From contig WJMF01000224.1 of assembly GCA_014728085.1 (NCBI GenBank), positions 1 to 64,000 of the forward strand: a stretch of 64,000 nt of DNA, read 5' to 3'. This DNA is from Candidatus Zhuqueibacterota bacterium. Lineage in GTDB: Bacteria > Zhuqueibacterota > Zhuqueibacteria > Residuimicrobiales > Oceaniaggregativiventaceae. Under the pieces are notes generated by a model. It was not told where the DNA came from. It worked only from the letters and a program-made list of their open reading frames with translations, and ran no database searches. The position numbers and the translations under genes are program-made. This document shows positions 1-64,000 of the stretch, one piece after another (positions within the stretch are counted from its first letter, which is position 1; the number at the start of each line of letters is the position of its first letter).

Positions 1-2
1 GT

Positions 3-125
3 CTTTATACAAGAAGGTGGTATGGCAAAGATCATTCAGGGCGTCCGGTCTCTGCGGGAACCTATTTTTGCAGTTTACGGGTTTCGGGTGTTGAAGAAAG
101 CAAAAAGATCGTTCTACTGCACTGA
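3..125 (+). CDS. C-terminal end of a FlgD-like sorted exported protein (partial)
   Basis: The 5' part lies outside the window; 40 codons remain before TGA. The peptide carries the end of a FlgD-Ig-like (type IX-like) sorting domain: a WYGKD segment, then SGRPVSAGTYFC and the terminal ESKKIVLLH. This matches the W.G.D..G..V.AG.YF......KK..LLK pattern of the sorting domains in the genes at 5423 and 8783. The protein is therefore probably exported through the outer membrane and trimmed or anchored there. Nothing can be said of its catalytic part. It converges on the hydrolase gene at 169-2382, with about 43 bases between the stops and no clear terminator. Confidence 0.75.
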   Translation, partial: LYTRRWYGKDHSGRPVSAGTYFCSLRVSGVEESKKIVLLH

Positions 126-168
126 TCACAATAGCAGCGTCTGATGCGCTTGGCGAAGGATGTCCGGT

Positions 169-2382
169 TTAAGGTTTTATTAAAACGAATTTACCCTTCA
201 TCGGATAGGGAGATTTTGCGTTTCTGGATGTTGTAATGTTGAAGAAATATGTTCCGGGGGGGGCCTGCTCACCGCTTTGACTTTTGCCGTCCCACCGCCA
301 TCTCTGATTTCCGCCCACCTGCGTTTTGAGCCGGGTATGAAAGATTTGCTGGCCGAGCAGATTATAGATTCGCAGATCGATAACATCTGGATTCCTCAGG
401 TCAAAGTGAAAATCCGCATGCTTCCGCGCCGGATTGGGCAGAACATAAGCAAAAGGTTGCTTGCTGTTTTGTACCGTAAAGTGAACGTTAATCCATTCAG
501 AATAGTGGAAAGAGCCATCGTTATCGATTTGTTTCAGGCGAAATTTGTAATACCCCGGTCTGTCGGGCTGATAAGTAAAGCTATATACCTGCTCTTCAAC
601 CGTCGTGCCGTTTCCCCGAATAAACGCCAGGGTGGTGAAGTTGACACCGTCATCACTCATGTTGATTTCAAACCCATAATTGTTGCTTTCCGAGGATGTC
701 TGCCATTGTAAATGAATCGCGTTGTTTAGAACTTTTGCACTAAAGTGACTCAATTCAACAGGAGTCAGGTTTTGCTCATATTGTTCCTCGACAATATAAA
801 GAACAACATCTTCGTCATATAGCGGTGTCTGAAAAGATTTAAAGCCATCATAATCATAGCTCTTTACTTGGCGACTGCCGTGCCAAGCACCGGTTTTTGG
901 ATCATAAAACTGATAATAATACGCTCCTTTTTTTACTTTTACATCGAGTTCATGTTGCATGTTCTGAGATTGGCTATAGAGGTAAAGGACATATTCGCAT
1001 CCCGGCTTTGCCAGGCAAAACACCGTTCCCGATTGCGAAGAGGCAAGATCGTCGGCGGGAGTCAGTTTATTTACATTGATCAAGCTTTGAACAAATTTTG
1101 CATAGTGTCCCAGATATTGAGTAATGGTGTTTGGGACCGTTCGAATGTCTGCCCAGCAATAATCGCTTGACCCTATGGCTCCGGCTGTAAAATTACCCCA
1201 GAATGTTCCTCTGTACCAGTCATGATTTTCCTCAATCGTACCGTTGCCACCCGGCTTTAATTCGTTCCAGTAGAGAGGGCGGCCGTTGCTGTAACCGTTA
1301 GGGTCCTGTAAAGCTTTGTTGTGGGTAAAATCCCATTGCCAGGGATAGCATTTGAGAGACGCATGGGGGAATGTTATGTCGAGCGGATAAGGCCCGGTAT
1401 ACATCTCAGAGCCACCAACAGGTATGTCATAGGGATCGTACGCTTTTATCCAGGGCATATAGGCGGACGTAGCTGCATATGCTGACACATCGAGGCGTTC
1501 TGCTTCGTTCCACAGTTCCCACTGTACATTGGGAAACGCAGCATAGCGGGCTATGATATATTGCAGATAAAATTTGGTTGCTTCGACATAGCTGTTTGGA
1601 TTCCATGGTTCGAGGAGGATGTCATTTACCGAACTTGGATTACGGCTGGACCAACTGACTCCTTCTTTGCGCCTGCCCCAGATATCAAAAATATTTAATT
1701 GAACGACAATACCCAGATTCATGGCATAGCGGATGATCTCATCGGCTGTTCTTAAAAAAACCAGATTCATGGATTGCAAATCGTAATTTAAAGGCAACAC
1801 CTGAATTTTTAACAACACGCTGTTTAATCCCATTTCAGCGATCGTATCGAGATAATTCTTTACATAATTTATATATGCAGCGGTTTCCAGACGTTCGGGA
1901 TAGCTCAGGTTTTGCAAATCATCGGTGCCGAAAGGGCGCAGAAAACAGAGGTATTTTCCCCCCACCATGTGCAAAGGCGTTCCGTCTTCATAACACAATT
2001 TTCGGTTATTATCCGGATCTATTTTGATATGGCCATGAAGCCGGGGGTTTTTCTTTTCACCACAGATAAAAAATCCCATACCGGTTTTTTGATCAAAGCG
2101 CCAATTGAATATCCATTGCCCTTTTTCGTTTGACATAAACCGGGTCAGGTAGGTATTGTTGCCGTTGTAAAACCCGTCAACCAGAATTTTTTTGCCGCCG
2201 GGAGAAATAAATTCAGTGGTGACTTTGGGGTTTTTAAATGGCGTTGCGTAGGATGTAGAGGAAATGAATTCAATTTCTACGATTTCATAAAGCGGGACAT
2301 TGCTTTTTTTGAGGTGAACCGTAACTGCGCTTGCCGATACTGATGACAAAATGATGCAGAGTGATACAAGTCTTTTCCACAT
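169..2382 (-). CDS. Secreted glycoside hydrolase-like protein (DUF5060 / GH5-like barrel) with sorting domain
   Basis: 737 aa. Residues 1-19 form a signal peptide (MWKRLVSLCIILSSVSASA). Residues about 20-110 resemble DUF5060, the beta-sandwich found ahead of some family-5-like hydrolases. Residues about 130-450 look like a TIM-barrel glycosidase: NVQWELWNEAERLD contains the Asn-Glu pair typical of a clan-A acid/base, and a second WNE (LYWNELKPGG) is a candidate nucleophile region. After TPVELSHFSA comes a beta-sandwich of the kind common ahead of sorting domains (SSESNNYGFE), and residues about 650-737 form a FlgD-like sorting domain ending GKFVLIKP. A cell-surface or secreted polysaccharide hydrolase is likely; the substrate cannot be read. 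ATG start with a weak GGAA upstream. It lies downstream of the glucan phosphorylase on the same strand, 93 bases away. Confidence 0.8.
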   Translation of the reverse strand: MWKRLVSLCIILSSVSASAVTVHLKKSNVPLYEIVEIEFISSTSYATPFKNPKVTTEFISPGGKKILVDGFYNGNNTYLTRFMSNEKGQWIFNWRFDQKTGMGFFICGEKKNPRLHGHIKIDPDNNRKLCYEDGTPLHMVGGKYLCFLRPFGTDDLQNLSYPERLETAAYINYVKNYLDTIAEMGLNSVLLKIQVLPLNYDLQSMNLVFLRTADEIIRYAMNLGIVVQLNIFDIWGRRKEGVSWSSRNPSSVNDILLEPWNPNSYVEATKFYLQYIIARYAAFPNVQWELWNEAERLDVSAYAATSAYMPWIKAYDPYDIPVGGSEMYTGPYPLDITFPHASLKCYPWQWDFTHNKALQDPNGYSNGRPLYWNELKPGGNGTIEENHDWYRGTFWGNFTAGAIGSSDYCWADIRTVPNTITQYLGHYAKFVQSLINVNKLTPADDLASSQSGTVFCLAKPGCEYVLYLYSQSQNMQHELDVKVKKGAYYYQFYDPKTGAWHGSRQVKSYDYDGFKSFQTPLYDEDVVLYIVEEQYEQNLTPVELSHFSAKVLNNAIHLQWQTSSESNNYGFEINMSDDGVNFTTLAFIRGNGTTVEEQVYSFTYQPDRPGYYKFRLKQIDNDGSFHYSEWINVHFTVQNSKQPFAYVLPNPARKHADFHFDLRNPDVIDLRIYNLLGQQIFHTRLKTQVGGNQRWRWDGKSQSGEQAPPGTYFFNITTSRNAKSPYPMKGKFVLIKP

Positions 2383-2475
2383 GACACACTATTCCGTATA
2401 TTTTGTACACTTTTCTGTAGAATATATAAAGTAGCAAGAGGTGTGCCAACCGGGTTGTCTTTTAGGGAAATTCGG

Positions 2476-5037
2476 TCAACTGTTTTGTTCGTTATACCAG
2501 TGTACCAATCCCATTTCAAATGGATTTGTTAGTTCAGGATGTTTTGGCCTGATTCGAACCAGCAATCCATGCTGGCCCGTTGTTTCGCAGGGGACATGAG
2601 CATGATAATCGATGGTTTTCTCGCGAGTTTCTGCGGGTGACATTTCGAGAGATTTGCCGTTTTGTATTTCACCCTGGGCGTTGAGATGGCCGTAATAAAT
2701 TTCAACGCTTATATCATCTGTCTTCAAGCCGTCAATAGTTATTTTGGAGCGGACCTGAAGCGAATTACCTACTTTGATTTCCCTGTCTTCCACAGTCACG
2801 CTCGTGACTTTGATTTTATTCCAGTTTTTCTGAATTTTTTCTTTCCAGGCAATGAGATCTTTGGTGGCCTGAAACTGATTATCGCTCAGTCGTTCCCATC
2901 TCTCTTCGGCTTGAATATAGAACTGTTCGAAATAGTCTCTGACCATTCGATGCGTATTGTATTGGGGACAGACTTTTTGAATGCTGTTTTTCATCATTTC
3001 GATCCATCTCCTTGGCAGATCACTTCTTCCCCGATCATAAAAAATTGGTATAACGCTGTTTTCCAGCAGATCATAAAGCGCTTCGGCTTCAATATCATCT
3101 TGTTCTTCATGGTCCTGATAAACTTCACCGCGGCCGATGGCCCAGCCGACATTGTTATTATAGGCTTCATCCCACCAGCCATCGAGGATACTCAAATTCA
3201 GAACCCCGTTTGCACCTGCTTTCATACCGCTTGTACCGCTGGCTTCCCGTGGTCGGCGCGGTGTGTTTAACCAGACATCAACACCGCTGATCATATGGGA
3301 TGCAATTCGCATGTCATAGTCTTCCAGGAAAACGATTTTATTGCGAAGGTCCGTATGGCGAATGGTGTTGACAATGTCTTTAATAATTCCCTTACCGACA
3401 TTGTCATGCGGGTGAGCTTTGCCGGAAAAAACAAGCTGCACCGGGTGTTCAGGGTTGTTCAACAGTTTTTCCAGACGCTTTAAATCTTTAAAAAGGAGAT
3501 AGGCTCTTTTATACTGGGCAAACCTGCGACCAAATCCTATAGTGAGTGCTTTCGGATCCAAAACTTCCCGGGCCAGCTCTACCTCGTTTGAGCTTGCTCC
3601 TGAATTTTCCAGTTGTTTCTGCAGGTTTTTACGGGCAAAGGCGACGAGCTGTTCCCGCTGGCGTTCGTGTGCCCGCCAGAGTTCTTCGTCCGGAATTTGC
3701 TGTATCCGGGTCCAGACCTGGCTTTCAAGGGGCTGGTTGAACCACTTGGGTCCGAGGTAATGGTGAAAGAGATCCGCCAGATCTTCGGAAATCCAGGTTT
3801 GTATATGCACACCATTGGTTACGTGGGTAATGGGCACTTCGTTTTCCGGCAGCTCGGGCCATAAATAGTTCCACATGGCTCTGGCGATCTCTCCGTGCAG
3901 GCGGCTAACCCCGTTATATTGACCGGTGGTATTGATGGCGAAAATGGCCATATTGAATTTACCTTCCGTCTGTGGCAGATGAACACCTCCGAGCTCAAGG
4001 AATTCTTTTTTGCTGATGTTAAAGGACTGATAATAGGATGCCAGGTAATGTTCCACCAAATTGGGGTCGAATTCATCGATACCGGCTTGTACCGGAGTAT
4101 GGCTGGTAAAAACCGTACCGCCGCGAATGGCTTCTTTTGCCTCGTTAAAGGTGAGATTGTATTCACTCATGATTAACCTGATGCGTTCGAGAGCAAGAAA
4201 AGCAGAATGACCTTCATTCATATGACAAACGGTCGGAGAGATGTCCAGCGCGTGTAAAGCCCGCATACCTCCTATTCCCAAAAGAATTTCCTGCTGAATA
4301 CGCAATTCTTTATCACCACCATAGAGGCGGTCGGTTATATTTTTATCTTTATCATTATTTCTTGCAATATTGGTATCTAAAAGATAGAGCTCGATTCGGC
4401 CGATCCTGGCCTTCCAGATTTGAGCGAATACCTCGCGGTCAGGAAATTCAACGGATATGATGACAGGTGTATTCTCTTTCTCTACCAGTTGAATGGGCAG
4501 ATTATAAAAGTCGCTTTCAGGATAAGTTTCCTGCTGCCAACCGTCGCTGGAGAGATATTGATGAAAATATCCTTCCTGATAAAGCAAACCGACGGCGACC
4601 AACGGCAGTCCAAGATCACTGGAAGATTTTAAATGATCTGCAGCGAGAATGCCCAATCCGCCCGAATAAATCGGCAGTGCCGACGCAAGCCCATATTCCA
4701 TTGAGAAATAAGCAATTGTGAATGCCTTGTGATTGCTGTTGATTTTATCAAACCAGGTAGGCTTTGACAGGTATTTTTCAAGCGTTTCACGAGAACGGCT
4801 GAGATGCGATAAATACCCTTCATCCTGTCTTCTGTTTGATAGCCGTTTTTGATCGATATTCCCGAGCAGATAGGCGGGGTTTCGATCGCATTCTTCCCAA
4901 AGCGATCTGTCCAGGCGCCTGAAAAGATGCTGAAAATCAGCATCCCATGTCCAGTAAAAATTATTGGCCAGAGTTTGTAAGGCCTGTAGTTCCTGGGGTA
5001 ATGACGGGGTTACTTTATATGTTTGCAGTTTTTTCAT
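2476..5037 (-). CDS. glgP: Alpha-glucan (glycogen/maltodextrin) phosphorylase, GT35
   Basis: 853 aa, the length of the bacterial/archaeal 'short' alpha-glucan phosphorylase branch rather than the classical glycogen phosphorylase branch. An N-terminal DUF3417-like region (FYWTWDADFQHLFRRLD) precedes the GT-B fold. The pyridoxal-phosphate lysine sits in EASGTSGMKAGANG, and HMNEGHSAFLALERIR and THVTNGVH are further conserved segments. The enzyme releases glucose-1-phosphate from alpha-1,4-glucans in the cytoplasm. ATG start preceded by AGGA about 9 bases upstream. A secreted hydrolase follows on the same strand, so the pair may link extracellular carbohydrate use with storage glucan turnover; that link is inference. 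Confidence 0.93.
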   Translation of the reverse strand: MKKLQTYKVTPSLPQELQALQTLANNFYWTWDADFQHLFRRLDRSLWEECDRNPAYLLGNIDQKRLSNRRQDEGYLSHLSRSRETLEKYLSKPTWFDKINSNHKAFTIAYFSMEYGLASALPIYSGGLGILAADHLKSSSDLGLPLVAVGLLYQEGYFHQYLSSDGWQQETYPESDFYNLPIQLVEKENTPVIISVEFPDREVFAQIWKARIGRIELYLLDTNIARNNDKDKNITDRLYGGDKELRIQQEILLGIGGMRALHALDISPTVCHMNEGHSAFLALERIRLIMSEYNLTFNEAKEAIRGGTVFTSHTPVQAGIDEFDPNLVEHYLASYYQSFNISKKEFLELGGVHLPQTEGKFNMAIFAINTTGQYNGVSRLHGEIARAMWNYLWPELPENEVPITHVTNGVHIQTWISEDLADLFHHYLGPKWFNQPLESQVWTRIQQIPDEELWRAHERQREQLVAFARKNLQKQLENSGASSNEVELAREVLDPKALTIGFGRRFAQYKRAYLLFKDLKRLEKLLNNPEHPVQLVFSGKAHPHDNVGKGIIKDIVNTIRHTDLRNKIVFLEDYDMRIASHMISGVDVWLNTPRRPREASGTSGMKAGANGVLNLSILDGWWDEAYNNNVGWAIGRGEVYQDHEEQDDIEAEALYDLLENSVIPIFYDRGRSDLPRRWIEMMKNSIQKVCPQYNTHRMVRDYFEQFYIQAEERWERLSDNQFQATKDLIAWKEKIQKNWNKIKVTSVTVEDREIKVGNSLQVRSKITIDGLKTDDISVEIYYGHLNAQGEIQNGKSLEMSPAETREKTIDYHAHVPCETTGQHGLLVRIRPKHPELTNPFEMGLVHWYNEQNS

Positions 5038-5422
5038 AATAATATTCCTGTTCGGAAGGTTTTAACTTGTTTTGCCGTTTTGTGATCCAGTACACATATA
5101 TTCTGGTAAAAAGTAAATATTAATATAAAAAAAGTAAATGTACTATCCAATTAAAATGTTTTTATGTTTGGCATGTTCATTGCAAAATCACAATAAACGT
5201 GATACCAAAGTAAAACCGGCTACCAGCAACTGGCATTATAAAACATTGATAATATAGCAATTACAAATTTTTTCTTCGCGCAGGCATTTTGATAAAATTG
5301 CCTTTCACGAGAAATCAGGTGTATCAGATTGGTGTAGCGTATCACAGAGAGACAGAGCAACCTCGTACCGCAGCAAGACATTTTTTTTGTAATTCATTTT
5401 ATAACAGATAATGGAGGGAATG
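5038..5422. promoter_or_regulatory. Divergent intergenic region between glgP and the cohesin-like gene
   Basis: 385 bases of AT-rich sequence separating divergently transcribed genes, so it should hold promoters for both. I could not fix a convincing -35/-10 pair on either strand. An imperfect palindrome lies at 5282-5303 (AGGCATTTT, GAT, then AAAATTGCCT with one bulged base), which could be an operator or hairpin. A GGAGGG at 5413-5418 is the ribosome-binding site of the plus-strand gene. No small gene is apparent. Confidence 0.45.
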
Positions 5423-6847
5423 ATGAAACTCGCGTTAAAACTCTTTTTTATCGGAATGATTTCTTTTGTGACGTTGGTGTTTGGCGGCAATTCAGATACA
5501 CTATACGTGACGCACAGCAGTGGATTGCCAGGATCGACGAATAAAGAGTTCATGATCAAAATGTCCAACGCCGACACAGTACGAGGTATGAGTTTTGTGT
5601 TGACGGATCTGCCTGAATCGATTACGGTAACCGATGTGCAAATCCAGGTTAAGACAAATACGTTTCGGGTTTTTCGCACAGCGACGACTGAAGGCGGAGT
5701 AAAAGTGGTATTGATTCCGCAAGCCAACAAAACCGGTGACGATCGATATCTACTGCCCGGCACTGCTGCGGACTTGCTGAGAGTGATTTGCGACGTCAAT
5801 GCCGATGCGCCGGCCAAAACCAAGGCAACGCTACGGCTAGCCAATGTTGCCATCTCCAACATGGAAAATCTAACCGAGACATTTAACATCAAAGATGGCT
5901 ATTTTTGGCTTGGAGCAAAGGGCGATGTGGATACCACCTTTGTCGGGGTGGATATGTTCGACGTCCTCAGGATGATCGATATTGTATTAAATCGTCCTCC
6001 CGCTGCGACCGAGTATGATATCTGGTCCGGAGATCTCAATGGCGATGGGGTTATCGACATGGTTGACATCATCGAAGCCATTGACCTGGCCCTGCAGGGC
6101 ACGGTCATGTTTTCGAAAATGTCTGTTCCGATCATAGATGAATCTGTGAACAGCAGTGCCCGAATTGATGTTGGTGTTTTGCCCAACAATTTTATTGGTG
6201 AAACCCGGGTTCCGTTTGTGGTGCGCAGTACTGAGAATCTTCACGGCCTTATGCTTAGTCTTAACTATAACCGCAAGAAAATACATCTGTCAAAATCTCA
6301 GATAGAAAATCTCGCTCCTGAAGTCAAGGCGTCTTTCAAGTATACGGAAAATTCTCTGAATGTAATGCTGTATCGCATGGATGGAAAACCGGTGCTCTCT
6401 CAGGGAGAAAACTTTTTCGAGCTGTCGGTTCGGGTGAATGAAAAATTGGATCACGATGAACATATTCGCGTTATCCAGGCCCTTGCCGGTGGAGAAAAAG
6501 TCCGGAAAATCCAAACCATTTTTGGGGAGAATCAGCAACAGGAAAGCTATATACCCGAGACATTTGCTCTAGAGCAGAATTATCCCAATCCGTTTAACAT
6601 GTCTACGGTGATCAATTATGATGTTCCACCGTTGGAAGAAAAGAGCACAACTGTACGTCTGGCGATTTACAATACGAATGGTCAATTGGTTAAAGTGCTC
6701 GAGGACAGGCAACGGTCAGCAGGGCATTACAGCGTTCAGTGGAACGGTTATGATGAGCAGGGTCGCTATGTTGCCTCTGGTGTCTATTTTTATAAATTGA
6801 TTGCCGGTGATGTGGTCATTACGAAAAAGCTGGCGGTAATGAAGTAA
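5423..6847 (+). CDS. Exported cohesin-like / dockerin-like protein with FlgD sorting domain
   Basis: 474 aa from ATG 5423. The in-frame ATGs at 5411 and 5420 overlap or abut the GGAGGG ribosome-binding site, so 5423 is preferred. Residues 1-21 are a signal peptide. Residues about 25-160 form a cohesin-like beta-sandwich (LYVTHSSGLPGSTNKEFMI...RGMSFVLTDLP). Residues about 168-225 hold a dockerin-like calcium-loop pair: GDVDTTFVGVDMFDVLRMID, then GDLNGDGVIDMVDIIEAIDL. Residues about 245-370 form a second cohesin-like sandwich. Residues about 377-474 are a sorting domain beginning LEQNYPNPFN and ending KKLAVMK. No catalytic motif is visible; it is probably a surface scaffold or adhesion protein. 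It leads a three-gene run (6883, 8783) of proteins sharing these modules. Confidence 0.8.
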   Translation: MKLALKLFFIGMISFVTLVFGGNSDTLYVTHSSGLPGSTNKEFMIKMSNADTVRGMSFVLTDLPESITVTDVQIQVKTNTFRVFRTATTEGGVKVVLIPQANKTGDDRYLLPGTAADLLRVICDVNADAPAKTKATLRLANVAISNMENLTETFNIKDGYFWLGAKGDVDTTFVGVDMFDVLRMIDIVLNRPPAATEYDIWSGDLNGDGVIDMVDIIEAIDLALQGTVMFSKMSVPIIDESVNSSARIDVGVLPNNFIGETRVPFVVRSTENLHGLMLSLNYNRKKIHLSKSQIENLAPEVKASFKYTENSLNVMLYRMDGKPVLSQGENFFELSVRVNEKLDHDEHIRVIQALAGGEKVRKIQTIFGENQQQESYIPETFALEQNYPNPFNMSTVINYDVPPLEEKSTTVRLAIYNTNGQLVKVLEDRQRSAGHYSVQWNGYDEQGRYVASGVYFYKLIAGDVVITKKLAVMK

Positions 6848-6882
6848 TTTTTAAGTAAATGTAAAACAATGAGGTATAGATC

Positions 6883-8706
6883 ATGAAACTGAAAGTCTTT
6901 TTATTTATATTGCTTTTTGTTGCTGTTCAGGCAAATTCTCAGGTATTAACCGATGAATTCAACCGGGCAACCCTGGGCGCCAACTGGAGTGCGAATTCTT
7001 TTCTCTCGCTGTCAGCAGGGCGGCTGATTAATACCGCTGATTCCGCTTCCTGGGATTTTCTCGGTACCTACAAAGCTGCAGCCAATCCGTTTGAAGTTTC
7101 CATTCTCTGGGCAGCTTCAGCAAATGTCGAGGGAACCAACTCGGGTGGTATCGCAGTATATTTGGATCAACCCTCTTCTACAGCGAGTGGTTATCTTGTG
7201 TACAGGCGCTACGGAGCTATCAAGCTTTATGAGATTCAGAACGGTCAGCTTACGAATGCCATACAGACCAATAAATTTCCACAACAGTCCTATGCGCAGC
7301 CCGGAGATACCCTGACCATAAAACCGCGAACAGATGCCAGCGGACATCATTTTGATGTCTATATTAATGGGCAATTCGATGGTACGGTTACTGATGTTAA
7401 TAAATTACAGGGTAATGTCGCCAACAAGTATGCCGGTGTGATTCTCTATGGAGATCCCACTGACCGTAATGTATTCATTGAATCATTTCATCTCAAGGCT
7501 CCGTATATCAGCATTGCGGCCCCGAACGGCGGTGAAAAATATACCGGTAACAGTACCCAGAGCATCACCTGGACCAATCATAATTTTAATGGCGCCACGG
7601 TTGATATATATTTTTCAGATAATTCGGGACAGGACTGGCAGGTCGTTGAAATGGGCGTACCCAACAACGGCAGTTATTCCTGGGCAGTACCGGATGTGGC
7701 AGCAACGACATGTCGCATCAAGGTCGTCAATGCCGGCGCAGCGCTGCCCTATGATGTCAGTGACGATGATTTCGAGATCGAGGAAGATATTCCGACGGTT
7801 TCCATTACACGGCCGCAGGGAGGTGAAAATTGGATTATCGGAACCTCGCAGTTGATTAACTGGAATGCTTCCAGTTCGATTAACTTTGTGGATCTCTACT
7901 ATACTCTTGACGGCGGCTCCACAAGAACTCTTGTTAAAGGTTCTCTCTCGGCATCGCAGGGAAGCTATGTATGGACGATTCCGACCAATTTAATAGCCGA
8001 TAGTGTCCAGATTATTGTCGAAAAGACGGTGCTGGATCAGGTTTATTCTGATACCAGTGCATATTTTAAAATTTCGGCGCTGGCGCATCTTTACGTCAAA
8101 GATGCCAGTGGTGAACCGGGGACGACGGATAATATCGTGCGGATCGGTCTGAAGAATCAGGTGAACATAAACATGATCGCCTTTCGGGTAACCGATTCAA
8201 AGAGCGTACTTTCTATTCCAATTGTCGACAACAGCGTTTCGCCACCCATTATCAAAGTACGCGCGGTGGGCCGTACCAAAAATTTCACCATGCGGGCAAT
8301 CGCCGACGCAAACTATGTTACCATTGGTATTGTCCCTATTTCGAATTATATTCCTCCCAGCAGTTCCAGCAGTGATGATACGATTGTTGAGATTTATTAT
8401 GATATCGCCAATGATCCTACTCTGATCAATACGGCATCGGAGATGTTTTTGACCAACGTACTGGCATCCGCCGTCGATCAGGGGCCGATTGTTGCTCAGC
8501 TGTCAGAAGGGCATTTCTACTATGTCAAGGCAGGAGACCTGGTTACGCCTTTTGACACAGTCGATGACGCTGATGTGCAAAAAATGGCGGATATTGTGCT
8601 TGGTCTGGAGCCGCCTGACACCTATATGCAAAGCGGAGATATGGATAACGACGGCGATATAGACATCTATGACTTGATTGCTGTTTACGATCTGGCTTTT
8701 CCTTAA
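6883..8706 (+). CDS. Exported LamG-like, KNH-repeat, cohesin-like and dockerin-like protein
   Basis: 607 aa. Signal peptide 1-19 (ending VQANS). Residues about 20-205 resemble a concanavalin/LamG-type binding sandwich (LTDEFNRATLGANW). Two repeats of a Kre9/KNH-like domain follow: ISIAAPNGGEKYTGNSTQSITW at about 206 and VSITRPQGGENWIIGTSQLINW at about 305. A cohesin-like sandwich spans about 400-545 (AHLYVKDASGEPGTTDNIVRI, close to the first domain of the gene at 5423). The protein ends in a dockerin-like pair (VDDADVQKMADIVLG, then GDMDNDGDIDIYDLIAVYDLAFP). Unlike its two neighbours it has no FlgD sorting tail, so it may be held at the surface by another protein; that is inference. A strong hairpin follows the stop. 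Confidence 0.78.
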   Translation: MKLKVFLFILLFVAVQANSQVLTDEFNRATLGANWSANSFLSLSAGRLINTADSASWDFLGTYKAAANPFEVSILWAASANVEGTNSGGIAVYLDQPSSTASGYLVYRRYGAIKLYEIQNGQLTNAIQTNKFPQQSYAQPGDTLTIKPRTDASGHHFDVYINGQFDGTVTDVNKLQGNVANKYAGVILYGDPTDRNVFIESFHLKAPYISIAAPNGGEKYTGNSTQSITWTNHNFNGATVDIYFSDNSGQDWQVVEMGVPNNGSYSWAVPDVAATTCRIKVVNAGAALPYDVSDDDFEIEEDIPTVSITRPQGGENWIIGTSQLINWNASSSINFVDLYYTLDGGSTRTLVKGSLSASQGSYVWTIPTNLIADSVQIIVEKTVLDQVYSDTSAYFKISALAHLYVKDASGEPGTTDNIVRIGLKNQVNINMIAFRVTDSKSVLSIPIVDNSVSPPIIKVRAVGRTKNFTMRAIADANYVTIGIVPISNYIPPSSSSSDDTIVEIYYDIANDPTLINTASEMFLTNVLASAVDQGPIVAQLSEGHFYYVKAGDLVTPFDTVDDADVQKMADIVLGLEPPDTYMQSGDMDNDGDIDIYDLIAVYDLAFP

Positions 8707-8714
8707 ATGAGCAT

Positions 8715-8741
8715 AGAGCCGGGAATCTTTTTCCCGGCTCT
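8715..8741 (+). terminator. Hairpin terminator after the 6883 gene
   Basis: An 11-bp perfect stem, AGAGCCGGGAA at 8715-8725 and TTCCCGGCTCT at 8731-8741, with a 5-base loop. It begins 9 bases after the stop codon. The following tract (GTTTCCC) is only partly T-rich, so termination may be incomplete and the next gene could still receive transcription. Confidence 0.7.
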
Positions 8742-8782
8742 GTTTCCCTGAATACATTAAATGATTAAGGCGGGTGAGTATT

Positions 8783-9565
8783 ATGAAAAGAATACTGGCA
8801 ATAATTCTTTGCTTTATTATATCTCTCGCTGCTTACGGAGTTGATCTTACAGTAGGCTCAAATGTGGGGGCAGCGGGAACTTCTCAAAACGTAATACATG
8901 TCTCTCTGGCAAATGATGTTACCGTTCGTGGCGTTCAGCTGGATTTAACCGATGATCCTGATCTTTTGGTTCCGGATTCCGTTGTGGCTACCGAAAGAAC
9001 AGAAAATTTTACCATTGTTCCGCAGGATAACGACGGCGTGCTGACCATCCTTCTATTGTCTCTCGACGGAACCACTATTCAACCGGATAGCGGGGAGATC
9101 TTTAAGGTCTATTTTAGCATTTCACCGGATGCGCAGCAGGGTCAGGAGCTGGATTTGATTGTGGAAAACTCTGTAATTGTTCATAAAGAGGGTGATCAAA
9201 CCATCTATCTTCCCGTAACGGTTAACAATGGTAAATTCTACATCCAGAATACCACAGATGTGGGTGATGAAGATGCTGTCAAACCATCGGATTATGCTTT
9301 GATGCAAAACTACCCCAATCCGTTCAATCCGACCACCACCATTTCCTTTTCCCTGCCGGGAAAAACCCATGTAATGTTGAATATATACAATACAATCGGC
9401 CAGCTTGTCAGGACCCTGGTCAACCGATCTTTTCAGCCGGGTAAGCACCAGGTTGTCTGGAATGGGCATAATGATGCAGCAAGAGAGTTGCCCGCAGGTG
9501 TCTACTATTATCAACTGATGACACCGGATATCAAGATGACCAAAAAGCTGATACTGGTAAAGTGA
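8783..9565 (+). CDS. Small exported cohesin-like protein with FlgD sorting domain
   Basis: 260 aa from ATG 8783. A GTG three codons earlier (8774) also lies in frame, but GGCGGGTGA just upstream fits ATG 8783 and gives a clean signal peptide (MKRILAIILCFIISLAAYG). Residues about 20-155 form one cohesin-like beta-sandwich (VDLTVGSNVGAAGTSQNVI...VRGVQLDLTDDP), closely resembling the first domain of the gene at 5423. Residues about 172-260 form a FlgD-like sorting domain (LMQNYPNPFNPTTTISF to KKLILVK). The domain pair is the minimal form of a surface-anchored cohesin-like module. If the cohesin likeness is functional, its partners could be the dockerin-like ends of the two upstream proteins. It converges on the M48 protease gene with 37 bases between the stops. 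Confidence 0.8.
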   Translation: MKRILAIILCFIISLAAYGVDLTVGSNVGAAGTSQNVIHVSLANDVTVRGVQLDLTDDPDLLVPDSVVATERTENFTIVPQDNDGVLTILLLSLDGTTIQPDSGEIFKVYFSISPDAQQGQELDLIVENSVIVHKEGDQTIYLPVTVNNGKFYIQNTTDVGDEDAVKPSDYALMQNYPNPFNPTTTISFSLPGKTHVMLNIYNTIGQLVRTLVNRSFQPGKHQVVWNGHNDAARELPAGVYYYQLMTPDIKMTKKLILVK

Positions 9566-9602
9566 TACGGAGAAAGCGCGATAAAATATATTCAGATGGC
9601 AA

Positions 9603-10400
9603 CTAGTAGGGGATTTGATAGACCAGACTTTTAATCTCTTTGAATTCATTTAACCCCGTCTCCAGCGACTGCTTTTCCGGCACGTTTTTCAGCTCCTTCC
9701 TGATGAGCTGATAGCGTTCACGGGTGGGCGGATGTGTATAGAGGAGCAACCTGAAATTTTCGGGTTGCTCTGCTTCCAGCAGATAGCATTTTCGAATAAA
9801 ACGACCATATTCAGCAGGGTCATAATTCGCCTTCCAGCAATACTGAATTGCTTTTTTGTCGGCCAGAGACTCGTACTCTTTTGGGTAATCCAGAATAGTT
9901 GCTTCAGTATATAGATTGCGAATAAGGTGCGAGGCGATCTCGGGATTTTCACCGACAACACTCTGAGCGGCCAACGCATAAGCATACTTTTGCGACAAGC
10001 GATCTACACCATGCCGGTGGGCGATATGTGCTATTTCATGCGCGATAATACCGGCAACCTGCGCCGTGTTTTCAGCCTGATCTAAAATTCCCCGAAAAAG
10101 ATAAACATGCCCTCCCGGCAGAGAAAAGTGGCATACATCCGGTTCGTTGATTACATAGACCGTATAGGTCAATCCATCCCATTCAGAAACATGGCCGATT
10201 TCTTTTGCCAGCCTGTTGACAAAGTCATTGATTTTCATGTTGCGGATCAGTTTGAATCGCCGCGCATTTTCAATGACCATTTGTTTTCCAAGCGACATCT
10301 CTTCATCAAAGGTCACAAATGTCAGAGAATTTTGTTTGGGAGCATTGCTGCATGCGCTAAAAAGCGTCATGAACAGTATAATGACGATTAATTTTTTCAT
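9603..10400 (-). CDS. M48-family metalloprotease lipoprotein
   Basis: 265 aa. The start is placed at the ATG at 10400, because the longer frame adds ten residues before a clean lipoprotein signal (MKKLIVIILFMTLFSAC, lipobox Cys17). The zinc motif HEIAH lies at residues 121-125 (AGIIAHEIAHIAHRHGVD), and the third ligand is the Glu of YESLADKKAIQY, as in M48 enzymes of the YcaL/LoiP/BepA type. A periplasmic, membrane-tethered protease for envelope quality control is the natural reading. It starts 2 bases after the ligA stop and is probably co-transcribed with ligA. No TPR domain is present, unlike BepA. Confidence 0.87.
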   Translation of the reverse strand: MKKLIVIILFMTLFSACSNAPKQNSLTFVTFDEEMSLGKQMVIENARRFKLIRNMKINDFVNRLAKEIGHVSEWDGLTYTVYVINEPDVCHFSLPGGHVYLFRGILDQAENTAQVAGIIAHEIAHIAHRHGVDRLSQKYAYALAAQSVVGENPEIASHLIRNLYTEATILDYPKEYESLADKKAIQYCWKANYDPAEYGRFIRKCYLLEAEQPENFRLLLYTHPPTRERYQLIRKELKNVPEKQSLETGLNEFKEIKSLVYQIPY

Positions 10401-10402
10401 GT

Positions 10403-12451
<2,049 letters not shown>

Positions 12452-14620
12452 TTATTGTTCTGATGATGACAGGGTCATCTCTTTGAGCAGGTTTTCCGCA
12501 CCGTCAAATTTTTTCATCAGCCATAAGACATATCGAATGTCTACACAAATTGACCGTGTCATGGGTTCGTCGAAAATATAATCAGCAACGATACTTTCAT
12601 AGTTACCGTCGAAGAGCAATCCTATCAACTCTCCCTGTTTGTTAAGAACAGGGCTTCCGCTGTTTCCCCCTGTGGTATCAAGGGTTGTCAAAAAATTGAC
12701 GTGCATTTTATCGGTTTTGGTGTCCCGATAAGGGGCAAAATCAGCAGTGCGTATCAGGCCGAGCAATTTTTCAGGTACATCGAAAGGATCATCACCGCTA
12801 TATTTCTGTAAAATTCCGTCGGTGCTGGTAAAATAGTCACATTCAACAGCGTCTCTGGGCGAATATCCTTTTACATACCCATAGGTTAACCGTATGGTAC
12901 CATTTGCGTCAGGATACATGTTTGTACTCTGCCACTCGGCCAGAGCACGGATGTATTGAGGCCGCAGGGCTGTTATGCTACCGTCAAATTCTTTATCCTT
13001 TTCGTCAAGAGGGTCGAGTTCTTTTTTCAGGGCTTGTGCAAAAACGATTGCCGGATCATTTTCAAACGCTTCCGGCTTTACCGATAGATCAAAGACTTTT
13101 TCTCTTCCCTCCAAAGTGGTGAGCATGCTGTTTTTATAGAGATTTTCTATATACTCTTGTTCGTCTTTGCGTTTTTCAGTTCCGCTTTGACCGGAAGCAA
13201 TCGCTTCAATTGTTTTAATGCGCTGGTCTTCCGGCAATTCATGCGCAAGGCTGAAAAACAGAGCCAATGCCCGCATTTCGGTCTCGGCGTCATAATTGCG
13301 AAAAGAATATTTCAGGCGTTTGAGCGATCTCTGCATATCTTTATCGCCATAACCGGGTTTTCGTTCCAGTTCGGGCTTTTCCTTTTCTTCAAACCAGGTC
13401 ACAGCCCGTTGCGCACTTGCCAAAACAGAGCTGGCGATTCTCAACCAGTATCCGAAATAGCGCTTTTGCTCATAGGCCATCAATTCCTGGTATTGTTTTT
13501 CAATTTCAGGCAGGATATGTCCGTATTTGGATTTTGCTTCCGGTGTTTTTTCCAGGTAGGAGGTGAATGATTTTTCAAACAGCTTTTTTTGCTGTAACAG
13601 ATTGGTACGCCGGAGCCCGTCGTATTGTCCCGTGCTGTTTTTTAACGAGTTGTTCAGTCCGCTCAGCCGTGAAGCCAGTTTAATCTCCACTTTGGGGTCT
13701 TCTTTTGAGCGTTTTTCCAGTAAATTGATGTATTTTTTCAGCATGTCAATACGCCATGGATAATAAAAGGATTGACGATACTCGATATCAAAGGAAGTGC
13801 GATAACGCGCAGTCCCTCCCGGAAACCCCAGGACCATTACGAAATCGTTTTCCCTATAGCCGTCATCTGAAACAGTTAACCATCTTTTTGGCTGAAAAGG
13901 AACATTTTTTTCTGATGGTTCTGCCGGTTTCCCGTCCGGGCCAACATAGGCGCGTAAAAAGGCGTAATCACCCGTATGTCGGGGCCACTCGAAATTATCA
14001 ATATCTCCACCGAATTTACCGATACTCTGTGGAGGGGCGTAAACAAGCCTGACGTCCTGTATGCGGGTAAATATATATTTAACATACCACATACCGGAAT
14101 TCATCGATGCCACACGCGCAGATATGGTCGTATCCTCTTCTGCCTCTTTTACGATTTTTTTGATATTCTTTTCGATCTGATCGTGCCGTTCCTTTGCTGA
14201 ATTTGTCTTTTCGGTTCCTTCAAGGACCTCTTTGGTTACATCTTTAAAATTTTGCAGAATATAGACGTTGGTTCCAAAAGTAGGCAATTCTTCTTCGTAA
14301 GAGGCGGCCAGAAAGCCGTTTTCGAGGAGGTTGTTTTCTTCTGTGCTGTTGCGCTGAATGGCACCGTATGCACAGTGATGGTTGGTGACGATAAGACCGT
14401 TGGGGGATACAAAAGAAGCGGTACAGCCACCGAGACTGATAACGGCAGCTGAGACACCACCGTTGGTACGGTTCCAGAGAGAATCGGAGGGTATTTGCAG
14501 TCCTTTTTCTTCAAGATTCAGGTTTGGGATTTGATCGATCAGGTACATACCTTCGTCTGCATAGAGAAATTGGACCATCAGAAGGGAAAGGACATAAATA
14601 AGGATAGTTGTTTTTTTCAT
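12452..14620 (-). CDS. S46-family dipeptidyl-peptidase, probably DPP7-type
   Basis: 722 aa, the usual S46 size, with a signal peptide (residues 1-21, ending QFLYA). The chymotrypsin-like triad is visible: His in LIVTNHHCAYG (about residue 82), Asp in the FEWPRHTGDYAF segment, and Ser654 in TTGGNSGSPV. The S1 specificity position lies in LLFDGNYES: Gly (about residue 672) is found in DPP7-type enzymes, which prefer hydrophobic P1 residues, whereas Arg marks DPP11 (Asp/Glu). This assignment rests on family knowledge plus the visible Gly. The enzyme removes dipeptides in the periplasm and points to peptide fermentation or scavenging. The proline dehydrogenase on the same strand fits amino-acid use. 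Confidence 0.92.
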   Translation of the reverse strand: MKKTTILIYVLSLLMVQFLYADEGMYLIDQIPNLNLEEKGLQIPSDSLWNRTNGGVSAAVISLGGCTASFVSPNGLIVTNHHCAYGAIQRNSTEENNLLENGFLAASYEEELPTFGTNVYILQNFKDVTKEVLEGTEKTNSAKERHDQIEKNIKKIVKEAEEDTTISARVASMNSGMWYVKYIFTRIQDVRLVYAPPQSIGKFGGDIDNFEWPRHTGDYAFLRAYVGPDGKPAEPSEKNVPFQPKRWLTVSDDGYRENDFVMVLGFPGGTARYRTSFDIEYRQSFYYPWRIDMLKKYINLLEKRSKEDPKVEIKLASRLSGLNNSLKNSTGQYDGLRRTNLLQQKKLFEKSFTSYLEKTPEAKSKYGHILPEIEKQYQELMAYEQKRYFGYWLRIASSVLASAQRAVTWFEEKEKPELERKPGYGDKDMQRSLKRLKYSFRNYDAETEMRALALFFSLAHELPEDQRIKTIEAIASGQSGTEKRKDEQEYIENLYKNSMLTTLEGREKVFDLSVKPEAFENDPAIVFAQALKKELDPLDEKDKEFDGSITALRPQYIRALAEWQSTNMYPDANGTIRLTYGYVKGYSPRDAVECDYFTSTDGILQKYSGDDPFDVPEKLLGLIRTADFAPYRDTKTDKMHVNFLTTLDTTGGNSGSPVLNKQGELIGLLFDGNYESIVADYIFDEPMTRSICVDIRYVLWLMKKFDGAENLLKEMTLSSSEQ

Positions 14621-14650
14621 GTTGAGTTCCTTTATGCTTAAAGTGTTGTT

Positions 14651-15550
14651 TTATTTAATGCCGAAAAAGGCTTTGGCGACGTATAGCGCTATTTTAGGAT
14701 TTTCCTTGAGTCGCCGCATACAATAGGGATGCCACTGTTTGCCATAGGGAACGTAAATGCGCATGCGGTGCCCTTCTTTGACCAGGATATCGCGCAATTC
14801 TTCATCGACTCCCAGCAACATTTGAAATTCATACTGGTCTTTTTCAAGGTTGAGTTTATGAATTGTTTTTAGCCCGTGCCAGGTTACTCTTTCATCATGG
14901 GTGGCGATTCCAACGTAGGAGCCGGCACTGAGCGCTTCTTCAATTAAGAGTGCAAAATTGTCGTTTACGGTTTGCGGATCCTTGTAGGCGATTTTTCTCG
15001 GCTCCACATAGATTCCCTTACAGAGACGAAAGTTGGTGCGGGTTTTTACCAACTGTTTTACATCGTCCAGGCTTCGCCGCAGGTACGCCTGGAGGACAAT
15101 CCCGGTGTTATCATATTCTTTTTGCAAGCGCAGAAAAACATCGATGGTTTTAGCGGTAACGCTCGCGTCTTCCATGTCTATGCGCACAAAATTGTTATAA
15201 TGTTTTGCTTTGTCGATAATTTTTTTCAGGTTTTCATAGCAATAATCCGTATCGATCAACATACCCAGTTGGGTCGGTTTTACGGATATATTGCAATTCA
15301 GTTTTTCTTTATCGATACGTTCGAGCACATCAAAGTACTCTTGAACCGCCTCTTCGCATTCCTCCTTTTTATGTGAACTTTCACCGAGCACATCCATCGT
15401 TGCCACCATTCCTTTATCATTCAGTGTCTTGACGGTAGAGACTGAATCTTCCAGTTTTGAACCGGCGACATATTTCTTGGAGACCATCCAGACGATTGGT
15501 TTGGGGATAAGGGGCATCACGGTAATGATTAATTTGTTAACCAAAGACAT
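14651..15550 (-). CDS. Proline dehydrogenase (monofunctional)
   Basis: 299 aa from ATG 15550, which has AGGAC 8 bases upstream. The longer frame uses TTG and runs through the promoter. FAD-barrel motifs are present: VRIDMEDASVT, QAYLRRSLDDVKQL, FRLCKGIYVEP, ATHDERV and YVPYGKQWHPYCMRRLKENP. The enzyme oxidises proline to pyrroline-5-carboxylate and feeds electrons to quinone. No P5C dehydrogenase gene lies next to it. It follows the S46 peptidase region in the direction of transcription and may share a role in peptide catabolism. Confidence 0.9.
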   Translation of the reverse strand: MSLVNKLIITVMPLIPKPIVWMVSKKYVAGSKLEDSVSTVKTLNDKGMVATMDVLGESSHKKEECEEAVQEYFDVLERIDKEKLNCNISVKPTQLGMLIDTDYCYENLKKIIDKAKHYNNFVRIDMEDASVTAKTIDVFLRLQKEYDNTGIVLQAYLRRSLDDVKQLVKTRTNFRLCKGIYVEPRKIAYKDPQTVNDNFALLIEEALSAGSYVGIATHDERVTWHGLKTIHKLNLEKDQYEFQMLLGVDEELRDILVKEGHRMRIYVPYGKQWHPYCMRRLKENPKIALYVAKAFFGIK

Positions 15551-15603
15551 GGCGGTTGTCCTTTCATCATTTTTGAGTTTTATGTTATGATAAAATCCTA
15601 TGC

Positions 15604-15632
15604 AAAATAAATTTTTTACCAAAAAGAGTCAA
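15604..15632 (-). promoter_or_regulatory. Sigma-70-like promoter for proline dehydrogenase
   Basis: On the minus strand TTGACT (15632-15627) is followed after 17 bases by TATTTT (15609-15604), about 55 bases upstream of ATG 15550. It supports that start over the longer frame. Confidence 0.6.
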
Positions 15633-15675
15633 GTTTAAAGGTAAAAGTGGCTTTGGTGAGGGATGAAACTTTTGG

Positions 15676-15704
15676 TTGATTTTATTGTTATATTCGATTA
15701 TATT
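15676..15704 (+). promoter_or_regulatory. Sigma-70-like promoter for parA
   Basis: TTGATT (15676-15681), 17-base spacer, TATATT (15699-15704). The transcript would begin near 15711, just ahead of the GGAGG at 15725. It lies inside the longest possible parA frame, arguing that translation starts at ATG 15741. Confidence 0.6.
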
Positions 15705-15740
15705 ATTTTACTTTGGATGAAAACGGAGGTTGCTGGCGCA

Positions 15741-16520
15741 ATGGGAAAAGTGATTGCCATCGCAAATCAAAAGGGGGGAGTTGGTAAAACCACGACAGCG
15801 GTTAATCTGGCATCTTGCCTGGCGGTAGCGGAATATCCAACCCTGTTAATTGATATGGATCCTCAGGCAAACAGCACCAGCGGATTGGGTTTTGATTCCC
15901 GCAAGTTGAAAAAAACGATCTACGATGTGGTTATCAATGAAGAACAAGTCGGTAATGGGGTTATTGATACAGACCTTGAATATTTAAAATTGTTGCCCTC
16001 AAGTATCAATTTGGTCGGTGCGGAAATTGAGTTGGTGTCTACAATATCTCGTGAATATAGATTAAACAGAGCCCTGGAAACCATCCGCGATCAATACAAA
16101 TTTATTTTGATCGATTGTCCTCCTTCGCTCGGATTGTTGACCATTAATGCCTTAACCGCTTCTGATTCGGTCCTTATTCCGATACAATGTGAATATTACG
16201 CCCTGGAGGGATTGGGACAGCTTTTGAATACCATCAGGCTGGTGCAAAAACATCTTAACAAAAATCTGGATGTTGAGGGCGTGTTGTTGACAATGTACGA
16301 CAGCCGTCTCAATTTGTCTCGTCAGGTTGCTGAAGATGTGCGGCGTTATTTTGACGGGCGTGTTTTTGATTCTGTGGTCAGTCGCAATGTTCGTTTGTCC
16401 GAAGCTCCCAGTTTTGGAAAACCTATTATCTTATATGACGCTGTTTCAACAGGGTCTGAAAATTATATGAGTTTGGCTGAGGAAATAATAAAAAATGGTG
16501 AACAAGAAAGCTCTCGGTAG
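15741..16520 (+). CDS. parA: Chromosome-partitioning ATPase ParA (Soj)
   Basis: 259 aa from ATG 15741, with GGAGG 11 bases upstream and the usual family N-terminus MGKVIAIANQKGGVGKTTT. Deviant Walker A KGGVGKTT, switch segment LLIDMDPQANSTSGLG, and FILIDCPPSLG (Walker B) are all intact. It binds ATP and DNA and moves ParB-parS complexes. Its end overlaps parB by 26 bases. The downstream M23 peptidase and bactofilin suggest coupling of origin segregation to cell-envelope landmarks. Confidence 0.96.
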   Translation: MGKVIAIANQKGGVGKTTTAVNLASCLAVAEYPTLLIDMDPQANSTSGLGFDSRKLKKTIYDVVINEEQVGNGVIDTDLEYLKLLPSSINLVGAEIELVSTISREYRLNRALETIRDQYKFILIDCPPSLGLLTINALTASDSVLIPIQCEYYALEGLGQLLNTIRLVQKHLNKNLDVEGVLLTMYDSRLNLSRQVAEDVRRYFDGRVFDSVVSRNVRLSEAPSFGKPIILYDAVSTGSENYMSLAEEIIKNGEQESSR

Positions 16521-17358
16521 AGGATTGGGAGCTCTATTACCCGATGATTCCGATCAAAAACAAACTGCCGGCAGGATAGAGTTTGTTAAGGTTTCCACGA
16601 TTTCCCCAAACCCCTTTCAACCGCGCGAGAATTTCGACCCAGAGACGCTACAAGAACTTAAAAACTCTATCCGTGAAAATGGTGTTGTCCAACCTGTAAC
16701 GGTTCGCATGTTTGGTGATGGCTACCAATTGATCGCCGGAGAACGCCGGTTGCGAGCGGTACGTGATTTGGGATTGCCGGAGATTCCAGCTTATATTCTC
16801 GATGTTTCCTCGGATGAAGAGATGCTGGAGCTAGCCATTGTTGAAAACATTCATCGCGAGGATTTGAATCCTATAGATATTGCTCAGGGATATCGTCGCT
16901 TGATCGATGAATGTAAACTAACCCAGGAGCAGGTTGCTGAAAAGGTTGGAAAAGACCGTACGACCGTAACCAATTTTTTAAGATTGTTAAAGTTGCCCCG
17001 GCGCGTACAAACCAGTATGTCGAATAAAGATTTATCGATGGGTCATGCCCGTGCATTGCTGGCATTGCCGTCCGCTGAAAAACAGATAGAAGCATTACAA
17101 CAAATTACCAAAAAAAGATTATCCGTACGTCAGGTCGAGCAGCTGGTTCGCAAAATGACAGAGCCCAAAACGCCGGGTAAGGCTAAAAACGAGACGGTAA
17201 ATTATTACGTCGAAGATGTCGAGAACAAGTTGCGCCAGCGTCTGGCTACCAAAGTGGCGATCAAACCCAGATCCAAGGGCGGAACGGTAGAAATCGCCTA
17301 TTTTTCCGATGACGATCTGGAACGGCTGGTTTCTCTTATGTGCAATAACTCTGAATGA
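16495..17358 (+). CDS. parB: Chromosome-partitioning protein ParB (Spo0J)
   Basis: 287 aa. The family N-terminus MVNKKALGRGLGALLP, which contacts ParA, fixes the start. The CTPase motifs follow: NPFQPRENFD, then GERRLRAVRDLGLPEIP and IVENIHREDLNPIDIAQGY. A helix-turn-helix (TQEQVAEKVGKDRTTVTNFLRLL) and a C-terminal dimer domain complete it. It loads on parS sites and slides as a CTP-dependent clamp. It overlaps parA by 26 bases and the next gene by 4 (ATGA). No full parS consensus was found in the window. Confidence 0.95.
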   Translation: MVNKKALGRGLGALLPDDSDQKQTAGRIEFVKVSTISPNPFQPRENFDPETLQELKNSIRENGVVQPVTVRMFGDGYQLIAGERRLRAVRDLGLPEIPAYILDVSSDEEMLELAIVENIHREDLNPIDIAQGYRRLIDECKLTQEQVAEKVGKDRTTVTNFLRLLKLPRRVQTSMSNKDLSMGHARALLALPSAEKQIEALQQITKKRLSVRQVEQLVRKMTEPKTPGKAKNETVNYYVEDVENKLRQRLATKVAIKPRSKGGTVEIAYFSDDDLERLVSLMCNNSE

Positions 17359-18245
17359 AGATGCTGTTAAAAAAATCCAAACACCGCAAATTTTTTCAAA
17401 TTTTGATTATTCCGGATGATCAAGCCGAACCTCGCACATTTTCTGTTGCGGTTAGAAAAATGCGGCTCTATAAGATACTCGCCGTTGTTCTCGCCCTGCA
17501 TCTGGTCGTTGGTTTGATTTCCTATTATTTTTTGTTTCACACCATGTCGCGGAACAAGGAGCTCGTCAGATTGAACCACCAGCTCAACAAGGACAACCAC
17601 AAAGTATATCAACTCCTGGAACAAGCGGAAGCTTTAGAGATCGATCAGGCCAAAATCCGGGCTGCATTGGGATTGGAAAATCAGCTGGATGTGGAAGGAA
17701 GTGCCCGTGACAATGTAACCGTATATCGGAACCTCGTGCCCCGTTCAACGCCTTCTCCGGTTCAGGTGGAGCAGGCAGGGGTTGATCTCAAGGATAAGCT
17801 CGGTTTTTTGCAGCGGTCAAAATCAACTATTCATGATTATGTCGCCAGTGTTCCCACCTATCTTCCGGTTGAAGGCGTTTTGACCAGTGATTTCAAATCT
17901 ATTTATTCTTTTGAGAAAGCATCACACCGGGGAATCGATATTGCAGCTCCGAGCGGTACCTTTGTGAGGGCCTCGGCTGATGGAGTGGTGGTCTTTGCCG
18001 GCTGGACATATGATTTGGGTAATTTGTTGGTTTTGTATCATGGAAATGGATTTTTTACCTATTACGGACATAATCAGCGGCTGTTGTTGCAGCGAAGTGA
18101 TATCGCAAAAAAGGGGGAACCCATTGCTCTGCTTGGTAACACAGGAATAAGCTCTGCGCCTCATCTCCATTTTGAAATGTGGAAGGATGGTGAGCCGCTG
18201 GATCCCAAGGAATATATTTTAGCCTTTTCAAAAATTAAATCATAA
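17355..18245 (+). CDS. M23 (LytM-type) peptidoglycan endopeptidase, membrane-anchored
   Basis: 296 aa. The start overlaps the parB stop (ATGA). Basic residues precede one transmembrane helix (about 37-56, ILAVVLALHLVVGLISYYF), then a coiled coil (about 60-100). The M23 domain lies near 190-290: HRGIDIAAPSGT supplies the first His/Asp ligands and SSAPHLHFEMW the HxH, so the zinc site looks complete and catalytically competent. It should cut peptide crosslinks in the periplasm. The bactofilin 9 bases downstream is a frequent partner: bactofilin/M23 pairs shape cells in Helicobacter, Caulobacter and others. This context points to cell shape rather than autolysis. Confidence 0.92.
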   Translation: MKMLLKKSKHRKFFQILIIPDDQAEPRTFSVAVRKMRLYKILAVVLALHLVVGLISYYFLFHTMSRNKELVRLNHQLNKDNHKVYQLLEQAEALEIDQAKIRAALGLENQLDVEGSARDNVTVYRNLVPRSTPSPVQVEQAGVDLKDKLGFLQRSKSTIHDYVASVPTYLPVEGVLTSDFKSIYSFEKASHRGIDIAAPSGTFVRASADGVVVFAGWTYDLGNLLVLYHGNGFFTYYGHNQRLLLQRSDIAKKGEPIALLGNTGISSAPHLHFEMWKDGEPLDPKEYILAFSKIKS

Positions 18246-18254
18246 TGGATAGAC

Positions 18255-18668
18255 ATGCTTGGAAAAAATGATATGAAAAGTTCGGAAAAAAATGCTGACC
18301 TCAATACCATTCTTGGCAAAGGAACTGTGTTTGAGGGTAACATTCGCCTGGAGCACAGTCTTCGGGTCGATGGTGTGGTCAAGGGCGACGTGGATACCAC
18401 TGATACCCTGGTGATCGGTAAAGACGGGCAGGTAATCGGAAATATTAAAGTTAAAAGTCTGATACTCGGCGGCAAACTAAAGGGCAATGCCCGCGTATCG
18501 GATATTATCGTGCTGGAAAGCAAATCTGAATTCAATGGTGAAATGATTACCGGCAAGCTGATTATCGACGAGGGCGCCATTTTCGAAGGCAAGTGCTCCA
18601 TGGGACAGGCGGATGAAAATCCGGCAGAAAAAAACATACAAAACAATATGTCGTCCGAAGAGCAATAA
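18255..18668 (+). CDS. Bactofilin (DUF583)
   Basis: 137 aa. The central beta-helix (about 20-112) shows the repetitive glycine/valine pattern VDGVVKGDVDTTDTLVIGKDG and IKVKSLILGGKLKGN. Short polar tails lie at both ends, with no transmembrane segment. Bactofilins polymerise without nucleotides at the inner membrane and place cell-wall enzymes; some also organise ParABS. Its position after parAB and an M23 peptidase fits both roles. It is followed 6 bases later by atpZ, so the morphogenesis block and the ATP synthase operon are probably one transcript. Confidence 0.94.
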   Translation: MLGKNDMKSSEKNADLNTILGKGTVFEGNIRLEHSLRVDGVVKGDVDTTDTLVIGKDGQVIGNIKVKSLILGGKLKGNARVSDIIVLESKSEFNGEMITGKLIIDEGAIFEGKCSMGQADENPAEKNIQNNMSSEEQ

Positions 18669-18674
18669 CGATAT

Positions 18675-18896
18675 ATGCCATCTTGGTTCGGGGATATTGG
18701 TCCCTATTTAAATTTGGGTTTTCAATTCGCCATTGCGGTCTGCCTGGGCGTTGCGTTGGGATACTGGCTTGATATGCGACTGAATACACTGCCGCTCTTT
18801 ATCATTCTCGGATTGTTATTAGGAGGTGCATCAGGATTTCTAACCCTTTATCGAAAAGTATATCCGGACCGGAATAAAGAAAAGAATGAGAAATAA
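18675..18896 (+). CDS. atpZ: AtpZ/AtpQ-like F0 assembly subunit
   Basis: 73 aa with two hydrophobic segments (about 10-32 and 38-62; FAIAVCLGVALGYWLDMRL, then LFIILGLLLGGASGFLTLYR), the ATPase gene-1 family pattern. Such proteins precede F-type ATP synthase operons and are proposed to assist c-ring/F0 assembly or metal transport with AtpI. The last 11 bases overlap the next gene. Confidence 0.85.
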   Translation: MPSWFGDIGPYLNLGFQFAIAVCLGVALGYWLDMRLNTLPLFIILGLLLGGASGFLTLYRKVYPDRNKEKNEK

Positions 18897-19314
18897 TCAA
18901 AGCAGTTTAATAAGACTCGTATTTTTTACTCTCCTGGTTTACGCTTTTGTTTTCATCATCGCACTTGTGTCAAGCAGTAAAAATATGGTTATATCCATTA
19001 CTTTAGGATATGTCCTGGGTCTTTTGTACATTGTTAGTGGCTATTTGTCGATTCGCCGGGCGTTTAAGAAGAAACAGACTCTGTTCTTAATCGTTATCCT
19101 GGGCGGTATAGCCATTCGATTCATTCTGTTCGCTTTTGTTTTGTTCATGCTTGTACAGTTCACTGAATATTCTGTAGCAGGGTTTATATTTTCATTTTTT
19201 CTCTTTTATCTATTCCTGCAAATCCAGGAGATCAGATTTGTCAACAGTGAATTAAAGAGCTGGAAAGGTGATGCTAAAACTGGGTATAAACCGGATGGTG
19301 GAGGAACACGATAA
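18886..19314 (+). CDS. atpI: AtpI-like membrane protein
   Basis: 142 aa with about four transmembrane helices, at roughly 10-28, 33-52, 65-83 and 86-110. Sequence similarity to any one family is weak by eye, so the name rests on topology and on its place between atpZ and atpB. AtpI helps c-ring assembly in other bacteria. Start ATG overlaps atpZ and its end overlaps the atpB reading frame by about 44 bases. Confidence 0.75.
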   Translation: MRNNQSSLIRLVFFTLLVYAFVFIIALVSSSKNMVISITLGYVLGLLYIVSGYLSIRRAFKKKQTLFLIVILGGIAIRFILFAFVLFMLVQFTEYSVAGFIFSFFLFYLFLQIQEIRFVNSELKSWKGDAKTGYKPDGGGTR

Positions 19315-20089
19315 TGCACAGCATGTTGCTGAGCATGGTGTTGCAGATTCCGATTTTATCATGCACCATCTTCTTCAGCAACCCGTTATCAAGCTCCCCA
19401 CGGTGTTCGGTATTGATTTGACCATTACCAACCATGTTGTGATGATGTGGGTGGCTTGTGCTCTGCTCATTTTGGCCTTTGCAGTTACATTCAGGACAAA
19501 CACAATTGTGCCTACGGGATTTGCCAATTTGTTGGAGGCATTTGTTGAATATTTACGAAATGATATTATACTACCTAATCTTGGCGAGAATGGAAAACAG
19601 TATGCGCCCTATTTGTTAAACGCCTTTTTTTTCATTCTTCTCTGCAATCTTTTGGGGCTGGTTCCCTTCGGCTCTACCGCAACCGGAAATATCAGCGTCA
19701 CCGCAGGTCTCGCCCTACTCACCCTAATGGTCGGTCAATATGCGGGTATCCGTACGCATGGATGTCTGGGATATCTGAAAACCTTTATTCCCCCCGGTAC
19801 GCCTTTTTTTGTTCAAATCATTCTGGTGCCGGTTGAAATTTTGGGTCTGTTGACCAAACATTTTGCTTTGGCGATACGGCTGTTTGCCAACATGATGGCC
19901 GGGCACATCACAATTCTTGCGTTGATGATGATCATCTTTATCTTTAAAAACTGGCTGGCATCTGTTTTTCCCCTCTTTATTATGATTTTTTCAGCACTCC
20001 TGGAAATACTGATTTCATTTATACAGGCTTATGTATTTACTATCTTATCCGCGATCTTTATCGGGCGGGCAATATCAGAGGAGCATTAA
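19271..20089 (+). CDS. atpB: ATP synthase F0 subunit a
   Basis: About 272 aa. Membrane helices run from about 50 to the end. The essential Arg lies in FALAIRLFANMMAGHITILAL, and downstream polar residues (LEILISFIQAYVFTILSAIFIG) form the ion half-channel helix. The start is uncertain: GTG 19268, ATG 19271 and ATG 19295 are all in frame, and none has an ideally spaced ribosome site. The overlap with atpI suggests translational coupling. ATG 19271 is chosen as the nearest to GGAAAGG. It conducts protons past the c-ring. Confidence 0.93.
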   Translation: MLKLGINRMVEEHDNAQHVAEHGVADSDFIMHHLLQQPVIKLPTVFGIDLTITNHVVMMWVACALLILAFAVTFRTNTIVPTGFANLLEAFVEYLRNDIILPNLGENGKQYAPYLLNAFFFILLCNLLGLVPFGSTATGNISVTAGLALLTLMVGQYAGIRTHGCLGYLKTFIPPGTPFFVQIILVPVEILGLLTKHFALAIRLFANMMAGHITILALMMIIFIFKNWLASVFPLFIMIFSALLEILISFIQAYVFTILSAIFIGRAISEEH

Positions 20090-20138
20090 AAGTTAAAAAG
20101 TAATATCGACCTTAAAAAAATTTTTACAAGGAGGGTAA

Positions 20139-20366
20139 ATGGACGCTCAAGGAGTAGCTTATGTAACAGCTGGTATTGGAGCTGCCGCGGTCACCTTTGC
20201 CGCTGCATTTGGGATCAGTAAACTGGCACGTGCGGGCATACAGGGTATCGCACGTCAACCCGAGGCCGCCGGTGATATCCGCGGGGCTATCATCATTACT
20301 GCGGCAATGATTGAGGGTGTTGCCCTGTTGTCAGCCGCTATATGTTTTCTGTTGGCTATAAAATAA
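20139..20366 (+). CDS. atpE: ATP synthase F0 subunit c
   Basis: 75 aa, a two-helix hairpin with the RQPEA loop (GIQGIARQPEAAGDIRG). The ion-carrying carboxylate is Glu in AAMIEGVALL. The Glu is followed by Gly rather than Ser/Thr, and the first helix lacks the Gln of sodium-type rings, so a proton-binding site is favoured (inference). GGAGGG lies just ahead of the ATG. Confidence 0.97.
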   Translation: MDAQGVAYVTAGIGAAAVTFAAAFGISKLARAGIQGIARQPEAAGDIRGAIIITAAMIEGVALLSAAICFLLAIK

Positions 20367-20381
20367 ACCAGGCAGGAGAAA

Positions 20382-20876
20382 ATGGAATTACTAACACCCA
20401 GCGGTGGCACAATTTTTTGGACCATTGTAACCTTTTCAGGGCTTTTGTTTATTCTTTACAAAATCGGCTGGCGGCCGCTTTTACAAATGCTGACAGAGCG
20501 GGAAAAAAAAATCAGGGATTCTCTGGAGCAGGCAGAAAAAGCACAATCAGAAGCAGAGAAAATGATACAACAACAGCAGATGCTGATTCAGGAAGCGAAA
20601 CAGGAAGCGCAGGCGATTATTGCAGCCGGCAAAAAATCTGCAGAGAAAGCCAAAGAAGAGATTACTCAGATGGCCCGCCAGGAAGCGGATCAGATGATTG
20701 AAAAGGCGAATGTGGAAATCGAAAAGAGCCGCAACAAGGCTGTTGACGAGATTCGAAATATCGTTGTTGAATTGTCGCTTAGTGCTACCGCCAAGATAAT
20801 CGAAAGCTCATTATCAAAGAAAGAACACCAAAAGCTGGTTCGGGAATCCATAAATGATTTGGGTAAATTAATTTGA
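20382..20876 (+). CDS. atpF: ATP synthase F0 subunit b
   Basis: 164 aa. One N-terminal membrane helix (GGTIFWTIVTFSGLLFILYK) leads to GWRPLLQMLTEREKKI and a long right-handed coiled coil that forms the peripheral stalk. GCAGGAG precedes the ATG by 5-6 bases. The stop overlaps the atpH start (TTGA). Confidence 0.96.
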   Translation: MELLTPSGGTIFWTIVTFSGLLFILYKIGWRPLLQMLTEREKKIRDSLEQAEKAQSEAEKMIQQQQMLIQEAKQEAQAIIAAGKKSAEKAKEEITQMARQEADQMIEKANVEIEKSRNKAVDEIRNIVVELSLSATAKIIESSLSKKEHQKLVRESINDLGKLI

Positions 20877-21424
20877 TAATTCATCCTCTTGCCAAAAGAT
20901 ATGCCAAAGCGCTTTGGGAACTCGCTGAAGAAAGGGGGCAAATAGAAGCAGTTTTGCAGCAGCTTGGTGTATTTGAAGCGTTGTTCCAAAGCAACCAACT
21001 TTTCCGGTGGTTTTTATTGACTCCGGCAATCGGGAAGCGGGAAAAGATAAAGATATTTAAAAATCTTTTTGCCACAAGCGTTTCATCCCTTTGTTGTAAT
21101 TTTCTGATTCTGTTGATAAAAAAGGGCAGACAGAATTATCTGCCCCAGCTGGTTTTTGAAATAAAACGGTTGTATGATGTAAAGCAAAACAGATTACGGC
21201 TCAAGATTATTCTGCCTGTAGAACTCGACAAAGAAGAGCAGAATCAACTGGAACAGCGTTTAAAAGTGTTCTTCCACTCTGACATTCGGCTGGATAAAAC
21301 AATAGATAAATCCATTTTAGGGGGTATAGTCATAAAAATCGATGATACTGTATATGATCTGAGCTTGCGCAATCAATTGAATAATCTGAGTCGTCTGCTC
21401 AAACCGGATAAACGGGTTTTCTAA
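20873..21424 (+). CDS. atpH: ATP synthase F1 subunit delta
   Basis: 183 aa starting at TTG 20873, which overlaps the atpF stop. No other start codon is available before IIHPLAKRYAKALWELAEE, the usual beginning of delta. The C-terminal signature ILGGIVIKIDDTVYDLSLRNQL is present. It caps the alpha3beta3 head and joins it to the b stalk. A 241-base gap follows before atpA, the only large gap in the operon. Confidence 0.95.
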   Translation: MIIHPLAKRYAKALWELAEERGQIEAVLQQLGVFEALFQSNQLFRWFLLTPAIGKREKIKIFKNLFATSVSSLCCNFLILLIKKGRQNYLPQLVFEIKRLYDVKQNRLRLKIILPVELDKEEQNQLEQRLKVFFHSDIRLDKTIDKSILGGIVIKIDDTVYDLSLRNQLNNLSRLLKPDKRVF

Positions 21425-21665
21425 TTGTCAAGGATCGTATTAAGAAATGACAAGAGGTTTTTTTTATAGCGTTGAACAAAATGTTTTAACTACTGCGGGT
21501 GTCATTATATGCCTAAAAATTGCAAACTTTCTGGTCTGCCGCTTGTTTTGAGAATCATGAACCAGTGCAGATTTATCTTCCATCGTAATCAGACTATTGA
21601 AAGCCCGGATCAATGTTATTCAACAAAGGACAGAAGAATACCCTATAGCAGATCAGGTAGAAAAA
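21425..21665. promoter_or_regulatory. Mid-operon gap between atpH and atpA with a possible attenuator
   Basis: 241 bases without a recognisable gene. TTGTCA (21425-21430) can pair with TGACAA (21448-21453), followed closely by eight T residues (21458-21465). This is a weak terminator-like element directly after the atpH stop. An AT-rich stretch downstream could carry a second promoter, but I could not define its boxes. An upstream in-frame TTG (21597) extends the atpA frame by 23 codons without homology to alpha subunits. Confidence 0.4.
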
Positions 21666-23177
21666 ATGGACATTAGACCAGAAGAAATCACCTCGGTTCT
21701 TAAAAAGCAAATCGAAAAATTTGAAAAGGAGATCGAGGTAAAAGAAGTTGGACAAGTTCTTCAAGTTGGAGACGGCATAGCCAGGGTGTATGGTCTGGAA
21801 AATGTTGTCTCTATGGAGCTCCTGGAATTTCCCAATGACGTATATGGTATGGCGTTGAATCTCGAGGAAGACAATATCGGTTGCATTCTTTTTGGAGAGG
21901 ATCGCTATATTAAGGAGGGCGACACCGCCAAACGGACGGGGCGTGTGGTTACCGTTCCGGTGGGGCCTGAATTGCTGGGGCGGGTCGTTAATCCTCTTGG
22001 TCAGCCTCTGGACGGCAAGGGTCCGATTAAAGCTGAAAAACATCTGCCCATTGAGCGCAAAGCTCCGGGCGTCGTAAAGAGACAGCCGGTGAAGGAGCCC
22101 CTTCAAACCGGAATTAAAGCGATCGACGCCATGATTCCGATTGGCCGGGGACAGCGGGAATTAATTATCGGTGATCGTCAGATCGGCAAAACCGCTCTGG
22201 TTGTAGATGCCATTATCAACCAGCGCCATACCGATGTTGTCTGCATATACGTGGCCATTGGTCAAAGGGCTTCTACGGTTGCCCAGGTTGTAAAGACGCT
22301 TGAAGATCAGGGTGCAATGGACCATACGATTGTGGTTTCCTCGACGGCGGATTCACCGGCGCCTTTGCAATATATTACACCCTATGCCGGTGCGACCATG
22401 GGTGAATATTTTCGCGATAATTCAATGCATGCATTGGTGGCCTATGATGATTTATCCAAACACGCCTGGGCATACCGCCAGGTTTCTCTCTTATTGCGCC
22501 GTCCCCCGGGCCGCGAGGCTTATCCGGGAGATGTTTTTTATCTTCATTCGCGGCTTTTGGAACGCGCTGCCAGGTTAAATAACGATCTGGGTGGCGGTTC
22601 GTTAACCGCTTTGCCCATCATCGAAACACAGGCGGGTGACTTTAGTGCCTATATTCCCACCAATGTGATCTCGATTACCGATGGACAGATCTATTTGGAA
22701 TCCAATCTTTTTTACAGTGGCATTCGGCCGGCCTTAAATGTGGGGCTTTCTGTTTCACGTGTCGGTGGCAATGCTCAGGTAAAAGCTATGAAACAGGTTG
22801 CCGGTCAGCTTCGCCTGGAATTGGCTCAGTACAGAGAGCTGGAATCGTTTGCAAAATTTGGGTCAGACCTGGATAAAGCGACTCAACATCGCCTGGAACG
22901 GGGTCAGAGGCTTGTTGAGATTCTCAAACAGAAACAATATCGGCCAATAGCGCTGGAACAGCAAATCGCCGTCATTTTTTTGGCCACTTGTGGTTTTGTC
23001 GATCAGATTCCCGTTGATAACATATCACAGGCAGAAGAAGAATTTTTAAAATTTCTGGATTCGACGCACCCGACGGCCCTCAAACATATCTCGGAGAAAA
23101 AAGAGATAGATGAGGAAACAGAAAAAGCGCTGGAAACGGCGTGTGAGGAATTTGTTAAAATATTCGTAACGGAATAG
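21666..23177 (+). CDS. atpA: ATP synthase F1 subunit alpha
   Basis: 503 aa from ATG 21666 ([19 protein letters not shown]), matching the usual alpha N-terminus; an in-frame TTG 69 bases earlier is not needed. Non-catalytic nucleotide site [10 protein letters not shown], and the segment [19 protein letters not shown] supplies the conserved Ser-Arg that completes the catalytic sites. Length is standard. atpG begins 4 bases after the stop. Confidence 0.97.
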
Positions 23178-23181
23178 TCAT

Positions 23182-24048
23182 ATGGCAACGCTTAGAAATA
23201 TTAAACACAGGATTGTCGGAGTTAAGAGCACGCAGCAGATCACCCGGGCAATGAAAATGGTTGCCGCGACCAAATTGCGCAAATCTCAGCAGCGTTTGCT
23301 CAACACTCGGCCTTATGCGGATGAATTGGCCAGGGTGCTCGGACATGTAAAAGCGCGTTCCGGAAAGACCTTGCATCCCTTGTTTGAAATCCGGCCTTCC
23401 AGACGCGTCTGTTATGTCTTGATAAGCTCGGATAAAGGGTTATGTGGCGGGTTTAATGCCAATTTAATTCGCCGTGCCCGACAAGAACTTGAAAAAAGTG
23501 CCGGCGAGGCGGAAGAGAGTTTTTTAATGACTATTGGCCGCAAGGGCTACAAGCATTTTAAGCGACGCGAGCAAAATATTGCAGCTCACTGGCTTGACCT
23601 TTTCAACCATCTGGAATTTAAACACGCACATGATATTGCGGTCACATTGTTGCGATTTTATGAAAAGAAAAAACTCGACCGGATATATATAATATATTCC
23701 CGATTTAAATCAGCTGTTCGTCAGGAAATTGTGGTCGAACAGGTTTTGCCGATCAAAGCGGTCAAGCCTGTTGAGGAAGCGTTTCCGGTCAATTTTATTT
23801 ACGAACCATCGCCTTATATGATTCTCGACCATCTTTGTCCGATGAGCATAAAGTTTCAACTGTGGCGCATGCTTTTAGAATCCAGTACCTCCGAATTTGG
23901 TGCCCGAATGACAGCGATGGAATCCGCTACGGATAATGCGGAAGAGAGGATAAAGGAATTAACGCTTTCTTATAATAAGGCCCGACAGGCAGCGATCACA
24001 AAAGAGATCACAGAAATAGTTGCGGGTGCGGAAGCGTTAAAAGGGTAA
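23182..24048 (+). CDS. atpG: ATP synthase F1 subunit gamma
   Basis: 288 aa. N-terminal coiled-coil arm LRNIKHRIVGVKSTQQITRA and C-terminal arm MTAMESATDNAEERIKELTL with the conserved signature are both intact. ISSDKGLCGGFNANL marks the Rossmann-like middle. It is the central rotor shaft. Co-transcribed with atpA and atpD. Confidence 0.97.
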   Translation: MATLRNIKHRIVGVKSTQQITRAMKMVAATKLRKSQQRLLNTRPYADELARVLGHVKARSGKTLHPLFEIRPSRRVCYVLISSDKGLCGGFNANLIRRARQELEKSAGEAEESFLMTIGRKGYKHFKRREQNIAAHWLDLFNHLEFKHAHDIAVTLLRFYEKKKLDRIYIIYSRFKSAVRQEIVVEQVLPIKAVKPVEEAFPVNFIYEPSPYMILDHLCPMSIKFQLWRMLLESSTSEFGARMTAMESATDNAEERIKELTLSYNKARQAAITKEITEIVAGAEALKG

Positions 24049-24057
24049 AAATAATAG

Positions 24058-25515
<1,458 letters not shown>

Positions 25516-25532
25516 CCCGGGTTCATTAAATC

Positions 25533-25892
25533 ATGAAAGAGAATAAATTTAAAATTGAAATCATTACTCCCGAGCGTGTGATATCCATAGATGGGGTTTA
25601 TCATGTAAGCGCATTGAGCACCGGCGGATATTTTGGCCTCAAAGCTCGCCACGCGCCCTTTTTAACCCTTTTAAAAACCGGAATCATTGAAATACGTTGT
25701 GACAAGGGTATGCAACGCTATGCGGCTAGCAGAGGGTATTGTGAGGTTGCTAAGGATAAAGTTATTTTTTTGGTGGAAAGTGTCGAGGCGGTAGAGGAAA
25801 TCGATCTCGAGCGGGCTGAAAAAGCCTGTGAACGCGCCTTGGAGCGCCTGAAGCAGAAACAATCAGGTCTCGATTTTGCCAGGGCACAATAG
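25533..25892 (+). CDS. atpC: ATP synthase F1 subunit epsilon, cut short by an in-frame TAG
   Basis: 119 aa. The N-terminal beta-sandwich (residues 1-85) is intact, and the first C-terminal helix runs from EEIDLERAEKACERALERL. Epsilon subunits normally continue with DFxRAxxALxRAxNRL. Here the frame reads GLDFARAQ, then TAG (25890-25892), then SFQRALNRIHIV in the same frame, which is the expected second helix. So a stop codon appears to interrupt a previously full-length gene (open to TGA at 25980-25982). The remaining protein should still bind gamma and the c-ring but lack the helix that inhibits ATP hydrolysis. TAG is used as a normal stop by other genes here, so recoding is unlikely. A sequencing error is possible. 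Confidence 0.9.
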   Translation: MKENKFKIEIITPERVISIDGVYHVSALSTGGYFGLKARHAPFLTLLKTGIIEIRCDKGMQRYAASRGYCEVAKDKVIFLVESVEAVEEIDLERAEKACERALERLKQKQSGLDFARAQ

Positions 25893-26001
25893 TCATTCCA
25901 GCGCGCCCTAAACAGGATTCATATCGTTTCTTTTAAACAACAAGTTTTAAATTGTAGGTCTGTTTTATTTTCCTTACTTTGATTTAATTACGATAATTTG
26001 C

Positions 26002-26030
26002 TTGACATACTGCAAAATTCTTTATATTAT
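26002..26030 (+). promoter_or_regulatory. Near-consensus sigma-70 promoter ahead of the TPR/ExbB-ExbD block
   Basis: TTGACA (26002-26007), exactly 17 bases, then TATTAT (26025-26030). It is the best promoter match in the window, about 73 bases upstream of the first TPR gene. It suggests constitutive, fairly strong transcription of the whole 26-36.8 kb block, which has no other obvious promoter. Confidence 0.75.
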
Positions 26031-26102
26031 TTTTTTATATGATTTTGTGGCGCCCTGCAATGATCGGTGCCGCTTGGTTTATAAGTACGGAGATAAAGGT
26101 TG

Positions 26103-28955
26103 ATGTGTAAAATCCGCCAATATTATATGCTCATAGTCGGGATGTTTTCCATCCTGTTCTGTTTTCCCTGCCATTCGTACACTGCCACACCTCTCCAGGA
26201 TGGCGCGCCCGGCATTTCTTTTCAGGATCGGTTGTTTCATTATCTTTCTCTGCAGACCGATCACGTTGTTGAAGATTTAATGGCAAGAGAAATGCAAGTG
26301 GTTCAAATGGTGGATTTGATCAACAGGGAATTCAAAGGCCGTGAAAACGTGGTTCAGGAAGCGATTACGGTTATTGAAGGACCCAAGGACTCTTTAATAT
26401 CCGATTATACACAGGAACTCGAACTTCTTCTCCAGTTATACGATAACCTGCAGCATCTCGAGCGGATAGCCGAATATGGAGATCAAATAGAGGCATATGA
26501 TGAGGTTCACAATATTAAGTCCATTCTGGTTTCCGGTCTGGAAAACCGGGAAATATATGATAAAGGCATATATACCGCCGAGCGGGTGGGCGAAACCATA
26601 GATGACTATACGGCTGAACTGGATACCATGCTGGGTATATATGATACACTGGAATTTTTGAGAAAGCGTGCGGTGACGCAAAAAAATGAAAAAGCGCTGT
26701 TGCTGGTTGATGAGCAGAAACAGAAACTTTACAAGGTTCTCAGTCGCTGGGGACGATTGGGCCCTCTTTCAGAAGAGGATTATATCCGTTATCAGCTGGA
26801 AACGGAAAGAATTCATGATGTGGTAAAGACTCTTGACACGATTGCCAGAGAACGCAGCCAGACCAATCGGGACAGGATTTCCCAGATGAAAAAAAATCTG
26901 GTCGACAGCCTTGACCGCTCTGTATATGATTTGTTCGTTGTCGGTGATTTGCAAAAAGATATTTCTCATACCACCAGTGACTTTATTAAAGTCTGGAAGA
27001 ATGAGCGGATTATTGATGTCGAAACCCATTTGGCAAAATACAAAGCCATTCGCTATGAAATTATCAAGCGATCCGATCAAAAGGACATTCAGCGTTTGCT
27101 GACCGCCCAAACCAAGGATGCCTTGCTCAATTATGCCAATGGCTTGTATCGCGTCAGCGAATTCCAGTTTCAGGATATTATCGATACCTATGAACCTTAC
27201 TTTGGACGGTTGACAGCAATACATTATTATCTCGGTGAAGCGCTATATCATCAACAGGCTTTTGAACGGGCCAAGTTTAAGTTCATGGATGTCGCCGGCG
27301 AACCCAAAGCGACACCTTTTCATGTCGACGCGCTGGTGAGGTTATTGCAACACGCAGACAAATACGAGGGGTCGGCTGCATTTTTCGCTCTTTATGAACG
27401 GATCGTTGAGCTCGATTCGCTCGCGAGCGGTGACCTTTTGTCCTATTCTCATTATAAAGCCGCCAACAAATACTTTGCCAATACTCAATATCACGATGCG
27501 AATCGTATTCTGGATCAAATTTCCAAATCGAGCAGATTTCATTTGCCGGCTATGCTTTTAAAGGGCGTTATTTACCTGAATCTTGATGATTATAATTCTG
27601 CGATTCCGGTTTTTCAGGCGCTTGCCGGCAAGGAAAGTTATCCCTGGACAAATTTAGATGTTGCTTATATTCGGAATAGTGCGCTCTTGCGGTTGGGTAT
27701 GGTCTATTATCAGCGCAACGACTTTATGAATGCCCGCAACTATTTTGAGCAGGTGTCACAGGGGTTCAAGGGATTTGATAATGCCCTGATTGGAAAAGCA
27801 TGGTCTTCCTTGCGTGTCGGGAATTATCAGGGCTCTATTGATCAATCGTATCAATTGCTTCGCAATCATCTTGCATCCAACTATTCCTATGAAGCACTGG
27901 TTTTGTCGGCACATTGCAAGCAATTGCTTGGCCAACCTGAAAGTGCTTTACAGAATTATCGCTATGTCATCCGGGCCAGAAAAATGATGAATGTTGCAAA
28001 GGATTATCACAGCGAGCGAAACCGTATTCTCAGCCAAAAGAAACAACTTGGTCTTATCGAAGAAGAGTCACTGGAAATGCGTCAGGAAATTTTATACTAT
28101 AGAATAGAGGAGATGCAGGAGCGGTTGTCGCGGCTCTTGTTCCGCATCCATCAAAAGGGAGATAGCGGTAGTCGTCTGATTCAGGATTATCAGGATGAAC
28201 GTGTGGATATTATTCATCATCTCGATGACCTGGACAGGGTGATTCAGTGGGCTGAAGAGATGGAGCGGCCGGAAGTTTTGGCAAAAGCATTGGAGCAACG
28301 ACAGAGGCTTTTACGGGTTTTGCAAACGTTTCAGGGCGACCGGGACGTTGTCAATACGACTTATTTAATCGATTTTCCCCTGGCAGCCATGGAGGCGAAT
28401 TTGATCTGGCAGCGGGATAATTTTGTTGATCTTTACAGAAATTTGGACCTGGAAAAACGCCGGCTCGAAAATTCCATCAATAACTTGAGCAATATAACCA
28501 CTGCGGAACTATCCTTTTCGGATAAACTCGATTTGGAGATTCTGAATGGTGATTTGAATCATTTGCAAACCCGCCTGAGCAAATTTCGGGAATGGATTAC
28601 GGAGCAAGTGCCGGGTGAACCACAATCCCGGCTTGACTATTGGAGTGACTATGCCGGATATCAAGTAAGCAAAATCGTATATAATTTGCGTCAGGATAAA
28701 GTGGATCAGATCGGTGATTACGCTTCGCGATTGCAGATGATTCGGGATGTTCTGCAGGCTCGTAAGGAGGAACTTGAGAGCCGTTTGCAGGAATTTAACG
28801 AAGAGATACAGGTCTTGCAAAAACGATGGTTGTCGCGAAAAATAAAATTAGAACAACTGGAAAAGCAGACCTATTTTAACAAATATTACTTTGATACATC
28901 TGAGCGTGAATCCGAGAACTGGGAATACAGGCTTCAGCAGCTTATAGAGGATTAA
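26103..28955 (+). CDS. Large periplasmic TPR / coiled-coil protein
   Basis: 950 aa from ATG 26103 (a TTG lies one codon earlier). Residues about 1-28 are a signal peptide (hydrophobic core MLIVGMFSILFCFPCHS). Residues about 35-330 are helical and charged. TPR-like repeats cover about 335-640 (YYLGEALYHQQAFERAKFKF; AMLLKGVIYLNLDDYNSAIP; LRLGMVYYQRNDFMNARNYF; KAWSSLRVGNYQGSIDQSYQ). Long coiled coils fill about 670-930 (RLQEFNEEIQVLQKRWLSRK). There is no enzymatic motif. It is 39 bases ahead of a still larger TPR protein and leads a run ending in ExbB/ExbD/TonB-like genes. It is probably a structural part of that envelope complex, comparable in style to the TPR proteins that accompany AglRQS/Glt-type motors (inference). 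Confidence 0.75.
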   Translation: MCKIRQYYMLIVGMFSILFCFPCHSYTATPLQDGAPGISFQDRLFHYLSLQTDHVVEDLMAREMQVVQMVDLINREFKGRENVVQEAITVIEGPKDSLISDYTQELELLLQLYDNLQHLERIAEYGDQIEAYDEVHNIKSILVSGLENREIYDKGIYTAERVGETIDDYTAELDTMLGIYDTLEFLRKRAVTQKNEKALLLVDEQKQKLYKVLSRWGRLGPLSEEDYIRYQLETERIHDVVKTLDTIARERSQTNRDRISQMKKNLVDSLDRSVYDLFVVGDLQKDISHTTSDFIKVWKNERIIDVETHLAKYKAIRYEIIKRSDQKDIQRLLTAQTKDALLNYANGLYRVSEFQFQDIIDTYEPYFGRLTAIHYYLGEALYHQQAFERAKFKFMDVAGEPKATPFHVDALVRLLQHADKYEGSAAFFALYERIVELDSLASGDLLSYSHYKAANKYFANTQYHDANRILDQISKSSRFHLPAMLLKGVIYLNLDDYNSAIPVFQALAGKESYPWTNLDVAYIRNSALLRLGMVYYQRNDFMNARNYFEQVSQGFKGFDNALIGKAWSSLRVGNYQGSIDQSYQLLRNHLASNYSYEALVLSAHCKQLLGQPESALQNYRYVIRARKMMNVAKDYHSERNRILSQKKQLGLIEEESLEMRQEILYYRIEEMQERLSRLLFRIHQKGDSGSRLIQDYQDERVDIIHHLDDLDRVIQWAEEMERPEVLAKALEQRQRLLRVLQTFQGDRDVVNTTYLIDFPLAAMEANLIWQRDNFVDLYRNLDLEKRRLENSINNLSNITTAELSFSDKLDLEILNGDLNHLQTRLSKFREWITEQVPGEPQSRLDYWSDYAGYQVSKIVYNLRQDKVDQIGDYASRLQMIRDVLQARKEELESRLQEFNEEIQVLQKRWLSRKIKLEQLEKQTYFNKYYFDTSERESENWEYRLQQLIED

Positions 28956-28994
28956 TCGGTTTACTGCAACGATGAAAACCATAGGAATTCAGGG

Positions 28995-31900
28995 ATGATT
29001 AAGCAATTTCTGACCTGGCTTGTCATTTTAGGTACATTTTTCTTCGCCACGATGATTTGGGCTCAGGAGAGCGCTGATAATGCAGCACCGTTATCCGATG
29101 CTATTGATGATACAGTGACTGAACAATTTTCCATAGATGAATTGTTAAAATTCCGGAGTTATTATCAACGACAGATCAGCAAGCTGGAACACGAAAAAAC
29201 GGTTCTGCGCCAGGAAGGAATTCGCGATGCAGAGATGTTTCTGGAGAGGAATCCCAACAGCCGGGTCGGAGACAGAGTGCTCATTCGTCTTGCCGAGCTC
29301 TATATAGAAGATGTGGACGAAGGTTTTGAAGAACAGATGAGAGAATATGATCGTCTCATATCACTATACCAGCAAAATGAGATTGATTCCCTCCCGTCGG
29401 AACCGAAAAAAGATTACTCAGGGGTGGTCGACCTGTATAATCAGCTGGTAAATGACTATCCGCACAGTGAGCTGGTTGACGATGCTTTGTTTAATATCGG
29501 TCTGCTCTATGAAACAAGCGGTCACGCCGACAGTGCTTTTGTTTACTATAACCGGGTGCTGGAATTGTTTCCCTATTCTGAGCTGGAGCCCGATGTTTTA
29601 ATGAGGTTAGGGGAATATTATTTCAATCCGCCGATCAATGATATTCATACGGCCATTTCCTATTTTGAGAAGGTGCTCGAATTTAAAACCAGCCCGCGCT
29701 ACAATGAGGCGCTTTACCGGCTCGGTTGGAGTTATTATCGCCTGAATCAATATGAGAAAGCGATTTCCTATTTTACTCTTTTGGCCGACGATGTACAATA
29801 TGCAAAGAAATATGATCCGGAAAACCGTTACAGCAATCCTGCCGTTTTGGACGAGTCTATTGAATACATTGGAATTTGTTTCGTTGAAAAGGGCGGGCCG
29901 GAGGCAGCCGCTTCGTATCTGCAAAAAATCGGGGGGCGGGATTATGGCGTCCACATTTTAAAGCGGATGGGTGACGCCTATATGAAAGAAAAAGAGGATT
30001 ATGAAAAAGCCATTCAAAGCTACGAGTTTTTGTTGAATCGTTATCCCACCGCTCCTATAGCGCCCCGGATTCAGAATAATATTGTGATTTGTTATCGCCG
30101 TTCGGACAATGAAACTTATGCCTATGTGGCGAGGGATCAATTGTTTGATAACTATCGACCCGGCACCGACTGGTGGCAGCAAAATCCGGATGAAGCCTTA
30201 CGGGAAGAAGCACTGGGATATGCTGAAACGGCTCTTCGTGATAATATCACCTTTTTGTATAATACAGCACAGGAAACCGAACGTAAAGATATTTACTCAA
30301 AATCTGTGGTGGAGAGTCGCAGATATTTGCAGGCTTTTCCAAATGATTCAAGCGCTCAGCACATTCATTGGAATATGGCCCTTATTCTGGATACACAGCT
30401 GGGTCGGGTGGATTCCGCTTATGCGGAATATATTGAGATTAGCAACAGATACTGGGACAGCCCTTACCAGCGGTATGCGGCCAAAAATGCTGTCGCGCTT
30501 GCACGGGATGCGGCAATGACCGAGGTGGCAGAAGCCGAAGAACAAGCGTCTGAAGAGCAGACGCTTTCGATTGAGGAGCTTCGCCAGCAAGCTGCGGCAG
30601 AGGGGATAGAGGGCTTTAACTTTCGTGCCAGAATGAAATTAGAGAAAAGTAATCTGAGCGGGCCGGAACAAAAACTGGCGGACGCTTATGATAATTTTAT
30701 CAAACTTTTCCCGCACGAAGAGGAAACGCCGTTATTTCTCGCCAATGCCGGTGCACTTTACTATAGTCATAATCAATTTCGCCAGGCACTCAAATATTTT
30801 AAAACGCTTATGCGGCATTTTCCGGGAAATGAGCAGGTGGCACAGGCTCAATTTGCCATTATGGAGAGTTATTTTGGTAAAGCGGATTTTCAGAGTTCGG
30901 AGATTATTGCCCGAAAGATTGTAAACAGCGACGCGTCTGAACAGATTCGGCAGCGGGGCAGGCGCCGGCTGGCTGAATCCATTTACCTGAACGCAGAAAT
31001 GCTTGCGGAAAGCAACCAGCATTACGAAGCGGGTAAGGAATACCAAAGAGTCGTAAAGGAAGTTCCGACCAGTGAGTTTGCAGATTTGGCGCTTTTTAAT
31101 GCTGCTGTTGAGTATGATAAAGCCAATGATTATATGCGTGCAATCGAATCCTACAATTATTTACTCGCTACGCATCCAAACTCTGTTTATATTTACGACG
31201 CTCAGAACAATCTCGCCTTTGACTATGTCGAACTCGGTGATTATCACAATGCTGCGCTGACCTACCAGCGTCTTGCCACCATTCATCCGGACGAAAAACA
31301 AGCGCGGGATGCGCTATATAACGCCAGTTTGTACTATGCCAAAGCATTTGAATATGAACGGGCGATCAACGCCAACCAGCTTTTTTTACAGCGTTTTCCC
31401 AAAGACGAACAGGCAGATGAGCTGGCTTTTGAGATTCCGCGTTTTTATGAGCAAATGAATAAAAGCGAGGAGGCGTTTGAAGGGTATGAAGAGTATGTGG
31501 AGTTATTTCCCGACAGTCCGAAATCTGTTGAGGCTTTTTACCGAAGGGGTATGCATCTGAGAGGGCGGCAGCAGATGCGCAGTGCTCTGGTGGAATTTCA
31601 AAAAGCGCTGTTACAGAACCGGGACCTGGAAGAGCGGAATGAAGAGGGCAATATCTATTTTGCTGCAGAATCGGAATTTGCCATGGCCCAGATAAAGTTT
31701 GTTCAATTTAAGCAAATTCATTTTCAGCTTCCGGAAGCTGAACTGGAACGGAGCAAAACAGAAAAGAAAGAATACCTGCTCGAAATCGTCCGGCACCTGG
31801 GAAACGTCGCATCCTATGGCACTTCGCGCGTTTACGAGGCCACGTTTTTAATTGGTCAGGTGTATGAAGAATTTGCTCAAACATGGGCCAAACAGGAAAT

Positions 31901-33488
31901 TCCCGAGCGGGATCCGACCTGGCAGGCTGTGGCCCGGAAGGAAGTAAACGACGCGGCAAGGATCCTCTATGAACGCGCTTCCCGCGCCTACCGAAATTCG
32001 ATACTCTCTCTGACGTCGTTGGCCCAAAGCTATCGGAAATTTATTCTCGAAGAAGCTTCGGCGGAAATTATCGTTGAGACGGATTCGAACACGATTGTAC
32101 AACAGGATAGTGTTTTGCGCATTGCCGGCAATTATATTCAAAAATCTAAAATCGGTCTTTCAAAAACCAATTATCAAATCGGGTTTCTCGCCTTGCAATC
32201 TGCAGAAGCGGTCATGCGGGCACCGATTCCTTCCGGTTTGGACGACTATTCCGAATTGGTTTACCGGCGAAAACTAATCGAAAATGCCATTACGCCTCTT
32301 ATTCTGGATACCTTTAAAAGCTTAAAAAATGCACTTGTGGAAGCGGACTCGTTTTCTATTCAGTCACAATGGGTTGAAATGGCGAAACTGGAAATTATTC
32401 AGAGTCGTAATGTTATTCCCAACCGCTATTCTGATTTGGCCCTATATGGCTTGTATCATGTGTCAGACAATTTTCAATCCTATCGAAAACTGGTTTTCGG
32501 CGGCGAATCGTTTGATCAGGTTTTGAATGACCTGCAAACGTTCTCAGAGCAAATCGGCAATATTCTCGGGTTCAGCCGGGAAACCTTTGCAATTGCGGTT
32601 CAGAAATATGATGAGATTATTAAAACCGCTGCAGATTTGCGTATCGAGAGGAAATATATACAGAGCAGCAGAGACTCGCTCTTTCATACCGTTTTTGTCT
32701 ATGCCATGCGGTGTGAAACGCTGAGCCGCACCGCAAAATCTCTCGGGGACCAGGCGCGCAACCGGTTTTTGGACAGTGGCAGACCCATCTATGAGGAAGG
32801 TTTGTTTACGTTTGAGAGCAATTACTTTGCGTTGAGACGAATTGAACAGGCAGCCCTGGAAATTGGGTATGAAAAAGCACAGGAATATAATGCTGATAAT
32901 ATCTATACCAAAACTATAACTTTACAGCTGGTTCGTTTTGATCCGGAACAGTATGCTGGTTTGCTGGGGATGACGGTTGAAACGCATCATTTTAACACCG
33001 ATACCACCTGGCTGACGCGAGGGGTACATGAGGATGGATGGATGCGTCCCGATTTTGCCGATACCAGCTGGTCCACGGCAGCCGTTGTCGATCCCGAAGG
33101 TTGCATCTGGAAATCACCCGTACATGATACGTCAACCGTTTCCACTCTTGATTCTGTCTCACGGCAAGCCCCGCGGGAAGTCTATTTTCGCAAGTCGTTT
33201 TCAGTTAAAGGACTTGCTGTATCCTGTTCGATCGAAATAGAATCGGATCAGATGATAAGCATTTACTTTAATGGCGATTTGATCAAACGGCTTGTCGGCA
33301 AAGAGGAAGAAGAAGCGGTTTTTACTCTTTCGGATTTGCTGGTCGACGGTAAAAATGTCATTGCCATCCACGCGCGCAACAATCGAAAGGGTCTGGAAGG
33401 ATTATGTGCCAGCCTTGAAGTAAAAAGTCTTCCGCAGTGGGATAAAGTACGAAAAAATTTGAACCACAGAATCGAGTCAGAGATTTAG
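28995..33488 (+). CDS. Giant periplasmic TPR protein with C-terminal galactose-binding-like domain
   Basis: 1497 aa. Signal peptide 1-24 (IKQFLTWLVILGTFFFATMIWA). A short coiled coil (about 45-70) precedes arrays of TolA-binding/YbgF-like TPRs: LVDDALFNIGLLYETSGHAD, EALYRLGWSYYRLNQYEKAI, TPLFLANAGALYYSHNQFRQ, DALYNASLYYAKAFEYERAI and many more up to about 870. Residues about 900-1320 are helical. Residues about 1335-1480 form a beta-sandwich of the galactose-binding-like type (HEDGWMRPDFADTSWSTAAV; REVYFRKSFSVKG; ISIYFNGDLIKRL; LLVDGKNVIAIHARNN). This end could bind a carbohydrate or peptidoglycan. The gene sits between the other TPR gene and the motor genes. It may bridge peptidoglycan and the outer membrane in the same machine; that is inference. 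Confidence 0.78.
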   Translation: MIKQFLTWLVILGTFFFATMIWAQESADNAAPLSDAIDDTVTEQFSIDELLKFRSYYQRQISKLEHEKTVLRQEGIRDAEMFLERNPNSRVGDRVLIRLAELYIEDVDEGFEEQMREYDRLISLYQQNEIDSLPSEPKKDYSGVVDLYNQLVNDYPHSELVDDALFNIGLLYETSGHADSAFVYYNRVLELFPYSELEPDVLMRLGEYYFNPPINDIHTAISYFEKVLEFKTSPRYNEALYRLGWSYYRLNQYEKAISYFTLLADDVQYAKKYDPENRYSNPAVLDESIEYIGICFVEKGGPEAAASYLQKIGGRDYGVHILKRMGDAYMKEKEDYEKAIQSYEFLLNRYPTAPIAPRIQNNIVICYRRSDNETYAYVARDQLFDNYRPGTDWWQQNPDEALREEALGYAETALRDNITFLYNTAQETERKDIYSKSVVESRRYLQAFPNDSSAQHIHWNMALILDTQLGRVDSAYAEYIEISNRYWDSPYQRYAAKNAVALARDAAMTEVAEAEEQASEEQTLSIEELRQQAAAEGIEGFNFRARMKLEKSNLSGPEQKLADAYDNFIKLFPHEEETPLFLANAGALYYSHNQFRQALKYFKTLMRHFPGNEQVAQAQFAIMESYFGKADFQSSEIIARKIVNSDASEQIRQRGRRRLAESIYLNAEMLAESNQHYEAGKEYQRVVKEVPTSEFADLALFNAAVEYDKANDYMRAIESYNYLLATHPNSVYIYDAQNNLAFDYVELGDYHNAALTYQRLATIHPDEKQARDALYNASLYYAKAFEYERAINANQLFLQRFPKDEQADELAFEIPRFYEQMNKSEEAFEGYEEYVELFPDSPKSVEAFYRRGMHLRGRQQMRSALVEFQKALLQNRDLEERNEEGNIYFAAESEFAMAQIKFVQFKQIHFQLPEAELERSKTEKKEYLLEIVRHLGNVASYGTSRVYEATFLIGQVYEEFAQTWAKQEIPERDPTWQAVARKEVNDAARILYERASRAYRNSILSLTSLAQSYRKFILEEASAEIIVETDSNTIVQQDSVLRIAGNYIQKSKIGLSKTNYQIGFLALQSAEAVMRAPIPSGLDDYSELVYRRKLIENAITPLILDTFKSLKNALVEADSFSIQSQWVEMAKLEIIQSRNVIPNRYSDLALYGLYHVSDNFQSYRKLVFGGESFDQVLNDLQTFSEQIGNILGFSRETFAIAVQKYDEIIKTAADLRIERKYIQSSRDSLFHTVFVYAMRCETLSRTAKSLGDQARNRFLDSGRPIYEEGLFTFESNYFALRRIEQAALEIGYEKAQEYNADNIYTKTITLQLVRFDPEQYAGLLGMTVETHHFNTDTTWLTRGVHEDGWMRPDFADTSWSTAAVVDPEGCIWKSPVHDTSTVSTLDSVSRQAPREVYFRKSFSVKGLAVSCSIEIESDQMISIYFNGDLIKRLVGKEEEEAVFTLSDLLVDGKNVIAIHARNNRKGLEGLCASLEVKSLPQWDKVRKNLNHRIESEI

Positions 33489-33500
33489 AGGGAAGAGATC

Positions 33501-33848
33501 ATGCTAAAAGTGTTAATTATGACTATTTTTCTATTCATAGCGGCGGTAACGTGTCCGGCACAGGAGGTTCAAGCAGATACGACCGAGGAGGAAGAAACAC
33601 CGGATGTCTGGCAGGCAGAGGAACAGATCCTCAATCCGATACATATTGAAGCGGTTATAGAACAACCCCGGGTAACCCTGATTCCAAAACGGACGGACAC
33701 ACCTGTTGAAGATCTTCCGCTGCATTACCGTTCTTTTGATATAGAGTTAAAAGCCAAACCGAAGCTGATAGATGAGTATGGTAAAGAGCTGGAAAACGCA
33801 GCCCGAATTGAAAAGCTGAAAAAAGTGCTTGATAAAAAGGAGAATTAA
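33501..33848 (+). CDS. Small secreted protein of unknown function
   Basis: 115 aa, ATG with GAGGGAAG upstream. Signal peptide about 1-20 (MLKVLIMTIFLFIAAVTCPA). The mature part is acidic at first (ADTTEEEETPDVWQAEEQIL) and ends in a short basic helix (RIEKLKKVLDKKEN). I recognise no family. It lies 12 bases after the giant TPR gene and 50 before the ExbB-like gene, so it is probably a periplasmic accessory of this complex. Confidence 0.6.
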   Translation: MLKVLIMTIFLFIAAVTCPAQEVQADTTEEEETPDVWQAEEQILNPIHIEAVIEQPRVTLIPKRTDTPVEDLPLHYRSFDIELKAKPKLIDEYGKELENAARIEKLKKVLDKKEN

Positions 33849-33898
33849 GGATATATTTTTGTTTTCTTGGATCCTAATGTTGAGATAAGGAGGAATCG

Positions 33899-34549
33899 AT
33901 GTCCGAAATTTTAAGAAATTTTAGTCCGGATGTGGCCGGCTGGCAGTTCATGTATATTTTGCTTATTCCAGCTGTTTTCACAGTTGCGATTGCCGTAGAG
34001 CGCGCTATCTATATTTATATAAAAAGCGATATCAATGCTGACGAGTTTATGAAACAGGTTCGTCAGCTGGTCAAAGCCGGTAAAATCAAGGATGCCTATG
34101 AACTCTGCAAGCGGGCTGGTGAGCGCGCCCTTCCCAAGGTAGTCAGCTTTGGTTTGCATGCTGTTGTCAATAAAGAAGAGGTTGATTTTAGAACCGTTCA
34201 GAATTCCGTTGACGAAGGCATGCTGGAGGTCATTCCCCGCCTGGAAAGGCGTACGGATTATTTGGCAATGTTGGCCAATGTAGCCACCTTGTTGGGTTTA
34301 ATGGGAACCATTTTCGGACTAATTTTATCTTTTCGCGCAGTATCTGCTCCCGGGATTGATCCGACGGAAAAAGCAAGGCTTTTGGCTGCCGGTATCTCGA
34401 CAGCAATGAATACAACATTAACCGGCCTGGTCATTGCCGTTCCTGCAAATGTCTTTTATACTTTGTTACACAGCAAAACCAAAAAAATCATCGATGAAAT
34501 CGATGAACATACTGTTAAACTCATTAATTTGTTGACAGGGAATAAATAA
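33899..34549 (+). CDS. MotA/TolQ/ExbB-type proton-channel protein
   Basis: 216 aa, ATG with AAGGAGGAA upstream. Three transmembrane helices: about 17-33 (FMYILLIPAVFTVAIAVERA), about 125-147 (LANVATLLGLMGTIFGLILS) and about 168-190 (ISTAMNTTLTGLVIAVPANVF). The conserved cytoplasmic loop and the GTVxG/TxxGLxxAxP patterns of the family are present. It should form a pentameric stator around ExbD-like dimers encoded next. It works with the two following genes to use ion motive force. Confidence 0.92.
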   Translation: MSEILRNFSPDVAGWQFMYILLIPAVFTVAIAVERAIYIYIKSDINADEFMKQVRQLVKAGKIKDAYELCKRAGERALPKVVSFGLHAVVNKEEVDFRTVQNSVDEGMLEVIPRLERRTDYLAMLANVATLLGLMGTIFGLILSFRAVSAPGIDPTEKARLLAAGISTAMNTTLTGLVIAVPANVFYTLLHSKTKKIIDEIDEHTVKLINLLTGNK

Positions 34550-34551
34550 AT

Positions 34552-35100
34552 ATGGCGTATAAACCATCTAAAAGAGGAAGCAGAGAATTCAAGCCTCTGG
34601 AGATCAATATTTTTCCCATGATGAATTTAATGGTCGTTTTGGTTCCGTTGTTGTTGTCAACAGCAACCGCAATCAAGATTGGAGTTATCGAGCTCAACCT
34701 GCCACCAGCGACAGCGGGTACAATTTCGCAAAGCGCCATTCCCACAGAAGCGCGCGAAGATTTGGATTTAACCATCAGCCTGACCAGCGAAGGTATTTAT
34801 TTATCCAGCTCAAAAGCGGTTTTGAGCAATACCGAAGAGGATGTTGGCGCCACCATTCCGCCGAACGAGGACGGCACCTGGGATTTTGAAGCGCTGTCTC
34901 AGCTGTTGCTGGAAATCAAGCGAAGGATTGCCGGAACCGCCTTTGATACCAAACGCATCATTATTCAGGCCGAACCACAGATAGAATATCAATCGCTTGT
35001 AAGCGCCATGGATGCATCCCGCTCGATTCCCATTGATGATCAAACAGAGATTGAATTGTTTCCTGAAGTAACTATTAGTTCAGGAATAGTCAGAAGATAA
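34552..35100 (+). CDS. ExbD/TolR-like protein with Asn in place of the ion-carrying Asp
   Basis: 182 aa, 2 bases after the ExbB-like stop. One transmembrane helix near the N-terminus: EINIFPMMNLMVVLVPLLLS. In ExbD/TolR the same stretch reads INVTPxxDVMLVLL, and its Asp carries ions through the channel. Here the residue is Asn25 (codon AAT at 34624-34626). The periplasmic part (about 50-182) is longer than in ExbD and ends in a dimerisation-like fold (RIIIQAEPQIEYQSLVSAMD). It is probably a non-conducting partner of the next protein rather than a motor subunit on its own. Confidence 0.88.
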   Translation: MAYKPSKRGSREFKPLEINIFPMMNLMVVLVPLLLSTATAIKIGVIELNLPPATAGTISQSAIPTEAREDLDLTISLTSEGIYLSSSKAVLSNTEEDVGATIPPNEDGTWDFEALSQLLLEIKRRIAGTAFDTKRIIIQAEPQIEYQSLVSAMDASRSIPIDDQTEIELFPEVTISSGIVRR

Positions 35101-35117
35101 ATTTTAAGGTATAATTT

Positions 35118-35612
35118 ATGGCGTTTATTCCATCGAGAATTAAAAAGCATAAAACCAGCACCAAAATGGTGCGGTTAAATTTAACCTCAATGATGGATAT
35201 TTTTACAATTATTTTGGTTTTTTTGTTGAAAACGTATTCCACAGAAGGACAATTAATACATCCTTCCGATAATTTGACCCTGCCCTCTTCCACGATAGAA
35301 ACCGCCCCCGAGATTGCACTGGATGTGATTGTTTCACGGGAATGGATCATGGTGAACAATCAACCCATTGCCAGAGTAAGTGATGTTGTTGGCCAACCCG
35401 GTTTAATTATCGAGTCGCTTAGCCAGGTATTACATCAGTTTGCAACCGAAGCAAAACGCATGGAAGAGATGTATGGTGTACCGTTTTCGGGCAAAGTAAC
35501 CATACAGGGAGACAAAAAGTTACCCTTTCGGACTCTGTTAAAGGTTATGGCGACATGTGGCCGGTCAGAGTATCCAAAGATGAGGTTGGTTGTCTATCAA
35601 AAACAAAGTTGA
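35118..35612 (+). CDS. ExbD/TolR-like protein with intact ion-carrying Asp
   Basis: 164 aa. N-terminal basic stretch, then NLTSMMDIFTIILVFLLKTY, with Asp27 at the ion-carrying position (GAT at 35196-35198). The periplasmic domain (about 45-160) ends KVTIQGDKKLPFRTLLKVMA, the TolR/ExbD C-terminal pattern. ATG 35118 lies 17 bases after the previous stop. Together with the Asn variant it could form an asymmetric dimer inside the ExbB-like pentamer. Its end overlaps the next gene by 23 bases. Confidence 0.9.
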   Translation: MAFIPSRIKKHKTSTKMVRLNLTSMMDIFTIILVFLLKTYSTEGQLIHPSDNLTLPSSTIETAPEIALDVIVSREWIMVNNQPIARVSDVVGQPGLIIESLSQVLHQFATEAKRMEEMYGVPFSGKVTIQGDKKLPFRTLLKVMATCGRSEYPKMRLVVYQKQS

Positions 35613-36786
35613 TTCGCAGACCGTGTTAAAAAATTATCGTAAAAAACCTTTTTCTGAACTGGATCCCCTTTATATTACCACACTCGTACTCTCGTTTTTG
35701 CTGCATTACGGTATAGTGGGTTATTTTGTTCTAAATCCCCCCGAGTCCAGATTGCCTATCAAAGGAACGGTAGAGCGAATTCAGGCCGGGTATGCTGATC
35801 AGCTTCTCGGTGGCGAGACGACGGTTATGGCAAACCAGCTGAAAATTGATCAGCAACTCTATGAATATGAAGCACCTGCAGAAGAGGAGACCAGCGCAAA
35901 TTTGCTGCAAGAGCCGGAGACACAATACGCTCAAGAGGAAGAACCGGATTCAGATGAACCAACCCCTCGGGCAGACGGGGGTGTTGAGGACAAAGCCGTA
36001 GAGCGGCAGCGTACCCTCTCTGATCGTTCCGATGCATCGGCCAGGTCCTTCGGGCGCACAGGGAGCAGCAGCAGACGGGATGCACAGATGGCTGATAAAG
36101 GGATACTCGGCGCCTTGACCCGTTCCGGCAGCCAGGGGGGAGAAAAAGCCATTGATGATATTCTGAACAGCGATGAAGAATTGGATGACATTTATAAGGA
36201 AATCGGTAAAGGCTCGGCTGCAGGTCAGGGTAAAGCCGCTGGTAGTGGTGGCCGGGGAGAGGGGGGCGGCACAAGTGACTCTGGTGGTCGAAAAGAGGTT
36301 CAGGGGCAAAGACGAACGGTAACGGGAAGCATCAATACCCGTATTTCCGATATAGAGGGTACCGGCAGCGGAGAAGGCTCGGGCGCCGGGGGGGCTGAGG
36401 CGACAAAAAATACAAAAATGATTAAAACCGAGCTGACACCGATTCAATCTGAAGATGATACCGACGCCAATGAGAGACAAACTCTGGTCGGGGCACGAGA
36501 CCTGAATACCGTTTCTGAGGTGGTTTTTTCTCACAACTCGGCTATACAATATTGTTTTGAACGAGAACTTTTAAGTAATCCCGATCTGAGGGGTAAAATT
36601 GTCATTCGATTTACCATTACACCCGCCGGCAATGTTAAGGATCCCGAGATTTTATCTTCCACATTAAATTCAAAACATGTTGAGCGCTGCATATTATCAA
36701 GAGTCAGCTTGTGGAATGATTTTGGTGCGATTGACCCCGAACTGGGCAATGCAGTTTTTCGACAGGTTTATACATTCGGATACTAG
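35590..36786 (+). CDS. TonB/TolA-like protein with AgmX/PglI-type C-terminal domain
   Basis: 398 aa from TTG 35590 (GAGG 5 bases upstream); GTG 35623 is an alternative. One transmembrane helix at about 27-45 (YITTLVLSFLLHYGIVGYFVL) is followed by a long low-complexity periplasmic stretch rich in Glu, Ser and Gly (about 95-290). The C-terminal domain (about 300-398) reads VVFSHNSAIQYCFERELLSN, then LRGKIVIRFTITPAGNVKDP and VERCILSRVSLW. This is the TonB-like domain found at the end of AgmX/PglI proteins of gliding bacteria. It should be the element that passes energy from the ExbB/ExbD-like channel to periplasmic partners, most likely the two giant TPR proteins. Confidence 0.87.
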   Translation: MSIKNKVDSQTVLKNYRKKPFSELDPLYITTLVLSFLLHYGIVGYFVLNPPESRLPIKGTVERIQAGYADQLLGGETTVMANQLKIDQQLYEYEAPAEEETSANLLQEPETQYAQEEEPDSDEPTPRADGGVEDKAVERQRTLSDRSDASARSFGRTGSSSRRDAQMADKGILGALTRSGSQGGEKAIDDILNSDEELDDIYKEIGKGSAAGQGKAAGSGGRGEGGGTSDSGGRKEVQGQRRTVTGSINTRISDIEGTGSGEGSGAGGAEATKNTKMIKTELTPIQSEDDTDANERQTLVGARDLNTVSEVVFSHNSAIQYCFERELLSNPDLRGKIVIRFTITPAGNVKDPEILSSTLNSKHVERCILSRVSLWNDFGAIDPELGNAVFRQVYTFGY

Positions 36787-37009
36787 CCTTTTTTCCTGGT
36801 TTTACTCTATCGATTCATCTAATGAATTAACGGATTGCAGGTTCACAAGAACGAGTCGTCTTTTATCCCTGTCCGGCATGTCGTGGGGAAGCGCAAACCC
36901 GGGTGTGAGGCACCAAGATCATTGTGTGCTGGATTAAGATAGCAATTTTTATTATATTGGGTTTGTGAGAAAAATTCTGCCAACCGGATACTAATGTAAA
37001 GGTATATTT

Positions 37010-38809
37010 ATGAAGTGGAAAAGAACACATACTTGCGGAGAATTGAAAAGTAAAAATGTCGATGAGACCGCCGTATTAATGGGATGGGTGGACAGAAGAC
37101 GAGACCACGGCGGCTTGATATTTATCGATCTCAGGGATCGATATGGGGTGACCCAGATACGCGTAGATCCGAGCTCCAGCGCATATGAAGAAAGTAAAAA
37201 ATTACGCGCAGAATATGTTGTCGCTTATAAGGGAATCGTCGAAAGGCGTCCGAATGATATGATTAATAGCGGCTTACCGACCGGTGAAATCGAGCTATCA
37301 GCAAAAGAAATAGAGGTATTGAATGTATCCAAGACCCCTCCTTTTCAAATTACCGGTACGCAAAATCCGTCGGAAGATTTACGCTTAAAATATCGATATC
37401 TGGATTTACGAAATCCGGCTATACAAAGAAAGATGTTGATGCGCAATCAGATTTATAAAGTGGTACGCGATTATTTTTGCGAGCAGAGGTTTGCTGAAAT
37501 TGAAACGCCTTATCTGATGAAAAGCACTCCCGAGGGTGCCAGGGATTACCTGGTGCCGAGCAGGGTCTGGCAGGGACGTTTTTATGCTTTACCGCAATCA
37601 CCGCAAACCTACAAGCAGTTGCTCATGATTTCCGGATTCGACCGATATTTTCAGATCGTACGTTGCTTCAGAGACGAAGATCTGCGAGCCGATCGTCAGC
37701 CGGAATTCACCCAGATTGATGTTGAAATGTCTTTTATCGATGAAGAGGATCTTTTCGCTGTGGTGGAAGGATTGATGAAAGTTTTGTTCAAACAAATTCT
37801 GGATATTAATATAGAAACCCCGTTCGAGCGTATATCCTATAATGACGCTATGAAAAAATACGGTACGGACCGGCCCGATTTGAGATACGGCCTGATCATT
37901 CACGATATATCAAAGGTTGTGGACAATTCTGATTTTAAGGTTTTCAAAAACACCGTACAATCCGGAGGTGTTGTCGCCGGATTATGTCTCTCCGGGGGCG
38001 CCAAATACAGCCGTAAACAGATCGATGATTTGATCGCCTATGCAAAGGATCGCGGAGCAGGGGGGTTGGTTCCGATCAAAATTAAAGAGAAGGATTGGGA
38101 AAGTAACCTCAGCAAGTTTTTCAGCCAGGAGGCACGTCAGCAAATCATGGCTGAATTTCAGGCTGCGAATGGAGATCTGCTGCTGATTGTTGCCGATGAA
38201 AAGGACCGGACCCTTGCGGTTCTCGGAGAGCTGCGCACGTATCTGGGGCGTCATGAAAATTTAATTGACAGCCGGGATTACCGTATCGCCTGGGTTGTCG
38301 ATTTTCCTCTTTTTGAGTATAGTGCTGATGAGCAACGGTATATGGCTCGCCACCACCCCTTTACCTCGCCAAAGCCCGAACATGTAAAGTGGCTTTTCAG
38401 CCATCCGGAGCAAGTCAATGCACGCGCTTATGATCTGGTATTAAATGGTATTGAAATCGCCGGTGGCAGTATCAGAATTTCAACCTCTGAATTACAATCT
38501 CAGGTATTCAGAGCCCTGGGAATCGATAAGCGGGAGGCAGAGGATAAATTCGGATTTTTGCTCGAAGCGCTCTCCTATGGCGCACCGCCACACGGCGGCA
38601 TTGCTTTTGGTTTTGATCGATTGGTCATGTTGTTTACCCGGTCGGCGTCGATCCGGGACGTTATTGCTTTTCCCAAGACGGCAAGAGCGGTCTCTCTGAT
38701 GGATTCTGCTCCTACGCCTGTGCGCCCGAAGCAGCTTGAAGAATTGGGCATTATTGTAAAAAGTAAAATCGAACCTCTTGATGATCAGGTGGAAATGGAG
38801 TCCAGTTAA
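37010..38809 (+). CDS. aspS: Aspartyl-tRNA synthetase (bacterial type)
   Basis: 599 aa. N-terminal OB-fold anticodon domain (GWVDRRRDHGGLIFIDLRDR), class II motif 2 FRDEDLRADRQPEFTQID, the bacterial GAD insertion (about 300-410) and motif 3 GIAFGFDRLVMLF. It charges tRNA-Asp. Whether it also charges tRNA-Asn cannot be read here. The 223-base gap upstream shows no gene, and a fresh transcription start there is likely. Confidence 0.97.
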   Translation: MKWKRTHTCGELKSKNVDETAVLMGWVDRRRDHGGLIFIDLRDRYGVTQIRVDPSSSAYEESKKLRAEYVVAYKGIVERRPNDMINSGLPTGEIELSAKEIEVLNVSKTPPFQITGTQNPSEDLRLKYRYLDLRNPAIQRKMLMRNQIYKVVRDYFCEQRFAEIETPYLMKSTPEGARDYLVPSRVWQGRFYALPQSPQTYKQLLMISGFDRYFQIVRCFRDEDLRADRQPEFTQIDVEMSFIDEEDLFAVVEGLMKVLFKQILDINIETPFERISYNDAMKKYGTDRPDLRYGLIIHDISKVVDNSDFKVFKNTVQSGGVVAGLCLSGGAKYSRKQIDDLIAYAKDRGAGGLVPIKIKEKDWESNLSKFFSQEARQQIMAEFQAANGDLLLIVADEKDRTLAVLGELRTYLGRHENLIDSRDYRIAWVVDFPLFEYSADEQRYMARHHPFTSPKPEHVKWLFSHPEQVNARAYDLVLNGIEIAGGSIRISTSELQSQVFRALGIDKREAEDKFGFLLEALSYGAPPHGGIAFGFDRLVMLFTRSASIRDVIAFPKTARAVSLMDSAPTPVRPKQLEELGIIVKSKIEPLDDQVEMESS

Positions 38810-38847
38810 TTCTTTAAAAAACGAACAGATAATTTACTATTTTCCAC

Positions 38848-38876
38848 TTGACTATTTACCATTTTTTTATTAAAAT
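38848..38876 (+). promoter_or_regulatory. Sigma-70-like promoter for the lipoprotein/LysM pair
   Basis: TTGACT (38848-38853), 17-base spacer, TAAAAT (38871-38876). It lies 84 bases upstream of ATG 38960, which has an unusually strong ribosome site (GGAAAGGAGGTGG at 38941-38953). The pair points to an abundant product. Confidence 0.68.
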
Positions 38877-38959
38877 CGGGTAAGATTAGTAGTGTCGATA
38901 TTTTATTAACGACAAAAAACGCAACGTAATGCATCACATGGAAAGGAGGTGGATGCTCG

Positions 38960-39238
38960 ATGACGAAATTCTTACGTGCTATTTCGGTTATTGCCGTCAT
39001 TGCTCTGTTCGTTCTGTCATTAAATATGACCGGATGTAGTAGACATCCCAACGAAGAACAGTTACAGGTGTTGGAGGACACCAAAGCTGCCGCGCTTGAA
39101 GCGGAACAAAAAGTAAGTGACTGTCAGGAAAATCAATCAGAACTCGAGAGCAAACTGGCAGCAACGCAACAAGAACTTGAAGAAGTTAAGGAAGAGAAAG
39201 AACTCGTTGTTCAACGTCTTGAGGCCATGGAAAATTGA
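38960..39238 (+). CDS. Small coiled-coil lipoprotein
   Basis: 92 aa. Lipoprotein signal with lipobox LNMTGC (Cys at about residue 27) after a clear hydrophobic core (ISVIAVIALFVLSL). The mature part is almost all heptad coiled coil (LEDTKAAALEAEQKVSDCQE to VVQRLEAMEN). It is Lpp-like in design but does not end in the Lys that Lpp uses to bind peptidoglycan. A strong promoter and ribosome site suggest high expression. A LysM protein follows 43 bases later and could supply the peptidoglycan contact. Confidence 0.78.
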   Translation: MTKFLRAISVIAVIALFVLSLNMTGCSRHPNEEQLQVLEDTKAAALEAEQKVSDCQENQSELESKLAATQQELEEVKEEKELVVQRLEAMEN

Positions 39239-39281
39239 GGTTTAAAGATAAAATTATCCAGAAATGTGTGGAGGGAAAGTA

Positions 39282-40121
39282 ATGAAATATTCAAAACTTT
39301 TTTTGACGATTGCTCTCGCCCTCTTTGCCACATTGGGTACCTCAATGGCCCAGGAGAAGATGAGTATGGAGGAGTATCAAGCTCAGCTTCAAGAGTGGCA
39401 AGAACGAGAGGCAAAAGCGACTCAAGCTTTGGAAGAGTGTCAGGCCAAAGTATCTGAACTTGAAGGTCAGATCGAGTCCACAAATGCCGACATTCAGACT
39501 ATGTGGAGTGAAATTTATGCAGAAATGGGTGCTGAAGAAGCCGACATCGATGCTTACCGCGATGAATTGAAGGCATTGGATGCTCAGGTTTCCGGATTGT
39601 TGGCTTTATCCCCGGAAGAACTGTTTCAACGCCGTGATGAAGTGGAACAAGCCGAAGCCAAGCTTGCAGAAATGAAGAAAAACCCAATTTCTGCGCTATC
39701 TGAAATGCAGGATATGATTGCGACCATAGAAGGAAAGCTCACCCAAATTCAGAATAAAATGCCCAAGGCAGTTTACGATGAATACACTGTGGTAATGGGT
39801 GATTATCTGTGGAAAATATCCGGCAAGCCAGATATTTATGATAATCCGATGCAGTGGATGAGGATTTATTCTTACAACACTGATCAGATTAAGGATCCCG
39901 ATCTTATTCATCCGGAACAAATCCTAAAAATTCATCGTCAAAGTGGAGAAGATGAATATCTCGTCGAAAAAGGCGATTATCTGGTTAAAATAGCGGGTAA
40001 GGCTGATGTGATGGGTGATCCTGCGAACTGGACCAAAATCTACGAGAAGAATAAAGACCTGGTTGGTGACGATCCCAACATGATCTTTCCTCATACGATT
40101 TTGGTTATTCCACAAGAATAG
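39282..40121 (+). CDS. Secreted coiled-coil protein with two LysM domains
   Basis: 279 aa from ATG 39282 (GGAGGG upstream; the longer frame adds six residues before the signal). Signal peptide ends TSMAQ. Residues about 25-160 form a coiled coil (EWQEREAKATQALEECQAKV). Two LysM modules follow: YTVVMGDYLWKISGKPDIYD and YLVEKGDYLVKIAGKADVMG, each ending in a PxxIL-I-P/H segment. LysM binds GlcNAc-containing glycans, so the protein should tether to peptidoglycan in the periplasm. A strong terminator follows, isolating the pair as one unit. Confidence 0.87.
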   Translation: MKYSKLFLTIALALFATLGTSMAQEKMSMEEYQAQLQEWQEREAKATQALEECQAKVSELEGQIESTNADIQTMWSEIYAEMGAEEADIDAYRDELKALDAQVSGLLALSPEELFQRRDEVEQAEAKLAEMKKNPISALSEMQDMIATIEGKLTQIQNKMPKAVYDEYTVVMGDYLWKISGKPDIYDNPMQWMRIYSYNTDQIKDPDLIHPEQILKIHRQSGEDEYLVEKGDYLVKIAGKADVMGDPANWTKIYEKNKDLVGDDPNMIFPHTILVIPQE

Positions 40122-40172
40122 TATGATTTCACAGTGGATACCTATCTGCTGTACAACATGTTTTACAGATTC

Positions 40173-40216
40173 AAAACTCTCGGTCTGGTTTTTCAACAGG
40201 GCCGAGAGTTTTTTTT
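40173..40216 (+). terminator. Rho-independent terminator after the LysM gene
   Basis: AAAACTCTCGG (40173-40183) pairs with CCGAGAGTTTT (40202-40212), an 11-bp stem with an 18-base loop, running into a T tract to 40216. Confidence 0.88.
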
Positions 40217-40248
40217 ACCACAAGATTTAAAACGAGGTGAATCAATTT

Positions 40249-41199
40249 TTGGCTGAAGAAAAGCATATTAAATTAAAGGGCATAAATCCGATAGATTTTT
40301 TCGGATTTCAGGATAATAATCTTTCCATTTTGGAAGAAGCGCTTTCGATTCAAATTTCCGGTCGCGGAAATGAACTGATTATGCGAGGCGAGCCCGTTAA
40401 ACTCGAAAAGGCTGAACGCGTCGTTAACGAATTGCTGTTTATGATTAACAAAAACGGCCCCTTGTCCGCAGCCGACATAGAGACCGTCACCCGCTTTCCC
40501 GGGGTTGATGAAAAATCTTCGAAAACCGACCATCTCAAGGATGTGATATTATATACAAAATCCTCTTATATTAAACCCAAAAACAAATCGCAGGAGAATT
40601 ATTTCAAGGCAACCCGGGATAATGATATTGTTGTCTCTATCGGACCGGCGGGAACCGGAAAAACTTATCTTGCTGTTGCCGTTGCGATTGCCCAGCTTAA
40701 GGAGCGGGAGGTAAACCGGATCATCTTGTGTCGTCCGGCGGTGGAAGCCGGCGAAAGCCTGGGATTTTTGCCGGGTGATTTGCAGGAAAAAGTGGATCCC
40801 TATTTGCGTCCGCTCTATGATGCTCTCTATGAAATGGTTCCTCCGGACAAATTACAGCGACAACTGGAACGCCGGGTCATTGAAATCGTTCCCCTGGCAT
40901 ATATGCGCGGCAGAACGCTAAATAGCAGTTTTGTCATTCTGGACGAAGCTCAGAATACGACAGCTTCACAGATGAAAATGTTTCTGACCAGGCTGGGGGC
41001 CAATTCAAAAGCAATCATCACGGGGGATATTACCCAAATCGATCTGCCCTCTGGTGTCGAGTCGGGCCTTGTACAAATTCAGTCAATTTTAACTGGAATC
41101 GATGGCATCGAGTTTGTATATTTCTCCAAAAAGGATGTTGTGAGACACCGGTTGGTGATGGAAATCATTTCTGCTTATGAAAAATTTGATAAAGAATAA
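40249..41199 (+). CDS. phoH: PhoH-family ATPase (YbeZ-like)
   Basis: 316 aa from TTG 40249, because GAGGTGA at 40235-40241 sits 7 bases before it; a GTG at 40237 overlaps that site. An N-terminal KH-like part precedes the P-loop domain: Walker A GPAGTGKTYLAVAVA, FLPGDLQEKVDPYLRPLYDA, Walker B FVILDEAQNTTASQMKMFL and TGDITQIDLP. It is linked to ribosome maturation and RNA handling together with YbeY, which is encoded in the same run (phoH-pgpH-ybeY), a widely conserved order. Confidence 0.94.
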   Translation: MAEEKHIKLKGINPIDFFGFQDNNLSILEEALSIQISGRGNELIMRGEPVKLEKAERVVNELLFMINKNGPLSAADIETVTRFPGVDEKSSKTDHLKDVILYTKSSYIKPKNKSQENYFKATRDNDIVVSIGPAGTGKTYLAVAVAIAQLKEREVNRIILCRPAVEAGESLGFLPGDLQEKVDPYLRPLYDALYEMVPPDKLQRQLERRVIEIVPLAYMRGRTLNSSFVILDEAQNTTASQMKMFLTRLGANSKAIITGDITQIDLPSGVESGLVQIQSILTGIDGIEFVYFSKKDVVRHRLVMEIISAYEKFDKE

Positions 41200-41201
41200 A
41201 A

Positions 41202-43520
41202 ATGAGTACAAATTATAATAAAATGGTTAACCGCAGTATAGAAACAAATTCGTTTTCTTTCAAATCGTTTTTTTCCCGCTATGGTGTGGATATGGCCGGC
41301 ATCCTGTTTCTGTGCCTGATTCTTACCGCAATTTATCCGTCCGGAAAATCTTATCAGTTTGCTGACTTGAAAGAAGGCCGGGTATATATTGGTCCGGAGA
41401 TTATCGCACCCTTTACCTTTCCCATCAACAAGAGTGAGGAAGAGTATGCCGCTGACTTGAAAAAAGTCCGGGAAAGTGTTCCCCCGGTTTTTTATTATAA
41501 TACGGAAATTGCCGAGAACAACCAGGACGAGCTTGTTGGTTTTATCGCTCAATTGAGTCGTCAACTCTCGGTATCCGATGATGTCAGAACAGAACTCGAA
41601 ACATTATTCCGTGAAAATGGTATTGTGTTGTCCCAGGAAGATTTGGCGCTTTTATTATACGGCAATGGCAGTGCTGCCGGTAATAATGCTGATTCTGAAA
41701 AAAGTATACAGGATCGTATTCGAAGATTTGAAAAAATTTCTCAGGTGATCACATCAGTAATCAGCAAGGTTTATTCCGTTGGTATTTTGAACGTCGACAA
41801 GGATCGTCTGGCACAGACCACTAAAAAGTTATCCATCAGCACTCCGGGTGAGGGAGCCATTGAGGAGCTCGAGAATCTCGAGTTCTATCAGGATATGGCA
41901 GAGGCAAGAAATACCGTTCTGGAAAAATTGCGCACGCATGAAGAGCTCAATGAACAAGCGATAAAAATCGGTTATCAAATTGCCGTACATTTTATCGAAC
42001 CAAATGTTATATATGATAAAGAAGAACATGAAAAGCGTATTGAAGAAGCGACGGCAAACGTTCCACTGGCCAAAGACCAGGTACTCGCCGGAGAGCGCAT
42101 TATCGATAGCCATCAGCGCGTCACTCAGCAACATATTGAAAAACTCAATTCTCTGGCGGTTGAAAAAGCAGAGCGGGGTGAAGTCGGCGGGTTGTGGTTG
42201 AAGGGTATTCCTCATGTCAGCAAGTTTTTTCTCACTCTGGCTATTTTATGCATCCTTTTGATCTATTTGTGGCGCGATCACCGCGATGTTATCAACAGTC
42301 GTAAAAAACTACTGTTGATCGAAATTATAATTCTAATCGTCGGATTGCTGACGTTTATGGTAAACCGGCTGGATATTTCCGTCTATTTAATTCCTGTATC
42401 AATCGGCGCCATTATTGTTACTATATTCTTTCAGGCTGATGTCGGCCTGATATTTGCTATCACTACCAGCTTGTTGGTCGGAGCCATGCGCGGTAACGAG
42501 TATGGCATTGTTTTTATTTCTATTTTTACCTCCGTGTTTATCATACTGACGGTTAGCAAGGTGCGGACCCGAAACTGGATCGTCAAATCCATGATTGTGG
42601 CAATGGGGGTTTATTTGATTGCCATCACCATCCACGATTTACTGGTATACATACCCTTTTCCGAAATGGCTATCAATTGGTTGTTTGGATTAAGCAATGG
42701 TTTTTTATCGGTTATTTTTGCCTATGGTCTGGTATTTCTGTTTGAATTTGCATTTGATCTGACCACGGATATGACCCTGTTGGAGCTGTCGGATCTCAAT
42801 CAGCCGCTTTTGCGCCAGCTCGCCATGCGCGCGCCCGGAACCTATCATCATAGCATCATGGTGGGAAACCTGGCCGAGGCAGCAGCAGAATCCATTGGTG
42901 CGAATGCGTTGCTCGCGAGGGTCGGCGCTTATTATCACGATATCGGCAAGATGGAAAAACCGGAGTATTTTGTTGAAAATCAGGTGCGGGGAAGAAATCC
43001 ACAGGAAAAGCTAACACCGTCGATGAGTTCTCTGATTCTTATTAACCACGTGCGCAAAGGGGCAGAAAAAGCCCGAGCTCATGGTTTACCGAAAGAGATT
43101 GAAAATTTTATCTATGAACACCATGGCAAAAGTGTGATGGGGTATTTTTATCAAAAAGCACAGGACCAAAGTGATGGTGAGCTCGTATCATCAAACGAGT
43201 ATCAGTATCCCGGCCCCAGACCCCAGAGCAGAGAAACCGCGATCGTTATGCTTGCTGACGCGATAGAAGCGTCGTCGCGCACACTCAAGGAACCAACCCC
43301 AAGCCGGATTAAGAATGTTGTGGAAAAAATCGTCGATGAACGATTTCAGGGCGGTGAGTTGGATGATTCTCCCCTCACGTTGAAAGATCTTTATAAAATT
43401 TCTGAATCTTTCCAGAAAATTCTCAATGGTGTTTTTCATGCACGTATAGATTATAGCGGAACCAAGGAGAGTGAGAAAGTTAGCCAGGAGGAGGATAAAG
43501 ATCAATCGGATCACGATTGA
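41202..43520 (+). CDS. pgpH: 7TMR-HD family phosphohydrolase (PgpH-like)
   Basis: 772 aa, 2 bases after phoH. One N-terminal helix (about 25-45), an extracellular 7TMR-HDED domain (about 60-325), seven transmembrane helices (about 335-525) and a cytoplasmic HD domain: RAPGTYHHSIMVGNLAEAA, YYHDIGKMEKPEYF, LILINHVRKGAEKA and FIYEHHGKSVMGYF supply the metal-binding His/Asp residues. Known members (Listeria PgpH) hydrolyse c-di-AMP. That substrate is inferred from the family. The extracellular domain may sense a ligand. The last 50 bases overlap the ybeY frame. Confidence 0.92.
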   Translation: MSTNYNKMVNRSIETNSFSFKSFFSRYGVDMAGILFLCLILTAIYPSGKSYQFADLKEGRVYIGPEIIAPFTFPINKSEEEYAADLKKVRESVPPVFYYNTEIAENNQDELVGFIAQLSRQLSVSDDVRTELETLFRENGIVLSQEDLALLLYGNGSAAGNNADSEKSIQDRIRRFEKISQVITSVISKVYSVGILNVDKDRLAQTTKKLSISTPGEGAIEELENLEFYQDMAEARNTVLEKLRTHEELNEQAIKIGYQIAVHFIEPNVIYDKEEHEKRIEEATANVPLAKDQVLAGERIIDSHQRVTQQHIEKLNSLAVEKAERGEVGGLWLKGIPHVSKFFLTLAILCILLIYLWRDHRDVINSRKKLLLIEIIILIVGLLTFMVNRLDISVYLIPVSIGAIIVTIFFQADVGLIFAITTSLLVGAMRGNEYGIVFISIFTSVFIILTVSKVRTRNWIVKSMIVAMGVYLIAITIHDLLVYIPFSEMAINWLFGLSNGFLSVIFAYGLVFLFEFAFDLTTDMTLLELSDLNQPLLRQLAMRAPGTYHHSIMVGNLAEAAAESIGANALLARVGAYYHDIGKMEKPEYFVENQVRGRNPQEKLTPSMSSLILINHVRKGAEKARAHGLPKEIENFIYEHHGKSVMGYFYQKAQDQSDGELVSSNEYQYPGPRPQSRETAIVMLADAIEASSRTLKEPTPSRIKNVVEKIVDERFQGGELDDSPLTLKDLYKISESFQKILNGVFHARIDYSGTKESEKVSQEEDKDQSDHD

Positions 43521-43929
43521 AAACCCATTGCGCTTTGATTTGCCCGATAAAACGCTCTTTATCAAAGGGGTTGAAACGGTAATCGAGCAGGAAAACTATA
43601 AAAATCGTTATTCAATTTCTGTTATTTTTGTGGATAACGCATTCATTATCAACCTGAACAAGCGTTACTTTGCTAAAACATCCGTGACCGATGTGATTTC
43701 GTTCAATTATGAAGAAGAATTTCTCGAAGGAGAAATATATATCTCTTTCGAACAAGCATTACGTCAGGCGGATGAGCACAGTTGTGAACTCCGGGAGGAA
43801 CTATTGCGACTGACCATCCATGGTACCTTGCATCTGCTCAACTACGAGGATTACAGCCCGGCGGATCGGCAAAAAATGTCTCAACTTGAAGACAAATACT
43901 TGAATTTTTACTTTAAAAGTATATCTTAA
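43471..43929 (+). CDS. ybeY: Endoribonuclease / rRNA maturation factor YbeY
   Basis: Up to 152 aa. Motif LRLTIHGTLHLLNYEDYS gives the two His metal ligands. The third position is Asp/Glu (NYED) rather than the His of E. coli (GYDH), as in Bacteroidota-type YbeY. TDVISFNYEEEFLEGEIYIS is the other conserved segment. It processes the 3' end of 16S rRNA. The start is unclear: GTG 43471 is the only standard codon upstream, but it lies one base after GGAG. The excellent AGGAGGAGG (43486-43494) is followed only by ATA, ATC and ATT codons where homologues begin (INRITIENP). Confidence 0.9.
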   Translation: MRKLARRRIKINRITIENPLRFDLPDKTLFIKGVETVIEQENYKNRYSISVIFVDNAFIINLNKRYFAKTSVTDVISFNYEEEFLEGEIYISFEQALRQADEHSCELREELLRLTIHGTLHLLNYEDYSPADRQKMSQLEDKYLNFYFKSIS

Positions 43930-44001
43930 AACAGTATCTTGTATTTGGTTTTTTCTTTAAAGCGAATAAAAACAGAGACATGTTGAGTTACAGTGACAGA
44001 A

Positions 44002-44026
44002 CGGTATCTTTTTAATGATGATACCG
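44002..44026. other. Hairpin between ybeY and the CNNM gene
   Basis: CGGTATC (44002-44008) and GATACCG (44020-44026) form a 7-bp stem with an 11-base loop in the 171-base gap. There is no following T tract on the plus strand, so a regulatory or processing role is more likely than termination. Confidence 0.35.
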
Positions 44027-44100
44027 GTGTCGTGTCGCGAACGAAATCTTAAGACATATGTGAAAATCTGCCGTTGAACATTTTGGAGGTTAAACTTAAT

Positions 44101-45408
44101 TTGGAAACTGATCCCGGCTATTTTCTTGCCCTTTTTTTTGTTTTGTTGATTCTTTCCGGATTTTTTTCAGGATCAGAAACCGCTTTTTTTTCCTTAAACA
44201 GCGTCGTACTGGATCGCCTGGCTAAAAGCAGGGATAGGCGCTCGCAGCGTATTGTGCTCTTGCTCTCTACGCCCAAACGCCTGTTGATTACGATATTGAT
44301 CGGAAACACACTCGTCAATGTAACAGCTGCTGCCATTGCAACCATTCTCACTTCCAATTGGTTTGTCTCGGTGGGCTTTAATCAAAATCTGGGAATTATC
44401 CTTAACGTCGTTGTCGTTACCTTTCTCATATTGGTTATTTCTGAGATTACGCCCAAGATATATGCGGTTAAAAACGCAGAAAAATTTGCCAGGGCTGTTT
44501 CATTGCCCCTTTTATTGATATTTCGTTTTTTCTACCCCTTGTCCTTTATTATTGATAAAACCATTTCTGTCCTGGTTAAGGTGTTTCCGGTGGAGGAGGC
44601 CGAGGAAGAGAAATTTTTACACCCCAATGAATTTCAGGCTTTATTGGATCTCGGCGAGTCGGAAGGTGAGCTCGAATCGGAAGAAAAAAAGCTCATTCAT
44701 TCGATTTTCGAATTTGGTGACACGGTTGTTCGCGAAATTATGGTACCCCGAACGGATATGGTATGTATATCACATGATATCAGCATCGAAGAGGTCGTTA
44801 AGATTATCGCGGTTAAAGGTCATACCAGAATTCCTGTATATGAGGAAACCGTGGATCAGGTTCAGGGAATCATTCATGCCAAGGATTTACTGCCTCAAAT
44901 AATCGATGGTAATACAACGAAAACCATCCTTGATTTCGCCAGGCCCGCTCTGTTTGTACCGGAAGCTAAAAAAATCGATGATCTCCTTAAAGTGTTTCAA
45001 AAGGAACGGCAACACATGGCCATCGTCGTCGACGAATATGGCGGTACAGCCGGGCTTGTGACGCTCGAAGATGTGCTGGAAGAGATCGTTGGTGAAATCC
45101 GCGATGAATATGACCAGGAACAGGTTTTATATAAAATTCTGGACGATAAGAGTTATCTCATGAATGCTAAAATAGATATTGATTCTCTGAATAAATTAAT
45201 TCATATTAATATTCCTGAAACCGACGAGTACGACACACTCGGGGGGTTTATTCTGGATATGACCGGCAATGTTCCCGAGCAAAATGAAGTTCTGCGATAC
45301 GGTGGTTATGAACTGACCATGGTAAAAGTTGAGCAAAACCGGATTATTCATGTAAAGATTGCTTACAAACCGGTCGAGGAAGAATCCGATCAGGAAAAAA
45401 ACGAATAA
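44101..45408 (+). CDS. CNNM/CBS-domain transporter-like protein (HlyC/CorC, GldE-like)
   Basis: 435 aa from TTG 44101, 11 bases after GGAGG at 44085-44089; another TTG at 44074 lies before that site. An N-terminal CNNM domain with about four helices (FLALFFVLLILSGFFSGSET; LLITILIGNTLVNVTAAAIA) is followed by a CBS pair (IMVPRTDMVCISHD; HMAIVVDEYGGTAGLVTLED) and a CorC_HlyC C-terminal domain (DEYDTLGGFILDMTGNVPEQ). Members move or regulate Mg2+/Co2+; GldE is the Bacteroidota relative. It belongs to the phoH-pgpH-ybeY neighbourhood, as in many bacteria. Confidence 0.9.
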   Translation: METDPGYFLALFFVLLILSGFFSGSETAFFSLNSVVLDRLAKSRDRRSQRIVLLLSTPKRLLITILIGNTLVNVTAAAIATILTSNWFVSVGFNQNLGIILNVVVVTFLILVISEITPKIYAVKNAEKFARAVSLPLLLIFRFFYPLSFIIDKTISVLVKVFPVEEAEEEKFLHPNEFQALLDLGESEGELESEEKKLIHSIFEFGDTVVREIMVPRTDMVCISHDISIEEVVKIIAVKGHTRIPVYEETVDQVQGIIHAKDLLPQIIDGNTTKTILDFARPALFVPEAKKIDDLLKVFQKERQHMAIVVDEYGGTAGLVTLEDVLEEIVGEIRDEYDQEQVLYKILDDKSYLMNAKIDIDSLNKLIHINIPETDEYDTLGGFILDMTGNVPEQNEVLRYGGYELTMVKVEQNRIIHVKIAYKPVEEESDQEKNE

Positions 45409-45447
45409 CGGCTATTTAGGAATGGGGATTTAATCAAGGAGGTATCC

Positions 45448-46614
45448 ATGCTTGCACTAAAATTTGATTTTCGGGATCTTTTCAGGGCACCGCGACTCGC
45501 TTTTGCGCTGCAACGATTGTGGATTCAGGTTGCAGGATTATTCGTTGGATATGCGGCTTATTTGCTGCTCACCTATTTATCGTATTTTATTAGTGGATTC
45601 GAATTGGCCATGACCTGGAAACGGTATGGTCTGGTGATTTGCCCATTTTCGTCCGGAGAACTTTTGCCCTGGTATGGCTGGGTGGTCTATGCCGCGGCGG
45701 TATTGCTACTTGTTGTCTCTTTTCTCATTGCCAACACGGCTGTCTCCCGCGCAACTTATATGCTGGCCAAAGGAAATCATTTTTATACCTGGAGAGAAGC
45801 ATACAGGTTTTCCTTTCGCAAAATGCTCTCCGTTATCCTCACGCCTATTTCGCTTTTGGTTTTGATCGGTTTGCTGGTTCTGGGCGGTTTGGTTATCGGA
45901 TTGCTCGGCCGAATTCCTTACCTCGGACCGCTGGGGATCAGTTTTTTTACGATTTTTTGGTTTATTGCTGCTCTGTTTTTGCTCTTTTTTGTCATCATTC
46001 TCTTTGTGTCGTTACTGATGGCACCGAGCATTATCGCTACCACAGACGAGGATGCTTTTGAGGCGATTTTTCAAACGTTTTCTCTGGTTTGGGCACAGCC
46101 ATGGCGGCTGGTATTATATCAACTCTTGACCATTGCTTTGTCGCTGACGGGATTTTTCGTTTTTGCCGCTTTTGTCAAACAGGCGCTTATGCTCATGAAC
46201 AGCATTTTTGCTTCCTTTATGGGCGTCGATTTCATTAATTTGATGCACAACGGTTTGGCTACCCTGCAGGGATGGTTAATTTGGGGGCAGAGTACTTTGG
46301 AAAGCGCTTTTGGTGAATACAGCCACTATATCTATTTTTCAAATTCGTTTTTAACCCTGCCGGATCTCTCTCTTGTCGTCAAAATTTCGTCATTTTTTTA
46401 TACCTTTAGTTTGTTGTTTATCGGGCTATGGGTGCTTTCTTACCTGTTTTCTACGTATACGGTTGGGAATACTCTGGCGTTTATGGTATTGAAAAACATC
46501 AAGGACGAGGAAAATTTGCTGGAACGTAAAGACAAAGAAGAAGTTGAAGAAGCGGAGGAAGAGGAAGAACTAACAGAGGAAGAAGAGGCTGATTCTGCTG
46601 AAAGAGATCAGTGA
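45448..46614 (+). CDS. Polytopic membrane protein with acidic C-terminal tail, unknown
   Basis: 388 aa, ATG with AAGGAGG upstream. About seven to eight transmembrane helices (for example about 27-50, 75-98, 130-155, 165-195, 220-245, 320-345). The C-terminal 30 residues are nearly all Glu/Asp/Lys (EEAEEEEELTEEEEADSAER). Cytoplasmic loops carry SRATYMLAKG and APSIIATTDEDAFEAIFQTF, a pattern recalling DUF4013/glycerophosphoryl-type membrane proteins, but I cannot assign a family. It lies between the CNNM transporter and the cold-shock gene with no obvious terminator between. Confidence 0.7.
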   Translation: MLALKFDFRDLFRAPRLAFALQRLWIQVAGLFVGYAAYLLLTYLSYFISGFELAMTWKRYGLVICPFSSGELLPWYGWVVYAAAVLLLVVSFLIANTAVSRATYMLAKGNHFYTWREAYRFSFRKMLSVILTPISLLVLIGLLVLGGLVIGLLGRIPYLGPLGISFFTIFWFIAALFLLFFVIILFVSLLMAPSIIATTDEDAFEAIFQTFSLVWAQPWRLVLYQLLTIALSLTGFFVFAAFVKQALMLMNSIFASFMGVDFINLMHNGLATLQGWLIWGQSTLESAFGEYSHYIYFSNSFLTLPDLSLVVKISSFFYTFSLLFIGLWVLSYLFSTYTVGNTLAFMVLKNIKDEENLLERKDKEEVEEAEEEEELTEEEEADSAERDQ

Positions 46615-46684
46615 TGAGCGATCGTCTACTGAATTAAAAATTAAAAATTTTTTCGCAAATCGGACGTGATGGAGGTATATATTA

Positions 46685-46888
46685 GTGAATTTCGGTTATA
46701 TAAAGAATTGGGATGAATCAAAGGGGTATGGATTTATTACCAGTGAACAAGGGGACGACTTTTTCGTGCATGTTTCGGATTTGGATATTACATTGAAACC
46801 ACAAATGATTCGCGAAGGAATGCGGGTTAAATTTGATATTCGTTCTGATATGAAAGGTGACAAAGCCATTCGTGTAGCAAAAGCCTGA
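46685..46888 (+). CDS. Cold-shock domain protein
   Basis: 67 aa starting at GTG 46685, 8 bases after GGAGG. RNP1 is KGYGFI and RNP2 is DFFVHVSDL, in a single OB fold. It should bind single-stranded RNA/DNA and prevent secondary structure. It begins YIKNWDESKGYG rather than the classical TGTVKWFNxxKGFG, so it is a divergent CspA relative. It lies 57 bases ahead of the GYF_2-MinD gene. Confidence 0.92.
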   Translation: MNFGYIKNWDESKGYGFITSEQGDDFFVHVSDLDITLKPQMIREGMRVKFDIRSDMKGDKAIRVAKA

Positions 46889-46945
46889 AAGTCGTTTTGA
46901 AAGAGCCGTCCGGGTATGCCTGGATTTAGATAGGATAGCAACACC

Positions 46946-48232
46946 ATGTCTCAAATGTTCGTCAAGATAAAAGATCAGCAATATGGTCCTTACTCTTCCA
47001 CAGAACTGGAACAAATGGTCGAAAAAGGTCAATTTCAGTCCGACGATCTGGTCTTCAACGAGAATTCTCAGGAGTGGATCCGGGCGAGTGAGAGCAATGA
47101 ACTGAGTGAGCTTTTTTCCGAAGAGGAAGAACAGGTTTTCCAACAGCAGGTTCTGGCTGTAGGGGGTGGCAAGGGCGGCGTCGGCAAAACGGTAACCACC
47201 GCCTCGCTGGGTGTTGGACTTGCTGCGCTGGGTTATAAAGTGGTTGTTGTTGATGCTGATCTGGGTGGCGCCAATCTGCATACCTGCATGGGTATATTGG
47301 AACCCAAATATACGTTCTATCATTTCTATACGCTGCAGCGCGATTCCCTGGAAGATATCATGCTCGAAACCCCGGTAAAGAATCTAAAACTCATCAGCGG
47401 TGCCTGCGGAACCCTTGGGCTGGCCAATCCCCGATTTTCTCAAAAACTTCGCTTTATATCCAATCTAAAAAATATAAATGCTGATTATATCATATTGGAC
47501 CTGGGAGCCGGTTCTTCCTATAATGTAATTGATTTTTTTATCGCTGCAGATCAGGGTCTTGTTGTCACCTCACCTGAACCGATGGCTATCCAGGAAACCT
47601 TTAATTTCATTAAAGTGGCGGCTTTCAGGAAGATACAGAGACATTTTCGCCAGAACGCAAAGATTTCAGCCCTCTTTGACAGGGATGTTTTTGCTGAGAT
47701 TGGCAGAATGGGGGATTCCATGTCACAGCTGCTGAATGAAATTTCAAAAATTGATGAAAAAGCCGGTAAGCAAGTCGAAGAGATTCTGGAATCCTTCAGT
47801 CCCAAGCTCATTCTGAATATGGTGCACGAAAACGAAGATGTTAAGGAAGGTGCGGCCTTAAAAACAGCCGTAAAGGAATTGTTGTCGCTGAATATGGATT
47901 ATCTGGGATATCTGGAATATGATGAGAATGTGCGTTATTCCGTTAAAGAATTAAAGCCGTTTATTATCAATAACCCAAAATCAAAAGCGTCGAAGAGCCT
48001 GGCAAAACTGATCACGGTTGGACTTTTGAGAAAATCCGGCTGGAACGGCTTTAAAGAACGGCGCAGGGTATCACGGCAAATACATGACGAGGCCAATTCA
48101 TATCCGACCAACCAGTTGAAAGAAAGCGATATGATTTGCTCGGTTCGTTGTTTTTACTGGGGAGATTGTGATTTCCAAAATGGGGGGTTTCCCTGTCCGG
48201 TTCGTCATCTGGACCCGATTTTTCACCGCTAA
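46946..48232 (+). CDS. GYF_2-MinD/FlhG-like fusion ATPase with C-terminal Cys cluster
   Basis: 428 aa. Residues about 4-50 form a GYF_2 domain (KIKDQQYGPYSSTELEQMVE; EWIRASESNEL). After an acidic linker comes a MinD/ParA-type ATPase from about 70: deviant Walker A VGGGKGGVGKTVTTASLG, VVVVDADLGGANLHTCMG, and Walker B region YIILDLGAGSSYNVIDFFIA. The closest class by motif is the FlhG/MinD group (DLGGANLHT) rather than ParA. The last 30 residues hold a Cys cluster (MICSVRCFYWGDCDFQNGGF, then PCPVRH) that may bind a metal. No flagellar genes are near. A spatial organiser or regulator whose GYF_2 part binds a proline-rich partner is plausible but unproven. Confidence 0.85.
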   Translation: MSQMFVKIKDQQYGPYSSTELEQMVEKGQFQSDDLVFNENSQEWIRASESNELSELFSEEEEQVFQQQVLAVGGGKGGVGKTVTTASLGVGLAALGYKVVVVDADLGGANLHTCMGILEPKYTFYHFYTLQRDSLEDIMLETPVKNLKLISGACGTLGLANPRFSQKLRFISNLKNINADYIILDLGAGSSYNVIDFFIAADQGLVVTSPEPMAIQETFNFIKVAAFRKIQRHFRQNAKISALFDRDVFAEIGRMGDSMSQLLNEISKIDEKAGKQVEEILESFSPKLILNMVHENEDVKEGAALKTAVKELLSLNMDYLGYLEYDENVRYSVKELKPFIINNPKSKASKSLAKLITVGLLRKSGWNGFKERRRVSRQIHDEANSYPTNQLKESDMICSVRCFYWGDCDFQNGGFPCPVRHLDPIFHR

Positions 48233-48504
48233 CTTTTCGCCAAAAAAGGCTTTCTCCTTTCAATATTTTTCCGTATTATGATAAAGCAAGGCATATAATG
48301 CCTGTTTTGCGGTTTTCCGGTGCTTTAGGCATGTCAGCTTTTGGATTGCAGTGCTTCAGACAGAACACAGAGTGTCATCGCAGATGAATGTATGTATACC
48401 ACTCAAATAGATCTATTCATCGATATTTTTTTGCAAAGACGAGTTCTGTTGTCCGGCTGGTTTGCCGGACCATGATAATCTGCTTACAATCCTAGAATAA
48501 TAAC
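48233..48504. other. Intergenic region and 5' leader of ktrB
   Basis: 272 bases with no gene. A GC-rich hairpin, GTCCGGC (48451-48457), TGGTTT loop, GCCGGAC (48464-48470), stands 34 bases upstream of the ktrB ATG with no T tract after it, so it is more likely leader structure than a terminator. I looked for a c-di-AMP (ydaO) riboswitch because of the downstream potassium genes but could not match its conserved core. Confidence 0.4.
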
Positions 48505-49884
48505 ATGTTCCGACTCAATCAACAACCCGCTTTGATACGGCATTCGAAAAGAATCCCTCCCGCCATAACCCTGGCGCTGAGTTTTATGATAATCATTATT
48601 TTGGGGAGTGTGGCTTTATGGCTGCCATTCAGTCATTATGGTCATCTCAGCTGGCTGGATGCATTTTTTACCGCAACTTCGGCAACCTGTGTGACCGGGT
48701 TGATTGTTGTAGATACCGGTGAAAAATTTACCCTGGTCGGCCAATGGATTACGATTCTGCTCGTTCAAATCGGCGGTCTCGGCATCATGACCTTTTCCGT
48801 CTTTTTTTCTTATTTGTTCTATGGCAGACTGTCGATAAAAAGCAGAAACATGATCGAGCATTCACTCGGCATTAAAGGGATGCCAAAACTGGGGCATATG
48901 TTGTTATTTATCGTTGTCGGCACCTTTGTCTTTGAGCTTATTGGCGCTCTGATCATGTCCGTTCGCTTTCACCATTATTTCGACTGGCCAAGGGCGATCT
49001 ATTTGGGTGTTTACCACGCGATCTCTGCTTTTTGTAACGCCGGTTTTTGTCTTTTCAGCAACAGTTTCATGGACTACCAATCCGACTGGGTGTTAAATCT
49101 GGTGCTCCTCGCCTTGATCGTGTTGGGAGGAATCGGATTCTGGGTCTTGTTTGATTTAAGAAATTTTTTTATACACAACAGAGGATTTCGAGCATTATCG
49201 ATGCATAGCCGGCTGGTTATCTCGACGACTCTCATCCTGATCGTTACAGGATTTATACTGATTTTTCTGTTCGAATACAGCAACACACTTGCGGAATTGT
49301 CCGGTCCGTCAAAGGTCCTTGCAGCGCTTTTTCAGTCAATTACCACCCGCACGGCCGGATTTAACAGTTTGAATATTTCAACGCTGACGAACAGCACATT
49401 GTTTCTGATGCTTTTGCTCATGATGATCGGTGCCTCGCCTGGTTCCTGTGGTGGGGGTATTAAAACCACGACATCAGCGGTACTTTTTGGCATCATTCTG
49501 TCCCGAATTCGGGACCAACGTCAGATCAGATTGCAGAATCGCGGCATTCCGGAAATGGTTGTATCCAAGTCGATTGGTATTATCGCTTTCTGGTTGCTGG
49601 CCGTTACTGTGGTCATTCTGATATTGCTTTTTACCGAACATCCCGGTGGGTTACATGACCGGAGCAGGGTTTTATTTTTGCAAGTGCTGTTTGAATCTTT
49701 TTCCGCAATGGGGACAGTGGGCTTGAGCATGGGACTCACCCCCGTGCTGTCACAGGTGGGAAAGCTTTGTATTATTTTTCTCATGTTTTTTGGCAGAGTG
49801 GGCCCCCTATCCATTGCGATTGCTATTGCGACCAAAAAAGCCAGCCGCATCCGATATGCTGAAGATAATCTGCTGGTCGGATAG
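48505..49884 (+). CDS. ktrB: KtrB/TrkH-type potassium channel subunit
   Basis: 459 aa, the size of KtrB. Four selectivity-filter loops each keep the key Gly: SATCVTGLIVVD, AFCNAGFCLFSN, TRTAGFNSLNIS and MGTVGLSMGLTP. The intramembrane gate region before loop 4 is present. A small N-terminal basic stretch leads into the first helix. It imports K+ (with Na+ coupling in some members). The regulatory subunit gene follows after 143 bases of structured DNA. The annotation 'TrkH family' would be equally correct. Confidence 0.93.
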   Translation: MFRLNQQPALIRHSKRIPPAITLALSFMIIIILGSVALWLPFSHYGHLSWLDAFFTATSATCVTGLIVVDTGEKFTLVGQWITILLVQIGGLGIMTFSVFFSYLFYGRLSIKSRNMIEHSLGIKGMPKLGHMLLFIVVGTFVFELIGALIMSVRFHHYFDWPRAIYLGVYHAISAFCNAGFCLFSNSFMDYQSDWVLNLVLLALIVLGGIGFWVLFDLRNFFIHNRGFRALSMHSRLVISTTLILIVTGFILIFLFEYSNTLAELSGPSKVLAALFQSITTRTAGFNSLNISTLTNSTLFLMLLLMMIGASPGSCGGGIKTTTSAVLFGIILSRIRDQRQIRLQNRGIPEMVVSKSIGIIAFWLLAVTVVILILLFTEHPGGLHDRSRVLFLQVLFESFSAMGTVGLSMGLTPVLSQVGKLCIIFLMFFGRVGPLSIAIAIATKKASRIRYAEDNLLVG

Positions 49885-49914
49885 AGAATCGTGGCATGAC
49901 ATGTGGTGCCGTCG

Positions 49915-49962
49915 ACCGGTTGGGCGTTTGAAACAAACGCAGAAAGCCGACAAACCGGTTTT
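49915..49962. other. Nested stem-loop between ktrB and ktrA
   Basis: Outer stem ACCGGTT (49915-49921) with AACCGGT (49953-49959); inner perfect stem GCGTTTG (49924-49930), AAA loop, CAAACGC (49934-49940). Four T residues follow the outer stem. It may attenuate or process the transcript and so set the KtrB:KtrA ratio. Confidence 0.45.
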
Positions 49963-50027
49963 CAACACGGCAACAGAGGTATTTTTTTACGATAATATTT
50001 AAGCGGATAATGTTGCGGAGTAATGCG

Positions 50028-50684
50028 ATGAAGTCTTATGCGGTTATTGGTTTGAGCAGTTTTGGCTATTATTTGGCCAAATCTCTGTCTGATAGCGGCC
50101 ATCAGGTCATGGCAATCGATATAGATGAAGAGAGAGTCGAAAAAGTCAAACCCTTTGTTGATCGCGCTATCATTGCGGATGCTACGGATAAAGATACAAT
50201 CTCCGGTCTTGGACTCGATGATATGGATAGTGTGGTTGTAAGTTTGGGGGATTCTATCGATGCCAGTATTTTGGTTACACTGTATCTACGGGAGATCAAG
50301 GTGAAGCAAATCATCGCTAAAGCGCTGACCGAAGATCACGGCAAAATTCTCGATATATTGGGTGCTACACGGGTGGTTTTTCCCGAGCGCGATGAAGCCA
50401 TGAGAATTGCCAAAACGATGGAGACGGACTATCTTATTGATGCGATTGCTCTGGGTGAAGGGATCAGTATTATTGAAACCGCGGCACCTGAAGCGATGGT
50501 GGGGAAAAGCCTGGGGGAGCTGGACTTGCGCAACAACTATGGCGTTTTGGTCCTGGTGGTAAGGGAGGTCATCCCGGATAATGCTGTGATAATTCCCACT
50601 GCGGAACATGTGATCAAGGACAGTGACATTTTGCTGCTGCTGGGGGATGACGAAAATCTCGATAAAATAAAAAAAATGAAATAA
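50028..50684 (+). CDS. ktrA: KtrA/TrkA-type RCK regulatory subunit
   Basis: 218 aa from ATG 50028 (GGAG 7 bases upstream; the longer frame adds six residues). RCK_N Rossmann domain: SYAVIGLSSFGYYLAKSLSD and MAIDIDEERVEKV with the adenosine-binding Asp. The dinucleotide loop reads GLSSFG where most family members have GLGRFG. RCK_C domain about 135-218 (IIETAAPEAMVGKSLGELDL). It gates the KtrB channel by ATP/ADP binding. RCK_C of Gram-positive KtrA also binds c-di-AMP; whether this one does is unknown. Confidence 0.91.
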   Translation: MKSYAVIGLSSFGYYLAKSLSDSGHQVMAIDIDEERVEKVKPFVDRAIIADATDKDTISGLGLDDMDSVVVSLGDSIDASILVTLYLREIKVKQIIAKALTEDHGKILDILGATRVVFPERDEAMRIAKTMETDYLIDAIALGEGISIIETAAPEAMVGKSLGELDLRNNYGVLVLVVREVIPDNAVIIPTAEHVIKDSDILLLLGDDENLDKIKKMK

Positions 50685-50699
50685 ATCAAAGGCCCTGAA

Positions 50700-50720
50700 C
50701 CCCGGTTTTTGGCGCCGGGG
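50700..50720. terminator. GC-rich hairpin after ktrA (weak terminator candidate)
   Basis: CCCCGG (50700-50705), 9-base loop, CCGGGG (50715-50720), 16 bases after the ktrA stop. The tract after it (AGGATATATTTT) is only partly T-rich. A second small inverted repeat, ATCCTA/TAGGAT (50754-50759 and 50767-50772), lies in the hsp20 leader. Confidence 0.4.
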
Positions 50721-50802
50721 AGGATATATTTTCGTTTGAAACCATTGTGAATAATCCTATATTTAGTAGGATGGCTAATGATAATCAGAGGAGCCAATAA
50801 AT

Positions 50803-51234
50803 ATGTCTATTCACGTTATTCGGATTATTCGGGAGTTAACCGATACCGCAAATCTTCGCAAAAAGAGCAATTCACTGTATTGCGTCCGTTCGGCAACGGC
50901 GCGTTGGGAACCCAATACAGATATTTTTGAAAATGAGCAACATGTGGTCATACGCCTCGAGCTCGCTGGTGTGGATAAAGAAAACGTCAGCATTAAACTT
51001 TCAAATGGCCGTATCGTCGTTTGTGGATATCGCCGCAATAATCTACCCGGAACAGAAAACCGCTATCATCAGTTAGAACTTCAGTATGGATCATTTTCAA
51101 AGACGATAACGGTTCCCGAGTCCCTGATTCATAATGATATAACGGCAAAATTCGAAAATGGGATTTTGGATATTGAAATCAACAAGGAATCAAATGCAGT
51201 TGAAATTCCCATTGCGGTTCAAGAAGAGAAATAA
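50803..51234 (+). CDS. Small heat-shock protein (Hsp20, alpha-crystallin family)
   Basis: 143 aa. Alpha-crystallin domain about 40-130: TDIFENEQHVVIRLELAGVD, then GRIVVCGYRR and FENGILDIEI. The C-terminal IPI (VEIPIAV) is the IxI oligomerisation motif. It is an ATP-independent holdase. The Lon protease gene 24 bases downstream makes a protein-quality-control pair. GAGGAG precedes the ATG. No CIRCE element is visible. Confidence 0.92.
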   Translation: MSIHVIRIIRELTDTANLRKKSNSLYCVRSATARWEPNTDIFENEQHVVIRLELAGVDKENVSIKLSNGRIVVCGYRRNNLPGTENRYHQLELQYGSFSKTITVPESLIHNDITAKFENGILDIEINKESNAVEIPIAVQEEK

Positions 51235-51258
51235 ATTTATCAACAGGAGTATTATTGA

Positions 51259-53631
51259 ATGGATGACCCGATCAAGTTACAGTTGGACGCAGAAGATGTA
51301 AATAATCGGATACCAGAAGAATTACCCTTATTGCCTCTAAGGGATACTGTGGTTTTTCCATATATTGTAACCCCTTTGGTGGTGGCCAGAGAAAAGTCAG
51401 TCAAGCTGGTGAATGATGCCATCTCCGGCGACAGAATAATAGGATTGGTATCGCAAAAATCGGCAAAAGTTGAAGACCCCAAAAGCGACGAGGTGATGAC
51501 CTTTGGTACAGCGGCTATCATTTTACGCATGCTCAAGTTCCCGGATGGTTCCCTTCGTATACTGGTTCAGGGACTGGCTCGAATGCAAGTGGATAAAATC
51601 AAAAGCGAAGAGCCGTATATGCTGGCCAAAATTCATAAGGTTGAAGATAAAATCAAAAACACGACGCGTCTGGAAGCGTTGAAGCGAAACATTACGTTTC
51701 AATTTCAAAAGATCGTTTCCCTGGTTCCGCAATTGCCGGATGAGCTGCAGGTTGTGCTTGTGAATACAAAGGATCCGAGCAAGCTTGCCGATCTGATTGT
51801 TTCCAATTTGAATATATCAATCGCGGAAAAACAGTCTCTTTTGGAGATGACGAACGTCGAGAAGCGGCTGGAGCGGTTGACCACCTACTTGAGTCGGGAG
51901 CTGGAAGTGCTGGAGATGGGGTCAGAGATTCAGGATAAAGTTCAGACCGAGATGGGTAAAAGCCAGCGCGAATATTACCTGCGGGAGCAATTAAGAGCGA
52001 TCCAGAAAGAGCTGGGTATATCCGATGATAAATCGGCTGAACTGGAAGAATTGCAAAATAAAATCAAAGCCGCAAAAATGTCTGAAGAGGCAGAAAAGGA
52101 AGCCATGCGGGAGCTGGACCGGCTGGCAAAAATGCAGCCCGGCGCGGCAGAATATACAGTGGCTAGGACCTATATAGACTGGATGATCTCCCTGCCGTGG
52201 TCGGTATATGCGGAGGATAATCTGGATATAGACAGTGCTGCCGAGGTGCTGGATGAAGATCATTACGACTTGAAAAAAGTGAAAGAGCGAATTTTGGAAT
52301 ATTTGGCGGTACGTAAATTGCGCACCGACACCAAAGGACCGATCTTATGTTTCGTTGGTCCTCCCGGCGTCGGCAAAACGTCGTTGGGTCAATCCATTGC
52401 CAGAAGTATGGGACGAAAGTTTATCCGTCTCTCCCTGGGAGGGATAAGGGATGAGGCTGAGATCAGGGGGCACAGGCGAACCTATATCGGCGCACTGCCC
52501 GGCCGGATTATTCAGGGATTGAAAAATGCCGAAAGTAAAAATCCGATTTTTATGCTGGATGAAGTGGATAAAATCGGCCAGGATTTCCGGGGAGACCCGT
52601 CTTCGGCTCTTCTGGAAGTGCTGGACCCACAACAAAATCATGCTTTTTCCGATCACTATCTTGATGTGCCATTTGATTTATCCAAAGTCATGTTCATTAC
52701 CACGGCCAATGTTTTACATACGATCCCCAGCGCTCTGCTGGACAGGATGGAAGTGCTCGAACTGCCCGGATACATCGCGGAGGAAAAGTTACAGATCGCA
52801 TTTAAATACCTTATTCCCCGTCAAATCAAGGAAAACGGTTTGAAGAAAAAGCATATCCGTTTTACAAAATCCGCTGTACGCAAGGTGATCCAAAATTATA
52901 CCCGGGAAGCAGGTGTAAGGAACCTGGAGCGTGAGCTCGCCACCATTTGTCGTAAAGTTGCCCGTGACGTCGCTCAGGGACGGGACGAAAAACGGGCTAT
53001 AAAACCCGAAAATCTGGCAGACATGCTCGGACCGGTCAAGATACACTCGGAAGTGGCGGAAAGAATCAAAGAACCCGGTGTTGCAACCGGTCTTTCCTGG
53101 ACGCCGAGCGGCGGTGACATCCTTTTCATCGAGGCGACCAAGATGATCGGTTCCAAAGGGTTATCTCTGACCGGGCAGCTCGGGGAGGTGATGAAGGAAT
53201 CGGCACAGGCTGCTCTATCCTATATTCGGTCACATGCTAAAGAGTTGGGTATTTCGCCCAATTTTTACGAAAACACGGATATCCATGTGCACGTTCCTGC
53301 CGGCGCGATTCCCAAGGACGGGCCCTCTGCCGGTGTTACGCTGGCAACAGCGATCGTGTCCCTGTTAACCGGCAAGCAGATACGCCACGATGTCGCCATG
53401 ACCGGAGAAATTACGTTGCGCGGCAAAGTGTTGCCCGTTGGTGGTATCAAAGAAAAAGTACTTGCAGCGCGCCGGGCGAATATTCTTAAAGTGATCTTGC
53501 CCTCGATAAACAAAGATGATTTGGAAGAGATTCCTGAAAATTTAAAGGAAAAAATTGAATTTATTTTTGTCGACGAACTCTCTCAGGTTTTCGAAAATGC
53601 AATTAAACAATTCAATATCAAACAAAAATAG
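51259..53631 (+). CDS. lon: ATP-dependent protease Lon
   Basis: 790 aa, LonA type. N-terminal LAN domain ([20 protein letters not shown]), AAA+ domain with Walker [14 protein letters not shown] and Walker [13 protein letters not shown], and a C-terminal protease domain with catalytic Ser in [14 protein letters not shown] (about residue 690) and Lys in [14 protein letters not shown] (about 733). It degrades misfolded and regulatory proteins in the cytoplasm. Confidence 0.98.
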
Positions 53632-53639
53632 GGATCGGC

Positions 53640-55049
53640 ATGCTTGCAAAACTCGAAAAAAAGCTGGAAGAAATCGATCAACAACAGTTGTTATCTTTTT
53701 GGAACCAACTGAATGAAAATGAACGCAAGACCTTGCAGCACGATATCGAATCGTTGGACACTGATCGCATCATAAAATTGCGTAAAATTCTCTCTGAAAA
53801 GGATAAACAGGAAAACCTCTATCAACCCGGCAATTTCAAGCCGGCTGATGTCGACACATTGCCCAAAACCGCGCAGGAAAAAGAAAAACGCCGGGCCGCG
53901 TTCAGGATTGGGGAAAAGGCGATCAAGGAAGGTACGGTTGGCGCCATTCTCGTCGCCGGCGGTCAGGGCACGCGGTTGGGGTTCCATGGCCCCAAGGGTG
54001 TTTTTCCCGTTGGCCCGGTAACGGATAAAAGTTTGTATCAGTATTTCCTCGAGAGATTATTGGCTCTCGAAAGACGCTATTCTACCCGTATTCCTCTCTA
54101 TGTGATGACCAGTGAAAAGAATCATCATGAAACCAAAGAATTTTTTCTGGAACACGACTATTTCGGTAAAGAGCGCAACAGCGTGGTATTTTTTCAACAG
54201 GGTATGTTGCCCACCTTTGACGAGAATGGCAAAATTTTTCTTGAAGAAAAATATAAAATCAGCAAGGCACCGGATGGACATGGCGGGTTGCTGAATGCCC
54301 TGAAAGAAAATACCCTTTTCGAGGATATGAAAAATCGCGGGCTGGAAAATCTGTTTTATTTCCAGGTTGATAATATACTTGTTCAAATATGCGACCCTGC
54401 TTTTATCGGTATGCACCTGCAAAAGGATGCCGATCTTTCCGCCAAAACGGTCTATAAATCGGATCCGTTTGAAAAGCTCGGCAATATCGGTATTATTAAT
54501 GATACATATGTTACGGTTGAATATACCGAACTGTCAGAAGAAGAGAAAAAAGCCCGTGACCAAGAGGGAAAACTCGTGTTCGGGCAGGGAAGTATAGCCG
54601 TACATGTTTTCAGCCGGAAATTTTTGCAGCGGTTTGCAAGTGATGAATTGGAACTACCTTATCACATCGCTCACAAAAAAATTATCCATATCGATGATGG
54701 CGGCAAAAAAATTGAACCGGACAAGCCGAACGGTTACAAGCTGGAGCAATTTATTTTTGATACCTTTCCAATTGCAGAGCGTGTTGTCGTTATGGAGACG
54801 GAGCGCGACAAAGATTTCAGCCCTATCAAAAATGCTGAAGGTACGGATTCTCCACAAACGGCACGGCAGCATCTTAATAATTATTTCGGTAGCTGGCTGG
54901 ATCGGGCCGGCTATGAGCTTGAGCGGGATCAGGAGGGCAATGTTCAACACCAGATTGAGGTCAGCCCCTTGTACGCCCTGGATGAAGAGGAATTTATATC
55001 CAAAATACCCAAGGATTTGCAGATTAAAGATAAAATGATTTTTGAATAA
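53640..55049 (+). CDS. UDP-sugar pyrophosphorylase, UAP1/UGP-like
   Basis: 469 aa. Nucleotide loop GAILVAGGQGTRLGFHGPKG, then YVMTSEKNHHET, KISKAPDGHGGLLNAL and FYFQVDNILVQICDPAF follow the eukaryotic-type UDP-N-acetylhexosamine pyrophosphorylase (UAP1) order, not GlmU. The product is likely UDP-GlcNAc/GalNAc or another UDP-sugar; substrate cannot be told from motifs. It lies 8 bases after lon. Such UAP-like enzymes are known in scattered bacterial groups. Confidence 0.87.
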   Translation: MLAKLEKKLEEIDQQQLLSFWNQLNENERKTLQHDIESLDTDRIIKLRKILSEKDKQENLYQPGNFKPADVDTLPKTAQEKEKRRAAFRIGEKAIKEGTVGAILVAGGQGTRLGFHGPKGVFPVGPVTDKSLYQYFLERLLALERRYSTRIPLYVMTSEKNHHETKEFFLEHDYFGKERNSVVFFQQGMLPTFDENGKIFLEEKYKISKAPDGHGGLLNALKENTLFEDMKNRGLENLFYFQVDNILVQICDPAFIGMHLQKDADLSAKTVYKSDPFEKLGNIGIINDTYVTVEYTELSEEEKKARDQEGKLVFGQGSIAVHVFSRKFLQRFASDELELPYHIAHKKIIHIDDGGKKIEPDKPNGYKLEQFIFDTFPIAERVVVMETERDKDFSPIKNAEGTDSPQTARQHLNNYFGSWLDRAGYELERDQEGNVQHQIEVSPLYALDEEEFISKIPKDLQIKDKMIFE

Positions 55050-55077
55050 AGAATAATCCATTAGCGCTAAAGAGATT

Positions 55078-58000
55078 ATGCCGGCAAAAAATAAAAAGCA
55101 TTCGCTGAGCAAAAAAATAGCCCGAATTGCAGTTGTTCTGTTTCTCTCCTTTCTTTTGCTGCTGACCGTTCTGCTGGTTGTTTTGAGATTGCTCTATCCG
55201 CCCGAAAAATTGCAGAATATGGCCGTTCGTTATTTTGAGCAAACCTTTAACCGTCAGTTAATCGTCGGCGAGGTTAAACTGAATCTCTTTCGCGGTTTTA
55301 TTTTTAACAACATCCAAATTCCACCGGTTGCCGATTCCTGTCTGAGCATTGATTTCCCGATTCGTTCCCTTCGCGTCGAGCGGGTAGCTGTTGGCTATAA
55401 TCTGCGGCAATTATTGTCAAAGAAATTTGTTGTCCGCCATATCTCTATTCATAATCCTCATCTCGAGCTCTGCATTCAGGCGCAGGCATCCCCAACCCCT
55501 GCCGCAGCGGATACGGTTACAGCGGGCCTGCCGGAGCTGCCGCTTGAATTCGACCTGCGTAAATTGCGCATAAATAATCTTGACCTGTATGCCGATATCG
55601 ACCAGGATTCGATTCGCAACGAGATCGGCCTGGAAAACATATACCTGTCAGCCGATGATGTGATTATTCCCAGGGGTGAGCTCGAAAAGAATCTCGATGA
55701 TATCAGAGCAGAGCTCGTTTTCAAGGTGGACAACGGCTCTTTCTTCGCCAGGCAGAGAGTGGATACGCCCGATCAGCCGGCTTTTAATGTGTCAGGAACA
55801 ATTGATTTACAACAACAATTGTTTGTTCAGGGGGCTGCGCAGCAGCGTGCAAAGACGATTGTCGCGCTGAACGACTTTCAGCTTTTCTTACAAACGGCAG
55901 AACAGATAAACCGGTACCATATTACCGACAATATCGCACTCGTTCTCGACGCAAAAGGACGTTATGCTTCAAAACGCGCAAGTATTGAGACCATGCGACT
56001 CTCGATCGGTGATAAAGAGTGGCTGTCCATGTCCGCTGATTTTAACTTTTCGGAAAACATCGAGATGAGTATCCGGTTCGGGCAGAACCATATACCGGTT
56101 GAGCAAATCCTTACTCTTGCTGCTTCCGTTGTTTCAGATCCGCTATTGACCGAAATAAAAAAAATGCGCGGCAACCTTGTACTGGATCATTCGGAAATAA
56201 GCGGCTACATCGGCAATGGTGCCGATGGTATGGATCTAGATTTCGAGATTTTTCTCCGGCTCGAAGACCTTGAGCTCAAGCGAAAACCGGATTTGGTTTT
56301 GGATCGCCTAAATGTCGACACCCGGTTTGCAGGTAAAATCCAGGCGGAAGCATTGAAGAATCTGAACACAACCATAAATGTTTTTTATGATACCCTGAGC
56401 CTGGCACTATCCGACACAATGAATTTTGCCACAGGTCCCTGCCGTTTGAATATCGATGCTGATTTGAACGAGGATTTTTTGCCGGCGAATGCCGAGCTTG
56501 ACTTTGCTCTTGACAATCTTTTTGGTGCCAGCCTGCGTGCAAATGCCCGGGCAAAAACGCTGCCTTCACAAACGCTTTCCGCAAATGCGGATATCCATCT
56601 GACAGGACTCAACACCGCCCAGCTATCTCAGGGGGCGGCAGAGACAAAAGCGGATTTTGATCTCAGTCTGAATTTTATCTCCCGCGACAGCATAACGGTT
56701 CACGCCCTCGTGAATACGGATTCAATACGGCTCGGGACGTTGGAAAATCAGATGCTACAGCCTGTTCAGTTCGAGTCGGATCTGACCGCACAGGCGGATC
56801 CGGCATTCCGGCGAATTGAGCTAAAACATAGCCGCTTTACGCTGAACGATTTTCTAACCGCTTCTGCCAAAGCACGGGTCAATCTCAAGACACAGGTTTT
56901 CGAGCTTTCTGCTTTCGAGCTGGTCCTGCAGCACTCTCCGCTTTATCAAAGTTTGCCGCCATATATACATCAACAGCTATATGACTTTTCCGTAGACGGC
57001 CAAACCACTGTTCATTTCAGTGGCCGCATGGGGTTTGGGGATGAAACACCGGCGTACCGGGCAAAGGCGAAAGCAAGAATTGAAAATACGTATATTCGCT
57101 ATCCCAGCGAAAGCATAGAGCTGGATAACATTCAACTTGATCTGAACGCCGCGGTCGAGAGCGGCAAGATAAATACTGCAGAGGTGGTGCTCAAGTGTGA
57201 TAGCATACTTTTCGGTGCGTTACGCCGCTTTCCCTATGTTAATAACCGGCTTTCCATGCTTGTTGAGAGCAGCGACCTCGAGGTGTTTAGCGTCCGCAAC
57301 GGAACCATCAAACTGGGGGATATTGCAGAAGGTGATTTTACGGCAAAAGCGGATAGCCGTCCGCATCTGGATGCAGATCTTCGGATTCGTCAGGTTGCCG
57401 GGGATTCCCTTGAAATTGTGGATAATATTTTTGTTCAGGGCAAGGCAGCGCTGGAAGCAATCGTGGCGGCGGATACCGCTCTTGCCGATCTCACACTTTT
57501 CGTTCATCTGGACGACTATTCCGTTTACCCCGGCGACAGCCTTGCCATTCATCATATAAATTCGGATATTCGCCTGCATCAGCAATACGATTTGAACCGG
57601 CAGCATTTAATTGCCAGGGATAATTATAATATTTTAACGCCCTCGGAGGGGCTTGTAGATTATCTGCTGGTAAAAAAATACTATTCGAACCAGTTATCAA
57701 CCTTAACGATTGATTCGGTTAAAGTGATTGGATACAAAATATCCGACCTTAATCTGAAAATCAATGCCGGTGAGGGCTTTATGGAAATACCCTATTTTTC
57801 AACCGCTCTTTATGGCGGATCGCTGGCAGGAAGAATGAGTCTGGATTTGGCGGAAGGCATACTGGAACATGCATCGTGGAGAGTCTCTTCACATTTTTCC
57901 AATATTAATTCCGGATTGTTGCTGTCGCGGCGAAACGGGGAACAGGAGAAAAGTACGCTTAATGGCAATCTCGAAATGTTTGGTAACGGTATGGATCCTG

Positions 58001-58320
58001 AAAAAGAGATAGAAATCGGTGGACATTTTTATATTACCCGCGTCGGACCGCAGGTGGTTAACAATATATTGCAATCTCTGGATCCGAGGGGAGAAGATGC
58101 CAATGTTTCGCTTTCACAGCGGTTATTGAGTTGGGGGTTTCAGCCGGATGTACTGACGTTTGATATCCGTCACCGGTATTTACGCCCGGTTATTGCCTTC
58201 AAGCAGCCCTGGTATTTTCCCATTCGGTTGAGCGGAGGCAAAATTGAATTGGCCCGTGTTCCGGTCAATTTTTTCGTGCAGAATGCATTAAAACAGATGC
58301 TTGCGGCTTCACAGCCATAA
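55078..58320 (+). CDS. AsmA-family (YdbH/TamB-like) inter-membrane protein
   Basis: 1080 aa. One N-terminal transmembrane helix (about 16-40, IAVVLFLSFLLLLTVLLVVL) is followed by YFEQTFNRQLIVGEVKLNLF, the characteristic AsmA opening. Long beta-rich repeats (LRINNLDLYADIDQDSIRNE and similar) form the predicted hydrophobic groove. The end (RVPVNFFVQNALKQMLAASQ) is a short helix. AsmA-like proteins such as YhdP, TamB and YdbH carry phospholipid between the membranes. The DUF1318 lipoprotein encoded next points to the YdbH branch, since E. coli pairs ydbH with ynbE and ydbL. ATG 55078 lies 28 bases after the previous stop. Confidence 0.85.
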   Translation: MPAKNKKHSLSKKIARIAVVLFLSFLLLLTVLLVVLRLLYPPEKLQNMAVRYFEQTFNRQLIVGEVKLNLFRGFIFNNIQIPPVADSCLSIDFPIRSLRVERVAVGYNLRQLLSKKFVVRHISIHNPHLELCIQAQASPTPAAADTVTAGLPELPLEFDLRKLRINNLDLYADIDQDSIRNEIGLENIYLSADDVIIPRGELEKNLDDIRAELVFKVDNGSFFARQRVDTPDQPAFNVSGTIDLQQQLFVQGAAQQRAKTIVALNDFQLFLQTAEQINRYHITDNIALVLDAKGRYASKRASIETMRLSIGDKEWLSMSADFNFSENIEMSIRFGQNHIPVEQILTLAASVVSDPLLTEIKKMRGNLVLDHSEISGYIGNGADGMDLDFEIFLRLEDLELKRKPDLVLDRLNVDTRFAGKIQAEALKNLNTTINVFYDTLSLALSDTMNFATGPCRLNIDADLNEDFLPANAELDFALDNLFGASLRANARAKTLPSQTLSANADIHLTGLNTAQLSQGAAETKADFDLSLNFISRDSITVHALVNTDSIRLGTLENQMLQPVQFESDLTAQADPAFRRIELKHSRFTLNDFLTASAKARVNLKTQVFELSAFELVLQHSPLYQSLPPYIHQQLYDFSVDGQTTVHFSGRMGFGDETPAYRAKAKARIENTYIRYPSESIELDNIQLDLNAAVESGKINTAEVVLKCDSILFGALRRFPYVNNRLSMLVESSDLEVFSVRNGTIKLGDIAEGDFTAKADSRPHLDADLRIRQVAGDSLEIVDNIFVQGKAALEAIVAADTALADLTLFVHLDDYSVYPGDSLAIHHINSDIRLHQQYDLNRQHLIARDNYNILTPSEGLVDYLLVKKYYSNQLSTLTIDSVKVIGYKISDLNLKINAGEGFMEIPYFSTALYGGSLAGRMSLDLAEGILEHASWRVSSHFSNINSGLLLSRRNGEQEKSTLNGNLEMFGNGMDPEKEIEIGGHFYITRVGPQVVNNILQSLDPRGEDANVSLSQRLLSWGFQPDVLTFDIRHRYLRPVIAFKQPWYFPIRLSGGKIELARVPVNFFVQNALKQMLAASQP

Positions 58321-58347
58321 CCCATACATTGATTTTCGGAGTTTTTT

Positions 58348-58905
58348 ATGAAATGGTTCAGTCTGATTATTTTGCTGTTTATGTTCAATTGCGGGATCCA
58401 GGCGCCTCAGCTGAGCGTGACCGGCGAAAAAACCGCCCTGGAAAAACAGGTTCTCGGCGATTATGAAAAAATAGAATCTGATTCCTGGTTTATCGCTTCC
58501 GAACGTTCCTTTAATGAATTCAGAACCCAGTCGGACAACGAAGCGATTTTTACCGCCATGCATCAACGAAAAGCCAGAAAAACAGAGCTGGATGACTTGC
58601 GAAGAGACAAGGTAATCGGCGAAAACAATCGCGGCTTTTTAGAGGTATTGCCCACTGAAGCGTATGAGGAAAATGAGGACTATCGACGACGGGTTGATGA
58701 GCTCGTTCAAGCGGAGAACCGGGACCGGAAACGATTGTTTGAACGCATCATTGAAATCAATCAGTGGCAAGATGACGAGGTTTCATATTATCAACAGTTT
58801 GCCCGGCCGCAGCAGAAATCGGTTGCTGCCGGCACGATGATTCAAGACCCGCAAGGTCATTGGACGGAAAAGGCAAAACAAGAAAAGGAAACCGATCAAT
58901 TGTGA
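58348..58905 (+). CDS. DUF1318 (YdbL-like) lipoprotein
   Basis: 185 aa. Short lipoprotein signal MKWFSLIILLFMFNCG (Cys15). The second half carries the YdbL pattern: GENNRGFLEVLP, then RRVDELVQAENRDRKRLFERII, SYYQQFARPQ and a closing QGHW. In E. coli, YdbL is a soluble periplasmic chaperone-like protein and YnbE a separate lipoprotein, both partners of the AsmA-like YdbH. Here a single lipidated protein follows the AsmA-like gene. GGAG precedes the ATG. Its stop overlaps the start of the next gene (GTGA). Confidence 0.8.
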   Translation: MKWFSLIILLFMFNCGIQAPQLSVTGEKTALEKQVLGDYEKIESDSWFIASERSFNEFRTQSDNEAIFTAMHQRKARKTELDDLRRDKVIGENNRGFLEVLPTEAYEENEDYRRRVDELVQAENRDRKRLFERIIEINQWQDDEVSYYQQFARPQQKSVAAGTMIQDPQGHWTEKAKQEKETDQL

Positions 58906-61900
58906 AATATTTCAGCCCTTTGATTTTTTTCTGTTTGGTATTGTTCATTGCCGGGGTTTGCACGACGATCCCTGGATGGTCTTCCATCCAAAATTGTTAC
59001 GAGCGCATAACCTCTCATTATGATATAGATCTGTCCCCCCGGATTTCTCCTGATGGCCGGTGGCTCGCTTATGTGAACCGGCAGACGGATAACTATGATA
59101 TCTGGGTTCGAAATCTGGTCGACGGACGTCCGCATCAGGTGACCCATCACAAAGCCGATGATTTTTACCCGGTCTGGGGTCCGGATAATCGCACCCTGGT
59201 TTTTGTTTCCCAGCGCAGCGATGCTGCCGGAGACATCTATAAATTAAAGCTTAAAAAACGCGGCAAGGAGCTTAAACCGTCAGGAGAACCCGAACGCGTT
59301 ACTCAATATCTGGGATACGACAGCTATCCGGCCATATCACCGGACGGGAAAAAAGTCGCATGGGTTTCCGACCGTTCTGGTATGGATGAAATCTGGTTTT
59401 ATAATGACAACACAGGCAATACACTGCAACTGACCTTTGGTGGCGGCACTCACCCCTGCTGGAGTCCGGTATTGAACTTTATCTCTTTTACCTCTTTCAG
59501 AGACGGGGAAAACAGCAACGGCGATATCTATATGATTCATTTGAAAGGCCCGGAACCCGCGGATTCCATGAACAGGGCGCTGTGGGATCCCCGGGAATAT
59601 CCAACCTATCGGCTCACCTGCGGCCCCGCACTCGATGGCTTTTCATCCTGGAGTGCGGATGCCGGGAAGATCGTTTTTCTCCGCCATGAACATGATACGA
59701 ACGGCGACGGAGATGTGACTCCGGCCGATCACGGAGCTCTCTGGTGTGCGGACGTTTACGAATTTCCCCGGGAAACAACCCCAAAGCCGACCTGGGTAAC
59801 CGGTTTCTGTTCAAACCTGGTCGACCGTGCCATCCCCCTGACGTTATACGGATACCGCGTCATGCAGCCCTGGTATGCAGATAAAGTATATGCTTCCTTT
59901 GATATTGATGATAATGTCGATATTTATGCGATTCCCGACAGTGGTTGTCTGCCGCGGAAAGCAGATGCTGTGGAACAACTCGATTTTGCTGAAACATCAT
60001 ATCCTCTTTCCGGAACGATAGATCAGGAGGTTCCGGGTCCTCTGTTTGTCGGCTGGAATCCTTCCCGTCTGACCAGAGAAGACAGGATTTTATTGTGGCA
60101 GCGCTGCATCGCTCTTCATCGCGTGCTTGATTTTTTCGGTACACAATCCCCGGCGTCAGCAACCGCTTTTTATCACATCGCTGTTTGTCATTTGTTACTG
60201 GGATTCGAAGAGAGCGCCGCGACCTATCTGCACTACCTTCTCGATCAATATAGTCAGCCGAAGGAAATTCTCTTTTATGCTGAATTGGCGCTCCTTGGAC
60301 GGCAAGAGTCCGGCCTGCAGGCCCGACTGATGCAGATCGCGAGCCGATATCCTTTACAGTCCCGGGTTTTAGCCAGCGCTCAGTTTGAAATCGGCAAAGA
60401 AACAGGCCAACGGGCCGGGCTGAAAGCGGCAATATCTGAATACCAGCGCATCATCAGCAAAAACAGCGCTCAACCTGCCCTGCAAGCCCGGGCAACACAC
60501 CAAATTGCAGAAATTTACAAGACTCAACAGGATACGGCCCGGGCGCTCGAAACCTATATCGAGATCATCAGCTCTTATCCGGACCAGAAAGAGTGGCAAC
60601 AAAACGCTCAGCAACAATTTTTTGAGCTGAAAACACAAAACCAAAGCGGAAACGCCATCCGGAAAGTCTATCAGGATATTATTCGGGACTATGCTCACCT
60701 GCCTGTTCTTGTTTCCAGCGCAAAACTGTCGCTGGCGGATTCTCTGTTACAATGGGGCAAGACCGATAGTGCCTATGCCCTTTACGGCGACGTTGATGAA
60801 AACAGTACCCGGATGACAGAAAAAATAAAAAGCGCGCGTATCGGCCAAGCCCGCTGTCTGCAAAAACAAGGTGCTTATGAAGCGGCATTTGAGCTCCTGC
60901 ATCATACGGTTGAGCGGTTTGAATCCACTTATCCGGACTATGCGGCTGAGGTAAAATCAGAATGGGTACAAGGCCTGATGCGGCTGGGGAATGAGCTGCG
61001 TTTTTTTCGCAGATATAAAGAAGCAAAGCAATACTATGCACGCGCCAAAAAACTCTCCCCCCGGCATATGGATGCACATCGCTGTTATATAGAAACAAAG
61101 TATGAACTCGATGAACTCGATGAGGCGATTACAGAGTATGAGAACCTCACCAATGCACATCCGGAAAACTATATACTGGTTTATTCCCATGGTCTCTGTT
61201 TTTCCTATAAAGGAACCGAAGCGGCAGACCGTTCCAATGATCCGGGCAAAATTGATCCGGAAATGTTGCACAGCTCCAGCAATCGGGTTGCTCAGGCGCT
61301 GGTAAAAGATTTTACCATGATTCAACCGTATGTGACGCTGAGTTTTAACTATGAAATGACAGAGGATTATCTCAATTATAAAGCTTCGGTCCCCAAGAGT
61401 GTTTTTGACAGGGTGTATGAAACCCTGCTAACCCCCTTGCGCTTTATCTATCGAACCATCACCTTTCAGGATCCGCCCAAGCCACCGAGATTTTATGAGC
61501 GGGCCATCCATGAGCTTACAAAAGCCATTCACATGAATGATGAGAAGGAAAACCCGGCTTTTGAAGCAATGATTGCCATGAATCTCGCCAACACGCATTA
61601 TAAAATGGGCGAATTCGGCTATGATAAAGCATACCAGTATTACCGCGTCAAGTTGAACTATGATTCCTCTTTTGTCGACATGAAACATAAAGCGTTGACC
61701 TTTGAGCGTCTGGGGCACTGCGCCTTGATTTTGGGCGAATATGACAGGGGGCCCTATTATATTCGGAGAACCATTCGGCTCTACGAGGAAATGGGTCAAA
61801 ATGAGCATGTTTTACTCAACATAAAAAGGCTGGCCCTGTTATACGAAACATCCGATCAACATATGCAGGCGATCGATTATTATCAGAAATGTGCCGGGAT

Positions 61901-64000
61901 TGAGGAACGCAACGGCAAGTATTCGGATTTGGCAAAATCGTACCGGAGTATTGCCTATAATTATTTTCTGATGAAAAGAAGTGAAACCGCAATCGGGTAC
62001 GCTCAAAGGGCATTGGATTTAATAGAATCGGGACAGGCAGAAAAGATCCGGGCTGAAACGCGGCGATTCAAAGTGGGTTTGCTCGATCTGTACGTTCCGG
62101 TTCCATTTTTTGGCATTAAACCTATCGGCACCGCCTCGCTCAAGGGGTTAACCACAGACGATGAACGGGCATTGCTCTATACCATCATAAGCGAAAGTTA
62201 TATTCACCTGCGCCGTTACGAACAGGCGATTCAGTTTTATCAGCAAAAAATAGAAATTTATGAAAACTACAAGGACAAATCTCCCAAGGCGGCTTTTCTC
62301 AACCATCTGGCGCGTCTCTATTTTTTAAAGGGGGATTATGAGACCGCCTTTCAATATTACCTGCAATCCCTGAAGATCTGTGAAGAATATGACCTGATCT
62401 ATGCCTATTGTATCAACAGCCTTAACCTGGCTGAATTGATGGCGGATCGACTGGTATGGGAAAAATTCAACACTGCAGAGCAAGAGCAAACCTTTTCTCG
62501 GTTCCGCGCCCTCACACTGGAACATCTGCAAGCCGCGTTAGATCTGAGCGAAGATCAATTTTATGTTTTGAATGAATACAGCCAGCTCTTGCTGGCCAAA
62601 GGACGGTTTTATCTCTTGCCTCTTTTTTATAAAAACGCACATGCGGAGATGACGCTTTCAGACTTGACCGGGGCTGCTGAAGCAAATCAATATTTGAATC
62701 AAACGCTCGAAATTTCACTAAAATACGGCTATACCCGACAGGAAAGCGTCGCTCATCTGTTATTGGGTATGTTGGCGCAAAAACTGGGAGATCTGTCCGG
62801 AGCGGCATCTCACCTGCAGCGGGTGAGATGGCTTTCATTCAACCAGAGTTATTTTGATCTGGTTTGGCAGAGTAACATTCTATTGGGAGACATTACAAAG
62901 CATCTCGACAGGGCTACCCGGCAAAATTTGACCCTCAAGGTTCCGCTGTATTACTATAACGAAGCGATAAACATCATTGAAAAACTCAGGCCTTATAAAA
63001 TCGGCATTCATACATTCGATTATCGTAAAACCTATCAGGAACCCTATTGGAGAATGATAAAGCATCAAAATGAGCGGAAACATTATGAGCGGGCCCTTGT
63101 ATATGCCGACCGGCTTCGCCAGGGGTTGTTTTCTATCCTGACGGAAAACGGTTATATTCATTTTGAGGATGAACGATTAATAGAGTTGAATACGCTCTAC
63201 CGAGACGTGATGCAGAGGCACAACCAGCTACAGCTGGAAATGATTCAGGTCGTCAACCGGCCTCAGCTTTCACAAAAGGATTTGGTTGAAATCAAGCGTG
63301 AAATTGGCTCGTTGAAAGCGAAAATAGAAGAAATACAGGTATCGGTCAATGAACGGGCACCGCAACTCTATCGCCTTTACGATAATGAACCGGTCAAATT
63401 GGAGGAGATACAGGCATTGCTGAATGAGAGACATGTTCTTTTGTATTTTCAGCGAGTCGCTGATTCTCTTGCTTGTTATACGATATCTTCTTCGGATATT
63501 TCACTGCATACCGTTGCGCTTTCGGATCAGATGATCAGCTTGATGGATAACCCCACCCTTTATTCAGAGCCGGGAGTGGCCGATCGTCTCGATTTGCAGA
63601 TTTTTGATCCCTTTTTCAACTCTAAAGCCAGTCCGGAAAAAGTGACCGTCGTTCCCGACATCAGTACCCTAACCTGGCCATGGTTAGCCGCTCTTCGCAA
63701 GCAAGGGGTCGATTGTCCTGTTTCTTTCGGTTCGAGTCTAAAAAGCCTCTATCTCTCGCATCTTAACAAACGGGACAAAAACAACACGGTTTATTTAGCC
63801 GGCTCTGAAACGATAAAAGCAGCCATGCCTGAAGAGATGAACGTCATCGAACCCGTTTCCAATACCCGCTCCAACAGTTTTTATAATCAGTTATCCCAAC
63901 TCGGCCGTGCCGGTATTATCCATTTACAGGTCCAGAGTTTATGGAATGAGCTCGATCCCTGGTTTAGCCGACTGGGATTTGCCGTCAGGAGATCCCATGC
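58902..64000 (+). CDS. TolB/PD40 propeller, TPR array and CHAT-like protein (runs off the window)
   Basis: At least 1699 codons from GTG 58902, open to the window end. Signal peptide about 1-20 (MKYFSPLIFFCLVLFIAGVC). Residues about 40-370 are a TolB/PD40-type beta-propeller: RISPDGRWLAYVNRQTDNYD, WGPDNRTLVFVSQRSDAAGD, YPAISPDGKKVAWVSDRSGM, with a calcium-type loop DTNGDGDVTPADHG. TPR and helical repeats fill about 400-1440 (LYTIISESYIHLRRYEQAIQ; LNHLARLYFLKGDYETAFQY). From about 1500 a CHAT-like peptidase fold begins (LLNERHVLLYFQRVADSLAC). The usual HxATHG is here IIHLQVQSLW (63915-63944), so the catalytic His is Gln. The Cys box would lie beyond the window. It shares a 4-base overlap with the YdbL-like gene and is probably co-transcribed with the AsmA-like gene. 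Confidence 0.85.
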   Translation, partial: MKYFSPLIFFCLVLFIAGVCTTIPGWSSIQNCYERITSHYDIDLSPRISPDGRWLAYVNRQTDNYDIWVRNLVDGRPHQVTHHKADDFYPVWGPDNRTLVFVSQRSDAAGDIYKLKLKKRGKELKPSGEPERVTQYLGYDSYPAISPDGKKVAWVSDRSGMDEIWFYNDNTGNTLQLTFGGGTHPCWSPVLNFISFTSFRDGENSNGDIYMIHLKGPEPADSMNRALWDPREYPTYRLTCGPALDGFSSWSADAGKIVFLRHEHDTNGDGDVTPADHGALWCADVYEFPRETTPKPTWVTGFCSNLVDRAIPLTLYGYRVMQPWYADKVYASFDIDDNVDIYAIPDSGCLPRKADAVEQLDFAETSYPLSGTIDQEVPGPLFVGWNPSRLTREDRILLWQRCIALHRVLDFFGTQSPASATAFYHIAVCHLLLGFEESAATYLHYLLDQYSQPKEILFYAELALLGRQESGLQARLMQIASRYPLQSRVLASAQFEIGKETGQRAGLKAAISEYQRIISKNSAQPALQARATHQIAEIYKTQQDTARALETYIEIISSYPDQKEWQQNAQQQFFELKTQNQSGNAIRKVYQDIIRDYAHLPVLVSSAKLSLADSLLQWGKTDSAYALYGDVDENSTRMTEKIKSARIGQARCLQKQGAYEAAFELLHHTVERFESTYPDYAAEVKSEWVQGLMRLGNELRFFRRYKEAKQYYARAKKLSPRHMDAHRCYIETKYELDELDEAITEYENLTNAHPENYILVYSHGLCFSYKGTEAADRSNDPGKIDPEMLHSSSNRVAQALVKDFTMIQPYVTLSFNYEMTEDYLNYKASVPKSVFDRVYETLLTPLRFIYRTITFQDPPKPPRFYERAIHELTKAIHMNDEKENPAFEAMIAMNLANTHYKMGEFGYDKAYQYYRVKLNYDSSFVDMKHKALTFERLGHCALILGEYDRGPYYIRRTIRLYEEMGQNEHVLLNIKRLALLYETSDQHMQAIDYYQKCAGIEERNGKYSDLAKSYRSIAYNYFLMKRSETAIGYAQRALDLIESGQAEKIRAETRRFKVGLLDLYVPVPFFGIKPIGTASLKGLTTDDERALLYTIISESYIHLRRYEQAIQFYQQKIEIYENYKDKSPKAAFLNHLARLYFLKGDYETAFQYYLQSLKICEEYDLIYAYCINSLNLAELMADRLVWEKFNTAEQEQTFSRFRALTLEHLQAALDLSEDQFYVLNEYSQLLLAKGRFYLLPLFYKNAHAEMTLSDLTGAAEANQYLNQTLEISLKYGYTRQESVAHLLLGMLAQKLGDLSGAASHLQRVRWLSFNQSYFDLVWQSNILLGDITKHLDRATRQNLTLKVPLYYYNEAINIIEKLRPYKIGIHTFDYRKTYQEPYWRMIKHQNERKHYERALVYADRLRQGLFSILTENGYIHFEDERLIELNTLYRDVMQRHNQLQLEMIQVVNRPQLSQKDLVEIKREIGSLKAKIEEIQVSVNERAPQLYRLYDNEPVKLEEIQALLNERHVLLYFQRVADSLACYTISSSDISLHTVALSDQMISLMDNPTLYSEPGVADRLDLQIFDPFFNSKASPEKVTVVPDISTLTWPWLAALRKQGVDCPVSFGSSLKSLYLSHLNKRDKNNTVYLAGSETIKAAMPEEMNVIEPVSNTRSNSFYNQLSQLGRAGIIHLQVQSLWNELDPWFSRLGFAVRRSH

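Follow-up and report, generated by a model that had tools for sequence, protein, structure and literature searches.

The seven-gene operon A to G found in the window (the whole 64,000-nucleotide stretch of DNA that was analysed, part of the 5.19 Mb draft genome of an uncultured KSB1 bacterium) appears, judging from its sequence, to be the KSB1-phylum version of the known Agl-Glt/Nfs core complex, with features of its own. The initial annotation had presented it as a candidate new motor. However, all seven genes have counterparts in the Agl-Glt/Nfs machinery of M. xanthus, and the core was described in 2011 (PMC3169522), so the system is not brand-new. The further statement that no gliding gene is adjacent was misleading, because A to G are themselves relatives of gliding genes. 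In the 2011 study, Luciano et al. reported that gltC, gltD, gltE and gltG together with aglR, aglQ and aglS make up a core complex of unknown function in non-gliding bacteria, distributed among Gamma- and Deltaproteobacteria and Fibrobacter, and they reported gltF to be confined to Myxococcales and Bdellovibrionales (PMC3169522).

Organization of the operon

All seven open reading frames lie on one strand, in the order and with the sizes originally annotated, and they are as tightly spaced as claimed: the successive gaps are 39, 12, 50, 2 and 17 bases, and F and G overlap by 23 bases (Table 1). The near-consensus promoter proposed upstream of gene A was likewise recovered as a putative sigma70-like element, TTGACA-17-TATTAT. 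This is the sole match at 11 of 12 positions in the region, and promoter-like matches overall are only mildly enriched as a class (30 versus 19.8 expected). Domain calls on A to G were made with Pfam and NCBIfam models, which matched the TPR, ExbB, two ExbD and AgmX/PglI-type regions that had been named. Gene G encodes a transmembrane (TM) helix with a TonB-like SxxxH box, a Gly-rich linker and an AgmX/PglI tail, and the box is present in most G proteins of the long cluster type found in the window.

Table 1. Features of the operon and positions within the window
Feature	Position	Strand	Basis
Putative sigma70-like promoter, TTGACA-17-TATTAT	26002..26030	+	11/12 consensus positions
Gene A, 950 aa (from ATG), periplasmic TPR/helical protein, GltC/NfsC-like	26103..28955	+	Pfam TPRs, profile searches
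Gene B, 1497-aa TPR protein, GltD/NfsD-like, with KSB1-specific C-terminal extension	28995..33488	+	Profile matches
Predicted C-terminal beta domain of B, lectin/GH2 sugar-binding-like	32961..33485	+	Family profile versus PDB
Gene C, 115-aa secreted protein, GltF/NfsF-like	33501..33848	+	Family profile
Gene D, 216 aa, MotA_ExbB, AglR/TolQ/ExbB-like channel subunit	33899..34549	+	Domain match, tree
Gene E, 182 aa, ExbD, AglQ-like, Asn25 at the proton-Asp site	34552..35100	+	Domain match, alignment
Gene F, 164 aa, ExbD, AglS-like, Asp27 kept	35118..35612	+	Domain match, alignment
Gene G, 398 aa, GltG-like transducer	35590..36786	+	NCBIfam matches

Relation to the Agl-Glt and Nfs proteins

Homology was assessed with profiles built from KSB1 families and searched against the M. 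xanthus AM003 genome, which was reached with a chimeric query composed of protein S (identical to PDB 1prr) and the F protein of the window. These searches match A with GltC/NfsC, B with GltD/NfsD, C with GltF/NfsF, D with AglR, E with AglQ, F with AglS and G with GltG. The link between A and GltC, which rests on TPR proteins, is the weakest of the seven. The A profile scores 62 bits against NfsC, and the NCBIfam GltC model NF033756 has gene A as its best match in the source genome (8.4e-9, below the cut-off for true GltC) and matches 0 of 14 control genomes. The B profile reaches 272 bits with the GltD-type protein, 241 with NfsD and 441 with a third M. xanthus paralogue (L119-type). For C, the NfsF-position protein is matched at 8.4e-9, and the proteins preceding GltG in two delta MAGs are matched more weakly (2.4e-5 and 1.2e-3). 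Short-type profiles of D, E and F score 189, 86 and 124 bits against the AglR, AglQ, AglS cluster, and the G profile scores 80-113 bits against GltG and NfsG.

The channel residues Thr137, Thr172 and Thr173 of D are conserved, and an ExbB tree groups this protein with AglR-type rows, away from the three other TolQ/ExbB-type genes of its own genome (100/98, 100/99). The tail of G matches the AgmX/PglI model NF033768 (E=1.3e-21) and the GltG model NF033760 (E=1.1e-20), the latter being the nearest named model, with a score below the 650-bit cut-off for true GltG. Neither Pfam nor NCBIfam gave an FHA domain match in G, and G had no match in a plasmid search. Sequence searches of the PDB returned TolQ, ExbB and MotA structures but none of the AglR type, and nothing for G.

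No GltE counterpart is present in the operon, where no gene lies between B and C, and GltA, GltB, GltH, GltI and GltK are likewise absent from it; GltJ gave no match above cut-off genome-wide. The extra 500 residues of B were considered as a fused GltE, and this was rejected because hhalign gives a probability of 0.2% for a relation between the C-terminal part of B and GltE-position proteins.

The galactose-binding-like end originally assigned to B falls below the Pfam cut-off when the single protein is searched. A 26-member profile of this end nevertheless recovers the assignment, with matches in the PDB to the lectin 6kbj (8.9e-15) and the rhamnosidase 3w5m (1.2e-11), and the M. xanthus loci searched lack such a domain. 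In KSB1, B has gained a lectin/GH2-type beta domain. Because the profile matches lectins and the sugar-binding domains of rhamnosidases, our guess is that the end of B binds envelope glycan. AlphaFold models made from three sequences gave a pLDDT of 58 for the C-terminal part of B, in which the helical region 1050-1300 is well predicted and the beta domain poorly, and a poor value of 48 for A.

Asymmetry of the two ExbD-like subunits

The membrane Asp of ExbD, TolR and MotB is needed for activity (PMC12905483). At this site F has Asp27 whereas E has Asn25, an asymmetry that the initial annotation missed. Of 123 distinct KSB1 E-type sequences, 122 have Asn at this site, and all 108 F-type sequences have Asp, while the channel Thr residues of D remain intact across the phylum. 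A sequencing quirk of one genome was considered as the source of the Asn and rejected on these counts. The lone KSB1 E-type sequence found with Asp (L186) comes from a short contig. Within the TM segment of E, residues M24, N25, P32, L34 and L35 are invariant.

Asn25 aligns with Asp28 (residue number by count) of M. xanthus AglQ, and the D28N change in aglQ abolishes proton conductance in that organism (PMC3858216). Many relatives thus normally carry the very change that is “dead” in M. xanthus. Across 97 sampled genomes of the M. xanthus phylum (Myxococcota) and delta MAGs, the E and F sites are D/D in 52 pairs, N/D in 21 and S/D in 3, with 0 pairs showing a loss on the F side; these proportions are not a census, because loci were picked in descending order of their similarity to the KSB1 profile. 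Well-supported branches of the ExbB tree force at least three changes of state at the E site, the direction of which (loss versus regain) is not given by the tree. Since the sampled relatives vary in the same manner, Asp in both AglQ and AglS is a trait of the M. xanthus motor and not of the family. Two Proteobacteria MAGs (L081:7611-9713 and L082:821-2911) have two AglR-like genes in tandem, the second of which is fused to an E-type ExbD with Ser at the proton-Asp site. Because the literature search covered open-access papers alone, among which we found none on ExbD pairs without the Asp, the novelty of the asymmetry is unproven.

A proposed model with one proton site

The best reading of these data is that the operon encodes a force transducer driven by the proton motive force and having one proton site. 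We consider it probable that A to G form a lineage-specific Agl-Glt/Nfs core machine, in which a one-proton-site E/F motor would deliver force via G to A, B and C. On the basis of homology, gene order, conservation and residue identities, we predict a complex in which AglR-like D builds an inner-membrane ring around one AglQ-like E helix and one AglS-like F helix. The E helix is expected to remain packed in the pore, because its TM segment is conserved and the Asn is kept. Since E carries Asn, there would be one working proton site per ExbD pair and not two. Protons would pass through a site to which F contributes Asp27 and D its Thr residues, with the Asn of E acting as a fixed “protonated-like” partner, and this ion flow would shift the ExbD pair relative to the D ring. 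G would dock on D via its SxxxH helix, and its linker and AgmX tail would pass force across the periplasm to C (GltF), A (GltC) and B (GltD), the last of which may contact glycan through its lectin-like end.

We also lean, if only slightly, toward the broader proposal that AglRQS-type motors commonly use one proton-binding Asp per ExbD pair, because the AglQ site is fixed as Asn phylum-wide and several myxobacterial lineages have Asn or Ser there. Such motors would be asymmetric (5:1:1), and their cycle could not be the symmetric two-Asp exchange that has been put forward for MotAB, ExbBD and TolQR. However, D28N kills the motor in M. xanthus, so it is not obvious that a single-site cycle would be viable there.

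Alternatively, E and F might not pair with each other, and F would then form an Asp/Asp homodimer in the AglR-like ring, which would make this an ordinary two-Asp motor, and E would be an accessory, a degenerate ExbD serving as a scaffold or regulator (for example by binding peptidoglycan or G). The stoichiometry of AglQ and AglS, as heterodimers or homodimers, is left open in the literature (PMC9389320), and the F site is always Asp whereas the E site varies among Asp, Asn and Ser, which speaks for this arrangement. We nonetheless judge it rather unlikely, given that the TM segment of E is conserved, that its site in KSB1 holds Asn and not random residues, and that M. xanthus requires the E-type Asp28 for function (PMC3858216).

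The distinction between a paired E/F motor and an F homodimer matters for motor models of the 5:2 type, in which each step involves an exchange of protonation between two identical Asp residues (PMC12905483). A natural family in which one Asp is always Asn implies either that two acidic sites are dispensable or that the pair is not as thought. Either outcome would test the rotary model directly, and the asymmetry offers a natural test of how the motor works.

Conservation, neighborhood and a short paralogous cluster

The initial annotation had proposed checking whether the seven genes stay together in related genomes, and they do: the A to G order recurs across the phylum far beyond chance. 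In loci of the same class, the order recurs with an occasional undetected C, D or E and some contig ends. A second set of 20 loci, mostly from other classes of the phylum, has the order in all cases, interrupted only by contig ends. Within-phylum kinship of the compared genomes rests on the taxonomy labels of the search tool. By profile, an E homologue is present in 76 of 82 phylum genomes, mostly as two copies each.

Immediately downstream of the long cluster, aspS is found in 23 loci. Upstream there is an F-type ATP synthase operon, a V/A-type operon (in some families) or a parA-parB-M23 peptidase-bactofilin block. The neighbors in the window are ATP synthase genes upstream and aspS downstream, in agreement with the earlier statement that no TonB-dependent receptor or Tol-Pal gene is adjacent. 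Five loci (L174, L175, L176, L180 and L182) have V/A-type genes directly upstream at the usual place of the F-type operon, as if one synthase had been swapped for the other in place. The window also has parA, parB, M23 peptidase and bactofilin genes in a row (15663-18668) upstream of the ATP synthase genes, and this block stays beside the motor cluster in lineages without a synthase at that place. Farther away, at 5411-6847, a protein matches FlgD-like and type IX secretion sorting tail models, which suggests T9SS-type sorting in the source genome.

With these loci, the orphan core complex of 2011 gains a phylum in which it is nearly universal. Its near-universal occurrence in KSB1 beside ATP synthase and aspS suggests that the ancestral task of the core complex was something other than myxobacterial gliding.

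A second, shorter paralogous cluster, A' to G', is present in most phylum genomes; examples are L064:4505-13364 and the copy of the source genome itself, L037:96-6625 (C89). It resembles the long cluster in its A'-B'-C'-D'-E'-F'-G' order, in the Asn of E' and in the Asp of F'. In contrast, A' has about 460 aa and B' about 960 aa, most G' copies lack the SxxxH box, G' aligns collinearly with the latter half of the GltG model (positions 214-646), and a putative outer-membrane protein precedes the cluster. In L064 and L059 this is an unannotated protein of about 340-370 aa, possibly of the outer membrane, encoded directly before A'. One family (L066 and L069) has A'-B'-G' without adjoining ExbB/ExbD genes, and the TM helix of its G' contains a TonB-like His box, unlike that of other short G' proteins; this set may borrow another motor. 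Elsewhere in the source genome (L072, G000:C211:66000-80000), a separate ExbB-type gene is preceded, two genes upstream, by one encoding a 1013-aa TPR protein, and this pair has no close kinship to the cluster of the window.

Possible cellular tasks

Because the operon is near-universal and its locus is of the housekeeping kind, a constitutive envelope function is favored over specialized traits like gliding. The most likely task would be constitutive envelope work, for example moving or remodeling an envelope polymer or the outer membrane. In the literature we found core-complex phenotypes only in gliding and sporulation, and no experiments on a standalone core complex.

A more specific proposal, which we regard as unlikely, is that the operon substitutes for Tol-Pal in constricting the outer membrane at division. 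TolB and Pal gave no match above cut-off in the source genome, neither gene lies in the window, and most relatives also lack such matches (TolB is found in 9 and Pal in 7 of 40 genomes). A near-universal system at a housekeeping site beside parA-parB-M23-bactofilin and ATP synthase genes would suit such a role, as would the contractile activity of Agl-Glt in sporulating M. xanthus (PMC5349195). However, six genomes (G026, G029, G030, G031, G036 and G039) have both TolB and Pal and yet keep the A to G system. A strict replacement of Tol-Pal was rejected for this reason; since some TolB/Pal genomes hold the long system, A to G presumably works beside Tol-Pal where both exist. The conserved gene order and the lack of TolB/Pal matches above cut-off do uphold the original view of a force-transducing ExbB/ExbD/TonB-like operon distinct both from TonB loci for nutrient uptake and from Tol-Pal.

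All seven genes are related to gliding genes, and KSB1 bacteria might accordingly be thought to glide with an Agl-Glt-like machine. This seems distinctly improbable: the operon has no GltE counterpart and the genome no GltJ match above cut-off, the core alone is insufficient for motility (Luciano et al., PMC3169522), and a near-universal housekeeping locus is unlike an accessory trait. Finally, a conventional TonB system serving receptors encoded elsewhere in the genome, to which G might point through its SxxxH box and its weak match to the TonB C-terminal domain (E=0.00068), is very improbable indeed, because that match is below the cut-offs (PF03544, 16 bits versus 24.6; TIGR01352, 19.9 versus 27.1), the G tail is of the AgmX/PglI/GltG type (1e-20), the ExbB protein falls in the AglR clade, and the genes always linked to it are those for GltC/GltD TPR partners and a GltF-like protein, never one for a receptor.

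Comparison with known systems

Like TolQRA-Pal and ExbBD-TonB, the KSB1 system comprises motor families of the 5:2 type, a Thr/Asp proton site on D and F, and an S/H motor box on G. It differs in having no linked TolB/Pal or receptor and in having two different ExbD proteins, one without the Asp. By published description, TPR-TolQ-TolR-TolR-vWA transducers (PMC12204202) also combine TPR and TolQ-like proteins with two different TolR-like proteins and a TM-anchored transducer, but the transducer is of the vWA type there and is AgmX/GltG-tailed here.

The system shares homologues of AglR, AglQ, AglS, GltC/NfsC, GltD/NfsD, GltF/NfsF and GltG/NfsG with the Agl-Glt gliding and Agl-Nfs sporulation machinery of M. 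xanthus. In KSB1, however, these genes form one contiguous operon without GltE, in a genome with no GltJ match above cut-off; G has a TonB-like SxxxH helix and no FHA domain, B extends to 1497 aa with a lectin-like end, and E has Asn for Asp28. Compared with the core complex of Luciano et al. (PMC3169522), it is likewise a contiguous cluster of the same families outside gliders. It occurs in a phylum beyond the distribution reported in that survey, and it lacks gltE while including a GltF-like gene and the N/D asymmetry of its ExbD pair.
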